Shown here in pieces: positions 1 to 64,000 of a DNA stretch of 64,000 nucleotides. Numbering within the stretch: position 1 is the stretch's first letter; every line of letters begins with the position of its first letter. The notes under the pieces are model-generated. The model was not told where the DNA came from, did no database searches, and saw only the letters and a program-made list of their open reading frames with translations. The translations under genes and the position numbers were made by a program. The DNA is from Microscillaceae bacterium. Lineage in GTDB: Bacteria > Bacteroidota > Bacteroidia > Cytophagales > Microscillaceae. The stretch covers positions 1 to 64,000 of the forward strand of contig JANWZA010000041.1 in NCBI GenBank assembly GCA_025054775.1. Reading direction: 5' to 3'.

Positions 1-768
1 TTGCAAGAATGGCAAAAAAACATGCAAGATAGTATTGCATATGCCCTCCAAATACAAACGGCTATGCTACAATTTGATACTAAAAACTTACAATATTTCC
101 ATAGCTATTTTATTCTTTGGCTGCCGCGTGATGTAGTTTCAGGAGATTTTTACTACATACGGCAAATAGAACACCAAATCTTTGTGGCTGCCGTGGATTG
201 CACAGGGCACGGCGTTCCTGGTGCGTTTATGAGTGTGCTAGGAATCAACCTACTTGATGAAATAATTATCAATCAACAGCACTACGAGCCACAAAATATT
301 TTACTTCATTTACACACACGTATTCAAAGAGCTTTACGACAGCAACAAACCAACAACCGCGATGGTATGGATTTAGCCCTTATACGTTTAGATACCCACA
401 CCCACGAAATAACCTATGCGGGAGCAAAAAACCCACTTTTAATTATTCACAATCAAGAAGCTATATATCTTAAACCTGATAGATTTAGTATAGGCGGAGA
501 CTCAATAAAACAAAACCTTGTATTTCAACAACAAACGCTTTCTTTACAAAAAGGCATGCGGCTTTTCCTTTTTTCAGATGGATTGGCAGATCAGTTCGGT
601 GGAGAGGAAAATAAAAAGTTTACATTTGCCAACCTTAAACAACTTCTTTTAACCACTTCAAACTACCCCCTTGAAGAGCAAAAGCAGAAAATTTTGCATT
701 CATTCACCTCATGGAAAGCCGATTACCCTCAAACTGACGATGTCCTGTTAATAGGCCTAGAGGTGTAA
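1..768 (+). CDS. SpoIIE-family (PP2C-type) serine phosphatase, 5' truncated by window edge
   Basis: This is the C-terminal 255 residues of a SpoIIE-type metal-dependent protein phosphatase. The visible part opens with the linker helix DSIAYALQIQTAML that in this family joins a sensor or coiled coil to the catalytic domain. It then carries GDFYY and VDCTGHGVPGAFMS, which hold the metal-binding aspartates, and a late FSDGLADQ motif with another metal ligand. The frame is open at base 1 and no upstream domain can be seen, so the TTG at base 1 is probably not the true start. Family members dephosphorylate anti-sigma-antagonist or SiaC-like proteins in partner-switching pathways. A SiaB-type kinase lies nearby at 2324-2908, which suggests one circuit. 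The phosphatase assignment is firm, the target is inferred. Confidence 0.9.
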   Translation: MQEWQKNMQDSIAYALQIQTAMLQFDTKNLQYFHSYFILWLPRDVVSGDFYYIRQIEHQIFVAAVDCTGHGVPGAFMSVLGINLLDEIIINQQHYEPQNILLHLHTRIQRALRQQQTNNRDGMDLALIRLDTHTHEITYAGAKNPLLIIHNQEAIYLKPDRFSIGGDSIKQNLVFQQQTLSLQKGMRLFLFSDGLADQFGGEENKKFTFANLKQLLLTTSNYPLEEQKQKILHSFTSWKADYPQTDDVLLIGLEV

Positions 769-963
769 CTGCACTATATTCCTTATGGTTTCTTATGCAG
801 ATATAAGAAAGTCCGATACTAGGAATTCTTACTCAATTGTGTTAAATTCAAGTTGTTTGTTATAGGAAAAAAACTTAAAGAGGCTTAGAAAAGAAAAAAA
901 TACTTTTTAATACTTTTAAGGAATGTACCGTAAAGATAGCAAATTTGGCAAGTGGAAATAAAT

Positions 964-1003
964 TAGAAATGCTTATTTGCGTATAGAAATGCTTATTTGC
1001 GTA
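964..1003. repeat. Perfect 2 x 20 bp tandem repeat
   Basis: The unit TAGAAATGCTTATTTGCGTA occurs twice head to tail with no mismatch (964-983, 984-1003). It lies in non-coding sequence between two genes and looks like a recent slippage or duplication event. Confidence 0.9.
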
Positions 1004-1161
1004 GGAAAGCTTCTCTATAAGCATAAATTTACCTACTTATTGGAAGCTTCGTATGCTTAGTTTATTCTTAAGCAAGAACACTCCCCGCTCTTATATTCCC
1101 AAATCACATATAGCCTCCAATTTACGTTAAAATTATTTTGCCTTACCCAGACTTTTTTGTT

Positions 1162-1200
1162 AATACAACCTATAAGGCATTAGGCCCCAAAGGTTGTATT
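1162..1200 (+). terminator. Hairpin between phosphatase gene and pdhA
   Basis: AATACAACCT (1162-1171) pairs perfectly with AGGTTGTATT (1191-1200), followed on the plus strand by a T-rich stretch running into the end of pdhA. On the minus strand, where pdhA is read, no T tract follows. The shape fits a plus-strand terminator better, with a possible additional role for pdhA. Confidence 0.5.
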
Positions 1201-1210
1201 TATTTTTCTT

Positions 1211-2245
1211 TCAATCCGTGATAAAAGGATAATCCGTTTGTGCATATACATGTTTGAAAGCCTCTTCAGGAGCGGGATAAGGTGAATTTTCAGCAAATTC
1301 TACAGCATCATCTATAATCAGTTTAATTTTTTCATCTATGGCTTCTAATTCGGCTTCAGTAGCGAAATTATTCTTTAAGATAGTAGCTTTTACTAGTTCA
1401 ATAGGATCGCGTTGCTTGTATTCTTCTACCTCTTCTTTAGTACGATACTTAGCAGGATCTGACATGGAATGTCCTCTATAACGATAGGTACGAAACTCTA
1501 GCAATGTAGGTCCTTCCCCTTTGCGAGCGCGTTCGGCGGCACGTTCTACGGCAAGATGCACCTCCTCCACTACCATTGCATCTACAGGTTCAGAGGGCAT
1601 ATCATACGAAAGCCCAACCTTGTAGAGTTCGGTTACATTAGAGCTACGATGCACCGCTGTTCCCATAGCATATCCGTTATTTTCAATTACAAAGATGACG
1701 GGCAACTTCCAAAGCATTGCCATGTTAAAAGTTTCATGCAAGGCTCCTTGCCTTACTGCTCCATCCCCCATGTAACAAATACATACATTTTTCGTACCTA
1801 AGTACTGCTCTGCAAAGGCAATTCCTGCTCCAAGAGGGATTTGCCCACCTACAATTCCGTGTCCTCCTAAAAAGTTACGTTCTTTGTCAAAGAGATGCAT
1901 AGACCCTCCTTTCCCTTTGGAACAGCCTGTGGCTTTGGCAAAGAGTTCAGCCATCACCACGCGAGGCGGCGTCCCCAGTGCCAAAGGATGCCCATGGTCG
2001 CGGTAGGCAGTAATCCATTTATCTTCTTTGGTAAGTGCTGTTACTGCACCTGAGGTACAGGCTTCTTGCCCAATGTAGAGGTGGCAAAACCCTCTGATTT
2101 TTTGCCTACCATACAACATAGCGGCACGCTCTTCAAATTTACGTTGCAGCTGCATATTTTCATACCAAAAAAGATAAGTCTCTTTGCTAAATGCTACTAC
2201 TTCGCTTTTTTTAGATTTTTTGCTTTTTTCCTGAATTTCTTGCAT
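1211..2245 (-). CDS. pdhA: Pyruvate dehydrogenase E1 component, alpha subunit
   Basis: The product (344 aa, normal length) is the thiamine-diphosphate-binding alpha subunit of the E1 component. It decarboxylates pyruvate and hands the acetyl group to the lipoyl domain of E2. The family features are an N-terminal RKFEERAAMLY region, SMHLFD, and the ThDP motif MGDGAVRQG ending in ENNGYAMGT. The phosphorylation-loop equivalent reads RYRGHSMSDPAKYR. No E1 beta or E2 gene is in the window, so the complex is encoded in pieces. The lysine/serine-rich N-terminus (residues 6-15) is a lineage-specific extension. The lipA gene at 57.6 kb makes the lipoyl cofactor used by this complex. Confidence 0.95.
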   Translation of the reverse strand: MQEIQEKSKKSKKSEVVAFSKETYLFWYENMQLQRKFEERAAMLYGRQKIRGFCHLYIGQEACTSGAVTALTKEDKWITAYRDHGHPLALGTPPRVVMAELFAKATGCSKGKGGSMHLFDKERNFLGGHGIVGGQIPLGAGIAFAEQYLGTKNVCICYMGDGAVRQGALHETFNMAMLWKLPVIFVIENNGYAMGTAVHRSSNVTELYKVGLSYDMPSEPVDAMVVEEVHLAVERAAERARKGEGPTLLEFRTYRYRGHSMSDPAKYRTKEEVEEYKQRDPIELVKATILKNNFATEAELEAIDEKIKLIIDDAVEFAENSPYPAPEEAFKHVYAQTDYPFITD

Positions 2246-2323
2246 AATACAAAATTAGATACTAGTGGTGTGTATTTGATAAAGCTTTTTTTGATTATTA
2301 AGAGTCATTTCTATTTTTCAAGG

Positions 2324-2908
2324 TTAATTATTTCTTACTCCTACCTCTTCAAAAGTTTTATTGATAACTACTGAAAGAGAGAAGAAAGAAAAATGATCGT
2401 TTATTTTCTTATATTCTACTTTAAGTGGGTTTCCCGAGGTCAGTACTACTTGAATTAGCCCAATCCCTGCCCCCTTACTCCTTTGATTAGTCGGATTGCT
2501 TCGCTGGTCGCGCTTATATTCACGCAACTTGTTACGGTCTGATGCCATTCGGTTAATAATCTCACAACTCTCTATAAGTTCGTCAATGTATTCATTTTCT
2601 ACTAAATTCCCACAAGAGAAAATATAATAGTTTTTATATTCTGTAATGATAATAATTCCTACGCTATCTTTTCTTCCTGCAAACGATATTTTCTCAGCGG
2701 AGTAGTACAAAATATTTTGGGCTAATTCCATGTATATGGAAAACAACTTACGGCTCACTTGCGGATTTGAGGCAAATTTATTACGAATATCGCGACTTAT
2801 CTCAGCTAAAATAATATCCGAAATAGGTCCCTTATACGAAATCAATACATTTTGTTGGTTTGTCAGCACGTAATAATCAAATAGGCTGAAAGGTTTTTCC
2901 TCTTGCAT
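2324..2908 (-). CDS. SiaB-family protein kinase (DUF6272)
   Basis: A 194-residue single-domain protein of the SiaB/DUF6272 type, a GHKL-fold kinase related to anti-sigma factors. MELAQNILYYSAE (about 61-73) is the N-box with the metal-binding Asn, and GAGIGLIQVVL (about 146-156) is the glycine-rich lid motif. In Pseudomonas SiaB phosphorylates the DUF1987 protein SiaC and the PP2C phosphatase SiaA reverses it. Here the phosphatase-like partner lies at 1-768 on the opposite strand, with pdhA between. No SiaC/DUF1987 gene is visible. It lies 78 bp upstream of pdhA on the same strand, and co-transcription is possible. The family call is good; the pairing is inferred. Confidence 0.8.
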   Translation of the reverse strand: MQEEKPFSLFDYYVLTNQQNVLISYKGPISDIILAEISRDIRNKFASNPQVSRKLFSIYMELAQNILYYSAEKISFAGRKDSVGIIIITEYKNYYIFSCGNLVENEYIDELIESCEIINRMASDRNKLREYKRDQRSNPTNQRSKGAGIGLIQVVLTSGNPLKVEYKKINDHFSFFSLSVVINKTFEEVGVRNN

Positions 2909-3131
2909 AACATTCGGTTAGGTTAGAGTTGGAAAGACGTTGAAGCAAGGTTTGTGTATGCAAACTTATTAAAAATAGTTGGATTTTTTGCTTAAAATTA
3001 TATTTTTTTTAAGGAAAGTCCAAAAACTAATTTTCTCTAAAATTTTCCTTGCAATTATTTGCTAATTTTACAGCTCTAAGGGCAAAAAGACGCCTCAAAT
3101 TGTAAGACTCTTAAATTTTATACTACTTATA

Positions 3132-3656
3132 TTGCCACAAAAATTGTTTTCTAACTTGGAAAAGGAACAGATAGAAGCCGAATACATTGCTATGATAAAA
3201 CAGCATCAAGGCATTGTGCATAAAGTCTGCAATATGTATTGCCAAGGAGACAAAGAGGATAAACAAGATTTGTTTCAAGAAATTTTGATACAACTTTGGA
3301 AAGCCTATCCCTCATTTCGGCACGAGTCTAAAATTTCTACTTGGATGTATCGCGTAGCACTCAATACAGCAATTTCTAATATGCGTAAGCAAAAAAATAG
3401 CATCAAAAAAGTAGATATAGCTGCCCCAGCTCTTAAAATATCGGAAGTGGAATATGATTATGAATACGAAGAGAAATTGAAGTTCCTAAACCAAGCTATA
3501 GAACAATTGAATGATATTGAAAAAGCTATTGTAATGCTCTATTTAGAAGAGAAAAGTTATGAGGAGATTAGTGAAATTGTAGGAATTACACCTAATTATG
3601 TAGGTGTAAAAATGAATAGAATTAAAGAAAAACTAAAAAAAATGATAAAAAATTAA
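3132..3656 (+). CDS. ECF-type RNA polymerase sigma factor
   Basis: A 174-residue sigma-70 family factor with only regions 2 and 4. Region 2 is seen in the segment around DLFQEILIQLWKAYPSFR and STWMYRVALNTAIS, region 4 in IEKAIVMLYLEEKSYEEI followed by the helix-turn-helix GITPNYVGVKMNRIKEKL. The chosen start is a TTG at 3132. The first in-frame ATG is codon 21 (3192) and would remove residues that fit the usual ECF N-terminus, so the true start is not certain. The membrane protein that follows 54 bp later is probably co-transcribed and may regulate this factor, as anti-sigma genes commonly sit in that place. Confidence 0.9.
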   Translation: MPQKLFSNLEKEQIEAEYIAMIKQHQGIVHKVCNMYCQGDKEDKQDLFQEILIQLWKAYPSFRHESKISTWMYRVALNTAISNMRKQKNSIKKVDIAAPALKISEVEYDYEYEEKLKFLNQAIEQLNDIEKAIVMLYLEEKSYEEISEIVGITPNYVGVKMNRIKEKLKKMIKN

Positions 3657-3710
3657 CCTTTATCGACTATTAATTAAAAAAAGAAAACATATACAAAACT
3701 ATTGCATTGC

Positions 3711-4328
3711 ATGGAATTAGATGACCTCAAGTCTGTCTGGAAACACTATAACGAGCCACAAATACAACCAAGCTTAGACGAGACTACTATAAAAAAAATT
3801 TTGCAAGGTAAAACTCAAAATATAATAGATAAAATTATACAAAATATTATCTTGGAGACAGCACTTTTAGTACTGCTTTTACTCGGTTCTCTGTTTTTGT
3901 TTACTTTGCCTCTTGACAATATACTTTGGTATGCCAATTTATGCTATTTGGGTTTGTGTGTAGCTTCGTTTGTATTTTATAGTTTATTATATCGGCAAAT
4001 ACAAAAATTTCATTTTAGGGTACAAAATATAAAGACAGAGCTAGAACAACTTTTACTTATTTTGCACAATTACATCAGCCTTTATACCATAGTAGGTGTT
4101 GCTCTGCTACCGCCAAGCGTGTTATTTGGCTTCTTTTACGGCTACTTCAAGCATGGGGGGTATTGGCAAGATTTTTCCCAAAATATTCCAAAAACTTTAC
4201 TTATCGTTGCTCTCCTTTTGGCTTGCATGCTCGTTGGTTTCCTATTTGTTAAGTGGTATGTTAAGCGTTTGTACGGTAGGTATTTGGATACTTTGAGAAC
4301 TTACTTGCAAGAATTGCAGGAAATATAA
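3711..4328 (+). CDS. Four-helix membrane protein downstream of sigma factor, possible regulator
   Basis: I do not recognise a named family. The protein (about 205 aa) begins with a soluble stretch MELDDLKSVWKHY, resembling the short cytoplasmic N-terminus that many Bacteroidota membrane proteins behind ECF sigma genes carry. Four hydrophobic segments follow, near residues 48-66, 72-92, 122-146 and 163-184. ATG 3711 was preferred over a TTG three codons upstream (3702). Its position just behind the sigma factor suggests it could tether or restrain that factor, but no anti-sigma zinc motif is present, so this is inference from context only. Confidence 0.75.
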   Translation: MELDDLKSVWKHYNEPQIQPSLDETTIKKILQGKTQNIIDKIIQNIILETALLVLLLLGSLFLFTLPLDNILWYANLCYLGLCVASFVFYSLLYRQIQKFHFRVQNIKTELEQLLLILHNYISLYTIVGVALLPPSVLFGFFYGYFKHGGYWQDFSQNIPKTLLIVALLLACMLVGFLFVKWYVKRLYGRYLDTLRTYLQELQEI

Positions 4329-4500
4329 AAATTGATTGAAATTATTGAGTCTTTATTTTAAGCTGTAAGAAGTTATTACCCCTAACTAGTACTGAGAACT
4401 TTGCGAGAGTAGTTAATTTAATGCCATTTTTTGCTTAATTTATATACCTAATATTCTAAAATTATTATCAAAAATTGGAACTTAAAAAAAAGAACTTCTT

Positions 4501-5772
4501 ATGCATGAATACTTTTTACATTTTGTTTGGCAATATCAAAAATTTGATACACGCGATTTGTACACTACGGCAATGCAAAAATTACAAATTTTGGAGAAAG
4601 GCTATGCTAATAAACATGCAGGTGCTGATTTTAGCCTTGCCAAAATTTGTTTAGATGGTGTAGAATGGGTAGGAAATGTTGAAATACATCTCAAAACCTC
4701 AGATTGGGAATTGCACGAACATTCAAAAAACGAAAATTACAACAATGTAATTTTACACGTAGTTTGGGAGCATGACAAAGAAATTATACGCCAAGACGGA
4801 ACACCCGTACCTACACTTTGCTTACAAGACAAAATAGATAAAGTTTGGTTAGCACGTTACCAACAGTTTTTAGCCACTCAAACACCTATTATATGCCAAC
4901 CATATTGGGACAGTATGGAAAATCTGCATAAAATTATGCTCTTGGATAAGGCTTTAAGCCAACGATTAGAACAAAAAGCCCAAGCTGTAAGCCAAATTTG
5001 GCACACTACCAACCACGACTGGGAAGAAACTGCTTACCAACTTTTGGCCCAAAACATGGGCTTTAAGAGAAATGCCGAACCTTTTTTAGCACTCGCCCAA
5101 CGAGTGCCCTATAAAATATTAGCAAAACATACTGACCAAGTACTTGCCCTTGAAGCCCTATTATTAGGCACAGCAGGATTATTAGATACTGAAAATACTG
5201 ACGAGTACACACAGAAATTGCAAAAAGAATATCATTTTTTGAGACATAAGTACCAACTTACAGACCGAAAGATGTTAAAGCAGACTTGGCAATGGGCAAA
5301 ACTTCGCCCTGCTAATTTTCCTACCTTACGTATAGCCCAATTTGCCCAAATGATAGCTCAAATCAAAAATTTGTTTTCTTTTTTTACCCAAGCCGATTTG
5401 AAAACTATTTTGCAGACCTTGCAAATTACTCCCTCTCCCTATTGGCATACTCATTACCAAATAGCTAAAAAAACAGACAAAGTGGCTTACAAAGTGGGTA
5501 AAGCTTCAGCAGAAAATATAGTGGTAAATACTATAGTACCTCTTTTGGCTTGCGTAGCAAAAGAAAAACGACAGCAATCTTATCTAAATAAAGCAATAGA
5601 ATACTTGGAAAACCTACCTGCTGAACAGAATCACATTCTTGAAATTTGGCAGAGTTTAGGCATGAAAGTAAAAACCGCTTTTGATAGCCAAGCACTTATA
5701 CAACAATACAATCATATGTGTGTACCTAAACAATGCCTCGCCTGTACGGTAGGAAATATAATTTTAAGGTAA
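4501..5772 (+). CDS. DUF2851 family protein
   Basis: The product (423 aa) matches the DUF2851 family, a group of unknown function largely restricted to Bacteroidota and relatives. Recognisable parts are the N-terminal EYFLHFVWQYQKFD, the central GNVEIHLKTSDWELHEH and VILHVVWEHDK, and the C-terminal CLACTVGN with two cysteines at the end of the protein. There is no signal peptide or membrane segment, so it should be cytoplasmic. The conserved acidic and histidine residues in the N-terminal third could form a nuclease-like metal site, but this is only a guess. It converges with the gene at 5795. Confidence 0.85.
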   Translation: MHEYFLHFVWQYQKFDTRDLYTTAMQKLQILEKGYANKHAGADFSLAKICLDGVEWVGNVEIHLKTSDWELHEHSKNENYNNVILHVVWEHDKEIIRQDGTPVPTLCLQDKIDKVWLARYQQFLATQTPIICQPYWDSMENLHKIMLLDKALSQRLEQKAQAVSQIWHTTNHDWEETAYQLLAQNMGFKRNAEPFLALAQRVPYKILAKHTDQVLALEALLLGTAGLLDTENTDEYTQKLQKEYHFLRHKYQLTDRKMLKQTWQWAKLRPANFPTLRIAQFAQMIAQIKNLFSFFTQADLKTILQTLQITPSPYWHTHYQIAKKTDKVAYKVGKASAENIVVNTIVPLLACVAKEKRQQSYLNKAIEYLENLPAEQNHILEIWQSLGMKVKTAFDSQALIQQYNHMCVPKQCLACTVGNIILR

Positions 5773-5794
5773 AAAAACGTGAATAAAAATAGTT

Positions 5795-6601
5795 CTACTC
5801 TTCTTGTGATTGTGGATTTGCTTTTGCATCTGCCTTAATGTCTGAATTTTGAGAAACAGAAGGTTTAATTTCAGCATCAGTTATGTTAGCATTTCTAAGT
5901 AGCTCATCTTCAGACATTTCAGGTATTTCTTCTAAGGGGAGCTTTAATATTTCTTCAAGTTGTGATAAATTAGTAGTAGAGCTGTTTTCAGTAGTAGTGA
6001 TATTTTTATCATTTTTGTTGCTTTCCAGAGAAATTATTTCTGTTATCTCCTCATCAAAGGAATCTTCTAGGGCTTGCTCAAAAAGGCTCCTTGTAGAGGT
6101 TAGCATTTCTGGTTTAATTATATATTCAGGAACTTCAGGAATAGGAGCGTTAGGGTTGGCTTTCCAAAATTCATATCTATCCTTGATTCTTTGAGCCATC
6201 TTTTCATAATTTTCCCACGTATCCTCCACGTGATAAATTGTAGGTAGATCTTTGGCTAAAACCTCTTCATAGTCTTTTCTGTAAAGGCGGCTTTGATAAT
6301 AGTATTGAGAAAAGGCATTACCTTCGGCATTAAAGAGGTCTGCGCCAAGGTACCCGTCCCAGAGTTCACTCAAAAGTCCTGCACTTATTTCACGTCGCTT
6401 AAAGCGATACACTTGTGCAGCTTCCTCTTCTTCAAAAATTTTCCCATACAAATCATTTTCCAGCATCCAGCCAAAGAACATACCGATATACACATACGCC
6501 TGCTCTATGGGCAAGATACTTGGAAATTGCCCAAGGAAATGGTACTTTGCTCTATCGTAAACTAGTTCGCTTGTATGGTTATTTTCGTTTAACAAACTCA
6601 T
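5795..6601 (-). CDS. Conserved hypothetical protein, DUF7832-like, with acidic tail
   Basis: The N-terminal 160 residues look like a conserved cytoplasmic domain (YDRAKYHFLGQFP, then YVYIGMFFGWML, REISAGLLSELWDGYL and YHVEDTWENYE), which I match from memory to DUF7832-like proteins. The function is unknown. The C-terminal 100 residues are a low-complexity, Glu/Asn/Ser-rich tail with repeated acidic patches and are probably disordered. No signal peptide is seen. Immediately upstream lies a long inverted repeat (6635-6680) that also ends the hisA transcription unit. Confidence 0.65.
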   Translation of the reverse strand: MSLLNENNHTSELVYDRAKYHFLGQFPSILPIEQAYVYIGMFFGWMLENDLYGKIFEEEEAAQVYRFKRREISAGLLSELWDGYLGADLFNAEGNAFSQYYYQSRLYRKDYEEVLAKDLPTIYHVEDTWENYEKMAQRIKDRYEFWKANPNAPIPEVPEYIIKPEMLTSTRSLFEQALEDSFDEEITEIISLESNKNDKNITTTENSSTTNLSQLEEILKLPLEEIPEMSEDELLRNANITDAEIKPSVSQNSDIKADAKANPQSQEE

Positions 6602-6634
6602 AAACTTAAATCTAAACTTAAATGAGCATACGTA

Positions 6635-6680
6635 GCAAATGTAAGTTTTTGATTATTTATGCAAAAATACTTACATTTGC
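6635..6680. repeat. 12-bp perfect inverted repeat between hisA and the DUF7832-like gene
   Basis: GCAAATGTAAGT (6635-6646) pairs with ACTTACATTTGC (6669-6680), with a partial TTTTTG/CAAAAA continuation inside. No T tract follows on either strand, so it is not a classical intrinsic terminator. It may be an operator, a processing site or an mRNA-end stabiliser. Confidence 0.5.
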
Positions 6681-6727
6681 GAGAAAACAAAATATTTTGT
6701 GAAAAAAGTTTTTAGCTATTGATTATT

Positions 6728-7447
6728 TTACATCAAAAAACTTGCTAAATCTTTCAGTTGGATTTTTTTTTCGTAAATTGCTTTACCAATAATTACCCCT
6801 TCTACGCCAAGTTGAGCTAATTTTTCAATTTCTTGTATCGTATTTACACCACCACTGGCAATAAGTTTGAGCATCGGAAATTCTTGAAGGATTTTCTGGT
6901 ATAATTCTTTGGCTGTTCCTTGCAACAAGCCATCTCGGCTAATATCCGTGCAAATAACATACTGAATTCGTTTTTCTACATATTTTTTTAGAAAATCAGT
7001 AAGTAAGATTTCTGTTTGATTTTGCCAACCTGCAATAGCAACGCGCTCCTCACGTACATCTGCTCCTAAAATAATTTTTTCGCTTCCGTATTGGGCTATC
7101 CATTCATAGCAAACGGAAGGATTTTTGACCGCCATGCTACCAACCACAACTTGGTTAGCCCCTGACTGAAATGCAATTTGCAAATCTTGATTCGTACAGA
7201 TACCTCCTCCAAAATCTATTTTTAGATGTGTGTGGGTAGCAATCTTTTCTAAAACTTTCCAGTTTACAACTTTGCCGTTTCTTGCTCCATCTAAATCTAC
7301 CAAATGCAAGTATTGTAATCCATTGTCTTCAAATTGTTTTGCTAATTCTAAGGGTTGATCGCTATAAGTGGTTTTTTCAGTATAAATACCTTGCGTAAGC
7401 CGAACACACTTACCTTCTATTATATCAATGGCAGGAATAATTCGCAT
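6728..7447 (-). CDS. hisA: Phosphoribosylformimino-AICAR ribotide isomerase (HisA)
   Basis: HisA catalyses the Amadori isomerisation of ProFAR to PRFAR, the fourth step of histidine synthesis. The length of 239 aa is standard for this (beta/alpha)8 barrel. The catalytic aspartates are visible as D8 in MRIIPAID and D130 in LGADVR; the phosphate-binding glycines are in FGGG and ASGGVNT. Only 3 bp separate it from the upstream glycosyltransferase gene on the same strand, so the two are probably co-transcribed. No other his genes are in the window, so it is detached from a classical his operon. Confidence 0.95.
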   Translation of the reverse strand: MRIIPAIDIIEGKCVRLTQGIYTEKTTYSDQPLELAKQFEDNGLQYLHLVDLDGARNGKVVNWKVLEKIATHTHLKIDFGGGICTNQDLQIAFQSGANQVVVGSMAVKNPSVCYEWIAQYGSEKIILGADVREERVAIAGWQNQTEILLTDFLKKYVEKRIQYVICTDISRDGLLQGTAKELYQKILQEFPMLKLIASGGVNTIQEIEKLAQLGVEGVIIGKAIYEKKIQLKDLASFLM

Positions 7448-7450
7448 CTT

Positions 7451-8581
7451 TTAAGCATAGGCAATATTTCTCTTCTGAGCAATTTCGGCAATTGTATGTA
7501 AGTACTTCTTTATGACAAACCGTTCATCAAATTCACGTTCTACTTTCTTTCGGCTGGCTTTGCCCATGGCTTGTAGTTTTTCCGAAGGTAACTTATACAT
7601 TTTTTCCATTTGGTGGGCTAAATCATAACTATTTTTAATTTCACAAAGGAAACCATTTACTCCATGGTCAATAGTTTGTTTACAACCTGCTATGTTAGTA
7701 GCAATCAAGGGCTTAGCCATGCTTGCAGCTTCTAACAAGGAGCGAGGTGTACCCTCACGATACGAAGGGAGGACTACGCAATCAGCTTGGGCAATGTATT
7801 GGGTTACGTCATCAGTTGTACCTAAATACTCAATTATTCCATTTTCTACCCATTGTTCTACTATTTTTTGCGAAACACCTAAATTGGCGTCCTCCTCTAC
7901 TGCTCCCAAGATTTGAAAACGCGCTTCTATGCCTTTATTCTTCAAGATATTAGCGGCTTCTACATATTCCATGATACCCTTATCATAAAGCAAGCGGGCT
8001 ATCATTAAAAAGGTAAATTCTTTGTTTTTGGTAGGCTTTTCTTGTGGTTGAAATTTATTCAAATCAATTCCTGAACCAGGAACTAAATCAGTAATCTTAT
8101 AATCAACAAGTCTCTTTTCTACAAAGAGTTTCAGGTCTTCTTCATTTTGGAAAAATACTTTTTCAGGAAACCAAAAAGCTAGTTTGTATAATAATTTTGC
8201 CACTAATGATGTAAGCCCCTTGCGAAGAAAAACCGTTCCTAATCCGCACACATTATTTACTACAGGAATATTAAGCAAGCGTGCTGCAAATGTACCATAA
8301 ATATTGGGCTTAATAGTAAATTGAAGAACAATATCTGGTGAAGTTTCTCTAAAAATCTTAAACAATTGCCACGTGAATTGTAAATCTTTGAATGGATTCG
8401 AACCTTTGTTTTGGAGTTTGACAGGTTTATATTCGCAGCCCATCTCTACTAATTTCTCTGAATACTTGTCATAAGGTGCTATAGCTATGATTTGATGCCC
8501 TTCTTGAAGTAAAGACTGGACTAAACCTTGTCTAAAATTGTAGATATTCCAAGAAGTGTTAAGTACAATCGCTATACGCAT
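7451..8581 (-). CDS. Family 4 (GT-B) glycosyltransferase
   Basis: A 376-residue retaining glycosyltransferase with two Rossmann-like domains. The N-terminal domain starts MRIAIVLNTSWNIYNFR; the C-terminal nucleotide-sugar-binding domain contains FLMIARLLYDKGIMEY and the EX7E motif in YREGTPRSLLEAASMAKP. It resembles GT4 enzymes that add a hexose or N-acetylhexosamine to a lipid-linked acceptor, but the donor and acceptor cannot be read from sequence. There is no signal peptide; it should act at the inner face of the membrane. It probably leads a two-gene unit with hisA. A possible connection to polysaccharide export at 51.6-55.2 kb is speculative. Confidence 0.85.
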   Translation of the reverse strand: MRIAIVLNTSWNIYNFRQGLVQSLLQEGHQIIAIAPYDKYSEKLVEMGCEYKPVKLQNKGSNPFKDLQFTWQLFKIFRETSPDIVLQFTIKPNIYGTFAARLLNIPVVNNVCGLGTVFLRKGLTSLVAKLLYKLAFWFPEKVFFQNEEDLKLFVEKRLVDYKITDLVPGSGIDLNKFQPQEKPTKNKEFTFLMIARLLYDKGIMEYVEAANILKNKGIEARFQILGAVEEDANLGVSQKIVEQWVENGIIEYLGTTDDVTQYIAQADCVVLPSYREGTPRSLLEAASMAKPLIATNIAGCKQTIDHGVNGFLCEIKNSYDLAHQMEKMYKLPSEKLQAMGKASRKKVEREFDERFVIKKYLHTIAEIAQKRNIAYA

Positions 8582-9130
8582 AGAGAAAGTTTAATTAGGG
8601 TTTATCGTTAGTTAGTTATAGTCTTAAATATAGCAGCTAATACAGGTTTTGCCAAACTATAAATACTTCCCAAAAGAACTTACGAAAGTTTTGAGATTTA
8701 GTTTTTCACTAAAAGTAAAATTTTGAGATAAAACTTACAATAGTAAAACCAACGCTATATACGGATAAAGCTAAAACTTGGTTGCTTAGGTTGCGTCAAA
8801 CTTTCATACCGTTTAGTTCAGCAATAGCCTTATGAAAAAATATTTAGCAAGCAAAGACAGAGAAAAAGCAACTTTATTCTGTTTTTTACGTTTTATATAA
8901 GAATATTTTTACTTTTATCTAAGTCTTTATTGCAAAGATTTGATTTTTTTTTTATTTTTCAAAATTTTTTTTACCAAAAAAGGCTATGATTATCTATTAA
9001 GTTGTAACTTTGGAAGCAGAAATGAAAAAAATATAATCAAATCCTTGATTACTCCTATTTTTCAAGTTTTAATTCAAAACTTACGTAAAAATTACTTTAT
9101 TCAATTCATCAACAAAAACTCAAAAATTTT
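8582..9130. other. AT-rich intergenic region
   Basis: About 550 bp without a supported gene. It contains a TAACTTTG box at 9005-9012 matching the Bacteroidota -7 element, placed to drive the TPR gene at 9131, and several short AT-rich repeats around 8690-8760. A 71-codon open frame at 8940-9155 is low-complexity and overlaps the next gene, so it is not called. Confidence 0.5.
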
Positions 9131-9646
9131 ATGGAAAGAAACGATGAACTTTTAGAACTGGATAGACTCTTTTTCAAAGCCGATAATGAAATTAAAGACG
9201 GCTTGATTGTAGAAGCTTTTGATACGCTCACCTACATCATAGAACGAGATACTGAATATGGTAAAGCTTACAACCATTTAGGTTGGATTTATGAAACCAA
9301 ATACAAAGATTACAAAAAAGCAGAAGAATGCTATAAATTAGCATTAAAGTATGCCCCTGAATACACTGCTGTTTATCTTAATTATGCTATCGTACTCTCT
9401 ACACTTGAAAAATTTGAGGAATTAGAACAACTTTTAGCTAAAGCCCTTCAAGTACCAGGTATCAATAAATCTAAAATCTATAATGAATACGGTATCATGT
9501 ATGAAATGCAACAAAAATTTGACAAAGCCATAGAATACTACAAGAAATCAATCGCTTTTTCACTTAATAATGATGATATGCGAATTGCTCAAGAATCCAT
9601 TCAAAGATGTCAAACTAAAATGGATATTTTAGGAAAATATAACTAA
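9131..9646 (+). CDS. Tetratricopeptide repeat protein
   Basis: A 171-residue soluble protein made of TPR helices. Four repeat-like units can be seen, for example around AYNHLGWIYETKYKDYKKAEECY, LNYAIVLSTLEKFEELEQLL and IYNEYGIMYEMQQKFDKAIEYY. TPR proteins are scaffolds for protein interaction and give no hint of a specific partner. No signal peptide is seen, so it is probably cytoplasmic. A TAACTTTG element at 9005-9012 could be its promoter with a leader of about 110 nt. Confidence 0.8.
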   Translation: MERNDELLELDRLFFKADNEIKDGLIVEAFDTLTYIIERDTEYGKAYNHLGWIYETKYKDYKKAEECYKLALKYAPEYTAVYLNYAIVLSTLEKFEELEQLLAKALQVPGINKSKIYNEYGIMYEMQQKFDKAIEYYKKSIAFSLNNDDMRIAQESIQRCQTKMDILGKYN

Positions 9647-9810
9647 AATAAATTGAGAAAGTAAGCTTTTTTACCTCAGATTCAAAACATAAAATAATCA
9701 AAGCCAAGGTTATAATTCTAAATAGAACGATAAATACAATAATCTTAGCAGTTGGTAGATGATACGAAAACACAAAATAAAAATTGTAACTATTCTTCTT
9801 AAAATAGGCT

Positions 9811-10479
9811 ATGTTCGTAAAAAGAAGTATTCTAAGGACAATTATTTTAGTATTCCTTTACCACTCTACCTTTGCCCAACTTGTCAATCTTGTTAATATT
9901 GTGGGAGAGGTAATACGTGAAAACAAATATACTGATATTGAGGGGACACCCTATCTTTCAGAAAAATTTTATGATGGTTATGTGCTTATGCAAGATGGCA
10001 GAAAAGGTAACTTTCCAATTAAGTATGATGCCTTTGCAGATAAAATTTTATATATGCATAAACAAGTGATGTATGAGTTAGACAAAGCTGAAGTACGGGA
10101 GTTTAGCTATACAGATACCGAACAGAAAAAAACCTTTTTATTTAGAAATGGTTTTGGTACGTATAACAAAAATTCCGATAATGCTTTCTATGAAGTTTTG
10201 TATGATGGTAAACACAAACTGTTAAAACGATACCTAGTTGAAAAAGTTACTACTAAGCTGTTCAATTCAGCTACCACCACCATTAAATTTCAACTCTCTG
10301 AACAGTGGTTTATCTATACTAACAAGCAATTACAGCCTTTTAAGCGAAATAAAAAATCATTTCAAACTATTTTTGCCCATCAACCTGAAGTATTACGATA
10401 TATAGAAACTCAAAAACTAAAACTAAAAACTGATGAAGAAATAATTAAAGCCCTCAAATTTTTGGAAGGATTGGAATAA
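9811..10479 (+). CDS. Exported protein of unknown function
   Basis: The 222-residue product opens with a signal peptide (KRSILRTIILVFLYHSTFAQ, probable cleavage after Q22-23). The mature part is mixed alpha/beta with charged surface, e.g. YLSEKFYDGYVLMQDGRKGNF and a Lys-rich C-terminus. It resembles small secreted Bacteroidota proteins that often carry a strand-rich domain repeated in envelope proteins, but I do not recognise a family. It lies 164 bp after the TPR gene; co-transcription is uncertain. Confidence 0.65.
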   Translation: MFVKRSILRTIILVFLYHSTFAQLVNLVNIVGEVIRENKYTDIEGTPYLSEKFYDGYVLMQDGRKGNFPIKYDAFADKILYMHKQVMYELDKAEVREFSYTDTEQKKTFLFRNGFGTYNKNSDNAFYEVLYDGKHKLLKRYLVEKVTTKLFNSATTTIKFQLSEQWFIYTNKQLQPFKRNKKSFQTIFAHQPEVLRYIETQKLKLKTDEEIIKALKFLEGLE

Positions 10480-10946
10480 CCCCACTAGCCCTCACAAGTA
10501 AACCACTAAAAAACCTTATTAAGTCCTAAAAGAGCCTTCAAATTCTTGAAAATGTTAAACTCTACAAAAAATTTTTTTGAGGTATCTCTATGCCCTATTG
10601 CTGAGAGTAAAAAACTTCAATTTTCAACCTATTGATTTTCAAGGCTTTCTTGCAAGAATATTTAGATTTTCAAGTTCAGAACCAAATTAAAAAATAAACG
10701 TTAGGAGAATAATAGTAGCTCCGGCGGGAATCGAACCCACATCAAAAGTTTAGGAAACTTCTATTCTATCCGTTGAACTACGGAGCCAAAAGAATAATTT
10801 TTGAGACTGCAAATATAAGAAAAAGTTTTGGAAAGTTCAGCTATTACAAGATTTTTGGTTAATTTTCAAAACCTCTATCTATCACAAAAAATTGCTAACT
10901 TTGGAAATTTAATTTAACCGAAATTTATGTTTCAAAACGAAACAAT
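10480..10946. other. Intergenic region containing tRNA-Arg
   Basis: The only gene seen here is the tRNA at 10716-10787. A TAACTTTG box at 10896-10903 is placed 44 bp before uvrB and matches the -7 element, though no clear -33 box precedes it. Confidence 0.6.
10716..10787 (-). tRNA. tRNA-Arg (anticodon CCT)
   Basis: The minus strand folds into a 72-nt cloverleaf. The acceptor stem is GGCTCCG with CGGAGCT (one G-U pair), the D stem GTTC/GAAT, the anticodon stem GAAGT/ACTTT around loop TTCCTAA, and the T arm GTGGG-TTCGATT-CCCGC. The loop gives anticodon CCT, reading the rare arginine codon AGG. The 3' CCA is not encoded; the discriminator base is A. Confidence 0.95.
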
Positions 10947-12974
10947 ATGTTTCAACTTGTAGCCGATTTTGAACCCACGGGCGACCAGCCGCAAGCTATC
11001 CAACAATTGGTAGAGGGCATTTTGCGTGGTGAAAAGTATCAAACTTTACTCGGCGTAACAGGTTCAGGCAAAACTTTTACTATTGCTAATGTAATAGCCC
11101 AAGTCAATAAACCGACCTTAGTACTCTCACACAATAAAACTTTAGCTGCTCAGCTTTATGGCGAATTTAAGCAGTTTTTTCCTAACAATGCCGTAGAATA
11201 TTTTATTTCTTACTATGATTATTATCAACCTGAGGCTTACATTCCTGCTACTAATACGTACATTGAAAAAGAATTAGCTATTAATGATGAGATTGAAAAG
11301 TTGCGTTTAAGTGCCACTTCAGCTTTGCTTTCAGGAAGAAGCGATGTGTTGGTAGTGGCTTCTGTTTCTTGTATTTATGGAATTGGCAATCCTGAGGAGT
11401 TCTCCAAGAATATAATTCGTGTAGCTGTAGGGGATGTAATTAGCCGAAATCGCCTCTTATTTGCTTTGGTAGATATTCTCTATACACGTACCGAAGCGGA
11501 ATTCTCTCGTGGTACATTTAGAGTAAGAGGTGATACGGTAGATATTTTTGTAGCTTATGCCGATTTTGCTTACCGTATTTTCTTCTTTGGCGACGAGATT
11601 GAAGCTATACAACGTATCAATCCAACTAATAACCAAAAGATTGCCGATGAGCGCGCTATTTCTATTTTTCCTGCTAACTTATTCGTAACTAGTCAAGATA
11701 CTCTGCACAAAGCTATACAAGAAATCGAGGCAGACCTAGCACAACAAATCAAATATTTTGAACGTGAAGGTAGATTAGAGGAGGCAGAGCGCATCAAGCA
11801 ACGTACTGAATTTGATTTAGAAATGATGCGCGAGCTAGGCTATTGTTCAGGTATTGAAAACTATTCACGATATTTTGACCGTAGGCAAAAAGGACAACGC
11901 CCCTTCTGCTTGATTGACTACTTTCCAAAAGATTTTCTTATGGTAATTGATGAAAGCCATGTTACTATTCCACAAATCAGAGGTATGTATGGTGGAGACC
12001 GCTCACGTAAGATTACTTTGGTAGAGTATGGCTTTCGCTTGCCTTCAGCTTTGGATAACAGACCGCTCAATTTCCAAGAATTTGAGGCACTGATCCATCA
12101 AATTATCTATGTAAGTGCCACTCCTGCTGATTATGAACTCCGCCTTTCGGAAGGTGTAGTAGTAGAGCAACTAATTCGCCCCACGGGAGTATTAGATCCA
12201 CAAGTATTTGTGCGTCCAAGTCTTAATCAAATTGATGACTTGTTAGAGGAAATTCACCAAACTCTTCAGAATGATGGGCGCGTACTCGTTACCACACTTA
12301 CTAAACGCATGGCAGAGGAGCTAAGTTACTATTTATGTAGGTTAGGTATTAAGTGCCAGTACATTCATTCAGACGTAAAGCCCATAGAGCGAGTAGAAAT
12401 TTTGCGCCAGTTACGTCTAGGAATTATTGATGTTTTAGTGGGTGTAAATCTCTTACGAGAAGGGTTGGATTTGCCCGAGGTTGCCCTTGTAGCCATTATG
12501 GATGCAGACAAAGAAGGCTTTTTACGAAACGAACGCTCTCTTATTCAGATCATTGGGCGTGCTGCAAGGAACGAACAGGGCAAAGTTATTTTATATGCTG
12601 ATACCATAACTCAATCCATGGAGATAGCCATAAATGAAACCCAGCGTAGAAGACGCATTCAAGAGGAGTTTAACCAAAAGCATAATATTACCCCAAGAAC
12701 TATAAAAAAATCAAAAGAAGCTATTTTGAAACAAACTGAAGTAGCTGATGCGAAAAAGGTTATCAAACTCTATTATACCGAACCTGAGGAAATAAACATT
12801 ACCACCGACCCTGTAATTAAATACCTGACCCAAAGTAAAGAAGAATTACGGAAATTGATAAAACAAACACAAAAAGCCATGGAAGCTGCCGCAAAAGAAT
12901 TAAATTTTTTGGAAGCAGCTCGCCTTCGCGACGAACTTGCCCAACTCAAAGAATTAGAAAAGAATGCCTGCTAA
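10947..12974 (+). CDS. uvrB: Excinuclease ABC subunit B
   Basis: UvrB is the damage-verifying helicase-like subunit of nucleotide excision repair; UvrA loads it and it recruits UvrC. The 675-residue product is full length. Walker A is GVTGSGKT (36-43), the beta-hairpin that clamps DNA is in YYDYYQPEAYIP, helicase motif II reads VIDESH, motif VI is near QIIGRAARN, and the C-terminal UVR domain contains KAMEAAAKELNFLEAARLRD, which contacts UvrC. ATG 10947 starts in the expected MFQLVADFEPTGDQP. It appears to be a single-gene unit. Confidence 0.97.
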   Translation: MFQLVADFEPTGDQPQAIQQLVEGILRGEKYQTLLGVTGSGKTFTIANVIAQVNKPTLVLSHNKTLAAQLYGEFKQFFPNNAVEYFISYYDYYQPEAYIPATNTYIEKELAINDEIEKLRLSATSALLSGRSDVLVVASVSCIYGIGNPEEFSKNIIRVAVGDVISRNRLLFALVDILYTRTEAEFSRGTFRVRGDTVDIFVAYADFAYRIFFFGDEIEAIQRINPTNNQKIADERAISIFPANLFVTSQDTLHKAIQEIEADLAQQIKYFEREGRLEEAERIKQRTEFDLEMMRELGYCSGIENYSRYFDRRQKGQRPFCLIDYFPKDFLMVIDESHVTIPQIRGMYGGDRSRKITLVEYGFRLPSALDNRPLNFQEFEALIHQIIYVSATPADYELRLSEGVVVEQLIRPTGVLDPQVFVRPSLNQIDDLLEEIHQTLQNDGRVLVTTLTKRMAEELSYYLCRLGIKCQYIHSDVKPIERVEILRQLRLGIIDVLVGVNLLREGLDLPEVALVAIMDADKEGFLRNERSLIQIIGRAARNEQGKVILYADTITQSMEIAINETQRRRRIQEEFNQKHNITPRTIKKSKEAILKQTEVADAKKVIKLYYTEPEEINITTDPVIKYLTQSKEELRKLIKQTQKAMEAAAKELNFLEAARLRDELAQLKELEKNAC

Positions 12975-13060
12975 ATATTAACAAGTTCATTTTGGTTACA
13001 AGTGGGTAATGATTCAATTCGTTTTACAAGATTACACATCTTACACTACTACCCTATTTT

Positions 13061-13459
13061 TTAATTGTTAAAAAATACCTGCATAGCCGCCCACAGGCGT
13101 TTTTTAAGTTCTACAGATTGGCTAATTGCTAACAAGGCATCAGCAATAATTACTTTGGTTTCACCTATCTTTACTGTTTCATAAGGCGGAATTTGCCAGT
13201 TTATTGCTGTTTGGTTAAAATCTACACCAAAGGACAAGAGATGAGTTGAAAGCAAAACCTCTTTCGCTTGCGTTGTTTTTTTCGGATAAATCAATTTGCA
13301 TTGGCTTATTTCTAAACTAACCGCTCTTAGGATTTTACCCAAAAATAGCTCCCCTTGAATGGATAGCTTGTCAGGTAGTAAGACTACCATAGGAAATTTA
13401 GGCTGATTTTCAATAATATAAATAGGTTCGGTAATGAAAAAGGGAGGTAGATAAGGCAT
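13061..13459 (-). CDS. Conserved hypothetical protein (weak HolD/uracil-glycosylase-fold resemblance)
   Basis: A 132-residue cytoplasmic protein. The order of segments ELFLGKILRAVSLEISQCKLIYP, HLLSFGVDF, YETVKIGETKVIIADALLAISQSVELKKRLWAAMQVFF resembles the layout of the DNA polymerase III psi subunit (HolD) and related uracil-glycosylase folds. I could not confirm a family, so function is left open. It is divergently arranged with polX, with the polX promoter in the 75-bp gap. If related to HolD, replication would be a fitting context next to uvrB and polX, but that is weak evidence. Confidence 0.5.
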   Translation of the reverse strand: MPYLPPFFITEPIYIIENQPKFPMVVLLPDKLSIQGELFLGKILRAVSLEISQCKLIYPKKTTQAKEVLLSTHLLSFGVDFNQTAINWQIPPYETVKIGETKVIIADALLAISQSVELKKRLWAAMQVFFNN

Positions 13460-13478
13460 AGTTCACGAAAAAAGGAAA

Positions 13479-13510
13479 TTTGGATTTTCAGTGCAAAAGG
13501 CATAGCTTTG
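13479..13510 (+). promoter_or_regulatory. Bacteroidota-type promoter of polX
   Basis: TTTG (13479-13482) followed by 20 bp and TAGCTTTG (13503-13510) fits the TTTG-N19-TAnnTTTG promoter of this phylum. The predicted start lies about 7 nt after the last G, giving a short leader to ATG 13535. Confidence 0.6.
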
Positions 13511-13534
13511 CAAAGATAAAAAAACTTCAGGGCA

Positions 13535-15253
13535 ATGATAGATACTAATACACTTTTACAAAAACTTCGCTTGTATGTAACGCTTTTAGAATTGCACGAT
13601 GAGAACGAGTTTAAGATAAGAACCTACCAAAATGCCATTTTTCAGGCAGAAAAAAATAACTATGCATTAGCAGAGATGCCTTTGGCGCAAATTGCCTCGC
13701 TCAAAGGGATAGGCAAGAGTTTGTTAAGCAAAATAGAGCAGTTACGGCTCAAAGGTACGTTTGATGACTTGGAAATTTTACTCAACCAAACACCTGCCGG
13801 AGTGTTACAAATGTTTAAGATACAAGGACTAGGCAAAAAGAAAATTCAAACTTTGTGGAAAGAATACGGCTACACCAGTTTGGAAGCCCTTTACGAAGCT
13901 TGCGAAAATGGGCAAATTGCTCAACTGAAAGGCTTTGGCGAGAAAATGCAAGAAAATATTAAAAATGCTTTGCTTTACCAACGTACCAACTCCGCAAAAA
14001 TATTTTGGGCTGACGCCGAGCCAATCGCCCACGAAATTAAAGCATATTTGCAACAGAAAAATATTAGCCCACGAATTGAAATTGCGGGCAATTTGCGTCA
14101 AGTGGTTGAAGTTCTTGAAAAAATTGAACTTATAATGGCAACTGACAGTTTTGCCCAAACACACCAAGCCCTTGCCCTTTGCCCTGAACTCAAAAAGAAT
14201 ACACAACATACGGGAATATTCACCTGGCGCGGTACTTGGAAGGATACACCACACAAAATAGAAATACATTTAGCACACAAAGATAGCTTTGAAAGCCAGT
14301 GGTTTATGCGTTCTGCAAGCTGGCAACATCTTACTACAAAGTTACACAACGGGCAAACTTTGAGGCAAATTGCTTTGCAAAATCCTACTTTGAGCGAGGT
14401 AGAAATTTATCAAAAAGTAGATTTACCATATATTCTACCACTGCACCGCGAAAATTGCCACGAGTTTAGGTGGATAAGCCAGCAACGTTATCAGCCCGAG
14501 AAATTACTACAACTCAAAGATTTAAAGGGGATTTTACACGTACACTCTACATATAGCGATGGAGCAGATACCTTACAAGCAATAGCAGAAGCTACACGAA
14601 AATTAGGATATGATTATTTGGGCATTACAGACCACTCCAAAAGTGCTTTTTATGCTAACGGCTTAGAAGAGAAACGTATTTGGGAACAGCACGCTGAAAT
14701 TGACCGCTTGAATGCTCAATTTGAAGATTTTTATATTTTCAAGGGTATTGAAGCTGATATTTTAGCCGATGGTTCTTTGGATTATGACTACGAAATCTTG
14801 AAATCTTTTGATTTTGTAATTGCCTCTATTCACTCAGGGCTAAAAATGAACCTTGAAAAAGCTACGCAACGGCTCATTAAAGCTATAGAAAACCCTTACA
14901 CTACTATTTTGGGACATCCTACAGGACGGATATGGCTTAAACGTGAGGGCTATCCGATTGATTACCGAAAAGTTATAGACGCTTGTGCCGCTAATGGCGT
15001 GGCAATAGAAGTGAACGCAAGTCCTTATCGCCTAGATTTAGACTGGCGTTGGATAGACCTTGCTCAAGAAAAAAGTATAAAAATAAGTATTAACCCTGAT
15101 GCTCACGAAATAGCTACCTTACAAGACGTAACTTACGGCATTATATTTGCCCAAAAAGGTGGATTATTGCCTGAGAATACGCTTAACGCATTTTCAAGAG
15201 AAAAAATTGCATACTTTTTTCAACAAAAAAGTAATAAAAGTAATAAAGGATAA
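13535..15253 (+). CDS. polX: PolX-type DNA polymerase/PHP phosphoesterase with degenerate polymerase site
   Basis: The 572-residue product has the PolX layout: helix-hairpin-helix DNA-binding segments (around SLKGIGKSLLSKIEQL, MFKIQGLGKKKIQTLW and LKGFGEKMQENI), a nucleotidyltransferase-like palm, and a C-terminal PHP domain from about 330. The PHP metal motif is H335-V-H337, followed by TDHS, GIEADI and NPDAHE. In the palm, the usual GSxRR and DxD motifs read G185-N-L-R-Q189 and K196-I-E198, so the catalytic aspartates are missing. The PHP half should still work as a nuclease. It probably acts in base excision repair, with polymerase activity doubtful. Confidence 0.9.
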   Translation: MIDTNTLLQKLRLYVTLLELHDENEFKIRTYQNAIFQAEKNNYALAEMPLAQIASLKGIGKSLLSKIEQLRLKGTFDDLEILLNQTPAGVLQMFKIQGLGKKKIQTLWKEYGYTSLEALYEACENGQIAQLKGFGEKMQENIKNALLYQRTNSAKIFWADAEPIAHEIKAYLQQKNISPRIEIAGNLRQVVEVLEKIELIMATDSFAQTHQALALCPELKKNTQHTGIFTWRGTWKDTPHKIEIHLAHKDSFESQWFMRSASWQHLTTKLHNGQTLRQIALQNPTLSEVEIYQKVDLPYILPLHRENCHEFRWISQQRYQPEKLLQLKDLKGILHVHSTYSDGADTLQAIAEATRKLGYDYLGITDHSKSAFYANGLEEKRIWEQHAEIDRLNAQFEDFYIFKGIEADILADGSLDYDYEILKSFDFVIASIHSGLKMNLEKATQRLIKAIENPYTTILGHPTGRIWLKREGYPIDYRKVIDACAANGVAIEVNASPYRLDLDWRWIDLAQEKSIKISINPDAHEIATLQDVTYGIIFAQKGGLLPENTLNAFSREKIAYFFQQKSNKSNKG

Positions 15254-15293
15254 GTATTTATTGCAAATCAAGTAGTTTAACTACACATCAAAC

Positions 15294-15660
15294 ATGTCAA
15301 ATATCAATTTTCAAACATTTAGCCAAGAGGTAATTCAAAATTTTGAGAGCGTTCTCAAAGAAACCTTAATAAGGTTTTACACGGGAAGGGCTAAGTGATG
15401 CGCGTGCCTTTTTATAAGAAAGCAAAACTAAACTAAAACAATGATTTATACAATTGCAAATAGGTGAAGAACTTTCACAAGAGGAGTTTGAATTTCTGCT
15501 CAAAAGCCAACAAGATTTAGAAAAAATGAAATTTCTTACTCAAAAAGGTGTTGCTAAGGTGCGAATAGAAAATTTGAAAGTAGATTACTTACTATTGCTT
15601 TCCAAACAGCCCTACGACTTGCTTTTCCTACAATTTAAGCTACAAAGGCTATACTCATAA
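15294..15660 (+). pseudogene. Decayed small gene of a common Bacteroidota ~115-aa family
   Basis: Two reading frames give one interrupted protein. An ATG at 15294 opens a 34-codon frame ending VLKETLIRFYTGRAK. From about 15376 another frame continues with REGLSDARAFL, a TAA (15415), ESKTKLKQ, a TGA (15442), and then a 71-codon stretch ELSQEEFEFLLKSQQDLEKMKF to the stop at 15658. The TGA sits where a Trp is expected. The joined protein follows the pattern of small Bacteroidota proteins that have DAxxFLxxxKxxLxxW...L..G.xxxEEFEFL...KDLxxM. I infer one gene broken by a frameshift near 15376 and two stops. A start at TTG 15454 could still express the second half. Confidence 0.6.
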
Positions 15661-15807
15661 TAATTAAGTATTTGTGAACTATACCATTCACAAAATAGTC
15701 AATTAAATAGAAATCTATTTTGTCTTGGTTCTGCTATTATTTTTTAAGAATTTTTTGCAGGAAACAATTCTCTGACGAAAGAGTTTCGCATTATTCATTC
15801 ATTTACT

Positions 15808-16677
15808 ATGTTTTTTGAAACACAATTATTAGCCAGCGATTGGCTTGCCCAAAAGAAGGTGCAAATTTGGGTAATGCGAATAGATAAAATACACCCACAA
15901 ATTTCAGGGAATAAGTGGTTTAAGCTAAAATATAACCTACAAGAAGCTAGGACCTTAGGCTTTGATACTTTGCTTACCTTTGGCGGAGCCTACTCAAATC
16001 ATATCTATGCTACAGCTGCTGCAGGTAAAATCTTTGGCTTTCAGACTATCAGCATTATTCGTGGGGAGAAGACTTTACCTTTGAACGAAACTCTAACTTT
16101 TGCCCAAGCTCAAGGTATGAAATTAGATTATGTAAGCCGTGAGCAATATCGGCAAAAAAACGAGCCCTACTTTATTCGGCAACTACAAGAGAAATGGGGC
16201 AGATTCTATCTTATTCCTGAAGGTGGAAGCAATGCTCTGGCAGTGAAAGGTTGTGCAGAAATTTTACAAAACTGTCCTATTGATTTTGATTTCATATGCC
16301 TGCCCTGCGGCACAGGAGGCACTTTGGCAGGGGTAAGTTTGGCACTCTCACCACATCAAAGAGCCTTAGGATTTGCTGTCTTGAAAAATGCTCAATTTTT
16401 ATACAAAGAAGTGGTAAAACTTCAACAAGAGGCTGCACAAATACATACCCAGAACTATCATATTTTTTTGGATTACCACTTAGGAGGCTATGCCAAAATA
16501 CCCCTCTTCTTACAAAGTTTTTGTAACTTGTTTACCAACACCTTTTCTATACCAATAGAACCAATTTACACGGGTAAAATGTTTTTAGGTATTTGGGATT
16601 TAATAAGTAAAGATTTTTTTGCTCCTTATACTCAAATTGTAGCATTACATACAGGAGGCATGCGTTTATCTTCCTAA
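15808..16677 (+). CDS. PLP-dependent ACC deaminase/D-cysteine desulfhydrase family enzyme
   Basis: A 289-residue fold-type II PLP enzyme. The Schiff-base lysine sits in SGNKWFKLKYN (K36), the PLP phosphate loop is near GGTLAGVSLA, and GGAYSNH holds the ring-contacting residues. Family members either deaminate 1-aminocyclopropane-1-carboxylate or remove sulfide from D-cysteine; the discriminating residues cannot be settled by eye. In this phylum D-cysteine desulfhydrase is the more likely activity. It ends convergently with mnmG, with a 12-bp overlap of coding ends (16666-16677). Confidence 0.85.
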   Translation: MFFETQLLASDWLAQKKVQIWVMRIDKIHPQISGNKWFKLKYNLQEARTLGFDTLLTFGGAYSNHIYATAAAGKIFGFQTISIIRGEKTLPLNETLTFAQAQGMKLDYVSREQYRQKNEPYFIRQLQEKWGRFYLIPEGGSNALAVKGCAEILQNCPIDFDFICLPCGTGGTLAGVSLALSPHQRALGFAVLKNAQFLYKEVVKLQQEAAQIHTQNYHIFLDYHLGGYAKIPLFLQSFCNLFTNTFSIPIEPIYTGKMFLGIWDLISKDFFAPYTQIVALHTGGMRLSS

Positions 16678-18528
16678 ATATACCATTAGTACGGAAACAT
16701 CGGAGGCTGAAACCCCACTAATACGCGAGGCTTGCCCAATAGTTTCGGGGCGAAATTTTTGTAATTTTTGCCTACCTTCGGTAGAAATTGCCTGTATTTT
16801 GCTATAATCAAAATTAGCAGGAATTTTTAAGTTTTCTAATTGACTAATTTTCTCTGCCATTTTTTGTTCTTTTTCTATATAGCTTTCATATTTTATAGCA
16901 ATTTCCACCTGTTCGGCTACTTCTGCTGGGACCTTGGCAAGCAATTCACGTAAAGCAGGAATAGCTTTGGAAAGTGTTGCAAAGTCAATTTCAGGTCTGC
17001 GGAGTAAGTTTACCCAAGTAGTTTTTTCACGGATAGGAGTACTACCCATGCTCTCCAAAAAACGGTTAATATTTTCGGGCTCAATTTTCCCTGCAAAAAT
17101 TTCTTTTTGTAATTGAGCAATTTTAGCTTGCTTATCTTTCAGCCTATCTAGTCGCTCTTGTGAAGCTAATCCCAAGTTATAGCCTTTTTGGGTGAGTCGC
17201 ATGTCGGCATTATCTTGGCGAAGTAGGATACGATATTCTGCCCGAGAGGTAAACATGCGATAAGGCTCGTCTGTGCCTTTGTTAATCAAATCGTCAATGA
17301 GTACACCAATGTAAGCCTCTGAACGTTTAAGGATAAAGGGCTCTTTTTCGTGGGCGTTTTGGTGTGCATTGATACCTGCCACAAGCCCTTGGCAGGCGGC
17401 TTCTTCATAACCTGTGGTGCCATTGATTTGCCCTGCAAAAAATAAGTTTTGAATAAGTTTAGTTTCTAAGGTTGGTTTTAGTTGAGTGGGAGGAAAATAG
17501 TCATATTCAATAGCATAACCTGGACGAAACATTTTGACATTTTCAAAGCCTGGGATAAGGCGAAGGGCTTTGTATTGCACGTCTTCGGGCAAAGAAGTAG
17601 AAAAGCCATTTACATATACCTCTATGGTATTCCAACCTTCGGGTTCTATAAATATTTGGTGTCGCTCTCTTTCGGAGAAGCGGTTAATTTTATCCTCAAT
17701 AGAGGGGCAGTAGCGAGGTCCTACCCCTTGGATGCGTCCTGTAAACATAGGAGATTTGTCAAATCCTGTTTGCAAGACGGCATGTACTTGTGGATTGGTG
17801 TAAGTGATAAAGCAGCTACGCTGTTTAGTAAGTGGTGGGGTATCCAAAAATGAGAACTTGCCTGGAGGCTCATCGCCTTTTTGTTCTTCAGTACGGCTGT
17901 AATCAATTGTTCTACCATCTACGCGTGGGGGAGTACCTGTTTTCATACGTCCTGCCTCAAAGCCTAAGCTAATGAGTTGTTCGGTTAAGCCTTTTGCAGC
18001 TTTCTCTCCGACTCGCCCTCCGCCGAAGTTTTTTTCGCCAATGTGGATAACACCATTCAAGAAAGTACCATTAGTAAGCACTACGGTCTTGCCTTCAATC
18101 TCTACACCGAGAGCAGTACGCACACCGTACACGCGCTTATCTTTAACTAAAATTCCAGTGACCATCTCTTGCCAAAAATCTAAATTAGGCAGAGTTTCAA
18201 GGTAAAGTCGCCACTCTTCGGAGAATCTCATTCTGTCGCTTTGGCAACGTGGGCTCCACATGGCAGCTCCTTTGCTTCGGTTAAGCATACGAAACTGTAT
18301 CATGGTCTTGTCTGATACAATGCCTGAATAGCCTCCTAAGGCATCAATTTCTCTCACGATTTGCCCTTTGGCTACTCCCCCCATTGCAGGATTGCACGAC
18401 ATTTGAGCTATTTTAGTCATGTCCATCGTAATGAGCAATACTTTGGAGCCCATGTTAGCTGCCGCAGCTGCTGCTTCGCAACCTGCATGCCCTGCTCCTA
18501 CTACTATGACATCATATTTAGGAAACAT
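16666..18528 (-). CDS. mnmG: tRNA uridine-5-carboxymethylaminomethyl modification enzyme MnmG (GidA)
   Basis: MnmG, with MnmE, adds the carboxymethylaminomethyl group to U34 of several tRNAs using FAD, NADH, glycine or ammonium and methylene-THF. The 620-residue length is typical. The FAD-binding Rossmann motif VIVVGAGHAGCEAAAAAANMG starts at residue 8, followed by PAMGGVAKGQIVREID, the conserved CPSIEDK and GYEEAACQGL, and the tRNA-binding C-terminal domain. No MnmE gene lies in the window. It is transcribed in the same direction as the small gene at 18608 and metF, with an 80-bp gap. Confidence 0.97.
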   Translation of the reverse strand: MFPKYDVIVVGAGHAGCEAAAAAANMGSKVLLITMDMTKIAQMSCNPAMGGVAKGQIVREIDALGGYSGIVSDKTMIQFRMLNRSKGAAMWSPRCQSDRMRFSEEWRLYLETLPNLDFWQEMVTGILVKDKRVYGVRTALGVEIEGKTVVLTNGTFLNGVIHIGEKNFGGGRVGEKAAKGLTEQLISLGFEAGRMKTGTPPRVDGRTIDYSRTEEQKGDEPPGKFSFLDTPPLTKQRSCFITYTNPQVHAVLQTGFDKSPMFTGRIQGVGPRYCPSIEDKINRFSERERHQIFIEPEGWNTIEVYVNGFSTSLPEDVQYKALRLIPGFENVKMFRPGYAIEYDYFPPTQLKPTLETKLIQNLFFAGQINGTTGYEEAACQGLVAGINAHQNAHEKEPFILKRSEAYIGVLIDDLINKGTDEPYRMFTSRAEYRILLRQDNADMRLTQKGYNLGLASQERLDRLKDKQAKIAQLQKEIFAGKIEPENINRFLESMGSTPIREKTTWVNLLRRPEIDFATLSKAIPALRELLAKVPAEVAEQVEIAIKYESYIEKEQKMAEKISQLENLKIPANFDYSKIQAISTEGRQKLQKFRPETIGQASRISGVSASDVSVLMVYLGR

Positions 18529-18607
18529 ACTTTCAATCTCAGTATTGGATTTATTAGTTTTTTAATCTGTATCAACAGTAAATAGTTTCAGTATTTTACG
18601 AGGCTTA

Positions 18608-19141
18608 TTAAAACATTTGCCTTAATTCTGCTTTAAGAAATTGCAGCGCCTCTTGTGTAGGATAAACGTTTTGTGAGGCTACTGTTTCTAACAACTTTTT
18701 GGCTAATTCAGTGCCATTGTTGTCTTCAGGTAGTGAAGAGGCTACGTTATTGATAAATAAAATTGTTTCCTCTACGGCTTTTCTTGTCAAGAGCCAGGCT
18801 TCGTCGCTAATATACATTTGCTGTGAGAGATTGTGAGCAAATTCATTTCTAATTTCATTTACTAAGATATGCTGAAAAAGCCCTACTGAGAACTCGGCAT
18901 TGTTAAGTCGCATTACCAAATTAGTAGGCGAAATTCGCTCTAATAGTAGCCCGAGTCGCTCATAAGCTTGTAAGCGAATAGGCAAAATATGTTCGGTATT
19001 TTTCTCTTGAATAATACGTTTAAGCTCCAACTGCTTTTCTTGTAATTCTTTTTGAGCTAATGATTTGACTACCAAATACATAGCATAAAGTACTAAACCC
19101 GCAGGAAGGGTTATTTTAAGAATATCTATCAATAAATCCAT
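18608..19141 (-). CDS. Conserved membrane-anchored hypothetical protein (DUF7935-like)
   Basis: A 177-residue protein with one N-terminal transmembrane helix (MDLLIDILKITLPAGLVLYAMYLV) and a cytoplasmic helical part. Recognisable segments are RLQAYERLGLLLERISPTNLVMR and VNEIRNEFAHNLSQQMYISDEAW. It resembles DUF7935-type proteins common in Bacteroidota, of unknown function. I chose ATG 19141 because the upstream in-frame start (19207) would overlap the end of metF and disrupt the helix-first topology. It lies between metF and mnmG on the same strand and is likely co-transcribed with metF. Confidence 0.75.
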   Translation of the reverse strand: MDLLIDILKITLPAGLVLYAMYLVVKSLAQKELQEKQLELKRIIQEKNTEHILPIRLQAYERLGLLLERISPTNLVMRLNNAEFSVGLFQHILVNEIRNEFAHNLSQQMYISDEAWLLTRKAVEETILFINNVASSLPEDNNGTELAKKLLETVASQNVYPTQEALQFLKAELRQMF

Positions 19142-19172
19142 TTTTGTAGAGCAATGATAAAACGGAAATAAA

Positions 19173-20126
19173 TTAAAATAAAGCAGCAGCAATACTTTGT
19201 ACTGCATCAGACTTGCTCATAGAGTAATAATGCAAGCAAGGTACTCCAAATTCAATCAATTCTTTGGATTGTTGTATGCCCCACTCAATTCCTACTTGTT
19301 TTACTTGAGCATTATCTTTACAGGCTTCTACGGCTTCTACTAATTCTTGGGGCAGGTCAATATGAAAAATGCTTGGTAATGTAGTAAGTTGTTTTTTAGT
19401 AGTAATAGGTTTAAGTCCTGGAATAATAGGGACGTCAATACCCATTTCACGGCAGAGGCGTACAAATTCAAAAAATTTTTTATTATCAAAAAACATTTGC
19501 GTAACGATGTAATCAGCTCCCATATCTACCTTTTTTTTTAGGTATTTCAAATCAGTTTGGAGATTAGGGGCTTCAAAATGCTTTTCTGGGTAGCCTGCCA
19601 CACCGATGCAGAAGTTAGTAGGTTGGGCTTTGGTCATTTCAGTATCTAAAAAGATACCTTTATTCATATTTACTACCTGCTCTAACAACTCACTTGCGTA
19701 AGCGTGCCCATTAGGCTCAGGAATAAAACTAGTTTCTGACTTGATGGAGTCTCCCCGAAGGACAAGCACGTTATCAATACCTAAGTAGTTGAGATCAATC
19801 AAAGCATTTTCGGTTTCCTCTTTATCAAAGCCTCCACAAATTAAATGAGGTACAGCATCTACTTTGAAGTGATTCATAATAGCGGCACAAATTCCTACTG
19901 TACCAGGTCGCTTACGTATAGTGCGTTTTTCTAGTAAGCCGTTAGGGTGTTGTTTATACACGTACTCCTCACGGTGGTAAGTTACATCAATAAAAGCAGG
20001 TTTGAACTCCATTAAGGGCTCAATAGCCTTGAACAAGGTTTGAATACTCTCTCCTTTAAGCGGAGGCAGAATTTCAAAAGAAAATAAAGTTTTTTTTGCC
20101 TTGGCAATATGTTCGGTTATCTTCAT
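19173..20126 (-). CDS. metF: Methylenetetrahydrofolate reductase
   Basis: MetF reduces 5,10-methylene-THF to 5-methyl-THF for methionine synthesis. The 317-residue product matches the bacterial barrel family: FSFEILPPLKGE at the N-terminus, RGD in VLVLRGDS, the FAD-contacting EKHFEAPN, and the TQMFFDNKKFFEFV motif. A TAACTTTG box lies on the minus strand at 20212-20219, about 85 bp upstream, and could be the -7 element. The one-carbon product connects to mnmG, which uses methylene-THF, and thyA further along. Confidence 0.95.
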   Translation of the reverse strand: MKITEHIAKAKKTLFSFEILPPLKGESIQTLFKAIEPLMEFKPAFIDVTYHREEYVYKQHPNGLLEKRTIRKRPGTVGICAAIMNHFKVDAVPHLICGGFDKEETENALIDLNYLGIDNVLVLRGDSIKSETSFIPEPNGHAYASELLEQVVNMNKGIFLDTEMTKAQPTNFCIGVAGYPEKHFEAPNLQTDLKYLKKKVDMGADYIVTQMFFDNKKFFEFVRLCREMGIDVPIIPGLKPITTKKQLTTLPSIFHIDLPQELVEAVEACKDNAQVKQVGIEWGIQQSKELIEFGVPCLHYYSMSKSDAVQSIAAALF

Positions 20127-20300
20127 AACAGAAAAGAAAAAGCACTCACTTTACCTCAAAAGGAGGTAGGATAGGAAAGGTTAAAATTTCGATAGTTGCA
20201 TAAAAAGCGTGCAAAGTTACGAAATAAACCTAAAAAATTTGTATTTCTCAAAAAAGTTCCTTTATTTTGGACACTACAAAATTTTTAGTTTTACTCTAGT

Positions 20301-21056
20301 ATGTCCGTTCACTTTGATAGTTCAGGTAAATTTTTAGGGCAAGCCTCTGATAATATTGATGTGGCTGTATGGAATGGCAATCAAGTTCCATATATTACAG
20401 GTTCACAACTCATGGAGTATGCTGCGACTGTGTATGCTGAGTCCACTCCTACTGCTTGGTTACAAGCTCAAAACCCTTCCCATGGCGTAGCTCGAGAGCG
20501 CACACGCGAAACCTTTGCGATAGTATTTGCGATGTATAACTATGTAGTAATTGGTAAGGGAGTAGCCATGAAGCGTCGTAACCAAACTTATGGACTAGCC
20601 GAACTACTTACTGATACTAGCTATACCAAAGGCATCACTAGCCCTGCACACAAAGAATATTACGAAATAGGGAAAGGAGATGAGCCACGTAGGCGCGAAG
20701 CTACACTTTCTGTAATTAGACTTTTTACCAATCAAGTCCAAGATGTACAAGATGTTATTAAAGAAATGAATGGCGCAATGTATTGGGATGGTAATGACCT
20801 ATTTCGTCGCTTTCCTGACCACTTTCGGTGCAGAATGGGCTTTCAGTTAGGTAATCCTGCTCATGGAGCCATCTACCAAAACTTGCGTGGTATCAATCCA
20901 ACCTTAGCTACAACCAAAGTAATTACAGACTGCCCTGCCACAGATCCTAAAATCTCGGCTCAAAGGCAATTTACCTACCTTTCCACTTTTGTTGCAGGTG
21001 GTACAATCTTCTTTCGCATACATCCACAAGCCATCGCACAAGGAGTTACGTGGTAA
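20301..21056 (+). CDS. Cytoplasmic-looking protein with lysozyme/SleB-like motif, function unknown
   Basis: A 251-residue protein without a signal peptide or membrane segment. Residues 36-75 read YAATVYAES followed by ETFAIVFAMYNYVV and GLAELLTDTSY, the pattern seen in SleB/lysozyme-like cell-wall hydrolases (E47 in the place of the catalytic Glu, then the helix in which those enzymes have xxVxxNR, then a 'TLxELL' segment). The rest is not recognised; it has several histidines and a C-terminal hydrophobic GGTIFFRIHPQA. Whether it is an intracellular enzyme or a protein injected or exported by an unseen system cannot be told. The family call is tentative. Confidence 0.55.
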   Translation: MSVHFDSSGKFLGQASDNIDVAVWNGNQVPYITGSQLMEYAATVYAESTPTAWLQAQNPSHGVARERTRETFAIVFAMYNYVVIGKGVAMKRRNQTYGLAELLTDTSYTKGITSPAHKEYYEIGKGDEPRRREATLSVIRLFTNQVQDVQDVIKEMNGAMYWDGNDLFRRFPDHFRCRMGFQLGNPAHGAIYQNLRGINPTLATTKVITDCPATDPKISAQRQFTYLSTFVAGGTIFFRIHPQAIAQGVTW

Positions 21057-21232
21057 AGAAAACTTACCTATTTAGCTTCACCTTAAAAAAGCTGTCAAAT
21101 GCATCAAAAATTTTAAGAGCAGGTTTTTGCATGTAATACCTAAGAAATAAACCCATAGCTATTAAGCATAAACATAAAGAACAAACCCTACACTCCTTTA
21201 TCATAACGAAATTACTACACAACTTTCTATTT

Positions 21233-22312
<1,080 letters not shown>

Positions 22313-22383
22313 AAACGCTAAGTTAGATGCTAATTACCCCTTTTCCATTACGTTCATTCTCAACTCAAAATCAAGTCATACTT

Positions 22384-22429
22384 AAACCTTACAAGTTCCT
22401 GAATTAGTAGGAAAATGTAAGGTTTTTTC
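22384..22429 (+). terminator. Intrinsic terminator of GAPDH gene
   Basis: AAACCTTACA (22384-22393) pairs with TGTAAGGTTT (22416-22425), and inside TTCCT (22396-22400) pairs with AGGAA (22409-22413). The stem runs directly into six T residues. Confidence 0.85.
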
Positions 22430-22586
22430 AAAAACGGTGCTATTTACTATCACTTTCATATTTTTTATTTCTACATCACTCTAAGTTTACTTTCTTAAGC
22501 GTTTTATAATTGATTTTACCTAAAAAGTATTTAATTCAGATATTTCAAAATTCTTTTTTCTTTTTCTGCAAATTATCAATTTTTGA

Positions 22587-23861
22587 ATGAAAACAAACTT
22601 TTTGCACGAACTTACATGGCGTGGAATGGTGCATAACCATACCCCCGAGGTAGAAAAACTTTTGCAACAACCCACCACAGCATATGTAGGGTTTGACCCT
22701 ACAGCAGATTCTCTACACATTGGCAACCTCGTGAGCCTGATGCTTTTAGTATACCTGCAACGAGCAGGGCATACACCCATTGCCCTCATCGGTGGAGCAA
22801 CCGGTATGATTGGAGACCCCTCTGGCAAATCCAAAGAACGTAATTTGCTTGACGAAGATACTATCCGCTACAACTTGGAGCGTATCAAACTTCAGATGCA
22901 AAAATTTTTAGACTTTGAAACCACCGAAAACCCCGCAGAAATTGTAAACAATTATGACTGGTACAAAAACTTTAATGTCATAGATTTTTTACGAAATGTA
23001 GGTAAGCACTTGACTATCAGCTATATGATAGCAAAAGACTCGGTGCAAAACCGTTTAGAAACAGGTATTTCTTTCACCGAATTTTCATACCAACTTCTGC
23101 AAGGTTATGACTTTTATTGGCTCTATACCCACAAAAATTGCCGTCTGCAAATGGGCGGAAGCGACCAATGGGGCAACATTACAGCAGGTATTGAGCTAAT
23201 TAGCAAACTCATACCACAAGCTCAAGCTCATGCTATTACCTGCCCGCTGCTTACTAAATCTGATGGCTCAAAATTCGGAAAGTCTGAACAAGGAAATATT
23301 TGGTTAGATGCTAATAAAACCTCACCTTACAAATTCTATCAATTTTGGTTAAATGTTGATGATAAAGACTTGCCCAAACTCCTGCGTATCTTTTTACCTT
23401 TTGACCAAGCTACCATAAAACAATTAGAAACTGACAATGCTCAAAATCCTAACGCCCTAAAGCGCATCCTAGCCAAAGAAATTACTACTATGGTACACTC
23501 AGTAGAAGACTATCAAAAGGCAGAGCAAGCCTCTCAACTGCTTTACGGAAAAGCAGTATTAGAACAATTCGAAGCTACTGATTTAGCTACTTTACAAGAA
23601 GTCTTTGAAGGATTACCACGCCAAACTTACACCGCAAAAGAGTTTGAGAGCATCGCTACTACTACCGATCTGGTAGCCTTGGCATTGCAAATCTCCAAAA
23701 GTGAAGCAAATAGACTCATTAAAGGAAATGGTGTAAGCATTAACAAAACTAAATTAACAATAGAGCAAGCTACCCAAAAACCTAATTTCACATTGCTCAA
23801 AGAGCAGTTTTTACTTATTCAAAAAGGCAAACAATATTTCTTGGTAGAAGTTTTGAAATAA
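22587..23861 (+). CDS. tyrS: Tyrosine--tRNA ligase
   Basis: Class I aminoacyl-tRNA synthetase charging tRNA-Tyr. The 424-residue product carries the HIGH-like motif HIGN (44-47), GGSDQWGNI for tyrosine recognition, and the KMSKS-like KFGKS (229-233). A C-terminal S4-like RNA-binding domain (about 360-424, with LISKSEANRLIKGNGVSIN-like pattern) contacts the tRNA long arm. No upstream leader or attenuator is obvious. Confidence 0.96.
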   Translation: MKTNFLHELTWRGMVHNHTPEVEKLLQQPTTAYVGFDPTADSLHIGNLVSLMLLVYLQRAGHTPIALIGGATGMIGDPSGKSKERNLLDEDTIRYNLERIKLQMQKFLDFETTENPAEIVNNYDWYKNFNVIDFLRNVGKHLTISYMIAKDSVQNRLETGISFTEFSYQLLQGYDFYWLYTHKNCRLQMGGSDQWGNITAGIELISKLIPQAQAHAITCPLLTKSDGSKFGKSEQGNIWLDANKTSPYKFYQFWLNVDDKDLPKLLRIFLPFDQATIKQLETDNAQNPNALKRILAKEITTMVHSVEDYQKAEQASQLLYGKAVLEQFEATDLATLQEVFEGLPRQTYTAKEFESIATTTDLVALALQISKSEANRLIKGNGVSINKTKLTIEQATQKPNFTLLKEQFLLIQKGKQYFLVEVLK

Positions 23862-23983
23862 AATGCTATTTTTTGGTATCTTTTTTGAAACACTCTAAAT
23901 AAAAAATTATACTCAAAAACACTAACATTTGTAAAGAATCTGTAAGGAGATAAATCATTTATTTACGCAAAATAGTTTCAACT

Positions 23984-24619
23984 ATGAAAAAAGCAGTATT
24001 GTTGGGCTTGGTGTTTATGTTGATAGCTACTTTACCACTTGTTGCCCAAAAAATGACACGCAAAGAACGTAAGGAAGCTCGTAAGAGAGGCAGAGAATTG
24101 AAAAAGGAATTTGAAGCTAAATTCAAAACCCCTGAACATTTGCAGGAATATAAGCAAGAAGTAAAAACTCTGCAACAAAGTACAGACTCTTTACTCAAAG
24201 TTTCACAAGAGCAAAAACAAAGAGAAGAAGAACGCCAACGTGAAGCAGAACGAATCAAAGCAGAAGCAGAGGCACGTAGAGAGGAATTTAGGAATATGCA
24301 GAACACTATCATGGAAGCCCGTAGAAAAGGCATCCCCCCCCGAGGCACTTACTACTCAGTACAAGTGGGAAGTGAGGGCTATAAAAAATTACAAGACAAC
24401 GCCGAAAGTTTTAACTTAAGTGATAGTAATGCTCGTCAATCAGCAGGGTTATATCTGCTAGGTATGTTCAAGACCAAAGAAGAAGCCGACGAGTTGAAAA
24501 AGCAAATTACGAAAATGGGCATTCAAGAATCTTGGATTGTAACCTACCAAGACGGAAAAGAGGTAGCTAATGAAAGAAATATGGCTACACAAAATACCAA
24601 CTCTATCACTACAAAATAA
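23984..24619 (+). CDS. Exported protein with coiled coil and SPOR-like C-terminus
   Basis: A 211-residue protein with a signal peptide (MKKAVLLGLVFMLIATLPLVAQ). A highly charged helical segment of Lys/Glu/Arg (about 26-105, e.g. ERQREAERIKAEAEARREE) should form a coiled coil, and the C-terminal part YYSVQVG through FKTKEEADELKKQI resembles a SPOR peptidoglycan-binding domain. It is periplasmic and probably associates with the cell wall. Codons 118-121 hold a run of eight C residues (near 24334-24341) in an otherwise AT-rich genome, so replication slippage would switch the frame in front of the SPOR-like domain. Confidence 0.7.
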   Translation: MKKAVLLGLVFMLIATLPLVAQKMTRKERKEARKRGRELKKEFEAKFKTPEHLQEYKQEVKTLQQSTDSLLKVSQEQKQREEERQREAERIKAEAEARREEFRNMQNTIMEARRKGIPPRGTYYSVQVGSEGYKKLQDNAESFNLSDSNARQSAGLYLLGMFKTKEEADELKKQITKMGIQESWIVTYQDGKEVANERNMATQNTNSITTK

Positions 24620-24735
24620 TCTTAAAATTCTTGATAAAAGTAAAAAATTATTTCTTTGATAAGTTTTATCTACCTCTTTAACTCACATTAATAACATAAA
24701 TCTTCTATTTTTTATTTTTTGTACATTTTTTTCAT

Positions 24736-25119
24736 ATGCTCAACACTGCTAAAATCGATATCTACAAAGCTATTGCCGAGTTAGCTTATGCTATTGCCAA
24801 AGTAGATTCTTATGTATCAGAAGAAGAAAAAAAAGCATTTTTTGAAAGTATAGAACGAGAACTTGAACGAAATGAAAATATTTTTGCAGAGCAGCGATTC
24901 AAAATCCTTGATAATTTAATCCAAAAAGATGTAAATACTGCTTACAATCATGCACTTTTTCTAATACGCCAAAGTAAACAAGAACTTACAGAAGAGATGC
25001 TTGAAAAAATAACCAAAATTGCTCAAAAAGTTGCTGAATCGGAAGGCATTTTACCTGAAGAAAAACAACTTTTAGACAGTTTTAAGCAAGAAGTTATCAG
25101 CATCTATTTTCAAAAATAA
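24736..25119 (+). CDS. TerB-like protein
   Basis: A 127-residue all-helical soluble protein. LAYAIAKVDSYVSEEEKKAFFESIE and EGILPEEKQLLDSFKQEV show the repeated acidic helix-loop pattern of TerB/tellurite-resistance family proteins, in which conserved acidic residues bind metal or calcium. The function is unknown in this context; there is no ter operon nearby. It runs convergently with rlpA. Confidence 0.6.
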   Translation: MLNTAKIDIYKAIAELAYAIAKVDSYVSEEEKKAFFESIERELERNENIFAEQRFKILDNLIQKDVNTAYNHALFLIRQSKQELTEEMLEKITKIAQKVAESEGILPEEKQLLDSFKQEVISIYFQK

Positions 25120-25204
25120 TGCTTTAACTGCAAAATAAAAATCACAACTATGACTTAGAATATGTGCAAAGATAACTTTTTTGCTAAAACTATTGCCAAA
25201 CAAG

Positions 25205-26011
25205 CTACTTCAAATGCGGTTGTGCGTGAACACTATTTGTTAATTGCATTACTTTGCGTATTTTTTCATAATCTTTTTGAGCCTCAGCACGGGTTTTGTA
25301 TTCATTTACTAAAATGCGGTAAGTTTTTTTATTTGTTTGAGTATTAGTACTTACTTGAATAAAAATATCCCCAATATCGGCTTTTTCTTGGTAAGGTTTC
25401 AGAAAGTTCTGTACCTTAGTATATGTATCAAAAGAGGCCACTTGTATGCCAAATCCCTCAGGCTTTTTGAGCGAACCAAACATGTTGTATGTTTTACCGA
25501 TTAAAAAATCATTCTCTTTCAGTTCGGCTTTTTCTTTTTTTCCATTCTCTTTTACTCTCTCGGACTTTTCTTTATCCTGATTTTTAGCCTCTTCCTTCTC
25601 TTTTTCAGCTTGCAGCTCGGCTAAAGTTTTTCCCTCAGGGCTAAGCACTTCTATTTCTACCTTGGCAACTGCCGTACTTAATAAATCTAACTTTTTAGCC
25701 GCATTGAGCGAGACATCTATAATTCTACCATGAGCGTAGGGGCCTCGGTCAATAATTCGCACAATTACCCATTTGTTATTACTCAAATTCGTAACCTTCA
25801 CTTTTGTACCAAAAGGAATTTTACGGTGCGAAGCAACCAAATCATTATTATCAAACTTTTCACCACTTACTGTAGGACGATTGTCAAATCGCTCTTCATA
25901 GTATGAAGCCATACCTACCTCTTTGTAGCCCACACCAATACGTGCTTGAGCGAAAAGCAAGTTAGTAGTAAAGCAAAAAACTATGATAGTAATCCAAATA
26001 AAATTCTGCAT
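25205..26011 (-). CDS. rlpA: RlpA-family septal ring lytic transglycosylase with SPOR domain
   Basis: RlpA cleaves naked glycan strands of peptidoglycan at the septum. The product has a signal peptide (MQNFIWITIIVFCFTTNLLFAQ), a double-psi beta-barrel domain (residues 33-120) with H62 in ASHRKIPFGT and D88 in IIDRGP matching the catalytic His/Asp, a charged linker, and a C-terminal SPOR-like domain (about 190-268, FGIQVASFDTYTKVQNFL). ATG 26011 was preferred because the signal peptide starts there; an upstream in-frame ATG at 26071 adds 20 hydrophilic residues. The gene at 23984 may share its septal peptidoglycan role. Confidence 0.85.
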   Translation of the reverse strand: MQNFIWITIIVFCFTTNLLFAQARIGVGYKEVGMASYYEERFDNRPTVSGEKFDNNDLVASHRKIPFGTKVKVTNLSNNKWVIVRIIDRGPYAHGRIIDVSLNAAKKLDLLSTAVAKVEIEVLSPEGKTLAELQAEKEKEEAKNQDKEKSERVKENGKKEKAELKENDFLIGKTYNMFGSLKKPEGFGIQVASFDTYTKVQNFLKPYQEKADIGDIFIQVSTNTQTNKKTYRILVNEYKTRAEAQKDYEKIRKVMQLTNSVHAQPHLK

Positions 26012-26214
26012 CCTACTCAAAAATATATTTTCTGTTTCTTTTTGAACTTCTTTTTCATCCAAGAAAAACAAGAGAACCTCTTTTGGAGTACGTTCTGCTC
26101 CTATGCTTTGCTAACGCTTCGCATTATATTGATTAAGTGTTACATCTTCTGCGTTCTTGCACGCAATTTCTGAGTTTAATTACTGAATTACAATACAAAA
26201 TCTGTGCATTTCTT

Positions 26215-26256
26215 TTCTTATATCACTTCAAACCCTTCTTATATCACTTCAAACCC
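26215..26256. repeat. Perfect 2 x 21 bp tandem repeat at the end of serS
   Basis: TTCTTATATCACTTCAAACCC occurs at 26215-26235 and again at 26236-26256. The second copy encodes the last residues and stop of serS; the first is a duplicate that lies just outside the gene. Confidence 0.9.
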
Positions 26257-27513
26257 TGTATATTGCCACAACACTTGAGGCAAGTGAATATGCCCTTCCG
26301 CATCTTGGTTATTTTCCAATAGAGCCGCCAAAGTACGTGGCAAAGCTAATGCACTTCCATTGAGCGTATGCAAAAGTATACTTTTCTTCTGGGCATCTTT
26401 GTAGCGTAGTTTAAGCCTATTTGCTTGAAACGTCTCAAAATTACTCACCGAACTTACCTCTAGCCATTTCTTTTGTGCCGCAGAATATACCTCAAAATCG
26501 TAGGTAAGTGCCGAGGTGAAGCCCATATCTCCACCACAAAGCCGTAAAATTCGGAAGGGTAAAGCTAAGTGTACCAACAAATTTTTTACATAAGCTACCA
26601 TCTCTTCTAAGGCTTGATATGATTTTTCAGGTTGTACAATTTGTACAATTTCTACCTTATCAAATTGGTGTAAACGGTTTAAGCCACGCACTTCTGCCCC
26701 CCAAGTACCCGCTTCTCTCCGAAAACAAGGTGTATAGCTTACGTTCTTTATAGGTAAATCTTTCTCCTGCAAAATAACATCGCGGTAAAGGTTAGTAACA
26801 GGAACTTCGGCAGTGGGAATCAGGTACAACTCGTCACGTTCTATGAAATACATTTGTCCGTCTTTGTCAGGCAGTTGTCCTGTACCAAAACCCGATGCTG
26901 CATTAACTACATAGGGAGGTTGCACCTCGGTATAACCTGCCTGTAGGGCTTGGTCTAAAAAGAAATTTATCAAAGCCCGTTGCAAACGCGCCCCTTTGCC
27001 TTTGTAAACAGGAAAACCTGCTCCTGTAATTTTATTACCGAGTTCAAAATCAATGATACCTAATTTCTGAATAAGCTCCCAGTGAGGCAACGCATTAGCA
27101 GGTAGTTGAGGTATTTCCCCTGCTTGGTATACAATTTCGTTATCCTCAGCAGATTTGCCATATTTTACGCTCTTGTGAGGGATATTAGGTATCCGTACTA
27201 GTACTTCGTGCTGTTGAGTTTCATAGAAGCGGAGTGTCTCTTGCAAGGACTTTTCTTGTTGTTTAAGTTGAGCCGTTTGACTTTTCAACTCTTCTGCTTC
27301 AGCGTATTTACCCTCCTTTATAAGAATACCAATTTGCTTGGCTTTACTATTTGCCTCTGCTAATAGCTTATCCAAAGTGTGTTGCATTTCACGCCGTTTT
27401 TGGTCAAGTTCTAATGCTTTTTCTACTAATTCTTGGGCTTGGGTGAAATTGCGTTTGGCTAATGCCGCTAAAACTTCCTCTTTTTTCTCCTTTAAGATGC
27501 TGATTTGTAGCAT
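26239..27513 (-). CDS. serS: Serine--tRNA ligase
   Basis: Class II synthetase charging tRNA-Ser and tRNA-Sec. The 424-residue product has the long N-terminal coiled-coil arm (to about 105, rich in Glu/Lys/Gln) that grips the tRNA variable arm, and the class II core with motif 2 CFRREAGTWG and motif 3 near the C-terminus (GSALALPRTLAALLEN). I chose ATG 27513 since MLQISILKEKKEEVL is the usual start; the longer frame begins at 27576. The last codons lie within a 21-bp tandem duplication. Confidence 0.96.
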   Translation of the reverse strand: MLQISILKEKKEEVLAALAKRNFTQAQELVEKALELDQKRREMQHTLDKLLAEANSKAKQIGILIKEGKYAEAEELKSQTAQLKQQEKSLQETLRFYETQQHEVLVRIPNIPHKSVKYGKSAEDNEIVYQAGEIPQLPANALPHWELIQKLGIIDFELGNKITGAGFPVYKGKGARLQRALINFFLDQALQAGYTEVQPPYVVNAASGFGTGQLPDKDGQMYFIERDELYLIPTAEVPVTNLYRDVILQEKDLPIKNVSYTPCFRREAGTWGAEVRGLNRLHQFDKVEIVQIVQPEKSYQALEEMVAYVKNLLVHLALPFRILRLCGGDMGFTSALTYDFEVYSAAQKKWLEVSSVSNFETFQANRLKLRYKDAQKKSILLHTLNGSALALPRTLAALLENNQDAEGHIHLPQVLWQYTGFEVI

Positions 27514-27602
27514 ATTTAGTAAAACATGATTATTTTTTGCCTCAAAAATACATTTTTTTACGAAAAATGTGAGCAAAAGAGTTTAGATATTAGAAAGTGA
27601 GG

Positions 27603-27943
27603 GATTAGAACGTATGATAACGGTAATTTCTATTTTGCTACTTACGTAAGCATATGAAAACATATAATGACTGACTTGCAGGACTAATGCTATGTTTCTT
27701 ATCTTACTGATTATCAAGCATTTTATAGAGATTAGCTTCTAAACACTTACAGTAGCTCTGAAATTGTTACCGCAATTCCTACACAAAAAATTTTGTTGTA
27801 CCGTCTTTTTTACGACCATTTTTTACTACTTTTGTTATTAAGATTAACAAGGAAAATTTGCTTTTACGTTATTTCGTAATGCAAAAGTAATAACTCATTT
27901 TATCTATTCTTTTTATATAAGCCATTATCAGCTATTCCAAACC
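27603..27943 (-). mobile_element. Decayed IS1-family remnant, copy A
   Basis: About 340 bp bounded by inverted ends: GATTAGAACGTATGATAACG at the left and, on the other strand, GGTTTGGAATAGCTGATAAT at the right. On the minus strand it encodes a broken zinc ribbon, KVVKNGRKKDGTTKFF then, after a one-base shift, CRNCGNNFRA, the pattern of IS1-type InsA N-termini. The centre and most of the catalytic half are missing. Two other copies share these parts (40747-41176 and 58599-59247). Confidence 0.65.
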
Positions 27944-27965
27944 TTTACCGAAAGATACAGAAAAC

Positions 27966-29039
27966 ATGTTAGACCAGCTACGCCAAGAGATAGATAAAAT
28001 TGACAATCAGCTATTAGCCCTGCTCAACGAACGAATGAAAATAGTACAAAAAATCGGGGAACTAAAAAAAACAAATAATACTTTTATTTATCGCCCAGAA
28101 CGCGAAAAAGCTATCTTAGATAGATTAGCCCGCCTGAATCAAGAACTAGGAGGATTGCTTACTCCCGCTGCAATTGATGCTATTTATATGGAAATCTTTG
28201 CTGCAAGCCGCCACTTTGAGCTTCCTGAAAGAGTAGCTTATTTAGGACCTGAGGGGAGTTTCTGTCACCAAGCTGCTGAGAATAGGTTCGGTGCTATGAC
28301 TGACTACATTGCTTTGCAAGATATTCGTTCTATTTTTGAAAGTGTAGTTACGCAACGTGTTCGTTTCGGAGTTGTACCGATAGAAAATAATCAAGAAGGT
28401 TTTGTAAACGAAACAATAGACCTACTTTTTGCTTTTGATGTGCGTATTGTTGCCGAAACCTTGCTTCCTATACATCATACTTTTGCAAGCACCTGCGAAA
28501 AGTTGAATGATATAAAACAAATTTTTTCTAAGGATATTGCCTTTAAGCAATGTCGTAAATTTTTGGAAAGTTATTTCAAAGATAGCCAAGTAGAGTTCAT
28601 ACCTGTGGAGTCTACGTCTAAAGCTGTAAAAATAGCCTCAGAGCGACCTCACTCGGCAGCTATCTGTGCCAGTGTTGCAGCTAAGATTTATCGTGTACCT
28701 ATTTTGTTTGAAAATATTGAAGATAGTCCTTACAATCGTACTCGCTTCTATATCATTAGCAAAGAATTTGAAAACCAAGTTAGTGGTAATGACAAAACTA
28801 CTATCATAGCTCAATTACCCGATGTAGCAGGAAGTTTGGCAACTTTTTTGCAAGATTTTAGCGTGCATCAAATTAACCTAAAAAAAATAGAAAGTCGCCC
28901 TGCTAAAAGCGAAGAGAAATTTAATTGTTGGTTTTACATTGAAATAGACGGACACGCCGCTCAAGAACCACTTAAAAGCGTATTGGCTAAACATCAAGCA
29001 AATGTAAAATTTCTAGGAAGCTATGTAAAGTTATGTTAA
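27966..29039 (+). CDS. pheA: Bifunctional chorismate mutase/prephenate dehydratase
   Basis: Converts chorismate to prephenate and then to phenylpyruvate for phenylalanine synthesis. The 357-residue product has an AroQ chorismate mutase domain (1-90, LRQEIDKIDNQLLALLNERM), a prephenate dehydratase domain (about 96-270) with the catalytic TRF motif (259-261), and a C-terminal ACT domain (about 280-357, with ESRP at the expected phenylalanine-binding place). Feedback inhibition by phenylalanine is therefore likely. No leader attenuator is seen; the region upstream is the IS remnant. Confidence 0.95.
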   Translation: MLDQLRQEIDKIDNQLLALLNERMKIVQKIGELKKTNNTFIYRPEREKAILDRLARLNQELGGLLTPAAIDAIYMEIFAASRHFELPERVAYLGPEGSFCHQAAENRFGAMTDYIALQDIRSIFESVVTQRVRFGVVPIENNQEGFVNETIDLLFAFDVRIVAETLLPIHHTFASTCEKLNDIKQIFSKDIAFKQCRKFLESYFKDSQVEFIPVESTSKAVKIASERPHSAAICASVAAKIYRVPILFENIEDSPYNRTRFYIISKEFENQVSGNDKTTIIAQLPDVAGSLATFLQDFSVHQINLKKIESRPAKSEEKFNCWFYIEIDGHAAQEPLKSVLAKHQANVKFLGSYVKLC

Positions 29040-29090
29040 GTTTGAGTTGAAATTTTTTTGAGAAATAATTACCTAAGCAAATGGTAATTT

Positions 29091-29489
29091 ATGCAAGAAA
29101 AATCTATTATCTTGTTTGATGGTGTATGTAATTTGTGCAATAGCATAGTCAATTTTATCATAGACTATGACAAGAAATTTCAATTTCAGTTTGCTTCTTT
29201 GCAATCTCCGCAAGGGCAGGAATTATTGCAGAAATACAACCTACCTACTCAAAGTTTAGATAGTTTTGTGCTAATATACAAGGGGAAAGCTTATCAAAAA
29301 TCTACAGCAGCACTTCAAGTGGCTTGGCTTTTAGGAGGTTGGTGGAAAACATGTTATATTTTCGTGCTTATTCCTACTTTCTTGCGTGATAAAATGTATG
29401 ATTGGGTTGCCCACTACCGATATAAATGGTTTGGTAAAAATGAAATATGTCGTATGCCCACACCTGAACAAAAAGCACGTTTCTTGTAA
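29091..29489 (+). CDS. DCC family thiol-disulfide oxidoreductase-like protein (DUF393)
   Basis: A 132-residue protein with the DCC motif FDGVCNLCNS (D10, C13, C16) followed by FIIDYDKKFQFQFASLQS, typical of DUF393 thioredoxin-like proteins. A hydrophobic segment near ALQVAWLLGGWWKTCYIFVLIP may dip into the membrane. The family is thought to be redox-active, but its targets are unknown. It lies 51 bp after pheA on the same strand and could be transcribed with it. Confidence 0.85.
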   Translation: MQEKSIILFDGVCNLCNSIVNFIIDYDKKFQFQFASLQSPQGQELLQKYNLPTQSLDSFVLIYKGKAYQKSTAALQVAWLLGGWWKTCYIFVLIPTFLRDKMYDWVAHYRYKWFGKNEICRMPTPEQKARFL

Positions 29490-29649
29490 CGATATAACTT
29501 TATAGCTTCATTTTTTATGTTCAAAATTTACCTACTTACTTAATACAACAGCTCTGTCTCACAAAAAGGTAACATAAAACGCACCTCCATTACCCAACTA
29601 AATAAATCAGCGATGGATATTGATATCTTTTTGTTGATACACTTTTTAA

Positions 29650-30195
29650 TTAGTTTACAGGAAAGAAACTCACGCCACTGCTATTAGAGTGTTCTTCTAA
29701 AATATTGTGAGCATGTTTAATCTCGTCTTTATCACCGTGAACAATTACCAAAAAACGCCCCTCCTCTACTAACTTCTTGTATTTCACAGCATCTTCTATA
29801 TTTAGTTTGCCGTGAACGGTACCTTCTGCGCCATGCTTTGAGCCAAAAATGCTACCTAATATACCGCCACCTAAAGCACCCAGTGTTGCTCCTTCAAAAC
29901 CACCTAATAATGCTCCTAAAGCACCACCTACGTATAAAACTCCTAAACCTGGAACTGTAATAAGGCTCAAACCTGCTAACACACCTAATGCAGCTCCTGC
30001 AATTGCCCCCAATTCTGCTCCTCTAGTAGTTACTTCTTCCCATGTGTGTACCCCATCAATTTCTTTTACAGCTTCGCCTTTACCTACCAATGATACGTGT
30101 TTCATGTTGAAATTATGGCTTTGCAAAACTTTAAGGGCTTCAATGGCTTGCTGATGAGTATCATAAGTACCGACAATCACACTATGTTGTTTCAT
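29650..30195 (-). CDS. General stress protein-like protein with YflT-type domain and glycine-zipper segment
   Basis: A 181-residue protein. The N-terminal part KQHSVIVGTYDTHQQAIEALKVLQ and the C-terminal part RFLVIVHGDKDEIKHAHNIL form a YflT/DUF1269-like split alpha-beta domain. Between them lies a Gly/Ala-rich membrane-spanning or membrane-inserting segment (AELGAIAGAALGVLAGL, then LGALLGGFEGATLGALGGG). Such proteins are stress-induced and of unknown mechanism. Its promoter is one of the best matches in the window (30270-30300) and a palindrome lies just inside the predicted transcript (30238-30259), which suggests specific regulation. Confidence 0.75.
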   Translation of the reverse strand: MKQHSVIVGTYDTHQQAIEALKVLQSHNFNMKHVSLVGKGEAVKEIDGVHTWEEVTTRGAELGAIAGAALGVLAGLSLITVPGLGVLYVGGALGALLGGFEGATLGALGGGILGSIFGSKHGAEGTVHGKLNIEDAVKYKKLVEEGRFLVIVHGDKDEIKHAHNILEEHSNSSGVSFFPVN

Positions 30196-30237
30196 AATTT
30201 TGGATTTTACAAATGTGGTTAGGATAAAGAACTAATA

Positions 30238-30259
30238 AAAGCCATAAAATTATGGCTTT
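30238..30259 (-). promoter_or_regulatory. Palindrome in the leader of the YflT-like gene
   Basis: AAAGCCATAA (30238-30247) is repeated inverted as TTATGGCTTT (30250-30259). It starts a few bases after the predicted transcription start, which is where a repressor site or a 5' hairpin would act. Confidence 0.4.
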
Positions 30260-30269
30260 GTGTTGGTAG

Positions 30270-30300
30270 CAAATTTAATAGATTTATTTGAAATAGCAAA
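30270..30300 (-). promoter_or_regulatory. Promoter of the YflT-like stress gene
   Basis: On the minus strand TTTG (30300-30297) is followed by 19 bp and TAAATTTG (30277-30270), an exact match to the Bacteroidota consensus. The leader would be about 65-70 nt. Confidence 0.6.
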
Positions 30301-30836
30301 ACTTTTTATGATTATTCAAAAAAAGGGATTGCCTTTAGCTATACCTTCAGGATCAGCGAACAGTTCTGTATTTAATCTAAAAGTTAGGAATTTTTAGAAA
30401 GATAATAAAAAACATTAGAGATTGAAAAAGCATAGTATCTTTCTTTTTGAGCTAAAAGCAGAAGAAACTCCAAAAAATTCTTATTGATAATTATGTTATG
30501 GTTACAAAACTTACCTTATTGAGTATAAAAATTGCCTTTTTAGGAGCTAATTTTCAATAAAAAGTTCTAGTTTACTCTTAATTACCTATATTTACCACTT
30601 TATAGCTACATAAGAGTATTTTACAGCTACTGTACTTGCAAAAGTTGTATATTTTTATTTATTTTTGCTAAGTAAAAGGTTGGTAGTGGTATCAAATACC
30701 CACGATACGTTAGTTTCGCATTTGAAAAATTATATAATTGCATTTCAATTTCTAAAAATCAGTAGCTACTTTGTAGCTATTTACAATACATACGTTGACA
30801 CCATTACCAAGAGGATCTACATTTAAGTTAAATGGC

Positions 30837-31463
30837 ATGAAGCATGTATTAAAATATCTCTCTTGTATACGTGTGAGTTGCTTAGTAATAATATGGTCTT
30901 TTTTAGAAGCTTGTTCGCCATCATGCGCTCCCCCAGAGATGTTTTTTGAAGTATTTTTCCAAATCAATCCGAATGTTCGCACTTATAACATAGGTGATAC
31001 GCTCTGGCTACAAACGCAGTTCTCTTCTTTCATGAAAGATGAAAAAGGCGGAGCAGTAGTAGACTTTAGCAATGCAGAGAACTTCGGAGTAGATGTAGGG
31101 TTTTTACTGCTCAACCCTGAGACGAAAACACGCCCTAGTGCCGATAGTTTTACTTTTGTAGAGAAAATTGGCTCAATTACTATTAAATCTGAAAGTTCTA
31201 AACCTACGCTTCGCAGAGCTTATTTCGCCGAGAATAATCGGTTATATGAATTAAAGATAGGAATAATTACCAAAGAAAAAGGAATTTTTACCATAGGTCT
31301 TAACTACTCACCTAATGTGAAGCGAAAAAATGCAGGTAAGTGCGATGCCTATGCACGTGTTAATTACAAATATCAAGTAGCTAATCTTCATTTTGACCTC
31401 TACCAGCAATTCAATCCACAAGCTCTCAATAGCCAAAACTTTTATAGTTTTATTGTAGAATAA
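30837..31463 (+). CDS. Lipoprotein of unknown function upstream of the RiPP precursor
   Basis: A 208-residue predicted lipoprotein: signal peptide with lipobox LEAC (C26), mature start CSPSCAPPEMF. The mature part is beta-rich, with segments VRTYNIGDTLWLQTQF, ENFGVDVGFLLLNP and SKPTLRRAYFAENNRLYELKIGI, similar in style to immunoglobulin-like folds of surface proteins, but no family is recognised. ATG 30837 was chosen; a TTG 14 codons earlier starts inside non-signal sequence. It ends 82 bp before the putative RiPP precursor gene and may be transcribed with it, so a link (immunity or surface display) is possible but unsupported. Confidence 0.7.
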   Translation: MKHVLKYLSCIRVSCLVIIWSFLEACSPSCAPPEMFFEVFFQINPNVRTYNIGDTLWLQTQFSSFMKDEKGGAVVDFSNAENFGVDVGFLLLNPETKTRPSADSFTFVEKIGSITIKSESSKPTLRRAYFAENNRLYELKIGIITKEKGIFTIGLNYSPNVKRKNAGKCDAYARVNYKYQVANLHFDLYQQFNPQALNSQNFYSFIVE

Positions 31464-31545
31464 TGAAACCTTCTTGCTTATTCTCACGTAATCATATGCA
31501 AAAATCCATTTTTGTTATATTCAACAACCTTACTTTTCTTGAATT

Positions 31546-32088
31546 ATGAAACAGCAGGTACTTCTTGAAAAAGTAGCCGCACTCGCTCAGCTTTCTAGTG
31601 ATGTGCAGTTTAGGAATGAGTTCATGGCTAACCCTAAAACCGTACTGCAAAATCTATTTCCTGAACTGAAGCTACCCGAAGATACACGTATTATCTTGCA
31701 TGAAAATACCTCTGACGAGATGCACGTCATTTTACTACCTTCGGAAGAGGCAGTATTTAATGCTTCGCTTGATGACAAGGTAGAGCAAGTATTAGATAAA
31801 GCCATTTTAGACCAAGCCTTTAAGAAACTACTTTTGGCAGACCCCAAAGGTGTTTTACAGCGCGAACTTCCAGATTTCTTCGTACCTGATAATTTCAAAA
31901 TATATTTCCATGAAAATACAGATAAAGAAATCCATTTACTTATCCCTAATTTAGCTCCACAAGGTGATGAGCTTTCGGAAGAAGAATTAGGTGTCGTAGC
32001 AGGTGGAGCGGGAAGAGGACCTCACATAGGAAGACCACGCGGTGGCAAGCCCCCAAAATGCCGTTCACAACATTTTAGAAGAGGGTAA
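31546..32088 (+). CDS. Putative RiPP precursor with tandem NHLP-type leader and basic core peptide
   Basis: The 180-residue product has two copies of the nitrile-hydratase-like leader peptide (NHLP) pattern. Copy 1 (22-65) reads FRNEFMANPKTVLQN to ILHENTSDEMHVILLP, copy 2 (92-134) FKKLLLADPKGVLQREL to YFHENTDKEIHLLIP. They are followed by ELSEEELGVVAGG (142-154), the double-glycine end of NHLP leaders. The 26 residues after it (155-180) contain six Arg, two Lys, two His, four Pro and one Cys (C172), with net charge about +8. In NHLP systems such leaders guide modification and C39-peptidase export of the core. No modification enzyme, radical SAM, cyclodehydratase or C39 transporter is visible nearby. 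Leader call is firm in pattern, product class inferred. Confidence 0.75.
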   Translation: MKQQVLLEKVAALAQLSSDVQFRNEFMANPKTVLQNLFPELKLPEDTRIILHENTSDEMHVILLPSEEAVFNASLDDKVEQVLDKAILDQAFKKLLLADPKGVLQRELPDFFVPDNFKIYFHENTDKEIHLLIPNLAPQGDELSEEELGVVAGGAGRGPHIGRPRGGKPPKCRSQHFRRG

Positions 32089-32240
32089 TGCCAGTAAGAA
32101 TAATCCCTATGAGAGTCAAGAAACCCTTCTACCCTATTCAGGGGGGTAAATCGCTTAAATGAAGCGCTTTTGCAAAAATATAGCTTTGAAAACTAAAAAT
32201 CACGATTGGTAATACTAAATTTGCTTAGTGTTTTGAAACA

Positions 32241-32270
32241 AAATGCCCTTGTTTGAGGGCATTTTTCTTT
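32241..32270 (+). terminator. Intrinsic terminator after the RiPP precursor
   Basis: AAATGCCCT (32241-32249) pairs with AGGGCATTT (32256-32264), loop TGTTTG, followed by a T-rich tail. It would end a transcript that starts at or before the RiPP precursor gene. Confidence 0.85.
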
Positions 32271-32458
32271 TAAGAGCCTTGTTAAAGCTTTAAAGTTAAA
32301 AATTTAAGAGTAATTAGATAGGGCTTACTTGCTTTTACAAATTTCATAGCTATTTTTTTAGGCTAAATCAAGGCATTTGAAACATTTATATACCATAAAA
32401 GGTTTTTTGTTTGAATAGGCAAAATATGTCTAAGTTATAAAACGTATCAGGGATTAAA

Positions 32459-32527
32459 AGGGCAGCCCTACAAAGCAGGGTTTGATCAAAGCACTGAAGT
32501 GTAAGCAAAGCCCCGTGAGGTTCGCCC
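32459..32527 (+). ncRNA. Candidate structured RNA or 5' leader (GC-rich island)
   Basis: A roughly 70-nt block is visibly GC-richer than its AT-rich surroundings. It holds GGGC...GCCC ends (near 32460 and 32524), a CCCT/AGGG stem, and a CACT-GA-AGTG hairpin. It lies about 50 bp before ATG 32576. No known motif is recognised, so this is only a candidate leader RNA. Confidence 0.25.
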
Positions 32528-32575
32528 AAAAAAGATAAAAATCTTATAAGTGTATCTTAAACAAGTAATTAAATA

Positions 32576-33895
32576 ATGAAAGAACAAAAGAGCATTCCTA
32601 CCTCTAAAATAGAGCGAGCCGCAAAGTTTGTAACCACAGGGATTAAAATCGGAGGCAATTATTTGAAACATTATACCAAAAAAGCCTTCAACCCAGAAAT
32701 CACCCGTGAGGAACTGCACGAAGACAACGCACGCGATATTTACAATGCGTTGAGTAAACTGAAAGGCAGCGCTTTGAAAGTAGCTCAAATGATGAGTATG
32801 GACAAAAATCTACTTCCGCGTGCTTATGCCCAACGCTTTACTATGGCACAGTATAGTGCTCCCCCACTTTCAGGTCCGTTAGTAGTAAAAACCTTTCAGA
32901 AATATTTCGGGAAAACCCCGCAAGAGCTATACGACAGCTTTGAAATGAAAGCAAGTAATGCAGCCTCTATTGGGCAAGTGCATATAGCTTACAAATATGG
33001 CAAAAAACTAGCTGTGAAAATTCAATATCCAGGCATTGCCGAGAGTATTAGCAGTGATTTGAAGATGGTAAAGCCCTTTGCCGTTACCATTTTGCAACTA
33101 CCTGATAAAGATATAGACAAATATTTAGAAGAAGTAGAAAGTAAACTCTATGAGGAGACAGATTATGACTTGGAACTAAAACGCTCTATTGAAATTTCAG
33201 AGCGGTGCAAACATATTCCGAACCTACGTTTTGCTACTTATTACCCCGAACTTTCGTGCAAAAAAATCTTGACCATGGAATGGCTAGATGGTTTGCACAT
33301 GAAAGAGTTTTTGCTCACTAATCCATCACAAGCAATACGCAACCAAATTGGACAAGCATTATGGAATTTTTATGATTTTCAATTTCATACACTCAAAGCC
33401 GTTCATGCAGACCCACATCCAGGTAACTTCTTAATGCGTGAAGATGGCACATTAGGTATTATAGATTTTGGCTGTGTAAAAGAAATTCCACAAGAGTTTT
33501 ATCATAATTACTTTCTGCTTGTTCACCCACAACTTGCTCAAAATGAAGCCCTCCTGGAGAAAGTTTTTTGGGAACTAGAATTTTACCAACCACAAGACTC
33601 TGAAAAAGAGCGTGCCTTTTTTAGAAAAATATTCCTACAAATGATTGAGCTGTTGTGCCGCCCTTTTCGGTATGAATACTTTGATTTTAGCGATGATGCT
33701 TACTTCAAGGAAATCTATGATTTTGGTGAGAGTTTGGCACAAATTCCTGAAATACGTGACTCAAAGCAGGCACGTGGCTCAAAACATTCGCTTTACATTA
33801 ACCGCACCTATTTCGGTTTGTACTCTATGCTTAACGAATTGCGTGCCTTTATTAAAATTGAAAAACCAGACTTCTTGAAGCAACCACTGCAATAA
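32576..33895 (+). CDS. UbiB/ABC1-family atypical kinase
   Basis: A 439-residue member of the ABC1/UbiB/AarF atypical kinase family, often linked to isoprenoid quinone or lipid metabolism. The KxGQ-type motif reads K68-V-A-Q71, with Ala in place of Gly. The alanine-rich loop is ASIGQVH (about 129-135), the catalytic loop HADPHPGNF, and the metal-binding DFG is in IIDFGCV. Homologues are ATP-dependent and membrane-associated, with unclear substrates. The Bacteroidota forms usually have two tandem paralogues; only one is here. Confidence 0.85.
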   Translation: MKEQKSIPTSKIERAAKFVTTGIKIGGNYLKHYTKKAFNPEITREELHEDNARDIYNALSKLKGSALKVAQMMSMDKNLLPRAYAQRFTMAQYSAPPLSGPLVVKTFQKYFGKTPQELYDSFEMKASNAASIGQVHIAYKYGKKLAVKIQYPGIAESISSDLKMVKPFAVTILQLPDKDIDKYLEEVESKLYEETDYDLELKRSIEISERCKHIPNLRFATYYPELSCKKILTMEWLDGLHMKEFLLTNPSQAIRNQIGQALWNFYDFQFHTLKAVHADPHPGNFLMREDGTLGIIDFGCVKEIPQEFYHNYFLLVHPQLAQNEALLEKVFWELEFYQPQDSEKERAFFRKIFLQMIELLCRPFRYEYFDFSDDAYFKEIYDFGESLAQIPEIRDSKQARGSKHSLYINRTYFGLYSMLNELRAFIKIEKPDFLKQPLQ

Positions 33896-33975
33896 CAACA
33901 TACAAAAAATTCTGGCTAAATAATTTGGAGAAAATTTGAGTATTCGTGGAGAGTAGGTAGTACTGGGTAAAGAAA

Positions 33976-34536
33976 CTACTTGTTACACTCATTCATAGCT
34001 TTTTCCAGCCCTACTGTGCAGAAGGTAAGTATTGTTTCACAGGCTTTGTTAATAGGCTCGTGAAGCGTATTTAATTGCTCTTGTGAGAAATTGCTTAACA
34101 CATAATCTGCTTGTTTTCCTTTTGGGTAGTCATTTCCTATGCCAAACCGTAGGCGTGCATATTCTTGAGTTTGCAAAATACTTTCAATACTACCTAAGCC
34201 ATTATGCCCTCCTGATGAGCCTTTGCCTCGCAGACGTAGCTTTCCATGGGGCAGAGAAACATCGTCAGTAACTACTAAAAGGTTCTCTTTATCAATTTTG
34301 AGTTCTTGTAGCCAATAATTTACGGCTTTTCCGCTCAAATTCATGTAAGTAGTTGGCTTTATGAGATGCAAAGTTCTACCTTTATATCGCATTTCGGCTT
34401 TTTCTGCTAAACGTGCTATTTGGAAGGTAGTTTCACCTATATCTGCCAATCGGTCAAGTACTAGAAAGCCAATGTTATGGCGCGTGAATTGGTATTCTGC
34501 ACCGATGTTTCCTAAACCTACAATTAGGTATTTCAT
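33976..34536 (-). CDS. pth: Peptidyl-tRNA hydrolase
   Basis: Pth releases tRNA from peptidyl-tRNA that has dropped off the ribosome. The 186-residue product has the full active site: N10 and H20 in [17 protein letters not shown]66 in PTTYMNLSG, and D92 in VVTDDVSLP. It converges with the UbiB-like gene. Confidence 0.96.
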
Positions 34537-34597
34537 TTGATGTAAAAAATTTATTTTGTGAAAAGTTATTTAAGTCTTTTTAGACTCATTTGTTTTC

Positions 34598-35536
34598 TTA
34601 TGGTCTTGTAAAGAGTTGTTGGTGTTGCTCTATAAAATCTAATACTGTGGTTTTGATAAGGTGTTCGTAGCCGTGCTCAAAGCAAGTGTATGCGAAGGGT
34701 TGATTATTTTCTTTCAAAAACTTCCAAGCACGGTTTTCTTCCCCGAGTTGTTGACATACATAAAAGTAATGAGCGAAGTCTAAAATATCCAAAGAATGAT
34801 TATCTAAAGTTCTCATTTTTAAGAGTTGTTGCTCTAAATAGTTAAGGTATTTTCTGAGGCACTGGAGGTAGGTTTTGCCTTTGGCAGGTTTGAAGTGATA
34901 GCCTATAAGTTTGTAAATTTGCGGAGCTAAACTACCTTTGTATTCGCTATACTCTGTAAGGGCTTGTAATTCAGAGTTTCCCACTTGGCAGTTAGGTAAA
35001 GGTAAGGTATAAAAATGATGGTCGGTATGCAAAATTTCAGCTATGCCATCGTTATCTAAGTCTATTAATTTTTCTTCATTTATCATTTCTAGACTACCCG
35101 AATGAACAATCTCTCCTTCAGCAATAAGGTAAATGAGTTTGTGTTGAATTTCGTTGGTAAGTCCTGAATGGTGATACAAAAAGAGAGCTTTTTTACCTGC
35201 CAAGTAGTGGTATTGGTGATGATATATCCTCCCTGCTAATTTTTGTTTTTCAAAATAAGGGGAAGGTTGGTGAGTACGTTGGTCGAAAACTTGGATATTT
35301 ACTTTATTTTTTAGCAGTTCAGGTGAATGTTGGTGCGTGAGCCTAATGTAGAAATCATTATTCCAGGGCAAAGTATCAATTTTTAATATTAGGGAACTAC
35401 TTTCGTGTTCTTCCTCTGTAATCGTACTTGCAGGAGCGGGAGTAAGGTAGTTGATTTGTGCCCAAATACTTCCCCCATGAAAATAAGAAAACAGACTGAA
35501 GACAAAGTATGATAATAATGTTTTGCCTCTTGTCAT
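34598..35536 (-). CDS. Exported hypothetical protein with EF-hand-like loop
   Basis: A 312-residue protein with a signal peptide (about 1-26, ending at IWAQ). The sequence has a calcium-binding-like loop DLDNDGIAEI, as found in FG-GAP/VCBS-type or repeat-rich surface proteins. It is rich in Tyr, His and Leu and has several aromatic-rich stretches in its C-terminal helices. I recognise no family. The gene ends 62 bp before the start of pth and begins 127 bp beyond the end of the beta-barrel protein gene at 35663, all on the minus strand. Confidence 0.6.
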   Translation of the reverse strand: MTRGKTLLSYFVFSLFSYFHGGSIWAQINYLTPAPASTITEEEHESSSLILKIDTLPWNNDFYIRLTHQHSPELLKNKVNIQVFDQRTHQPSPYFEKQKLAGRIYHHQYHYLAGKKALFLYHHSGLTNEIQHKLIYLIAEGEIVHSGSLEMINEEKLIDLDNDGIAEILHTDHHFYTLPLPNCQVGNSELQALTEYSEYKGSLAPQIYKLIGYHFKPAKGKTYLQCLRKYLNYLEQQLLKMRTLDNHSLDILDFAHYFYVCQQLGEENRAWKFLKENNQPFAYTCFEHGYEHLIKTTVLDFIEQHQQLFTRP

Positions 35537-35662
35537 ATCTGTGAGTTAGCTAAAATTTGAATTGTTAGTTCTTGCAAATTTACAAAAAAATATACAGCCT
35601 TTACGATTTTAAGCAGTTTTTTATGTGGCTATGGATGCGAATAGTAAAATTCTGTTTTTTTA

Positions 35663-37600
35663 TTATCTAAAAACGGATATTTTAGCATTTTGTGTTTCAA
35701 AATTGAGGAATTGATAGCTAAAAATATCGCTTCCATCAAGGATAAATCGTTGCGCCCCTGCGGGAACAGTTGGGTAATAAGCCAAGCGAAATTGCAGAGC
35801 ATTAAAGCTCAAATTATCATTACGAAGACGCACGCCTAGCCCAAACCCAGATAAAACTTGCCTTGGCGGTAAAGTAGAAACAGGTGGCTGACTCAAGACT
35901 CCTACATCAGCAAAGGCAAAAACGGCTATACGAAACCCATGTACCATAACAGGTAAAAAAGCAATGGTTTCAAAATTAATTGCCAAGCGGTTTGTACCAA
36001 ACACCCGATTATTGCCATAGCCACGTATGCCTCTTTCATTATTCAAATCTAAAACTTCCTGCGCGAAGCGTCGGTAACCATGTGTATAGGTGAGATGCAG
36101 GAAGTGCCTCCAAGAGGTATTTGCCCACTTGTATAAGTAGGTAAAATATCGCATTTGCAGACGTAGTAGCCCTTGCTCGTAGTTTGCAAAAGTAGTATTC
36201 CCGAAAGTGCTTGCCTCTGCCGATAGATAAAGGTAGCCCAAAGGTTGCACAAAATTTGCCCAAGCCCCTTGCCAGGCTATATAAGGACGTGTAAAAAACT
36301 CACCAAAAGATTTTCCAAAAGTAAGTTCTGTGGCAAAGCCGTAAGGTACATCTTCTGTTTTGCCAAAGGCATAAATCAAGTTTGCTTTGTAGTAATTTCT
36401 TTGATTAAGGGCAATACTCATTAAGGCATTTTGTTGGTGGTGAAAAAGTTGCAAACTATCTTTTCGAATACGTGGTCGCTCTAAAAAAGTGAGGTATTGG
36501 TAGCGTGCTGAAATAATTAGGCGAGTACGTTGCTGCTCAGCAGTAAAGTTTTTTTTTGATAGGCTAAAAGCACGCGCTAACCAAGCATCAGCCCAACGAA
36601 ACTGCACAGGCATACGCACAAAACGCAAACTATCAGGGCTAAACAAAGGACGTACCTCCCATGTGCGCTGCAACTGTAACCCTCCTGCATACCGAATAAT
36701 AGGAGAAACAAACCGTCTTTGTAAGAACACACCATAGCTGTTCCTATCATTTACATTAGCATACCTTATTTGTAATTCTGCAAACCGATTGCCCAAATTT
36801 TTAATTAAATAGCCCATTTCATAACCAAATATCTGATTGTTATCCAAATTCAAAATAAAATTATGCTCAAACCTATGCCCCAAACCCAATAAGTTATTTT
36901 CAAACACACGTATATTGCCTCCTACAATACCGTTTGGTGAGCCATCACTAGAAATGCTCCAATTATCTTGGGTAATGATTAAAAGGTGAACTTGGTTGGT
37001 ATCAATTTGTGAAACAATTGGCACTATTCGCACATCACGCAAGAAAGGTAAACTTCGCAAAATGCGTTCATTGTCAGCTAATATGAAGGCATTGAGCGTA
37101 TCTCCTTGCTTAACTAACAAATTTTTCTTCAAAATAGAAACTCGTGTATTCATATGTAAAGCATTAGCCAGCCGACTAGATAAGTTAGCAGCGCGAGGTG
37201 TAGTATCTAATACCGAAGTAGCGAAAGGCTTAAGCCGCTTAAAATCTATTCGTGTGATTCGTTTGCCCTCGTATCGCAAAAAAGGGTTTTCACTTTTGAC
37301 CAAAGGAATTACCATAGTGTCTCTACGGGGCATATACACCAAATCAAGAGCTTTTTTTACCCACTTACGTTGCCAAAAAGACTTGTGAGTTTTAATACGT
37401 AGCAAATGTTTATCTTGCAATATCCAAAAAGTATCTTTGGAAATTTGAAATTCCTTTTTCCTGTAAATCAATATCATACCTTTCTTTAACCAAATTGTAT
37501 CTTGCTTGACTTGAGCAAAAGTACCTGTCATACTTACACAAAAAAATATACCACCAAGCCAACCTATAAGCCAAGTGAATATTTTTTTAGCCACTTTCAT
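35663..37600 (-). CDS. Outer-membrane beta-barrel protein of the BamA/surface-antigen type
   Basis: The 645-residue product has a signal peptide starting MKVAKKIFTWLIGWL, a periplasmic part with a POTRA-like fold (around NLLVKQGDTLNAFILADNERILRSLPFLRDVRIVP) and a C-terminal half of amphipathic strands with alternating aromatic residues (e.g. YLYLSAEASTFGNTTFANY), ending SYQFLNFETQNAKISVF. The final F-containing strand fits the barrel-insertion signal. It is related to BamA/TamA or patatin-linked surface antigens; a core BamA is usually longer with five POTRAs, so this is probably an accessory relative. The upstream GTG at 37615 adds five residues and is not favoured. Confidence 0.7.
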   Translation of the reverse strand: MKVAKKIFTWLIGWLGGIFFCVSMTGTFAQVKQDTIWLKKGMILIYRKKEFQISKDTFWILQDKHLLRIKTHKSFWQRKWVKKALDLVYMPRRDTMVIPLVKSENPFLRYEGKRITRIDFKRLKPFATSVLDTTPRAANLSSRLANALHMNTRVSILKKNLLVKQGDTLNAFILADNERILRSLPFLRDVRIVPIVSQIDTNQVHLLIITQDNWSISSDGSPNGIVGGNIRVFENNLLGLGHRFEHNFILNLDNNQIFGYEMGYLIKNLGNRFAELQIRYANVNDRNSYGVFLQRRFVSPIIRYAGGLQLQRTWEVRPLFSPDSLRFVRMPVQFRWADAWLARAFSLSKKNFTAEQQRTRLIISARYQYLTFLERPRIRKDSLQLFHHQQNALMSIALNQRNYYKANLIYAFGKTEDVPYGFATELTFGKSFGEFFTRPYIAWQGAWANFVQPLGYLYLSAEASTFGNTTFANYEQGLLRLQMRYFTYLYKWANTSWRHFLHLTYTHGYRRFAQEVLDLNNERGIRGYGNNRVFGTNRLAINFETIAFLPVMVHGFRIAVFAFADVGVLSQPPVSTLPPRQVLSGFGLGVRLRNDNLSFNALQFRLAYYPTVPAGAQRFILDGSDIFSYQFLNFETQNAKISVFR

Positions 37601-38164
37601 AGCATGAAACCACACAACATAGATAAATAATTTAGTTAGCTACGTTTCTATAACTTTTACTATACGATAATCTTTTAGATATTTTGAAAAAAGTAGTTTT
37701 TATATGAGAGAAGTAAATTATTGAAAATCAGGTACTTAATAAGTAATTAAAAAATTCCTTAAACACATTTCAAATTCTTTTGCCTAAATGTGAGCTAAGT
37801 ACATAAGTTATAGCAAAATAATTACCAACAGGTATTTTTGAGCATTGTGCTTGCTTTCTTATGCTTGCTCAAAAGGCGAAAGAGTGAGGTTTTGAAGAAT
37901 TCCGTTTATATTAGTGATTTATCTATATCTACTTAATGCAAAAGCAAAAAATTCATTGTTTATTTGGTTAAATGATTATTACTGAACTTGTATCACTAAC
38001 ATATTTTGGCAGTAGTTCAAATTTTGACCTGACCTTTGGACATGGTAAAGCTAAATACTACCATCTGCCATTTTGTCATACTTTTAGGCTTGGAATAAAT
38101 TTTGAAAAACAAGGTTAGTAGTTAGCTGTAAAATTATTTTTCACGACTAAAACTTTGTACTATT
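37601..38164. other. AT-rich intergenic region upstream of htpG
   Basis: About 560 bp with no supported gene. The last 40 bp carry a possible promoter (TAAAACTTTG, near 38148-38157) for htpG. No repeat or RNA was recognised. Confidence 0.4.
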
Positions 38165-39988
38165 ATGCAAGAAAAAGGAACTATTTCGGTAAGTACCGAA
38201 AATATTTTCCCTATTATTAAAAAATTTCTGTACTCTGACCAAGAAATTTTTTTAAGAGAAATTGTATCTAATGGCGTAGATGCTATTCAGAAACTCAAAA
38301 AATTAGCTGCTTTGGGTGAGTTTGAGGGCGAACTCGGCGAGCTGAAAGTAGAAGTTAGTTTTAATAAAGATGCTAAAACTATTACCGTGAGTGACAATGG
38401 CATCGGTATGACTGCCGAAGAGGTAAAAAAATACATCAACCAAGTGGCCTTCTCAGGAGCTACCGAATTTTTAGAAAAATATAAAGATAAAACCGATACC
38501 AAAGAAATTATTGGACACTTCGGCTTGGGCTTCTATTCAGCTTTTATGGTATCTGAAAAGGTAAGCCTCACTACGCTTTCATATAAGAGCGGTGCAGAGC
38601 CTGTTCTTTGGACTTGCAACGGTACTACCGAATTTGAAATTCAACCCACAGTAAAAAAAGAACGGGGAACTACCGTAGTAATGCACATTGCCGAGGATGC
38701 TACCGAATTTTTGGATAGTTATAGAATCCGTAAAATTCTAGAAAAATACGCGCGCTTCCTGCCTATTCCTATCTTTTTTGAGGGCAAGCAAATCAACGAA
38801 ACGCAACCTATTTGGACAAAAGCCCCTACCGATTTGAAAGATGAGGACTACCTCGCCTTCTACAAGTCGCTTTACCCTATGGCAGAAGACCCACTCTTTT
38901 GGATACACCTCAACGTGGATTATCCTTTTAACCTTACTGGTGTATTGTATTTCCCCAAAGTACGTAATAATTTTGACCTCTATCGCGAAAAAATACAACT
39001 TTATTCACGCCAAGTATTTATTACCGATGAGGTAAAAAGCATTGTACCTGAATTCTTGTTGTTATTGCACGGTGTGATAGACTCACCTGATATTCCGCTC
39101 AACGTTTCACGAAGCTACTTACAATCTGATGCAAATGTAAAGAAAATAAATACCTATATCACTAAAAAAGTAGCTGAAAAGCTACACGAAATTTTTACAG
39201 AAAACCGTGAAAGTTTTGAAAAAAAATGGGAAAGTTTGGGCATATTCGTTAAATACGGCATCATAACCGATGAGAAATTTTATGAAAAAGCCAAAGAATT
39301 TTGTTTAGTACGAAATACGGAAAATAAATTCTTCACGCTTGAGGAGTATAAAAAACACATTCAAGCCACCCAAACTGACAAAAACGGTAACTTAGTTTGG
39401 CTCTACACTTCGGATGCGGCTAAACAAGACGCCTTTATACAAGCCGCTAAACGTAAAGGCTATGATGTGCTTCAGTTTGATGATTTTATAATTGATAACC
39501 ATTTCATTCAAAGTTTAGAGCGAAGATTAGAAAAAACTATACTCCGCAGAGTAGACTCTGAAACCGCAGATAAGATTATTGACACAGGTGTAGAGTTAGC
39601 AAGTGTACTTACCAAAGAGCAAGAGGAGAAATTAAAAGCCCTGTTTGAAAAAGTACTTGCAGACCGAAAGGTAACCATACAAGTTCAATCGCTCTCCCCT
39701 GATGATATGCCCGTGATTGTTACTTTGCCCGAGTACATGCGGCGAATGTATGAAATGGCAGCCACTAGCGGAGGTATGCAATTCTTGAAAGATATTGAAA
39801 ACCAACTCACCGTGTCAGTAAACGCTAACCATAGCTTGATAGCTAAAATTTTAGAAACTACCGACGAAGCACTGCAAACCAAATACATTAGGCATACTTT
39901 TGATTTAGCTATGCTTTCGCAAAATAGATTAGGTAATAAAAATCTTACCGAATTTATTTACCGAAGCATAGAACTCTTACAAAAGTAA
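38165..39988 (+). CDS. htpG: Molecular chaperone HtpG (Hsp90)
   Basis: HtpG is the bacterial Hsp90, an ATP-driven dimeric chaperone. The 607-residue product has the GHKL ATPase: EIVSNGVDAIQKL (N-box), DNGIGM, and GHFGLGFYSAFMV as the glycine-rich lid. The middle domain contains the R/Q-contact LNVSRSYLQ. The C-terminal dimerisation part ends with AMLSQNRL and no MEEVD tail. It ends in a strong terminator (40012-40053). Confidence 0.97.
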   Translation: MQEKGTISVSTENIFPIIKKFLYSDQEIFLREIVSNGVDAIQKLKKLAALGEFEGELGELKVEVSFNKDAKTITVSDNGIGMTAEEVKKYINQVAFSGATEFLEKYKDKTDTKEIIGHFGLGFYSAFMVSEKVSLTTLSYKSGAEPVLWTCNGTTEFEIQPTVKKERGTTVVMHIAEDATEFLDSYRIRKILEKYARFLPIPIFFEGKQINETQPIWTKAPTDLKDEDYLAFYKSLYPMAEDPLFWIHLNVDYPFNLTGVLYFPKVRNNFDLYREKIQLYSRQVFITDEVKSIVPEFLLLLHGVIDSPDIPLNVSRSYLQSDANVKKINTYITKKVAEKLHEIFTENRESFEKKWESLGIFVKYGIITDEKFYEKAKEFCLVRNTENKFFTLEEYKKHIQATQTDKNGNLVWLYTSDAAKQDAFIQAAKRKGYDVLQFDDFIIDNHFIQSLERRLEKTILRRVDSETADKIIDTGVELASVLTKEQEEKLKALFEKVLADRKVTIQVQSLSPDDMPVIVTLPEYMRRMYEMAATSGGMQFLKDIENQLTVSVNANHSLIAKILETTDEALQTKYIRHTFDLAMLSQNRLGNKNLTEFIYRSIELLQK

Positions 39989-40011
39989 AAAGTACAATTT
40001 GATAGCTTAAT

Positions 40012-40053
40012 ACAGTAAGAACTTTAAGCAAGGTTCTTGCTGTTTTTTTTTTT
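40012..40053 (+). terminator. Intrinsic terminator of htpG
   Basis: ACAGTAAGAAC (40012-40022) pairs with GTTCTTGCTGT (40033-40043) with one G-U pair, then about 11 T residues. Confidence 0.9.
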
Positions 40054-40118
40054 GTTAATACTTAAACAAATTTTTTTATAATAGGGAGTAGGAAACTTGT
40101 AAAAGTTAAGAAAAATAA

Positions 40119-40143
40119 TAACTTTGCACAAATAATAACTTTG
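40119..40143 (+). promoter_or_regulatory. Duplicated TAACTTTG promoter box before the YbjN-like gene
   Basis: The 15-bp string AATAATAACTTTGCA occurs at 40114-40128 and again at 40131-40145, so two TAACTTTG -7 elements lie 17 bp apart (40119-40126, 40136-40143). They sit 39 bp and more before ATG 40182. Confidence 0.5.
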
Positions 40144-40181
40144 CATACTAAGAGTATAAAACTAAACTTGTACGTCTATCC

Positions 40182-40634
40182 ATGAAAAAAACTGCCAAAG
40201 AAATTCGCATAGAACTTGCTCAAACAATGATAGAGAAATATGTTGAGTCAGTAGGGCTAACCAAAGAAGAAACATACGATCCTGTGAAAAATGTTTGGCG
40301 ATGGAGGCACGGCTCAGCAAACATAGAAGTTTTTGTACAATCAGTCAATGTAGGGCAAAATAGTACCCGAGAATATTTGAGAGTTTTTTCACTATTAGGC
40401 GAAGTACCTCAAGCAAGTTTATTAGTCAGAGAACGTTTTCTTATTCGCTTGTTAGAAATGAATGATGTAAACTTAGGTGTAAAGCTAACTGTAATGAAAG
40501 ATACTGATAAAGTTTATGCCACCTATGAGCGCGACATTATGGGTATGGATTTTGGTGAACTTTCTACCTGCATTGCCGATTTGGAATGGTGGGCAGATAA
40601 ATTGGATGACGAGATTAGGAGCTTACTGAACTGA
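40182..40634 (+). CDS. YbjN-like protein (type III chaperone fold)
   Basis: A 150-residue soluble protein. The pattern IEKYVESVGLTKEE, NVWRWRHGSANIEVFV, LRVFSLLGEVPQASLLVRERFLIRLLEMND and MDFGELSTCIADLEWWADKLDDEI matches YbjN-domain proteins, which have the small chaperone-like fold of type III secretion chaperones. YbjN proteins are general, poorly defined stress factors. There is no secretion system in the window to pair with. Confidence 0.65.
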   Translation: MKKTAKEIRIELAQTMIEKYVESVGLTKEETYDPVKNVWRWRHGSANIEVFVQSVNVGQNSTREYLRVFSLLGEVPQASLLVRERFLIRLLEMNDVNLGVKLTVMKDTDKVYATYERDIMGMDFGELSTCIADLEWWADKLDDEIRSLLN

Positions 40635-41208
40635 ATACTTTTCAAAATAAAGTTTGTAAATAGCTGCACTACAAAAACTAATCTTTGAAAAACGCGGCAG
40701 TAATTCAAAATGTGTGATGCATTCAGTTTCATAGTCAAAATACGATTGTGGTCTAAAATGCGTGATGATTAGTTAGCAAAATAGACAACAAGTTTTTACT
40801 TTTGCATTATGTATCAAGCAACGATAAAAGTAAGCTATTCCCATTATCTAGAAATCAAGATAGCAAAAAAATAGTCATAAAAATAGAACATAAAAATTTT
40901 TGTGTAGAAGTTGTGGCAATAATTCTAAGAGTTGTTACAAATCAGTCTTTGTATGGTTTTTACGTACACTCAGGCAACAAATGGATGAATTGAAGTCCTA
41001 TGTAGGGCAAAAAACCTGAATAGTGTATATTAGGGATAGAAGGCGTAAATAATTGCTTGCAAGCCAAAAACAGAAGATTAGTCCGAAAAACTACTTGTCT
41101 TCCCAAGCAAGACCCTTACCTCAGTGCTTCCCCTAAAGTTATGGAAATTACCTTTATCATATACTTTAAACGCCACTTATATTCAAAGCATAAGTAAGCA
41201 GTTTTCAA
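40635..41208. other. Intergenic region carrying IS1-like remnant copy C
   Basis: No gene. At about 40693-40727 lies a lone sequence (ATTCAAAATGTGTGATGCAT) resembling the end of the IS1-like element, followed by the element itself at 40747-41176. Confidence 0.5.
40747..41176 (+). mobile_element. Decayed IS1-family remnant, copy C (internally deleted)
   Basis: About 430 bp with inverted ends: TGTGGTCTAAAATGCGTGAT at the left and, reversed, AGTGGCGTTTAAAGTATATG at the right. On the plus strand it encodes a broken zinc ribbon (FLCRSCGNNSKS), then MDELKSYVGQK at 40981-41013, which matches the first-Asp segment DELWSYVG of IS1 InsB, and LLASQKQKISPK (41053-41088) that copy B also has. Several frameshifts and stops make it inactive. 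Confidence 0.65.
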
Positions 41209-42051
41209 TTATTTAAGTTGAAACTCTTGCCAATGGCTTATGAAGCCTCTGTAAAAATACTTATCATTTTCTTTTTTGAAAGCGATTGCCCCTTTGTAGC
41301 CATCTTGTATGTTGAGGTTGGTAACATATTTTTTCAAATATTCGGCATAAACAAAACCTGCCTCGTAAATGAGGGTATTGTTTCGCATGTTTTTAAGTAA
41401 GTTATAGGTAAGTTCGGCTTGTTTTTCTTTGAATAAAATAAGTGGGCAATACATATAAATAAAGTCCGCTTGTTGATAATAACTTTTGTCCATTTTAGTA
41501 GCATCCCCTAAGCGGAGTTCAATTTTTTTCTTAGCTACCATATTAGGTAAGGCTTCTACGGCTACTTCGTGTAATTTTTTTTCGTATTCAATCCCAAAGG
41601 CTTTATCAAAACCTACGCACATGGCAGCATACAACTTATCGCCGTTACCTGAGCCAATATCCATGAAAGTTTTATGATAGTCTTCTTTGTAGAAGAACAA
41701 TATTTGCAAAAATTCGGTTAAGGGGAGTCTCTCCAAATACCATTCCGTTTGGGGATATTTTTTTTGATAATTGTTGTTAGGCTCAAGGTAAACGGCTCGC
41801 ACAAAGCGAGCCACCAGTGAAAAATCCAAATCATTTTTTATACACTGCTGGTAAACGTCGTATTCATTTAATCCATCTTTCTTTAAGATTTTTAATGTTT
41901 TCCCTGCATCGGATAGGAGTTTAGCAGTGGCAAATAGATTCTCAGAGGTTTTAAGTTTTTCAGGGGTATTGTCGCAACTTGAAAAAAAATAACCTACAAA
42001 TACAAGAAAAAAAATCCTGTATTTGGAAAAATTAAGAGTATAATTACCCAT
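41209..42051 (-). CDS. Lipoprotein with S-adenosylmethionine-dependent methyltransferase domain
   Basis: A 280-residue protein with a signal peptide and lipobox (YFFSSC, C26), followed by a helical linker and a class I methyltransferase fold. Motif I is FMDIGSGNGDKL (129-140), the acidic residue for the ribose is E155 in GIEYEKKL, and motif II/III is LRLGDATKMD. The NPPY-like motif IV is replaced by MYCPLILF. SAM is cytosolic, so a methyltransferase domain exported as a lipoprotein is odd; it may be inactive or have another ligand. The first Met between the signal and motif I is at position 130, so a shorter cytosolic form would need a non-ATG start. Confidence 0.75.
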   Translation of the reverse strand: MGNYTLNFSKYRIFFLVFVGYFFSSCDNTPEKLKTSENLFATAKLLSDAGKTLKILKKDGLNEYDVYQQCIKNDLDFSLVARFVRAVYLEPNNNYQKKYPQTEWYLERLPLTEFLQILFFYKEDYHKTFMDIGSGNGDKLYAAMCVGFDKAFGIEYEKKLHEVAVEALPNMVAKKKIELRLGDATKMDKSYYQQADFIYMYCPLILFKEKQAELTYNLLKNMRNNTLIYEAGFVYAEYLKKYVTNLNIQDGYKGAIAFKKENDKYFYRGFISHWQEFQLK

Positions 42052-42267
42052 AGTTTGACAAGTTTTGGATGTTTGAAAAACATAATACTTAATTAGCTTA
42101 ATGCTTTAAGACGTTTGGCTTAAAAACATTAAGAAGTTAGGCTTAGAGTTGGTTTTTGTAGCATAATATGATATTGTGAAAATAGCTACAAAATTTCATT
42201 AGAAGTGAAACTATACCTATCGCACATTGAATACCACTACCAAAATTTATAGTATTTAGCTTCTCCC

Positions 42268-42714
42268 TTAAACTTGCTCTTTTTCTTTAAGAGAACTAAA
42301 CCATTTCAAGGCTGACTGTATATCCTTAAAGTATTGCTGTTGGATCATGACTTGGCGTGTTTCCGCATTTAATGATGCATCCTCCGAAAGTTGCTCTATG
42401 CTAAGTCCCATGAAAAAATCTTCGGGCATGATATACGCTGCAGCACGCATTCCTGCCTTCCAAGCTTCAGGTGCTATGTGAGTATTTATCCAATCTTGAT
42501 CTTCGGGAACAATTACATAGCCTGCATTTTGGGTATTAACGATATTAAATTTAGACTTATATCTTTTCTGCTGTTCCAAATAAGCCAAACAAGCCTCTCT
42601 TATCTGTTGTTGAGGTGTGTTAGGTTGGCTAGTCCAGACCATTTCTAAAATATCCTCCTGTGGGTAGTGATAAATTTGTAAAATTTCGTTTTCAAATACT
42701 TTGTTTTTTTCCAT
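42268..42714 (-). CDS. Small STAS/SpoIIAA-like protein
   Basis: A 148-residue protein (MEKNKVFENEILQIYHYPQE start). Alternating strands and helices such as ILEMVWTS, ACLAYLEQQKRYKSKFNIVNTQN, GYVIVPEDQDWINTHIAPEAWKAGMRAAAYIMPEDFF resemble the SpoIIAA-like STAS fold common in Bacteroidota. Some of these are anti-anti-sigma factors regulated by SiaB/SpoIIE pairs, like the pair near 1-2908, but most have no known role. An upstream in-frame ATG at 42753 is less favoured. Confidence 0.6.
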   Translation of the reverse strand: MEKNKVFENEILQIYHYPQEDILEMVWTSQPNTPQQQIREACLAYLEQQKRYKSKFNIVNTQNAGYVIVPEDQDWINTHIAPEAWKAGMRAAAYIMPEDFFMGLSIEQLSEDASLNAETRQVMIQQQYFKDIQSALKWFSSLKEKEQV

Positions 42715-42916
42715 AATCATTGGTAAGGTAAGGTTAAACAATTGAGCTATCAAATATAATATTTTAACTTCTTAAAAAAAGAAATGGGCTCGATAAAATT
42801 ATTAAAATTGTGGCACAATTTTAGAAAAATTTTGTAATACCTACTATACTTTTGAGAGGCATTACATAGTTTAGAGCAAACCATTCAACTATTTACCCTA
42901 ACTAACCTTTCTTAGT

Positions 42917-43921
42917 ATGAAAAAAGTAGTTTACTTCTTAGGCTTATTCGCTCTCTTCTTAAGTATTACACTCTTTGCCTATGCTCAACGAGGCAAGTTA
43001 GAGTCCAAAGACGGTCCTTTGAACCTTGATACTGACAAACTGAAACTTGTTCTAGATGTGGTAGATATAGACTCCCTACACTGGAAAATTATTCCTAAAA
43101 TTAGTATCACTGATTTAGCTACTAACCAACAAGCCCTCAATACACGTGTAGAAATTGATAGTGCGAAAAATTCGGTAGTTTTTTTGCCATTTGAAAAAAA
43201 ATATAGCCTCAGATTAGGAGCAGAAGAGTATATTGATACCATGTTTACAGTAGATGTTCTGAAAATAGAGGAGTATGATGTATATAAACAAATTAAACTT
43301 CGCCCTAAAAAGCGCCGCCGAAAAATTAACCTTGCCGATATAGATGAAGACGGGGCAGCTGTAGTGCTAATCAACAAACGAACCAACGAACGTGTGGAAC
43401 TGAAACCTACCCAAAATAAAGGAGAGTACGAAGTAGATCTTCGCGATACTGACGAATATGAATTAGAAATTACCAATGCTAATAAAACGGCAAAATACTA
43501 TCGTTCGCTAACCGCTAAAACTAAAAAGACCAATTTGCTAGGAGCCAACCCTGAAGACGTAGAAATGGTAGTAGGGCAAAAGATACCCCTAATTTATGCC
43601 GAATTTGCTTACAACTCTGCCGAACTCTCTGAGAAAGTGCAGTATCAGTTGAAACGAATTGCCCACAATATTAGCAAAGACGAAAAAATAAAAGTAGAAA
43701 TTGCCGCTCATACCGATAATATTGGTTCGTATGAACGCAACATGGCGCTCTCTCAAGAGCGAGCTAATGCCGTATTTAATTTCTTAGTCAATGAATGCAA
43801 GGTGCCTGCAAAGCAACTCATCCCCAAAGGATATGGCTACACTAAACCCTTGCTATCTAATGACAATGAATGGAATCGCTCTCGTAACCGACGTTTTGAA
43901 TTGATTGTCATTGAAAAATAA
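42917..43921 (+). CDS. OmpA-family peptidoglycan-binding protein
   Basis: A 334-residue exported protein: signal peptide to about residue 23 (YFLGLFALFLSITLFAYAQ), an N-terminal domain rich in charged beta strands (25-200), and a C-terminal OmpA domain from about 215 (IYAEFAYNSAELSEKV, then IAAHTDNIGS and NRSRNRRFEL). The Asp and Arg that bind diaminopimelate are visible. It anchors the envelope to peptidoglycan. The N-terminal part, with LDVVDIDSLHWKIIPKISIT, matches the CarboxypepD-like domains often paired with OmpA in this phylum. Confidence 0.85.
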   Translation: MKKVVYFLGLFALFLSITLFAYAQRGKLESKDGPLNLDTDKLKLVLDVVDIDSLHWKIIPKISITDLATNQQALNTRVEIDSAKNSVVFLPFEKKYSLRLGAEEYIDTMFTVDVLKIEEYDVYKQIKLRPKKRRRKINLADIDEDGAAVVLINKRTNERVELKPTQNKGEYEVDLRDTDEYELEITNANKTAKYYRSLTAKTKKTNLLGANPEDVEMVVGQKIPLIYAEFAYNSAELSEKVQYQLKRIAHNISKDEKIKVEIAAHTDNIGSYERNMALSQERANAVFNFLVNECKVPAKQLIPKGYGYTKPLLSNDNEWNRSRNRRFELIVIEK

Positions 43922-44179
43922 AAAAATACTCATTAAAAACAAGTAATTTTTTTTTTTTACTGTTTCTTTACTTTAACGTGAGCTATTAGTTAAATTTTTG
44001 ATATACAGTTACTTTATTACATCTAAATCCTTCAGAGGCGTCATTGAAACTGTGATTGATATGTTTAATCAGTGTCAATTGAACATAAAACATAGAAGCC
44101 CCAAAAACTTTATAGCAATTGTAGGTAGGACTTATTGCCTATAAGTTCTTGGAAAAGAAACCTACGTGGAGGAGTCCAC

Positions 44180-44308
44180 ATGAAGCTTTACGTAAAAATA
44201 TTGTACTTATCCAAATTTAGCCACATAACTCATGTTTATATTACAGGTATTATTAAGTTGGCATCTGCCGAAATTTATACAAGAAAATTTCGACTTCTAA
44301 CTTGTTAA
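44180..44308 (+). CDS. Candidate 42-codon small ORF behind an SD-like hairpin
   Basis: ATG 44180 opens a 42-residue frame (MKLYVKILYLSKFS... ending RLLTC). A purine-rich GGAGGAG lies 4-10 nt upstream inside the hairpin GTGGA-GGAG-TCCAC (44166-44179). Bacteroidota genes rarely use Shine-Dalgarno sites, and the peptide resembles no family, so expression is doubtful. Confidence 0.15.
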   Translation: MKLYVKILYLSKFSHITHVYITGIIKLASAEIYTRKFRLLTC

Positions 44309-44432
44309 AAGCCGATTTTTTTTTCATTAAGAAGAGGAGTTTACAAGAGCTATATGGTATTGTAAAAATTTAATAAATTTTAAAGAGAACTTTCTCAAAG
44401 ATGAATAGTTTGCTCAATTTTATATTTATACT

Positions 44433-44463
44433 TTTGAAAAACAGCTAAACTGCAGTATCTTTG
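44433..44463 (+). promoter_or_regulatory. Promoter of the M23/LysM peptidase gene
   Basis: TTTG (44433-44436), 19 bp, then TATCTTTG (44456-44463), an exact TTTG-N19-TAnnTTTG match. The predicted start is near 44470, 30 nt before ATG 44503. Confidence 0.7.
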
Positions 44464-44502
44464 CAGCTTTAGTTAAGCTTTTTCACCAAAAAATGAATAG
44501 CA

Positions 44503-45582
44503 ATGCCTTTTTGCACACCTTGGAGGTATCTTTTTATACTTTATTTTTGGGGATTAACAGAGCTAATTTTTGCTCAAAGCCCTGAAGACAAAGGATTAGA
44601 TAAGAATACACCACGCCTTGTTCCTACTCCTGCTCAAAAAAAAGATAGCCTTATGCAGTCAGCGGGTGGAATAGAAAAACCTCAAAATGATAGTCAAAAA
44701 AATAATCCCCAAGACTCGCTTAAAAAACGTGCTAACGAAACCCAAGAGGGAATAGGCTTTGAATTTTTGAGGCAACTATCTATTGTAAGTGAAGACACCA
44801 CGCAAAATTTAATAGGTGAGAATAAAGTGGTACAAGTAAGTGAAGAAGTACGAATTGATAGCTTTTGGGTGAAAGTTTCAGAGCATTACGCCGTAATCAA
44901 TACAGCAGACATCAATGCCATGCACAGTAAAAAATCTGTACTCACTGACTCGGTAAGAGTACGGCTTTACAATCCTCCCACAGGTAACATTTGGGCACAT
45001 CCCTTGGAGCGTATTTTACAAACCTCTAATTTTGGCTATCGTTGGGGAGGTTTTCATGCAGGTATAGATTTAGACCTGAAGTTAGGCACTCCTGTTTTTG
45101 CCGTTTTTGATGGAATTGTAGAATTTTGCAATTGGTACCACGGTTATGGTATGCACGTAGTCATTAAGCATTACAACGGTATAAGTACTAGCTATTCACA
45201 CCTGAGCAGTATTAAAGTAGAAGAGGGACAAAGGGTTAAAGCAGGACAATTGATTGGTTTAGGCGGGAGTACAGGGTTTAGTTTTGGAGCGCATCTGCAT
45301 TTTGAAACTCACTTTCAAGGTTATCCGTTTAACCCTAATCTAATTTTTGATTACACCCGAAGCCCTATCCCTGATGTGCCTCTATATTTTACCTTTACTC
45401 CTAAACATTTCCCTTTTGTACGTACCCAACGAATCGTAATCTACCACACCGTACTCTTAGGTGAGACCTTAGAGACAATTGCTAAAAAGTATAGTCTTGA
45501 TGTAGAAACTTTGTGCAAACAAAATAACATTACCCCTAATACCCCACTACAAGTAGGGCAAAGGCTAATTATTAAATCTTAA
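44503..45582 (+). CDS. M23 family metallopeptidase with C-terminal LysM domain
   Basis: A 359-residue exported endopeptidase of the lysostaphin/M23 family, cutting peptidoglycan cross-links. The signal peptide runs to about residue 24 (TELIFAQ). The zinc motifs are HAGIDLDL and GAHLHFETH in the M23 domain (about 165-285), and a LysM domain follows (about 310-357, GETLETIAKKYSLDVETLCKQNN) that binds peptidoglycan. The linker 25-95 is Lys/Asn-rich and likely disordered. It converges with thyA. Confidence 0.9.
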   Translation: MPFCTPWRYLFILYFWGLTELIFAQSPEDKGLDKNTPRLVPTPAQKKDSLMQSAGGIEKPQNDSQKNNPQDSLKKRANETQEGIGFEFLRQLSIVSEDTTQNLIGENKVVQVSEEVRIDSFWVKVSEHYAVINTADINAMHSKKSVLTDSVRVRLYNPPTGNIWAHPLERILQTSNFGYRWGGFHAGIDLDLKLGTPVFAVFDGIVEFCNWYHGYGMHVVIKHYNGISTSYSHLSSIKVEEGQRVKAGQLIGLGGSTGFSFGAHLHFETHFQGYPFNPNLIFDYTRSPIPDVPLYFTFTPKHFPFVRTQRIVIYHTVLLGETLETIAKKYSLDVETLCKQNNITPNTPLQVGQRLIIKS

Positions 45583-45641
45583 CATAAGCTTAGCGGAAAT
45601 CAAGGCAAGACTTATACTCTGAATTTGAGTTTTTATACATT

Positions 45642-45659
45642 CGCTCTTTTTAAAGAGCG
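45642..45659. terminator. Hairpin between convergent M23 peptidase gene and thyA
   Basis: CGCTCTTT (45642-45649) pairs with AAAGAGCG (45652-45659). It sits in the 121-bp gap between the two convergent genes, and no long T run follows, so it is a weak candidate for a shared terminator. Confidence 0.5.
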
Positions 45660-45703
45660 TATAATTCCTTGCAAAGGTGTTTCTTTTCATAAACTTGGAT
45701 TTT

Positions 45704-46510
45704 TCAAACAGCAACAGGAGCTTTAATAGCAGGGTATGGTTCGTAGTCAAGTAACTGAATATCAGTATATTGAAAAGCAAAAATATCTTTCACATTAGGG
45801 TTAAGAGCAATCTGTGGCAAGGGCTTGGGAGTGCGTTGCAACTGCTCTTGGGCTTGCTGTACGTGGTTGAGGTATAAGTGTGTATCGCTAGTGGAAATGA
45901 TGAGTTCACCTGCGGTAAGGTCGCACACTTGGGCAACCATGTGCGTAAGCAGAGCATACGAGGCAATGTTGAAAGGCAATCCCAAGAAAATATCTGCACT
46001 TCGCATAAAGAGGTGGCATGAGAGCCGATTTTCATAAACACCAAACTGAAAAAGCGTATGGCAAGGAGGAAGTTTCATTTGGGGGATATCTGCCACGTTC
46101 CACGCACTCACGACATGCCTACGCGAGTTGGGGTTTTGTTTGATTTGAGCAATCAGTTCGCTTATTTGGTCAATAGTTGTACCTTGCGGAGTTCGCCATG
46201 CGCGCCATTGCGAACCATACACAGGTCCGAGTTCGCCGCTTTCGTCTGCCCACTCGTCCCATATAGTTACGCCATTTTCTTTGAGAAAATGAATATTTGT
46301 ACTACCACTCAAAAACCAAAGCAATTCATACACTACGGATTTGAAATGAATTTTTTTAGTAGTAAGGAGAGGAAAACTCTCGGCTAAATTGTGCCGTAGT
46401 TGGTAGCCAAAAATGGAGAGCGTACCAACACCTGTGCGGTCATGTTTGGGTATGCCTTCGGAGAGGACTTTTTTGAGTAGCGTAAGATATTGATTTTCAA
46501 TATTTTGCAT
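45704..46510 (-). CDS. thyA: Thymidylate synthase
   Basis: ThyA methylates dUMP to dTMP using methylene-THF as carbon donor and reductant. The 268-residue product has the catalytic C150 in [12 protein letters not shown], the R-binding residues in HDRTGVG and [11 protein letters not shown], and the C-terminal APVAV like the E. coli enzyme. It follows the DUF255 protein gene with a 12-bp gap on the same strand, so the two share a transcript. Confidence 0.97.
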
Positions 46511-46522
46511 AAACCTTTAGGG

Positions 46523-48565
46523 TTATTTTGATTTTTGGTAAAGTTCTAAAGCCTCGCTTACGGTATGCACGGGCAACAAACAAGTTTTGTTGAAACAGAG
46601 GTAAACCGTAGTCTTGTCATCAATAGTAGAGCGGTAAGCCAGCAAAGGTGAAACGGGATTTTCAGTGGCTTGCGCCTGGGCTACTACTATTTTTTGGGGC
46701 AGATAATGTTGGTAAAGTTGTGCTACCAAGTCGGTGTATTGGTCGCCGATTATCACAAACTCGGGCAAAGGTTTGGCAAATTTAAGCATAAGACTTGCCC
46801 AATTAGTAAGGTATTCTACGTGAATTTTTAAGAGTTTTTTCGTTTTTCCTATCATTTTTTGAGCCATTTCATAGTAATTTGGCTTATCTAACAAGATAGC
46901 TAAATCATGTAAGTTATGTCCCATGATAGAATTTGAGCAAGGAATAACGTTATCAAAAAGTTCTTTTTTGCGAGCAATGAGTTTCTCTGCGGTAGCGTCA
47001 GTAAAAAAGAAAAATTGGTCTGCAGCGTCATAAAAATTTTGGATAGCGTATTGCATTAAAGCATCAGCTTTTAGTAGCCACTGCTCTTGAAAGTTAGTTT
47101 GGTAGAGGTGAATATATGCCTCAATCACGGTGGCGTAATCGTCTAGAAAGCCTTTGATGGTTGCATTGCCATTTTTGTAAGTGTGCCAAAGTTGGTTGCC
47201 GTTGTATGTAAGTTTAGTGTCAATAAAATGTGCCAAATTTTGAGCAAGTTGCAGGTATTCAGGCTTTTGCAGATGTTGGTAAGCTATAACTAATCCTTTG
47301 AGCGTGAGAGCATTCCAAGAGGTGAGAATTTTATCGTCAGTTAGAGGTCGGATACGTGTTTTTCGGTGAGCGAGTAAAGTTTCGTTCCAAAGTTTTATTT
47401 TGCTTTTTAGTTCTGCAAGTGATAAATTATTTTTTTGTGCAAACTCCTCATCAGTAATTTTTCGGTGCAAGATGTTTGTGTTGTGTTCCCAGTTTCCTTG
47501 TGGTTGGCAGTTGTAATATTGCAAACAAAGTGGGGCTTCTTGTGCCAAAAGTTGCGTAATTTCTTCGGTTTTCCAAGTGTAGAATTTGCCTTCTATGCCT
47601 TCGCTATCGGCATCAAGAGCAGAAAAAAAAGCTCCTTCGGAAGTAAGCATTTCGGCTTTGAGCCACTCTATGGTTTGCTCTACTACTTTTTTGTAGTTCT
47701 CATTTTTGGTTAGGGCAAACGTCTCAGCGTAAAGAGCAATAAGTTGGGCATTATCATAGAGCATTTTTTCAAAATGTGGAGCAAACCACAGGGCATCAAC
47801 CGAATAGCGAGCAAATCCACCAAAAATTTGGTCATAAATCCCGCCTTTTGCCATTTCATTGAGTGTAAGTTCAATTTGTTGCAAAATAGTTCTATCTTGG
47901 GCAAAGTATTGATAGCGAAGCAAAAAAGCGTAGATAGAAGGCATAGGGAACTTGGGGGCCTTGTCCATCCCACCAAAAGTAGTATCAAAATTAGGTATCA
48001 TTTGGGCGACCATCTGCACAATTTCTTCCCAACGAAATTCGGTTTCGATTTCAAAAAGTTTGTATTTTTTTACCTCACTTTGGGCAATAACTTGCCTAAA
48101 TTGCTCTGCGGATTGCTCTAAACGCTCTCTATCGTTTTTGAAAATTTGGTGAATATTTTGCAATAAAGCAATCCAATTTTTAGGGGGGAAGTAAGTACCC
48201 GCATAAAATGGTTTGCCCTGAGGTGTAAGAAATGCGTTAAGAGGCCAACCACCGTTCATGCCCATAGCTTGTACGGCTTCCATGTAAATAGCATCTAGGT
48301 CAGGGCGCTCCTCACGGTCTATTTTAATACAGACAAAATATTGGTTCATGAGTTGTGCAATTTCCTCATTTTCAAAGCATTCGCGTTCCATTACGTGGCA
48401 CCAATGGCAAGCGGCATAGCCAATACTTACAATAATAGGCTTGTCTTCGGTTTGGGCTTTTTGCAAGGCTTCGTCGCACCATTCATACCAATCTACAGGG
48501 TTGTGGGCGTGTTGCAAAAGGTAAGGGCTGGAAGCGTGTACAAGGCGGTTAGTGTATTTATGCAT
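46523..48565 (-). CDS. YyaL-type DUF255 thioredoxin-like domain protein
   Basis: A 680-residue protein of the YyaL/SSP411 family. The N-terminal thioredoxin-like domain has CHWC (C53-C56) in AACHWCHVMEREC, followed by a six-hairpin glycosidase-like barrel (DYATVIEAYIHLYQ, GGIYDQIFGGFARYSVDALWFAPHFEKML). Its activity is unknown; mammalian and bacterial relatives are suspected of redox or epimerase-like roles. On the minus strand CAAAAGTA at 48590-48597 gives TACTTTTG as a possible -7 element. It is transcribed with thyA. Confidence 0.9.
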   Translation of the reverse strand: MHKYTNRLVHASSPYLLQHAHNPVDWYEWCDEALQKAQTEDKPIIVSIGYAACHWCHVMERECFENEEIAQLMNQYFVCIKIDREERPDLDAIYMEAVQAMGMNGGWPLNAFLTPQGKPFYAGTYFPPKNWIALLQNIHQIFKNDRERLEQSAEQFRQVIAQSEVKKYKLFEIETEFRWEEIVQMVAQMIPNFDTTFGGMDKAPKFPMPSIYAFLLRYQYFAQDRTILQQIELTLNEMAKGGIYDQIFGGFARYSVDALWFAPHFEKMLYDNAQLIALYAETFALTKNENYKKVVEQTIEWLKAEMLTSEGAFFSALDADSEGIEGKFYTWKTEEITQLLAQEAPLCLQYYNCQPQGNWEHNTNILHRKITDEEFAQKNNLSLAELKSKIKLWNETLLAHRKTRIRPLTDDKILTSWNALTLKGLVIAYQHLQKPEYLQLAQNLAHFIDTKLTYNGNQLWHTYKNGNATIKGFLDDYATVIEAYIHLYQTNFQEQWLLKADALMQYAIQNFYDAADQFFFFTDATAEKLIARKKELFDNVIPCSNSIMGHNLHDLAILLDKPNYYEMAQKMIGKTKKLLKIHVEYLTNWASLMLKFAKPLPEFVIIGDQYTDLVAQLYQHYLPQKIVVAQAQATENPVSPLLAYRSTIDDKTTVYLCFNKTCLLPVHTVSEALELYQKSK

Positions 48566-48711
48566 AGTTTTGTGTAAAATTTAGCCATGCAAAAGTAAAA
48601 AATTGTTTTTTCTTAAAAAAAGAAGTTACACGTTTCTTTCAAAAAGAATATTCGTTACGAGAAAAGAACTGAAATTGAACCAAAACTCTTCTTTTAATTG
48701 TTTCATGCGGT

Positions 48712-50508
48712 ATGAAACCACTCCAACACCTCAACAAATACTTTTGGAAATATCGTGCTTACTTATTCTGGGGTACAATATTTACTATTATTTCAAACAT
48801 ATTTAGCATTGCCTCTGCTCCCTTAGTACGATATGCCTTTGACCTTGTAAAAGAAACACTTGATATCTATTTTAGCTTTCAAAACAGCCAAGCCCAAGCC
48901 GAAGTACACAATATTTTTGCGTACAGTGTAGTTTTTTATGGCTTTTTAATTGTGCTAATGGCTGTCTTGCGTGGTATTTTTTTGTTTTTTGTGCGGCAAA
49001 CGCTTATTGTCATGTCAAGGCATATTGAATATGACCTTAAAAACGAAATTTATGCCCATTACCAAACCTTGCCTTTGAGTTTTTATCGCCAACACAATAC
49101 AGGCGACCTCATGGCACGTATCTCCGAAGACGTATCGCAGGTACGTATGTATGTAGGACCAGGCATTATGTATGGCATTAGCCTTGTTACGCTTACTTCT
49201 ATGGTCATTGCGTATATGTTTTACATCAATGCAGAGTTGGCATTTTACACCCTTCTCCCTCTACCGTTTTTATCTATTAGCATCTATTATGTAAGCTATT
49301 GGATAGAAAAACGTTCTGACGAAATTCAAAAAGTAACTTCAGACCTTTCTACTCACGTGCAAGAGGCTTTTTCAGGAATTAGGGTGATAAAATCTTTTGT
49401 GCGTGAGGAAGATAATGTAAAAGAATTTAGCAAAAAAAGCGAAGAATATAAGCAAAAATCACTCAAATTAGCTCATATTGAGTCAACTTTTTACCCACTC
49501 ATGATTGCTCTTATTGGGTTGAGTACGGTTTTCACGGTATATGTAGGTGGCATACAAGTTATTCAAGGGCATATTACTGAAGGCAATATTGCGGAGTTTA
49601 TTATTTATATCAACATGTTAGTGTGGCCTGTTACTTCGCTGGGTTGGGTGATTAGCATTGTACAGAGAGCAGTGGCTTCGCAAAAACGTATCAATGAATT
49701 TTTAGAAATCCAAACCGATATTGTTTCAGAAAAAAATATAGAAAAAGAGATTTTGGGCAACATTCGCTTTGAAAACGTAACTTTTCGGTATGCAGACTCG
49801 GGCATAGTGGCACTTAAAAATATTTCGTTTGAAGTAAAACAAGGCACAAGTTTAGCCATATTGGGCTCTACGGGTTCGGGCAAAAGTACCATAGCTAATT
49901 TGCTTTGCCGTATGTATGATACTACCGAAGGAACTATTTGGATAGATGAATATGATATAAAAGACTACCACGTGCAAACGCTTCGCAAACAAATTGGGTA
50001 TGTGCCGCAGGACGTGTTTCTATTCTCGGATACTATTCAAAATAACATCACTTTTGGACTATCACCTGAAAGCGTATCACAGGAAGCCATTATTCAAGCT
50101 GCAAAAGATGCTGATTTATACAAAAATATCATGGATTTTCCTCACCAATTTGAAACGCGCATTGGGGAACGTGGCATTACCTTGTCAGGAGGGCAAAAAC
50201 AACGCCTTTCTATTGCTCGAGCCATTGTGCGAAATCCTAAAATTATGATTTTAGATGATAGCCTTTCAGCAGTAGATACTAAAACGGAAAACGCTATTTT
50301 GAACAATTTGCAAAGAATTATGCAAAATCGTACTACAATTATCATTTCGCACAGGGTCTCGTCAGCCAAATTAGCAGACCAAATTATTGTACTTGACGAC
50401 GGCAAAATCGTTGAGCAAGGCACTCATGAGAGCTTACTTGCTCAAAATGGTATATACAAAACCTTATACGAAAAACAACTACAAACTGAACCTGAGGAGG
50501 CAGAGTAA
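48712..50508 (+). CDS. ABC transporter, MsbA-type with fused membrane and ATPase domains
   Basis: A 598-residue ABC exporter with six transmembrane helices in residues 10-310 and one ATPase domain. Walker A is GSTGSGKST (385-393), the signature LSGGQ is 491-495, and Walker B is IMILDD (511-516). The residue after the Walker B aspartate is D516, not the usual catalytic Glu, as in the degenerate half of heterodimeric exporters. It might therefore pair with another half-transporter not in the window. A candidate substrate is a lipid or peptide. No C39 peptidase domain is present, so it is not a typical NHLP bacteriocin exporter. Confidence 0.9.
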   Translation: MKPLQHLNKYFWKYRAYLFWGTIFTIISNIFSIASAPLVRYAFDLVKETLDIYFSFQNSQAQAEVHNIFAYSVVFYGFLIVLMAVLRGIFLFFVRQTLIVMSRHIEYDLKNEIYAHYQTLPLSFYRQHNTGDLMARISEDVSQVRMYVGPGIMYGISLVTLTSMVIAYMFYINAELAFYTLLPLPFLSISIYYVSYWIEKRSDEIQKVTSDLSTHVQEAFSGIRVIKSFVREEDNVKEFSKKSEEYKQKSLKLAHIESTFYPLMIALIGLSTVFTVYVGGIQVIQGHITEGNIAEFIIYINMLVWPVTSLGWVISIVQRAVASQKRINEFLEIQTDIVSEKNIEKEILGNIRFENVTFRYADSGIVALKNISFEVKQGTSLAILGSTGSGKSTIANLLCRMYDTTEGTIWIDEYDIKDYHVQTLRKQIGYVPQDVFLFSDTIQNNITFGLSPESVSQEAIIQAAKDADLYKNIMDFPHQFETRIGERGITLSGGQKQRLSIARAIVRNPKIMILDDSLSAVDTKTENAILNNLQRIMQNRTTIIISHRVSSAKLADQIIVLDDGKIVEQGTHESLLAQNGIYKTLYEKQLQTEPEEAE

Positions 50509-50512
50509 AATT

Positions 50513-50791
50513 ATGAAATACACTCCCAAACTTTTGCAAGATTTAGAGAGCATTCTCAAAAAATATCCTTGCCAAGTGCGTTACGAAAAAGGAAATTTTA
50601 AGGCAGGGTATTGTATATTGCATGACCAAAAATTAGTAGTTGTGAATAAATATTACACCATAGAAGGCAAAATCAATGCTTTGTGGGAAGTTTTGCAGCA
50701 ATTAGAAATCAACCCTGAAAATTTAACTGAAAGTGAGCAAAAGTTAATGATTAAACTATCGGCTCAAAAAGTAGAAAATTCTTCATTATGA
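50513..50791 (+). CDS. Small conserved hypothetical protein behind the ABC transporter
   Basis: A 92-residue soluble protein starting 5 nt after the ABC transporter stop. Segments PCQVRYEKGNFKAGYCILHDQKLVVVNKYYTIEGKINALWEVLQQL suggest a small alpha/beta fold recurrent in Bacteroidota, without a known function. It is surely co-transcribed with the transporter. ATG 50513 was chosen because an earlier start would overlap the transporter. Confidence 0.65.
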   Translation: MKYTPKLLQDLESILKKYPCQVRYEKGNFKAGYCILHDQKLVVVNKYYTIEGKINALWEVLQQLEINPENLTESEQKLMIKLSAQKVENSSL

Positions 50792-50817
50792 AGGAAAAAC
50801 ACACTTTGCAAAAGTGC

Positions 50818-51477
50818 TTACTGTTTGCTACCAAAAGCCAAATCTCCTGCATCGCCTAAACCAGGTACAATGTAAGACTTACTATTAAGCATGTTATCTA
50901 ATGCCCCAATCCAAATAAAAAATCGTTTACCGAAAATTTTTTCAAAGTAAGTACGTACATGCTCTACGCCTACCTTGCTAGCAATAACAGTGGCAATGTG
51001 AAAGTATTTGGGAGTGCCAAATTTTTCTAAGGCCTTGTAAGCGGCTATGAATGATTTACCTGTGGCAAGCATAGGGTCAGTTAAGATTAATGTTTTTCCT
51101 TCCAAATTAGGAGCAGTAATATACTCTTGCACAATCTCAAAATGCTGCTCCTCGTCTGGTTTACCTCTGTAAGAACCAATAAAGGCATTTTCCGCTTTAT
51201 CAAAATAATTGAGAAAACCTTGGTGAAAAGGTAGCCCTGCACGCAAAATAGTAGCTAAAACAGGTTGTTTTTCTATCAAGTGGTTAGTAGAAACACCCAA
51301 AGGAGTAACTATCTCAACCGAGTAATAATTGAAAGTTTTAGAAATTTCATAGGCTAAAATTTCACCTACGCGTTCTAAATTACGTCTGAAACGCATGCTA
51401 TCACGTTGAATTTGGGCATCACGCATTTCAGCAATGAAATGGTTTGCTACAGAATGTTTGAGATGGAGAATAAACAT
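50818..51477 (-). CDS. upp: Uracil phosphoribosyltransferase
   Basis: Upp makes UMP from uracil and PRPP. The 219-residue product has the PRPP-binding motif ILTDPMLATGKS and the C-terminal uracil-binding IVPGLGDAGDLAFG. FHQGFLN and ATILRAGLPFHQGF are family-typical. CAAATATA at 51523-51530 gives a possible -7 element on the minus strand. It converges with the small gene at 50513. Confidence 0.93.
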   Translation of the reverse strand: MFILHLKHSVANHFIAEMRDAQIQRDSMRFRRNLERVGEILAYEISKTFNYYSVEIVTPLGVSTNHLIEKQPVLATILRAGLPFHQGFLNYFDKAENAFIGSYRGKPDEEQHFEIVQEYITAPNLEGKTLILTDPMLATGKSFIAAYKALEKFGTPKYFHIATVIASKVGVEHVRTYFEKIFGKRFFIWIGALDNMLNSKSYIVPGLGDAGDLAFGSKQ

Positions 51478-51612
51478 AGCTTCGTTAGTTTCGCATTACA
51501 TTAGGTTTTGAATGTTAATTCACAAATATACACAAAAGTTAATAATAAAAATTAGGATAACGATTGTTTTATTCCTATCTTTGCCCGCTAAATCTAAAAA
51601 TATTCTAATTTC

Positions 51613-52518
51613 ATGAAATTTTGGATAAAGGAAACACAAAAAATTAGACTTTGCATATCCTATTTTGTTTGCTTAATTCTTCTTGCGTTAGGCTTATCTG
51701 CTTGCAAAATCTACAATCAAAACCTTATGTTTCGTACTAAAGGTGATATTATTCCTGCTAACATTCAAGAACTTATAGCCCAAGCAGAAAAAAATTACTT
51801 AATTCAGCCCAGCGATATTATAGAAATTAATGTGTTTACAGACAAGGGAGAAGTAATTATTGCCCCTGCAGGTACTTACAAAACTGAAGGGCAGGGAAAC
51901 CAACCCCAACAACAACAACTGATGATGAACCCTATGATGATGGGAGCAGGTGTGGGCGTAGGAGGCAGCATGGTTGGCACTATGCCAGGAGCCTCGCAGC
52001 AGTTCATGCCTTTGAACCTCCCCTTTTTTTTGGTACGTAATGATGGCAAAGTCAAAATACCACGCATAGGAGATACCCACTTAGCAGGACTCACCCTTCA
52101 CCAAGCGGATAGTTTGTTGGAAAAGAAATTTGAGCAACTATATGAAAATGTATTTGTGAGAACTCGCTATGCGGGCAAGCGCGTAGTAGTCTTCAAAGGT
52201 GAGTTTGGTACGATTGTTCCCTTGGTGAATGAAAAAACCACCTTAATTGAAGTATTAGCACTTACTGGTGGTGTAAGCTCAAACGTTAGGGTAAAAAACA
52301 TACGCCTAATTCGCGGAGATTTGCAAAACCCCTTAGTCTATGTTATCAATTTATCCACTATTGAAGGTATGCGAAGAGTAAATCTAACCCTGCAACCCAA
52401 TGATATCATTTATTTAGAACCTACTCGTAAATTTATCTTTGAAGCAGTAGCACAAATTACTTCTCTTATTACCATTTTTAATACGATTTTACTTATATTT
52501 GCAATTAGGCGCAACTAA
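51613..52518 (+). CDS. Polysaccharide export outer-membrane lipoprotein (Wza type)
   Basis: A 301-residue lipoprotein (lipobox LSAC, C31) of the polysaccharide export family. The export domain is seen in YLIQPSDIIEINVF, FFLVRNDGKVKIPRIGDTHLAG and the SLBB-like GVSSNVRVKNIRLIRGD; a C-terminal transmembrane segment (ITSLITIFNTILLIFAI) fits Wza-like channels. The N-terminal part between the two strands of the export domain carries a Gln/Met/Gly-rich insert (about 96-136). A TATCTTTG box lies at 51576-51583. It is 30 bp upstream of the Wzc-like kinase gene and forms an operon with it. Confidence 0.85.
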   Translation: MKFWIKETQKIRLCISYFVCLILLALGLSACKIYNQNLMFRTKGDIIPANIQELIAQAEKNYLIQPSDIIEINVFTDKGEVIIAPAGTYKTEGQGNQPQQQQLMMNPMMMGAGVGVGGSMVGTMPGASQQFMPLNLPFFLVRNDGKVKIPRIGDTHLAGLTLHQADSLLEKKFEQLYENVFVRTRYAGKRVVVFKGEFGTIVPLVNEKTTLIEVLALTGGVSSNVRVKNIRLIRGDLQNPLVYVINLSTIEGMRRVNLTLQPNDIIYLEPTRKFIFEAVAQITSLITIFNTILLIFAIRRN

Positions 52519-52548
52519 TATCAATTCAATAATTACCTTTGTAATCCG

Positions 52549-55155
52549 ATGGCGAATGAATTAAACAGTATTGCCGAACTATTGCTCAGAGGAGGAAAGC
52601 GTGAAGAAGAACAGAGTTTCATAGAAAGTTTAGATTTGGATAAAATACGCGAAATTACGTTCACGAGCATTCCTTATATTATTTTTATCATATTTTTGAG
52701 TATAACTGTTTCCTACTTGGTGCTAAGATACACTAAACCTATTTACGAGTCCTCTTCAGAACTGAAACTCTCTATCAAAAATGAGAAAGTATTAGCAGGT
52801 ATAAGCGGGCAAGGGGTTAGTCCCTTTGGAAGTGGTGATAAAAATGAATTCGCTAATTTGCAAGGAGAATTAGAGTTTATCAAATCAGAGGTTATGTGTG
52901 ATGCCGTAAGCCAACGCATGAATCTCAACGTTTCGTATTTTGCTAAAGGAAATATCATCGATAACGAACTTTACACTCTCACTCCCTTTGAAGTTACTTA
53001 TTACAATATCAAAAATACAAGTTTTTATGACTTTCCTATCTCACTTTTTATTCTAAATGAGAAAAGTTATGAAATAAGTTATTTACAAGAAAGCAAACGA
53101 ATTACGCATAGGAGTAACTTCGGCAAAAAAATAATAACTCCTGATTTTGAATTTATTATTAAGCTAAAACCTAAACCTCGTGCTTACCAAGAGCATAAAG
53201 ATTTTTACTTTATTATTAACAGTCGCTTAGCACTTATCAATTATTTGAGGAGAAATATTAGTGTAGGAATTACCAACCCCAATGCACGCATCATACAGAT
53301 TGTTTTCAGAGATAGCAACCCCTTCAAGACTCGCGATATTGTAAATGCTTTTGATAGTGTTTACATGGTAAAAAGTGTTGAAGAGAAAAATCAATCTAAT
53401 ATCCAACAAATACGTTTCATAGATAAACAAATGAAAACTTATGAGGACTCTATCATTTTCTATGAAACCCAGCTACAAAATTTTTTTGCCGATATTAAAC
53501 TTGCCGAGCAGAAGAAAAAACATAATGATATAGATATCGATAATATTGCTCAAAAGTTAGAAGAGTTGACTAGTAAGCGAATAGAACTAAACAAACAACT
53601 TGCTTTTTTGAAACAAATAGAAGATGCATTACAAAACAAGAACGCAGACCTCAAAGAAATTCTTACCTCTGCTTCTGCTTCATTAAACCAACAAGCTATC
53701 CTTACTTACCTTACACAAATAAGGCAGCTTATTCAAGAAAAGGAAATTCTGTTGCTTAAAGTAAAAAAAGGCTCTGATGCCTCTTACTTAAAGCAACTAG
53801 ACAAACAGATTGCTGTAGTGCAAGATGAAATAAAAGAAATTGCTACCTTAGGTAAAAAAGATTTATACAAACAATTAACAGATATTCAAGCAAAAATTGC
53901 ACAATTAGAGGAAAAGCTTATCCTACCTGCCAATGAAAAAGATACCAAAAAAGAACGTGAATACAACCGTATCAAGCGTAAACGTGAGAGCTATGAAAAG
54001 TTATACGAAATGTATTATAATAGAAAGCTGGAAATTCAAATCGCAGAGGCAGGTATAGTGCCTGAGTTTATTATTCTCTCGCCTGCTTTTCTGCCTAAAG
54101 CCCCCGTTTCTCCTAAAAAGTTCCTTTTTTACATGGTAGGTTTAGGAGGTGGTACCTTCATAGGATTATTAATTATTGTAGTAAAATATCTTATGCATAA
54201 TACAATTACTAACCTTAAAGAATTAGAGAAATCCACCTCTGCCCCTATCTTGGGTATGATACCTGAATACAAACCCAATAGACATAGAAGAAGTGGAAGT
54301 GAGGAAAAACAGAAACCCGAACCACCTATGACATACTCAAGGTTAGTAGTACATAAAAATCCACGTTCACAGATTAACGAGTCCTTGCGAGCTATCCGTA
54401 CTAATTTGGAATTTATGGTAGGCAAAGAACACAGCATACACAAAAGAAAATCCAAAACAGTTATCTCCGTAACTTCTACCATTAGTGGTGAAGGCAAAAC
54501 TTTTGTTGCTGTAAATTTAGGTGGAATTATTGCCTCTACTGAATTAAAGGTACTTGTTTTGGATTTAGATATGCGCAAACCCAAAGTACACCTCGCCTTT
54601 GAAGGAGGACATAATGAATGTGGAGCAAGTACGCTTATAATTGGTAAATCAACTCTTGAAGAAAGTATACAACATACAGAAATAAACAACTTGAAGTTTA
54701 TTGCGGCAGGGCCTCCTCCTCCTAATCCAGTAGAACTTATCATGAGACAGGATTTTGATGAATTACTGGCTCAATTAAAAAGTATTTATGATGTAATTAT
54801 CATAGATACTCCTCCCGTAGGACTAGTTACTGATGGTGTAGTAATTATGAAAAAAGTAGATATACCAATCTACGTAACTCGTTCCCATTATTCAAAAAAA
54901 GTGTTCGGTAAAAACATAGACCGACTCGTGCAACATCATGATATTCGTAATCTAGGAGTAATATTTAATGCGTTCAAAGTACACTCAGCTGCTTATGGTT
55001 ATGGCTATGGCTACTATGGCTACGGTTATGGCTATGGCTATGGCTACGGTTATGGCTATGGCTATTATGAGGAGACGGATAACAGCAAAAGCACTGTAAA
55101 GAGAAAAACTGGTAAATGGATAAGAAAAACTAAAAAATTTTTGGGATTAGACTAA
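52549..55155 (+). CDS. Wzc-type tyrosine kinase and chain-length regulator with Tyr/Gly tail
   Basis: The 868-residue membrane protein joins a Wzz-like periplasmic domain with long coiled coils (transmembrane helices at about 41-60 and 523-547) to a cytoplasmic BY-kinase domain. Walker A is GEGKT (647-651), Walker A' is VLDLDMRKP (D672/D674), Walker B is VIIIDTPP (D753). The C-terminal tail (816-840) is 14 Tyr alternating with Gly, the autophosphorylation cluster. Cycles of tyrosine phosphorylation control polymer length and export through the Wza-like channel upstream. The tail is encoded by a repeated hexanucleotide (54994-55068). Confidence 0.92.
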   Translation: MANELNSIAELLLRGGKREEEQSFIESLDLDKIREITFTSIPYIIFIIFLSITVSYLVLRYTKPIYESSSELKLSIKNEKVLAGISGQGVSPFGSGDKNEFANLQGELEFIKSEVMCDAVSQRMNLNVSYFAKGNIIDNELYTLTPFEVTYYNIKNTSFYDFPISLFILNEKSYEISYLQESKRITHRSNFGKKIITPDFEFIIKLKPKPRAYQEHKDFYFIINSRLALINYLRRNISVGITNPNARIIQIVFRDSNPFKTRDIVNAFDSVYMVKSVEEKNQSNIQQIRFIDKQMKTYEDSIIFYETQLQNFFADIKLAEQKKKHNDIDIDNIAQKLEELTSKRIELNKQLAFLKQIEDALQNKNADLKEILTSASASLNQQAILTYLTQIRQLIQEKEILLLKVKKGSDASYLKQLDKQIAVVQDEIKEIATLGKKDLYKQLTDIQAKIAQLEEKLILPANEKDTKKEREYNRIKRKRESYEKLYEMYYNRKLEIQIAEAGIVPEFIILSPAFLPKAPVSPKKFLFYMVGLGGGTFIGLLIIVVKYLMHNTITNLKELEKSTSAPILGMIPEYKPNRHRRSGSEEKQKPEPPMTYSRLVVHKNPRSQINESLRAIRTNLEFMVGKEHSIHKRKSKTVISVTSTISGEGKTFVAVNLGGIIASTELKVLVLDLDMRKPKVHLAFEGGHNECGASTLIIGKSTLEESIQHTEINNLKFIAAGPPPPNPVELIMRQDFDELLAQLKSIYDVIIIDTPPVGLVTDGVVIMKKVDIPIYVTRSHYSKKVFGKNIDRLVQHHDIRNLGVIFNAFKVHSAAYGYGYGYYGYGYGYGYGYGYGYGYYEETDNSKSTVKRKTGKWIRKTKKFLGLD
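54994..55068 (+). repeat. Hexanucleotide (TAYGGY) repeat encoding the Tyr/Gly tail of Wzc
   Basis: Twenty-five codons in a row are only TAT/TAC and GGT/GGC, giving 14 Tyr and 11 Gly. Copies are near-identical six-base units, so slippage can change tail length without breaking the frame. Confidence 0.9.
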
Positions 55156-55184
55156 TTCAAAAAAATCATCAATCTATATAAATT

Positions 55185-56051
55185 ATGCTTGTACTCTCTT
55201 TTATTACTATTCTCTCCTCATTTTATTTTTTCAAAAAAGCTAATACCTTATCAATGTTGCCTCAAATAGAAGCCAAGTTGTATTCTAAATATTTGCGACG
55301 AAGTGTAAAATACACTATCATCTTACCTTATAATTATGAGCGAAACCTTCAAGAGAAGTATCCTGTACTTTATTTGAACGATGGGCAAGACTTGGAAAAA
55401 CTGCAAATGCAAACTGTTCTCCAAAAATTATATACCGAGAAAGCTATTCCTCCTCTTATTTTGGTAGCTATCCATGCTAATAAAAACCGTATCCAAGAAT
55501 ATGGTACTGCCTCGCAACCTGATTATGCTAAACGTGGAGCAAAAGCCTATCTTTATACACAATTTATACTGAAAGAGCTTGTGCCGACTATTCAAAAGAA
55601 ATATCGTTCTTATACTGAACCTGAATATAATTTCTTTGCAGGTTTCTCACTCGGCGGGCTTTCAGCTATCGATATTGTGTGGGCTAATCCACACAAATTT
55701 TCTAAAGTGGGCGTATTTTCAGGTTCACTATGGTGGCGTAGCAAGCCTTACGAAGAAGGCTATGAAGAAGACAAAGACCGAATAATGCACCAGATTATTC
55801 GTAAGAGTGAGCACAAGCCCAAACTTAAATTTTGGTTTCAAGCAGGTACAGAAGACGAAACCGAAGACCGAAACAACAACGGTGTCATTGATGCGATTGA
55901 TGATACATTAGACCTTATGAAAGAATTAGAAAAAAAAGGCTACCAACGAGATATAGATTTTACTTATTTAGAGGTACAAGGTGGAAAACACGACCCACAG
56001 ACTTGGGGCCAAGCTATGCCTTTTTTCTTAAAATGGTTGTTTGAAAAATAA
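55185..56051 (+). CDS. Putative esterase D-type alpha/beta hydrolase
   Basis: A 288-residue protein with an N-terminal membrane segment (LVLSFITILSSFYFFKKA) and an esterase-D/feruloyl esterase-like fold. The nucleophile is S155 in GFSLGG (153-158), the catalytic His is in GGKHDPQTW near the end, and DRNNNGVIDA looks like a calcium loop. It lies 29 bp behind the Wzc-like gene in the same direction, so it may deacylate or trim the exported polysaccharide. Substrate is unknown. Confidence 0.8.
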   Translation: MLVLSFITILSSFYFFKKANTLSMLPQIEAKLYSKYLRRSVKYTIILPYNYERNLQEKYPVLYLNDGQDLEKLQMQTVLQKLYTEKAIPPLILVAIHANKNRIQEYGTASQPDYAKRGAKAYLYTQFILKELVPTIQKKYRSYTEPEYNFFAGFSLGGLSAIDIVWANPHKFSKVGVFSGSLWWRSKPYEEGYEEDKDRIMHQIIRKSEHKPKLKFWFQAGTEDETEDRNNNGVIDAIDDTLDLMKELEKKGYQRDIDFTYLEVQGGKHDPQTWGQAMPFFLKWLFEK

Positions 56052-56070
56052 ACAACAACACCCCAAAACT

Positions 56071-56093
56071 CTCCTTTCTTTTTAAGAAAGGAG
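56071..56093. terminator. Bidirectional terminator between esterase gene and hemA
   Basis: CTCCTTTCTT (56071-56080) and AAGAAAGGAG (56084-56093) form a perfect 10-bp stem with a TTT loop in the 94-bp gap. T-rich sequence follows on the plus strand and four T residues on the minus strand. Confidence 0.85.
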
Positions 56094-56145
56094 TAGACTT
56101 TCTCAGATAAGCAAACAAAATATTTTGTGTTTTTATCCTACTATG

Positions 56146-57417
56146 TTAGCCTAATTCACTAACCTTTTCCAAATTAAACAAATCATGTAATACTTCAATA
56201 AGCGTTTCGGCTTCTCCACGCTTGCAAGCATTTTTTAGTTGAATAGCAGGCTGTTTAATAATCTTCTGCATCATGCTTTTGGTAATGCTATCTATTTTTT
56301 GTACCTCTTCTGGGCTAAGGTTTTTGGCATAACGTGCTAACTCCTCACGGCGAATTTGCTCTAAGGCATTTTTGAACTTCTGCAAAGTAGGTGAAATTTC
56401 CATCTCTTTTACCCACTCACTCAATTCCGCAAAACTTTGCTCAATAATTTGTTCTACCTGTGGAATAGCACGCAAACGCATTTCTAAATTTTGTGTGGCT
56501 TTATTATGAATGCTATCTATATTGTAAAGCTCAATATGTTTCAAATTAGCCGTTTGGGGTTCAATACTTCGCGGTACAGATAAATCAATCAAATACTTAT
56601 AATTTGTCATACCTAAACTTTTCAACTTTTCATAAGTAATAAATGGCTCTGCTGTCGCAATAGAGGAGATGATGATATCGTGGCCTTGGATGGCCTGCCA
56701 CACCTGCTCAAAGGGAATAACGTGGGCGTTACATTCTTTTGCCAACTGCTCGGCTTTGGCAAAGGTACGATTACAAATGCTAATATTTTTTACAAAACTA
56801 TTTTCAAAATTTCGGCATACATCAGCTCCTATTTCTCCTAAACCTAAAACCAGTACCTTAGGGTTACTAATTCTTTCGGCTAATTCCTCTACTAACTCTA
56901 CTGTAGCATAGGAAACTGAAGCCGCCCCACTACGAAAGTTAGTTTCCTGGACCACGCGCTTATTTGCAAAAAAGATACTATGCAACAAACGATGTAAAAA
57001 CGGACCTGCCGCATTCAAATCAGCAGATAGTTGATAGGCTTGTTTTACTTGGTTAATAATTTGCATATCACCTACTACTTGCGACTCCAAGCCTAGTGCC
57101 ACACGATACAAATGCTTTGCCGTTTCCTGCCAATTATTTAGTTCAGTGAAAAAATTGTCTATACAAATATTTTGTCTATCTATTTGCTTAATACAGATGA
57201 TTTGATTGATAATCTCTTTGAAGTAGTTATAGGGGGAGGCATAATAAATTTCAGTACGGTTACAGGTAGAGAGTACTAGTATATCCTGAATATCAGGAAG
57301 TTGCATTAAATTTTGTATTAATTCTTGGCTATGTTGTGCAGATAAAGCTACCGCATCACGGACTTCTAAAATAGCAGTTTTGTAAGATAACGCTAACGCC
57401 TTAAAATGAATTTGCAT
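56146..57417 (-). CDS. hemA: Glutamyl-tRNA reductase
   Basis: HemA reduces glutamyl-tRNA to glutamate-1-semialdehyde, the first committed step of tetrapyrrole synthesis. The 423-residue product has catalytic C52 in VLSTCNRTEIYY, the NADPH-binding motif VLVLGLGEIGADVC, and SYATVELVEELA. The C-terminal dimerisation helix is present. Length is typical. No hemB/C/L gene is in the window. Confidence 0.95.
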   Translation of the reverse strand: MQIHFKALALSYKTAILEVRDAVALSAQHSQELIQNLMQLPDIQDILVLSTCNRTEIYYASPYNYFKEIINQIICIKQIDRQNICIDNFFTELNNWQETAKHLYRVALGLESQVVGDMQIINQVKQAYQLSADLNAAGPFLHRLLHSIFFANKRVVQETNFRSGAASVSYATVELVEELAERISNPKVLVLGLGEIGADVCRNFENSFVKNISICNRTFAKAEQLAKECNAHVIPFEQVWQAIQGHDIIISSIATAEPFITYEKLKSLGMTNYKYLIDLSVPRSIEPQTANLKHIELYNIDSIHNKATQNLEMRLRAIPQVEQIIEQSFAELSEWVKEMEISPTLQKFKNALEQIRREELARYAKNLSPEEVQKIDSITKSMMQKIIKQPAIQLKNACKRGEAETLIEVLHDLFNLEKVSELG

Positions 57418-57608
57418 AATTCTATAATTAAGTTTGGCTACAAAAATAACATCTCAAAATGGATTTTTGTGCATTGTTTTTTCAATTTATATTGGTTCTA
57501 AATTAGCTACCAATAGTTCTTTTTTTCAATGCTTCCTCAAAAATATCCAAATCCTCGCTTGTAGCCAATGACTTTAGCTCATGCTAAAATATGATTTTTA
57601 TCAGTTTT

Positions 57609-58466
57609 TTACAAAACGTGCTTTTCTGCATGGTATGAACTACGTACTAAAGCACCACTCTCTACAAAACGGAAGCCTTTTTGAAGTCCAATCTCTTCGT
57701 ATTTCTTAAAAGTCTCAGGGTGGATAAAAGCTTGTACAGGCAAATGCTCTTTGGTTGGTTGGAGGTATTGCCCGATAGTCATCACTTGGCAACCTACAGC
57801 GAGCAAATCGTCCATAGTTTGAAGGACTTCGGTCTCGGTCTCACCCAGCCCTAACATAATACCTGACTTAGCACGTATGCCTGCTTGAGCTACTTGTTTC
57901 AGTACTGAGAGGCTTCGGTCATAGTCCGAGTTGCGGCGCACTTTGCGTGTGAGTCTTCTTATAGTTTCAATATTGTGTGAAATTACGTTTGGCTTTTGGT
58001 CAATAACTCTTTGAATACATTCGGCTTTGCCCTTGAAGTCAGGAATAAGGACTTCTATGGTAGTGTTTGGGTTCAATTCTTTGACTTTGGCAATCGTTAC
58101 TGCCCAAAATTCAGCACCGTAGTCAGGTAAGTCATCTCTATCTACCGAAGTAATTACGCAATGTTTTAATTGCATAAGTTGAATAGATTTAGCCACTTCT
58201 AGGGGTTCATTCCAATTCACGGCTTGGGGCTTTCCTGTTTTTACGGCACAAAAGCGACAAGCTCGCGTGCAAATATCACCTAAAATCATAAAGGTAGCTG
58301 TACCATTGCCCCAACACTCGGCTTTATTAGGGCATTTACCACTTTCGCAAATAGTATGTAAGCCGTGAGACTCTACAATTCTTTTTACTTCTTTATAGGT
58401 ATTGCCTGATGGTAGTTTTATTTTAAGCCATTCAGGTTTACGAAGTACTGTTGTGGTCGTTTCCAT
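57609..58466 (-). CDS. lipA: Lipoyl synthase
   Basis: LipA inserts two sulphur atoms into octanoyl chains with two iron-sulphur clusters and SAM. Cysteines C40, C45 and C51 in CESGKCPNKAEC bind the auxiliary cluster and C66, C70, C73 in CTRACRFC the radical-SAM cluster. The Ser ligand is in RSSYHA near the C-terminus. The 285 aa are standard. It serves the pyruvate dehydrogenase complex whose E1 alpha lies at 1211. Confidence 0.97.
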   Translation of the reverse strand: METTTTVLRKPEWLKIKLPSGNTYKEVKRIVESHGLHTICESGKCPNKAECWGNGTATFMILGDICTRACRFCAVKTGKPQAVNWNEPLEVAKSIQLMQLKHCVITSVDRDDLPDYGAEFWAVTIAKVKELNPNTTIEVLIPDFKGKAECIQRVIDQKPNVISHNIETIRRLTRKVRRNSDYDRSLSVLKQVAQAGIRAKSGIMLGLGETETEVLQTMDDLLAVGCQVMTIGQYLQPTKEHLPVQAFIHPETFKKYEEIGLQKGFRFVESGALVRSSYHAEKHVL

Positions 58467-59288
58467 CAGAAAAGTTTTTTTATGAAGGCTATATTTTGAA
58501 GTAATTTCATTACAAATTTATGTAAAAAACTTCAACAAGGGGCATTTTTTTTCAACTCTCTTAAATTCACATCATGTTTTGATTGCTAACCAATCAGCAG
58601 TGGTTTAGAATGTATGATAGTGGTAATTTCTATGGTGAAACATAATTTTAACAGAATTATTTTTTTTGTAAAAACAAGTGTTCTTTCGGACTAATCGTTT
58701 GTTTGGGGCTTGCAAGCAAGTACTTACGCTTTCCATTTACTATATAAGCCTTACCGAACACTCGCCACAAATACCTTCCAATTGTCAGTATACAATACGC
58801 ATCTATTTGCAAATGTTTGAGCCTCTCGTAAAGTTTCCTGACCATACAAGGCCATTCCCTTACCCTATCACATAAGCCAACATCTTGTCCGTTGCAAGAG
58901 CATAGGCATACACTATCTGTCTTTTTAGCGTTTTTACCCTACATTTAGGCTACAACTCATATTTGCACATTATGATAACGCCTCAATTTTGGCTCAAATA
59001 GGCTTGCTCTACCACTTACAGGAGTATACGTAAAGCCGAAAAAGAATGAATTGTAGGAACTCTAAAATTGCTTCTCATAATTTCTACGCAAAAAGTTTTA
59101 GGTTCTGTCTTTTTTACGAACATTTTTACTACCTTTGTTCCAAGACAATCAAAGCAGTTACTTTTATCGTTACTTGATGCATAACGCAAAAATAAAAAAG
59201 CATTATTTATTTCGCCAAATGTCATTATACATTTAAGACTAAAACCTCAAAAATTGTTTACCAAATCTTCATAGTTCAAATTCAAAAT
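58467..59288. other. Intergenic region carrying IS1-like remnant copy B
   Basis: Apart from the decayed element (58599-59247) there is nothing recognisable; a short GATTG/CAATC hairpin (58581-58595) lies beside its left end. Confidence 0.5.
58599..59247 (-). mobile_element. Decayed IS1-family remnant, copy B (longest)
   Basis: About 650 bp bounded by AGTGGTTTAGAATGTATGAT at the left and, on the other strand, AGGTTTTAGTCTTAAATGTA at the right. The minus strand encodes pieces of an IS1-type transposase in order: NCFDCLGTKVVKN with a degraded NFLRRNYEKQF zinc ribbon (near 59080-59160), then YTDNWKVF (58769-58792, the InsB motif with the second catalytic Asp), then LLASPKQTISPK. Frameshifts and stops inactivate it. 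Confidence 0.7.
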
Positions 59289-60752
59289 ATGATACGTATG
59301 AAACTAACTCCGCAAAAATTGATAATTTTATGCTTTATAGCAGGTATACTAGGGGCAGGCGTATTCCAAGTTGGGTATAGTCTGTTTACACAAGAATCTC
59401 AACGTAATCCCAAACTTCCTGAGGTAACCTCTTCCTCTCAGGAGGTAAAGAAACTTACTAAAACAGAAGTTACTTCGGTAATAGATTTTACACTTGCCTC
59501 TTCGTTAAGCACTCCGAGTGTGGTTTTTATTAAAACGGTGAGTGAGTTTGAACCTACAAGTATTTTTGACTTATACTTTGGTGGTGGCACACGTCGGTCT
59601 GTGGGTACGGGCTCGGGAGTTATCTTTTCACAAGATGGTTATATTGTAACTAATTACCACGTGATAGAAAATGCAGATAAAATTGAGATAATTCATAATA
59701 AGAAGAGCTACATTGCTAAAATTATAGGTACGGATCCATCCTCTGATTTAGCAATTTTGAAAATAGATGCCAAAAATTTACCTGCTATCAAATTAGGACG
59801 TTCCAAAGATTTACAAGTAGGGGAATGGGTAATTGCCGTAGGCAATCCATTTAACCTTACTTCTACGGTTACGGCAGGTATCGTGAGTGCCAAAGGGCGA
59901 AATATTCAAATTTTGGGAGGGCAATTTCCTATAGAAAGCTTTATCCAAACGGATGCTGCTATCAATCCTGGTAATAGTGGGGGGGCTTTGGTGAATATCA
60001 AAGGTGAGTTAGTAGGCATCAATACAGCTATTCTCTCTAAAACAGGCTCTTATACGGGTTATGGTTTTGCTGTACCTGTGGATATTGTAGCCAAAATTTT
60101 TAATGATATTGTGCAATACGGTAAGGTGCAAAAAGCATTTTCAGGCATAGAAGTAAGCGATTTAGACTCTAAACTAGCTAAACAATTAGGCATAGATACT
60201 GAAGATTTGCAGGGGGCTGTTGTTATTGACGTACAGCGTGGTAGTTCGGCGGCAAAGGCAGGTATCCAAGAGGGAGATGTAATTATTAAAATTAACCAAG
60301 AACCCATTGAAGGAAAAAGTAATTTTGATGAGCAAATGAGCTATTACAGACCAGGCGATAAAGTGAAAATTACCTACAAACGTGGCAAACAAATATTAGA
60401 GACACAATTACTACTCACTAATCAAGATGGGACGACGAGCATTACCAAAAGCCAAACTTACTTTTCGGAATTTTTAGGTGCAGAATTAGAGCCGCTTTCT
60501 AAAATAGAACGCGAAAGATATTCACTAAATCGCGGTGTACGCATAGGGCGTATTCGGGGTGGTATTTTTGGTAGAATGGCAAATCACTTCGGCTTGCGTG
60601 AAGGTTTTATCATTACTAGCATTAATCGCAACCCTGTAAGTACTCCCACAGAAGTGGAAGAGGCTTTTCGCAATTCAGAGGGGAATTATATTATAGAAGG
60701 TATACATCCAAACGGATCGCGTCAAATTTTGCAATTTTATTACTCTCGTTAG
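59289..60752 (+). CDS. DegP/HtrA-family serine protease
   Basis: A 487-residue periplasmic protease: N-terminal membrane anchor or signal (LIILCFIAGILGAGVFQVGYS), trypsin-like domain with H124, D153 and S230 (NYHV, SDLA, GNSGG), and two PDZ domains (about 280-365 and 400-487). HtrA proteins degrade misfolded envelope proteins. The ATG at 59298 would shorten the product by three residues. It ends overlapping by 4 bp with the hydrolase gene at 60749. The 3' end of the IS remnant lies about 40 bp before the start, so the element may have altered its promoter. Confidence 0.93.
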   Translation: MIRMKLTPQKLIILCFIAGILGAGVFQVGYSLFTQESQRNPKLPEVTSSSQEVKKLTKTEVTSVIDFTLASSLSTPSVVFIKTVSEFEPTSIFDLYFGGGTRRSVGTGSGVIFSQDGYIVTNYHVIENADKIEIIHNKKSYIAKIIGTDPSSDLAILKIDAKNLPAIKLGRSKDLQVGEWVIAVGNPFNLTSTVTAGIVSAKGRNIQILGGQFPIESFIQTDAAINPGNSGGALVNIKGELVGINTAILSKTGSYTGYGFAVPVDIVAKIFNDIVQYGKVQKAFSGIEVSDLDSKLAKQLGIDTEDLQGAVVIDVQRGSSAAKAGIQEGDVIIKINQEPIEGKSNFDEQMSYYRPGDKVKITYKRGKQILETQLLLTNQDGTTSITKSQTYFSEFLGAELEPLSKIERERYSLNRGVRIGRIRGGIFGRMANHFGLREGFIITSINRNPVSTPTEVEEAFRNSEGNYIIEGIHPNGSRQILQFYYSR

Positions 60753-61555
60753 GCTGAAAGCCACTGCTCAATTTCCTTAGTAGTTTCAGGAATTGCCTCT
60801 AAATTGAGAGTATGCCCCTTGCGACCTATCACCTTCACACGAGCTTTTTGCATAGCAACAGCAATATCACGGTGCATGTTAGGCGTACAGAGAAAATCCT
60901 CTTCACCTGCTAAAAGCAAAGTGGGGGTTTTAACTGAAACAATATCTCGTAGGTAATTTCCACTCTCTTCGGTGGCTTGCATAAGTTTTTGTAAACGTGT
61001 GATAGAGGGTGGATTTTCTTTACGTAATTCTTTTAGCTTTTCAATTGGAATAATAGGCTTCTCAAAGTAGGATTTGCCTAAAACATGGGGAAGCATCACA
61101 TCAAGCAGTAGGTCATAGCCACCTACAGCTAAGGCACGTTTCCAAGAGTAGCTAATTGCTTCAAAGAAAGGTGGTTTGTGGGCAAATGCTGACATGAGAA
61201 CGGCTTTGTTGATTGACTGCGGATAGTGCTTCAAAATGCGTAAAGCTACTGCCGAGCCGTAGGAAATCCCTACTAAATTGATAACAGGACATTCTAAAAA
61301 CTTTGCTAAATTCATTACATCTTGGGCATGGTGCTCAAAACTGCGGTGCTTTTCTGCCTCATCAGATTTACCTTGGAAAATAAGGTCTAGTAGTAAAATG
61401 TTGTATTTTTGGCTGAATTTAGGCACATAGGCATGCCAAGCCATGGTAGTTTGTGTTAATCCACCTAAAAAGAGAATAGTTTGAGTAGCAGTTGGGTGCT
61501 TAAAATATTCATAGTGCATTTGGTAGCCGTCGGTAGTTTTGAAAAAAGTTTCCAT
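60749..61555 (-). CDS. Alpha/beta hydrolase
   Basis: A 268-residue serine hydrolase. The nucleophile elbow is GISYG (S98), preceded by ILLLDLIFQGKSDEAEKHRSFEHHAQDV, and ends with acid and His in AGEEDFLCTPN and GRKGHTLNLEAIP. The closest types are proline iminopeptidase-like or carboxylesterase-like hydrolases; the substrate is unknown. It is cytosolic. It lies 11 bp after the gene at 61567 on the same strand and forms a unit with it. Confidence 0.9.
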   Translation of the reverse strand: METFFKTTDGYQMHYEYFKHPTATQTILFLGGLTQTTMAWHAYVPKFSQKYNILLLDLIFQGKSDEAEKHRSFEHHAQDVMNLAKFLECPVINLVGISYGSAVALRILKHYPQSINKAVLMSAFAHKPPFFEAISYSWKRALAVGGYDLLLDVMLPHVLGKSYFEKPIIPIEKLKELRKENPPSITRLQKLMQATEESGNYLRDIVSVKTPTLLLAGEEDFLCTPNMHRDIAVAMQKARVKVIGRKGHTLNLEAIPETTKEIEQWLSA

Positions 61556-61566
61556 GGGCTTGTAAG

Positions 61567-62667
61567 TTATTTTTCGGTTGTAAATCTACGTTCTACAAGG
61601 TCTAAAAACTGATGTGCTTCAGGTTGTTGATAGTTCCATTGAAAGCGAATCGCATAGTCCGAATTGATGAGATTGCGTGCCTCTTCGTAGCTTTTGCATT
61701 GTTCTATGCGATCAATAGCTTCATTGAAGGCTAAATTGTTACCTCCAAATAATTGATTGATAAAAATAAATTTTTGGTTCAAGGAAATTGCTCTACGAAT
61801 AGTTTCTATCTTTGATTTTCTAAACTTATCAGTAATATTTGCCGTGGGTTTTTCAAGTTCAGGATTATTATCAATACTGCTAGTATTGGTACTTTGATTG
61901 TTATAAGTTTTCTGCTCTTGTTCGTGCGTGGCGATTAGCTTAGAAGCATATACATCACCACTTGCATAGCTTTCAGCAAATATTGAGGCTTTGCTTGGAT
62001 AGTCAAATACATTGCTTTCTGGGGTAACTTCTGGCTCGTACAAAGCATTCAAATCTAATAAATAGATTTCTGAAAAGCTACGAATACGCCATTCTACAGG
62101 TTCTAAACTATCCTCGTGAAGTTGGTATGCTTCTTCAAACAATCGCCAGGCAGTTGTCTTATCTAATTGGTTATACCATTCTATTTTTTGAGCATAGCTT
62201 CTCAGCAGTTCTTTGTTAAATTGTATGTATTTAATAGTATTTTTCAACCTTTCTTTATCAATGTAATCTTGGGGATTGAGATCAAAATCTTGCTTAAAAA
62301 AATCATAAGGGTTGAGCAAAAGCATTAAAGCATCTTTACAGGCTTGTTCTACCAAAGGTTGGAAATCAGCCTTACTTACTGCAATATGTTTAGAAAGTGT
62401 ATTCATAAACAATTTCAATGCCTCTTGTACCTCAGGTTGTTGAAAATCAAAATAAGGACTTCGGAGTTTCTGGGCTTCTTGTTGCCATTTATTAAATAAA
62501 ACCTTGATAATGAGCAAATTTACTTGCTTAATGTCGCAAAAGCTCAAAATCTCTTTGCCATAGATTTTGGAGTGGTCAATGAAGTAATATTCAGTGGTTT
62601 TCTTGGCAAATTGATAGCTATATTCGTGTAAAGCTTTCTTATTGATATGTGGTCTGGTACGATGCAT
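61567..62667 (-). CDS. Conserved hypothetical protein
   Basis: A 366-residue largely helical cytosolic protein without signal peptide or membrane segment. A conserved C-terminal segment (KIETIRRAISLNQKFIFINQLFGG, followed by EAIDRIEQCKSYEEARNLIN) recurs in Bacteroidota proteins of unknown function, often next to housekeeping genes. The middle is Asn/Glu/Ser-rich with low complexity (about 240-275). A TATATTTG box on the minus strand (62716-62723) could be its -7 element. Confidence 0.6.
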   Translation of the reverse strand: MHRTRPHINKKALHEYSYQFAKKTTEYYFIDHSKIYGKEILSFCDIKQVNLLIIKVLFNKWQQEAQKLRSPYFDFQQPEVQEALKLFMNTLSKHIAVSKADFQPLVEQACKDALMLLLNPYDFFKQDFDLNPQDYIDKERLKNTIKYIQFNKELLRSYAQKIEWYNQLDKTTAWRLFEEAYQLHEDSLEPVEWRIRSFSEIYLLDLNALYEPEVTPESNVFDYPSKASIFAESYASGDVYASKLIATHEQEQKTYNNQSTNTSSIDNNPELEKPTANITDKFRKSKIETIRRAISLNQKFIFINQLFGGNNLAFNEAIDRIEQCKSYEEARNLINSDYAIRFQWNYQQPEAHQFLDLVERRFTTEK

Positions 62668-62968
62668 GCAGTAAGTATATCACCCCTTTAAGAGATAATC
62701 TTCTGATAAACTGCACAAATATATTGAATTTATATCTAAATAAAAATGGTTTTGTAACTTTTTCAGAGATAAAAAGCTTGGCTATAATATTTTTGCTATT
62801 CACAAAAAGTAAATCTTAGTATAGGACAATAGTTAGTTAATTTCAAGAGGTAGAATTTTATTCTAATTTATTACTTATTACCTGTTTTTGAAAAAATTTA
62901 CTAAAAAAAACAGCTACCTCTAGAGCAGTTATCTGCTGGAGGTAGCTTTATGTGTAGTGATTAGAAGG
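62668..62968. other. Intergenic region with the dehydrogenase terminator
   Basis: A TATATTTG box for the gene at 61567 lies near 62716-62723, and the terminator of the 62969 gene occupies the right end. Nothing else is recognised. Confidence 0.5.
62901..62947 (-). terminator. Intrinsic terminator of the hydroxyacyl-CoA dehydrogenase gene
   Basis: AGCTACCTC (62912-62920) pairs with GAGGTAGCT (62939-62947), with inner AGCAG/CTGCT. On the minus strand the stem is followed by a run of eight T residues (62903-62910 as A on the plus strand). Confidence 0.9.
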
Positions 62969-64000
62969 CTAAACCATTTCAGCTACTTCGGCTTCTTTGT
63001 AGAAGAGTTCACCGTTTTTTGCCATTTCTCTTAATTTTTCTGTAGGTCTAAAACGTTCTCCGTATTTGTCTGCCAACTCGTCGCAGTCTTTTACGAATTG
63101 CTCTAAACCTATCATTTCAATATATGAAAGTGTACCGCCAGTATAAGCAGGGAAACCCCATGCCAAAATAGAACCCACATCGGCATCTTCTACGGTGCGA
63201 AGCACCCCCTCCTCTAAACAGCGCACTGCTTCAAGGGCTTGACGGTGTAATAAGCGTTTTTTCAAGTGCTCAATGTCAGGTTGCTCTGCTTTCAAAGGGT
63301 AAATTTCTTTAAGCCCTTCCCATAGATATTTCTGTCCGTCTTCTGGATATTCATAGAAACCTTTTTTCACTTTTTTACCAATGCGGTTCAACTCCTCTAC
63401 AAATTTTTTCACTACTTTGCCTCCAGGAATATCTTCTATCTTTATGCCTGTGTCTGCTTCGGTTTGTTTCATTACTTTATAGGCTAAATCCAAAGAAACC
63501 TCGTCAGAAACGGCTAACGGACCCACGGGCATCCCTGCCATTTTGCCTGCATTTTCTATCAAGATAGGATTTATTCCTTCGGCAAGCATTTCCATGCCTT
63601 CGGCAGTGTAAGTCCCAAAGCAACGTGAAGTGTAAAATCCGCGTGAGTCATTAACTACAATAGGTGTTTTCTTTATTTTTTTCACGTAATCAATTGTAAC
63701 AGCAAGAGCATAGTCAGATGTCTTTTGTCCTATGATTATCTCTACCAAAGGCATTTTATCCACAGGCGAAAAGAAGTGAATACCGATAAAGTTCTCAGGA
63801 CGCACCGATACCTCTGCTAAGCTTGTAATTGGAAGTGTAGAGGTGTTAGAGCCGAACACTGCTGTAGTAGGAATTATCGCTTCAGTTTCTTTGGTTACGG
63901 TAGCTTTTACTTCACGGTTTTCAAACACGGCTTCAATTACCAAGTCGCAACCTTGTAAATCAGCATAATCAGCGGTAGGTTTAATCCGATTTAGCAAAGC
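62969..64000 (-). CDS. 3-hydroxyacyl-CoA dehydrogenase (FadB/FadJ-type), cut by window edge
   Basis: Only the C-terminal 344 codons are visible. They contain the NAD-binding tail CDLVIEAVFENREVK, the catalytic GIHFFSPVDKMPLVEII (His in the HxxP-like motif), VNDSRGFYTSRCF and the two C-terminal helical domains of hydroxyacyl-CoA dehydrogenases. The upstream part, possibly an enoyl-CoA hydratase as in FadB/FadJ, is beyond the window. Function is beta-oxidation of fatty acids. Confidence 0.9.
   Translation of the reverse strand, partial: ALLNRIKPTADYADLQGCDLVIEAVFENREVKATVTKETEAIIPTTAVFGSNTSTLPITSLAEVSVRPENFIGIHFFSPVDKMPLVEIIIGQKTSDYALAVTIDYVKKIKKTPIVVNDSRGFYTSRCFGTYTAEGMEMLAEGINPILIENAGKMAGMPVGPLAVSDEVSLDLAYKVMKQTEADTGIKIEDIPGGKVVKKFVEELNRIGKKVKKGFYEYPEDGQKYLWEGLKEIYPLKAEQPDIEHLKKRLLHRQALEAVRCLEEGVLRTVEDADVGSILAWGFPAYTGGTLSYIEMIGLEQFVKDCDELADKYGERFRPTEKLREMAKNGELFYKEAEVAEMV

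What the first reader, a model, noticed from the sequence alone, without database searches (positions are those of the whole stretch)
31546..32088. Putative RiPP precursor with two tandem NHLP leaders and a basic Gly/Pro core
The sequence shows a repeated leader pattern (residues 22-65 and 92-134), a double-glycine site VVAGG (150-154) and a 26-residue core with net charge about +8, four Pro, one Cys. NHLP-type leaders normally occur singly and are bound by modification enzymes. A duplicated leader is unusual, and no modification enzyme or C39 exporter is in view, so the maturation system must be elsewhere or the core is little modified. The lipoprotein at 30837 is the only neighbour on the same transcript candidate. 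This is the best candidate for an undescribed system here.
Basis: partly seen in the sequence, partly recalled or inferred. Interest (0 to 1): 0.8.

Follow-up and report, generated by a model that had tools for sequence, protein, structure and literature searches.

The report
Doubled-leader exported peptide, conserved core
This gene encodes a small, positively charged peptide that is probably cut off and secreted from behind an unusual doubled export leader; unlike its known relatives the peptide itself hardly changes between genera, which suggests a fixed job rather than an ever-changing weapon.

Summary
ORF 31546-32088 (+), 180 aa, has two NHLP-type leader units, one double-glycine site (VVAGG, 150-154) and a 26-residue, +8 core. 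TIGR03793 (leader_NHLP) matches at 81.8 bits with two stretches. Orthologues occur once each in 9 of 15 genomes of its bacterial family (records labelled Microscillaceae/Cytophagales) and in none outside it among 375 other genomes of the order and a class-wide sample. All keep both leaders, the GG site and the core GRGPHIGRxRGGxxPxCRSQxF. The core is the most conserved part, the reverse of known NHLP precursors. The exporter is not missing: this genome encodes all three NHLM export parts (C39 peptidase-ABC, second ABC, HlyD adaptor), each on another contig. In two genera precursor and HlyD are adjacent, in one of them followed by the C39 ABC. LanC-type and YcaO enzymes are absent from this 99%-complete genome and from most carriers. 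Best reading: a leader-guided, C39-cleaved, exported cationic peptide, unmodified or modified by an unidentified enzyme, under purifying selection. It is a new variant of the NHLP/proteusin kind; a Microscilla marina relative was listed in 2010 without comment on a doubled leader or conserved core. What the peptide does is unproven.

The parts
31546..32088 (+). precursor gene: tandem NHLP leader + GG + cationic core (180 aa)
   Evidence: TIGR03793 81.8 bits, two stretches; nine orthologues
31546..31761 (+). leader unit 1 (residues 1-72), NHLP / nitrile-hydratase-alpha-like, helices then beta-hairpin
   Evidence: TIGR03793 residues 13-69; model helices 3-37, strands 48-53 and 58-63
31762..31992 (+). 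leader unit 2 with the processing-site helix (residues 73-149, ELSEEELG...)
   Evidence: TIGR03793 residues 79-154 together with the GG site; model helices 77-107, strands 118-133, helix 145-151
31993..32007 (+). double-glycine processing site VVAGG (residues 150-154)
   Evidence: G153 and G154 invariant in nine orthologues; end of the TIGR03793 match
32008..32085 (+). core peptide AGRGPHIGRPRGGKPPKCRSQHFRRG (residues 155-180), net +8, one Cys
   Evidence: mean pairwise identity 0.76, highest of the long segments; unstructured in the model, pLDDT about 40

Best explanation
A NHLP-family (proteusin-like) secreted-peptide precursor with a duplicated leader. The folded acidic tandem leader holds the basic, disordered core in the cytoplasm and presents it to the dispersed NHLM export system. 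The C39 domain of NHLM ABC1 cuts after Gly154 and the 26-residue cationic peptide leaves through ABC1/ABC2 and the HlyD adaptor. The core is either unmodified (its lone Cys perhaps pairing into a disulfide outside the cell) or modified by an enzyme not yet identified. The core is fixed and the gene single-copy, so the peptide more likely acts on a fixed target (self-signalling, or an envelope or matrix component) than as a diversifying bacteriocin. Shown: precursor anatomy, conservation, presence and co-occurrence of the export system, adjacency in two genera. Inferred: cleavage, export, lack of modification, function.
For: TIGR03793 with two stretches. Nine single-copy orthologues, 51-65% identical, GG and core kept. 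They are the only NHLPs in the 15 family genomes. NHLM ABC1 at 1052 bits in this genome (cut-off 853), HlyD 373 bits, ABC2 877 bits. Precursor-HlyD-ABC1 in line in G006/G007 and precursor-HlyD in G014. Profile: all 9 precursor genomes have the NHLM-type C39 exporter; the 5 genomes without any NHLM-type exporter have no precursor; one (G013, 90% complete) has the exporter alone (Fisher 10/5005 = 0.002 by hand, ignoring kinship). No YcaO or LanC in this genome. Core under purifying selection: G008/G009 10 synonymous and 5 nonsynonymous codon differences, G006/G007 5 and 0. Leader acidity tracks core basicity: leader -13 to -17 with core +8 to +10; leader -24 with core +18 in g7. C39 catalytic Cys, His and Asp can be read in this genome's ABC1 (sequence).
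Against: No experiment shows cleavage or export. In this genome none of the export genes is linked to the precursor, and one genome has the exporter without the precursor. SPASM proteins occur in carriers and non-carriers alike, so a radical-SAM modifier cannot be excluded. The four gene trees agree only partly (Mantel r 0.05 to 0.60), so strict co-inheritance is not shown. Core conservation could also reflect constraints from an unidentified enzyme.
Confidence: 0.7

Rival explanations
1. An extensively modified RiPP: an unlinked enzyme (for example a radical SAM/SPASM protein or an oxidative enzyme on Cys) is guided by the leader, and the conserved core reflects that enzyme's needs and the final structure.
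For: NHLP leaders in studied proteusins bind modification enzymes (PMC12455567). An invariant Cys, His and several invariant Arg/Gly/Pro in the core. SPASM proteins exist in most carriers. One leader copy could serve an enzyme and the other the exporter.
Against: No enzyme gene lies beside the precursor in any of nine genomes (judged by eye from ORFs). YcaO only in g7 and LanC only in g7 (plus one sub-threshold match); SPASM distribution does not follow the precursor and is nil in carrier G014, 86% complete. Core has few Ser/Thr (0-3).
Confidence: 0.33
2. TOMM (thiazole/oxazole) precursor, as Haft et al. 2010 suggested for Microscilla marina from co-occurrence of a cyclodehydratase elsewhere in that genome.
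For: A YcaO/SagD-type protein exists in both g7 genomes; Haft et al. made the link (PMC2887384).
Against: YcaO is absent from the seven other carriers, including this 99%-complete genome. In g7 it sits in its own locus next to rSAM_ocin_1 and a KamA-like protein, without NHLP. The core has one Cys and in g7 no Ser/Thr at all.
Confidence: 0.04
3. A classical bacteriocin / antimicrobial cationic peptide with an immunity function elsewhere.
For: Cationic, Gly/Pro/Arg-rich core, C39 export route, NHLM models are named for bacteriocin export.
Against: Core conserved across seven genera and under purifying selection, single copy, not on plasmids in the collection searched, no linked immunity gene recognised.
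Confidence: 0.2
4. An intracellular protein: a nitrile-hydratase-alpha-like two-lobed fold with a basic tail for nucleic-acid or protein binding, never exported.
For: Two lobes match both lobes of nitrile hydratase alpha and the model superposes over most of that chain, Z 5.7, rmsd 5.0 over 125 residues on 1v29. Very basic tail in g7.
Against: Invariant GG preceded by ELSE-EL--V, adjacency to NHLM HlyD/C39 ABC in two genera, co-occurrence with the exporter. The metal-binding region of nitrile hydratase is absent.
Confidence: 0.07

Closest known systems
NHLP / proteusin precursors (TIGR03793; Haft, Basu & Mitchell 2010, PMC2887384; MprE7 leader, PDB 8tb1)
   Same: NHLP fold and sequence, GG site, short C-terminal core, NHLM export system in the same genome
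   Different: two leader units instead of one; one gene per genome instead of families; core conserved instead of hypervariable; no linked or co-occurring YcaO/LanM; export genes dispersed
Microscilla marina ATCC 23134 NHLP 123988058 with Trans-Fuse 123988059 and Trans-Cleave 123988060 (PMC2887384)
   Same: gene order given there equals that of G006/G007 here: precursor, HlyD, C39 ABC, with ABC2 elsewhere.
   Different: the passages read list it as an ordinary NHLP and link it to a distant cyclodehydratase; they do not mention a doubled leader or conserved core
NHLP-Burk (TIGR03795) fused pairs of Acidovorax avenae / Delftia acidovorans (PMC2887384)
   Same: two NHLP-related units in one polypeptide
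   Different: those are two precursors fused, near a cyclodehydratase and without the NHLM exporter; TIGR03795 scores only 24.9 bits here, cut-off 41
Nitrile hydratase alpha subunit (TIGR01323/PF02979)
   Same: both lobes of the enzyme resemble the leader unit; tandem spacing (70 residues) is close to that between the enzyme's lobes (about 65)
   Different: no CxxCSC metal site, scores far below cut-off (25.3 against 249.85 bits), ends in GG and a secretable core

Membership tests
NHLP leader family (TIGR03793) | match to the leader model above the curated cut-off | tested here: met
   81.8 bits against 50.9; copy 2 alone 53.9
NHLP leader family (TIGR03793) | Gly-Gly cleavage motif at the end of the leader | tested here: met
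   G153-G154 invariant in nine orthologues
NHLP leader family (TIGR03793) | NHLM export system (TIGR03794/03796/03797) in the genome | tested here: met
   all three over cut-off in this genome
NHLP leader family (TIGR03793) | hypervariable core rich in Cys/Ser/Thr after GG (a typical, not a strictly required, feature) | tested here: not met
   core mean pairwise identity 0.76, leaders 0.48 and 0.61; one Cys, 0-3 Ser/Thr
NHLP leader family (TIGR03793) | single leader unit | tested here: not met
   two units in all nine orthologues
RiPP (post-translationally modified peptide) | core is enzymatically modified | not testable with these tools
   no YcaO or LanC in this genome; unknown enzymes cannot be excluded
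TOMM precursor | YcaO cyclodehydratase in the genome | tested here: not met
   no PF02624 match in this genome or in six other carriers
Lanthipeptide precursor | LanC-like cyclase (LanM/LanC) in the genome | tested here: not met
   no PF05147 match in this genome
Peptide-arginase-modified proteusin | UPF0489 peptide arginase in the genome | tested here: inconclusive
   no match, but the control genomes did not ring either
NHLP-Burk (TIGR03795) | match above cut-off | tested here: not met
   24.9 bits against 41

The most novel reading that the evidence does not exclude
A housekeeping-like secreted peptide system: a proteusin-type leader, doubled so that it rebuilds the two-lobed plan of nitrile hydratase alpha without its metal site, exports one fixed, unmodified cationic peptide (an autoinducer or an envelope/matrix component) through NHLM parts scattered over the chromosome; the first NHLP system with an invariant core and no tailoring enzyme.
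Probability: 0.35. Interest if true: 0.72.

Novelty: new variant of a known kind. Interest (0 to 1): 0.52.

Why it matters
NHLP/proteusin leaders are studied as docking modules for enzymes that act on hypervariable cores. Here the exporter is kept, the leader is doubled and the core is the most conserved part, with neither of the two classical enzyme classes present. If true, the leader serves export (and perhaps charge shielding) rather than chemistry, in line with the 2010 proposal that handling by the transporter is what conserves NHLP leaders. A genus-spanning fixed peptide is a ready candidate for a signalling or surface peptide in Cytophagales, and can be synthesised and tested directly. 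It also argues against calling the M. marina NHLP a TOMM precursor.

Tried and rejected
Lipoprotein at 30837 as partner: no homologue in any locus fetched around the orthologues. Linked modification enzymes: none recognised by eye in the neighbourhoods of nine orthologues or of the dispersed export genes. YcaO and LanC: absent from this genome; in g7 the YcaO belongs to another locus. SPASM radical SAM: uninformative distribution. UPF0489 arginase: no match but the control was silent too. Orthologues beyond the family: only single-leader NHLPs with unrelated hydrophobic or Pro-rich cores in the order and class samples. Plasmids: no match. Structure comparison gave only nitrile-hydratase-type chains at middling Z (best 5.8, rmsd 5.6 over 113 residues) plus the NHLP NMR structure 8tb1 (Z 3.5, rmsd 3.5 over 66).

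Full report
OBSERVATION. The ORF at 31546-32088 (+) encodes 180 residues. NCBIfam TIGR03793 (leader_NHLP) matches with 81.8 bits (cut-off 50.9) in two stretches; the halves tested apart score 32.6 bits (copy 1) and 53.9 bits (copy 2 with GG). The copies align without gaps over residues 19-63 and 89-133, score 97 against shuffles of 24.6 +/- 4.8, none of 2000 as high. The core after VVAGG is AGRGPHIGRPRGGKPPKCRSQHFRRG, net +8. So the description is accurate.

RELATIVES. In the 15 genomes of the same family the gene is present once in nine, from seven genera, 51-65% identical over the full length. It is the only NHLP gene in each of them: a TIGR03793 search of the family returns just these nine genes, two matches in each. 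Three of the matching public records are titled Microscillaceae or Cytophagales bacterium, the fourth Bacteroidetes bacterium. A search of 390 genomes of the order and of 395 drawn from the class found no other tandem member; the weak hits read were ordinary single-leader NHLPs in multigene arrays with unrelated cores. Plasmid records gave nothing.

CONSERVATION. Mean pairwise identity is 0.48 in leader unit 1, 0.61 in unit 2, 0.73 at the processing site and 0.76 in the core. The core pattern is G-[RK]-G-P-H-[IV]-G-R-x-R-G-G-x-x-P-x-C-R-x-x-F with small variations (R replaces the first G in g7). In the two within-genus pairs the core differs mostly by synonymous changes (10 against 5, and 5 against 0). 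Haft et al. 2010 describe NHLP cores as hypervariable (PMC2887384), so this is a clear departure. In g7 the core has gained a run of arginines (net +18) and the leader is correspondingly more acidic (-24, against -13 to -17 elsewhere); the g7 pair counts as one event, but the balance suggests the leader neutralises the core (inference).

DUPLICATION. In a small domain tree the first copies and second copies separate from each other and from single-leader NHLPs, so the duplication predates these genera. The alignment of the family profile to nitrile hydratase alpha (1v29) hits two places, 69-121 and 141-201. Those two segments are themselves alike (score 54, shuffle maximum 48 in 5000), about 65 residues apart. 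That is close to the 63-residue deletion by which Haft et al. derived NHLP from the enzyme (PMC2887384). A plausible reading is that the enzyme is two-lobed, that NHLP kept one lobe's worth, and that this family has two again, without the metal site. The predicted model (pLDDT 72, pTM 0.64, nine sequences) shows two helix-hairpin units and a disordered tail from 140 on. Its alignments to nitrile hydratase alpha chains span both units, but at middling Z (5.7 on 1v29, rmsd 5.0 over 125 residues). This remains a suggestion; one full-text search for such an internal repeat in nitrile hydratase found nothing relevant.

EXPORT MACHINERY. This genome has exactly one C39 peptidase match. It is NHLM_micro_ABC1, 1052 bits against a cut-off of 853, on contig C53 between unrelated genes. 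NHLM HlyD is alone on C65 (373 bits) and NHLM ABC2 alone on C12 (877 bits); their neighbours are ordinary cellular genes. The pattern is the same in most carriers. In G006/G007 the order is precursor, HlyD, C39 ABC, and in G014 precursor, HlyD. Every precursor genome has the NHLM-type C39 exporter (TIGR03796 was scored for four genomes; the others are 56-66% identical to this genome's). The five genomes without it (G001-G003, G010, G011) have no precursor. G013 has all three export genes but no precursor, at 90% completeness. G008 lacks HlyD and ABC2, at 82% completeness. Trees of the four genes agree only in part.

MODIFICATION. YcaO is absent from all carriers except g7. There it lies in its own locus beside rSAM_ocin_1 and a KamA-like protein, which weakens the published inference that the M. 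marina NHLP is a TOMM substrate. LanC-like proteins are confined to g7 apart from one sub-threshold, frame-broken match. SPASM proteins are found with and without the precursor. The arginase search was silent everywhere, controls included. So the two classical routes are excluded in this genome, others are open.

MECHANISM AND VERDICT. Most likely the acidic folded tandem leader carries the basic core to NHLM ABC1, whose C39 domain cuts after Gly154, and the peptide is exported. Anatomy, conservation, presence and co-occurrence of the exporter are shown; cutting, export and state of the peptide are inferred. The fixed core argues for a constant target. Compared with what is known it belongs to the NHLP family by sequence, GG site and exporter, but departs in leader number and core conservation: a new variant of a known kind. 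The M. marina relative was already catalogued (PMC2887384).

Noticed in passing
L125:2811-3845, L124:8976-9971, L014:2926-3954: NHLM HlyD adaptors of G012, G013 and G014 lack about 118 model positions (roughly 116-233, presumably the long helical hairpin) that the other carriers have; the export route past the periplasm may differ.
   Followed up: no
L154:5048-11464 and L155 (G006/G007): A separate RiPP-like locus: rSAM_ocin_1 C-methyltransferase, an unassigned 278-aa protein, a SagD/cyclodehydratase fusion and a KamA-like radical SAM protein; the 278-aa protein may be its substrate.
   Followed up: partly
G010:C146 and G011:C78 (L050 for G010): C39 peptidase transporter next to a SPASM-domain protein, apparently another peptide export system in genomes that lack the tandem precursor.
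   Followed up: no
L061-L073 (families f11 and f5 of the order): Arrays of ordinary single-leader NHLP genes with very different hydrophobic or Pro-rich cores, a good contrast set for the fixed core studied here.
   Followed up: partly
nitrile hydratase alpha, 1v29_A residues 69-121 and 141-201: The two stretches matched by the tandem-leader profile resemble each other, hinting at an internal repeat in the enzyme with about the length of the deletion that separates it from NHLP.
   Followed up: partly
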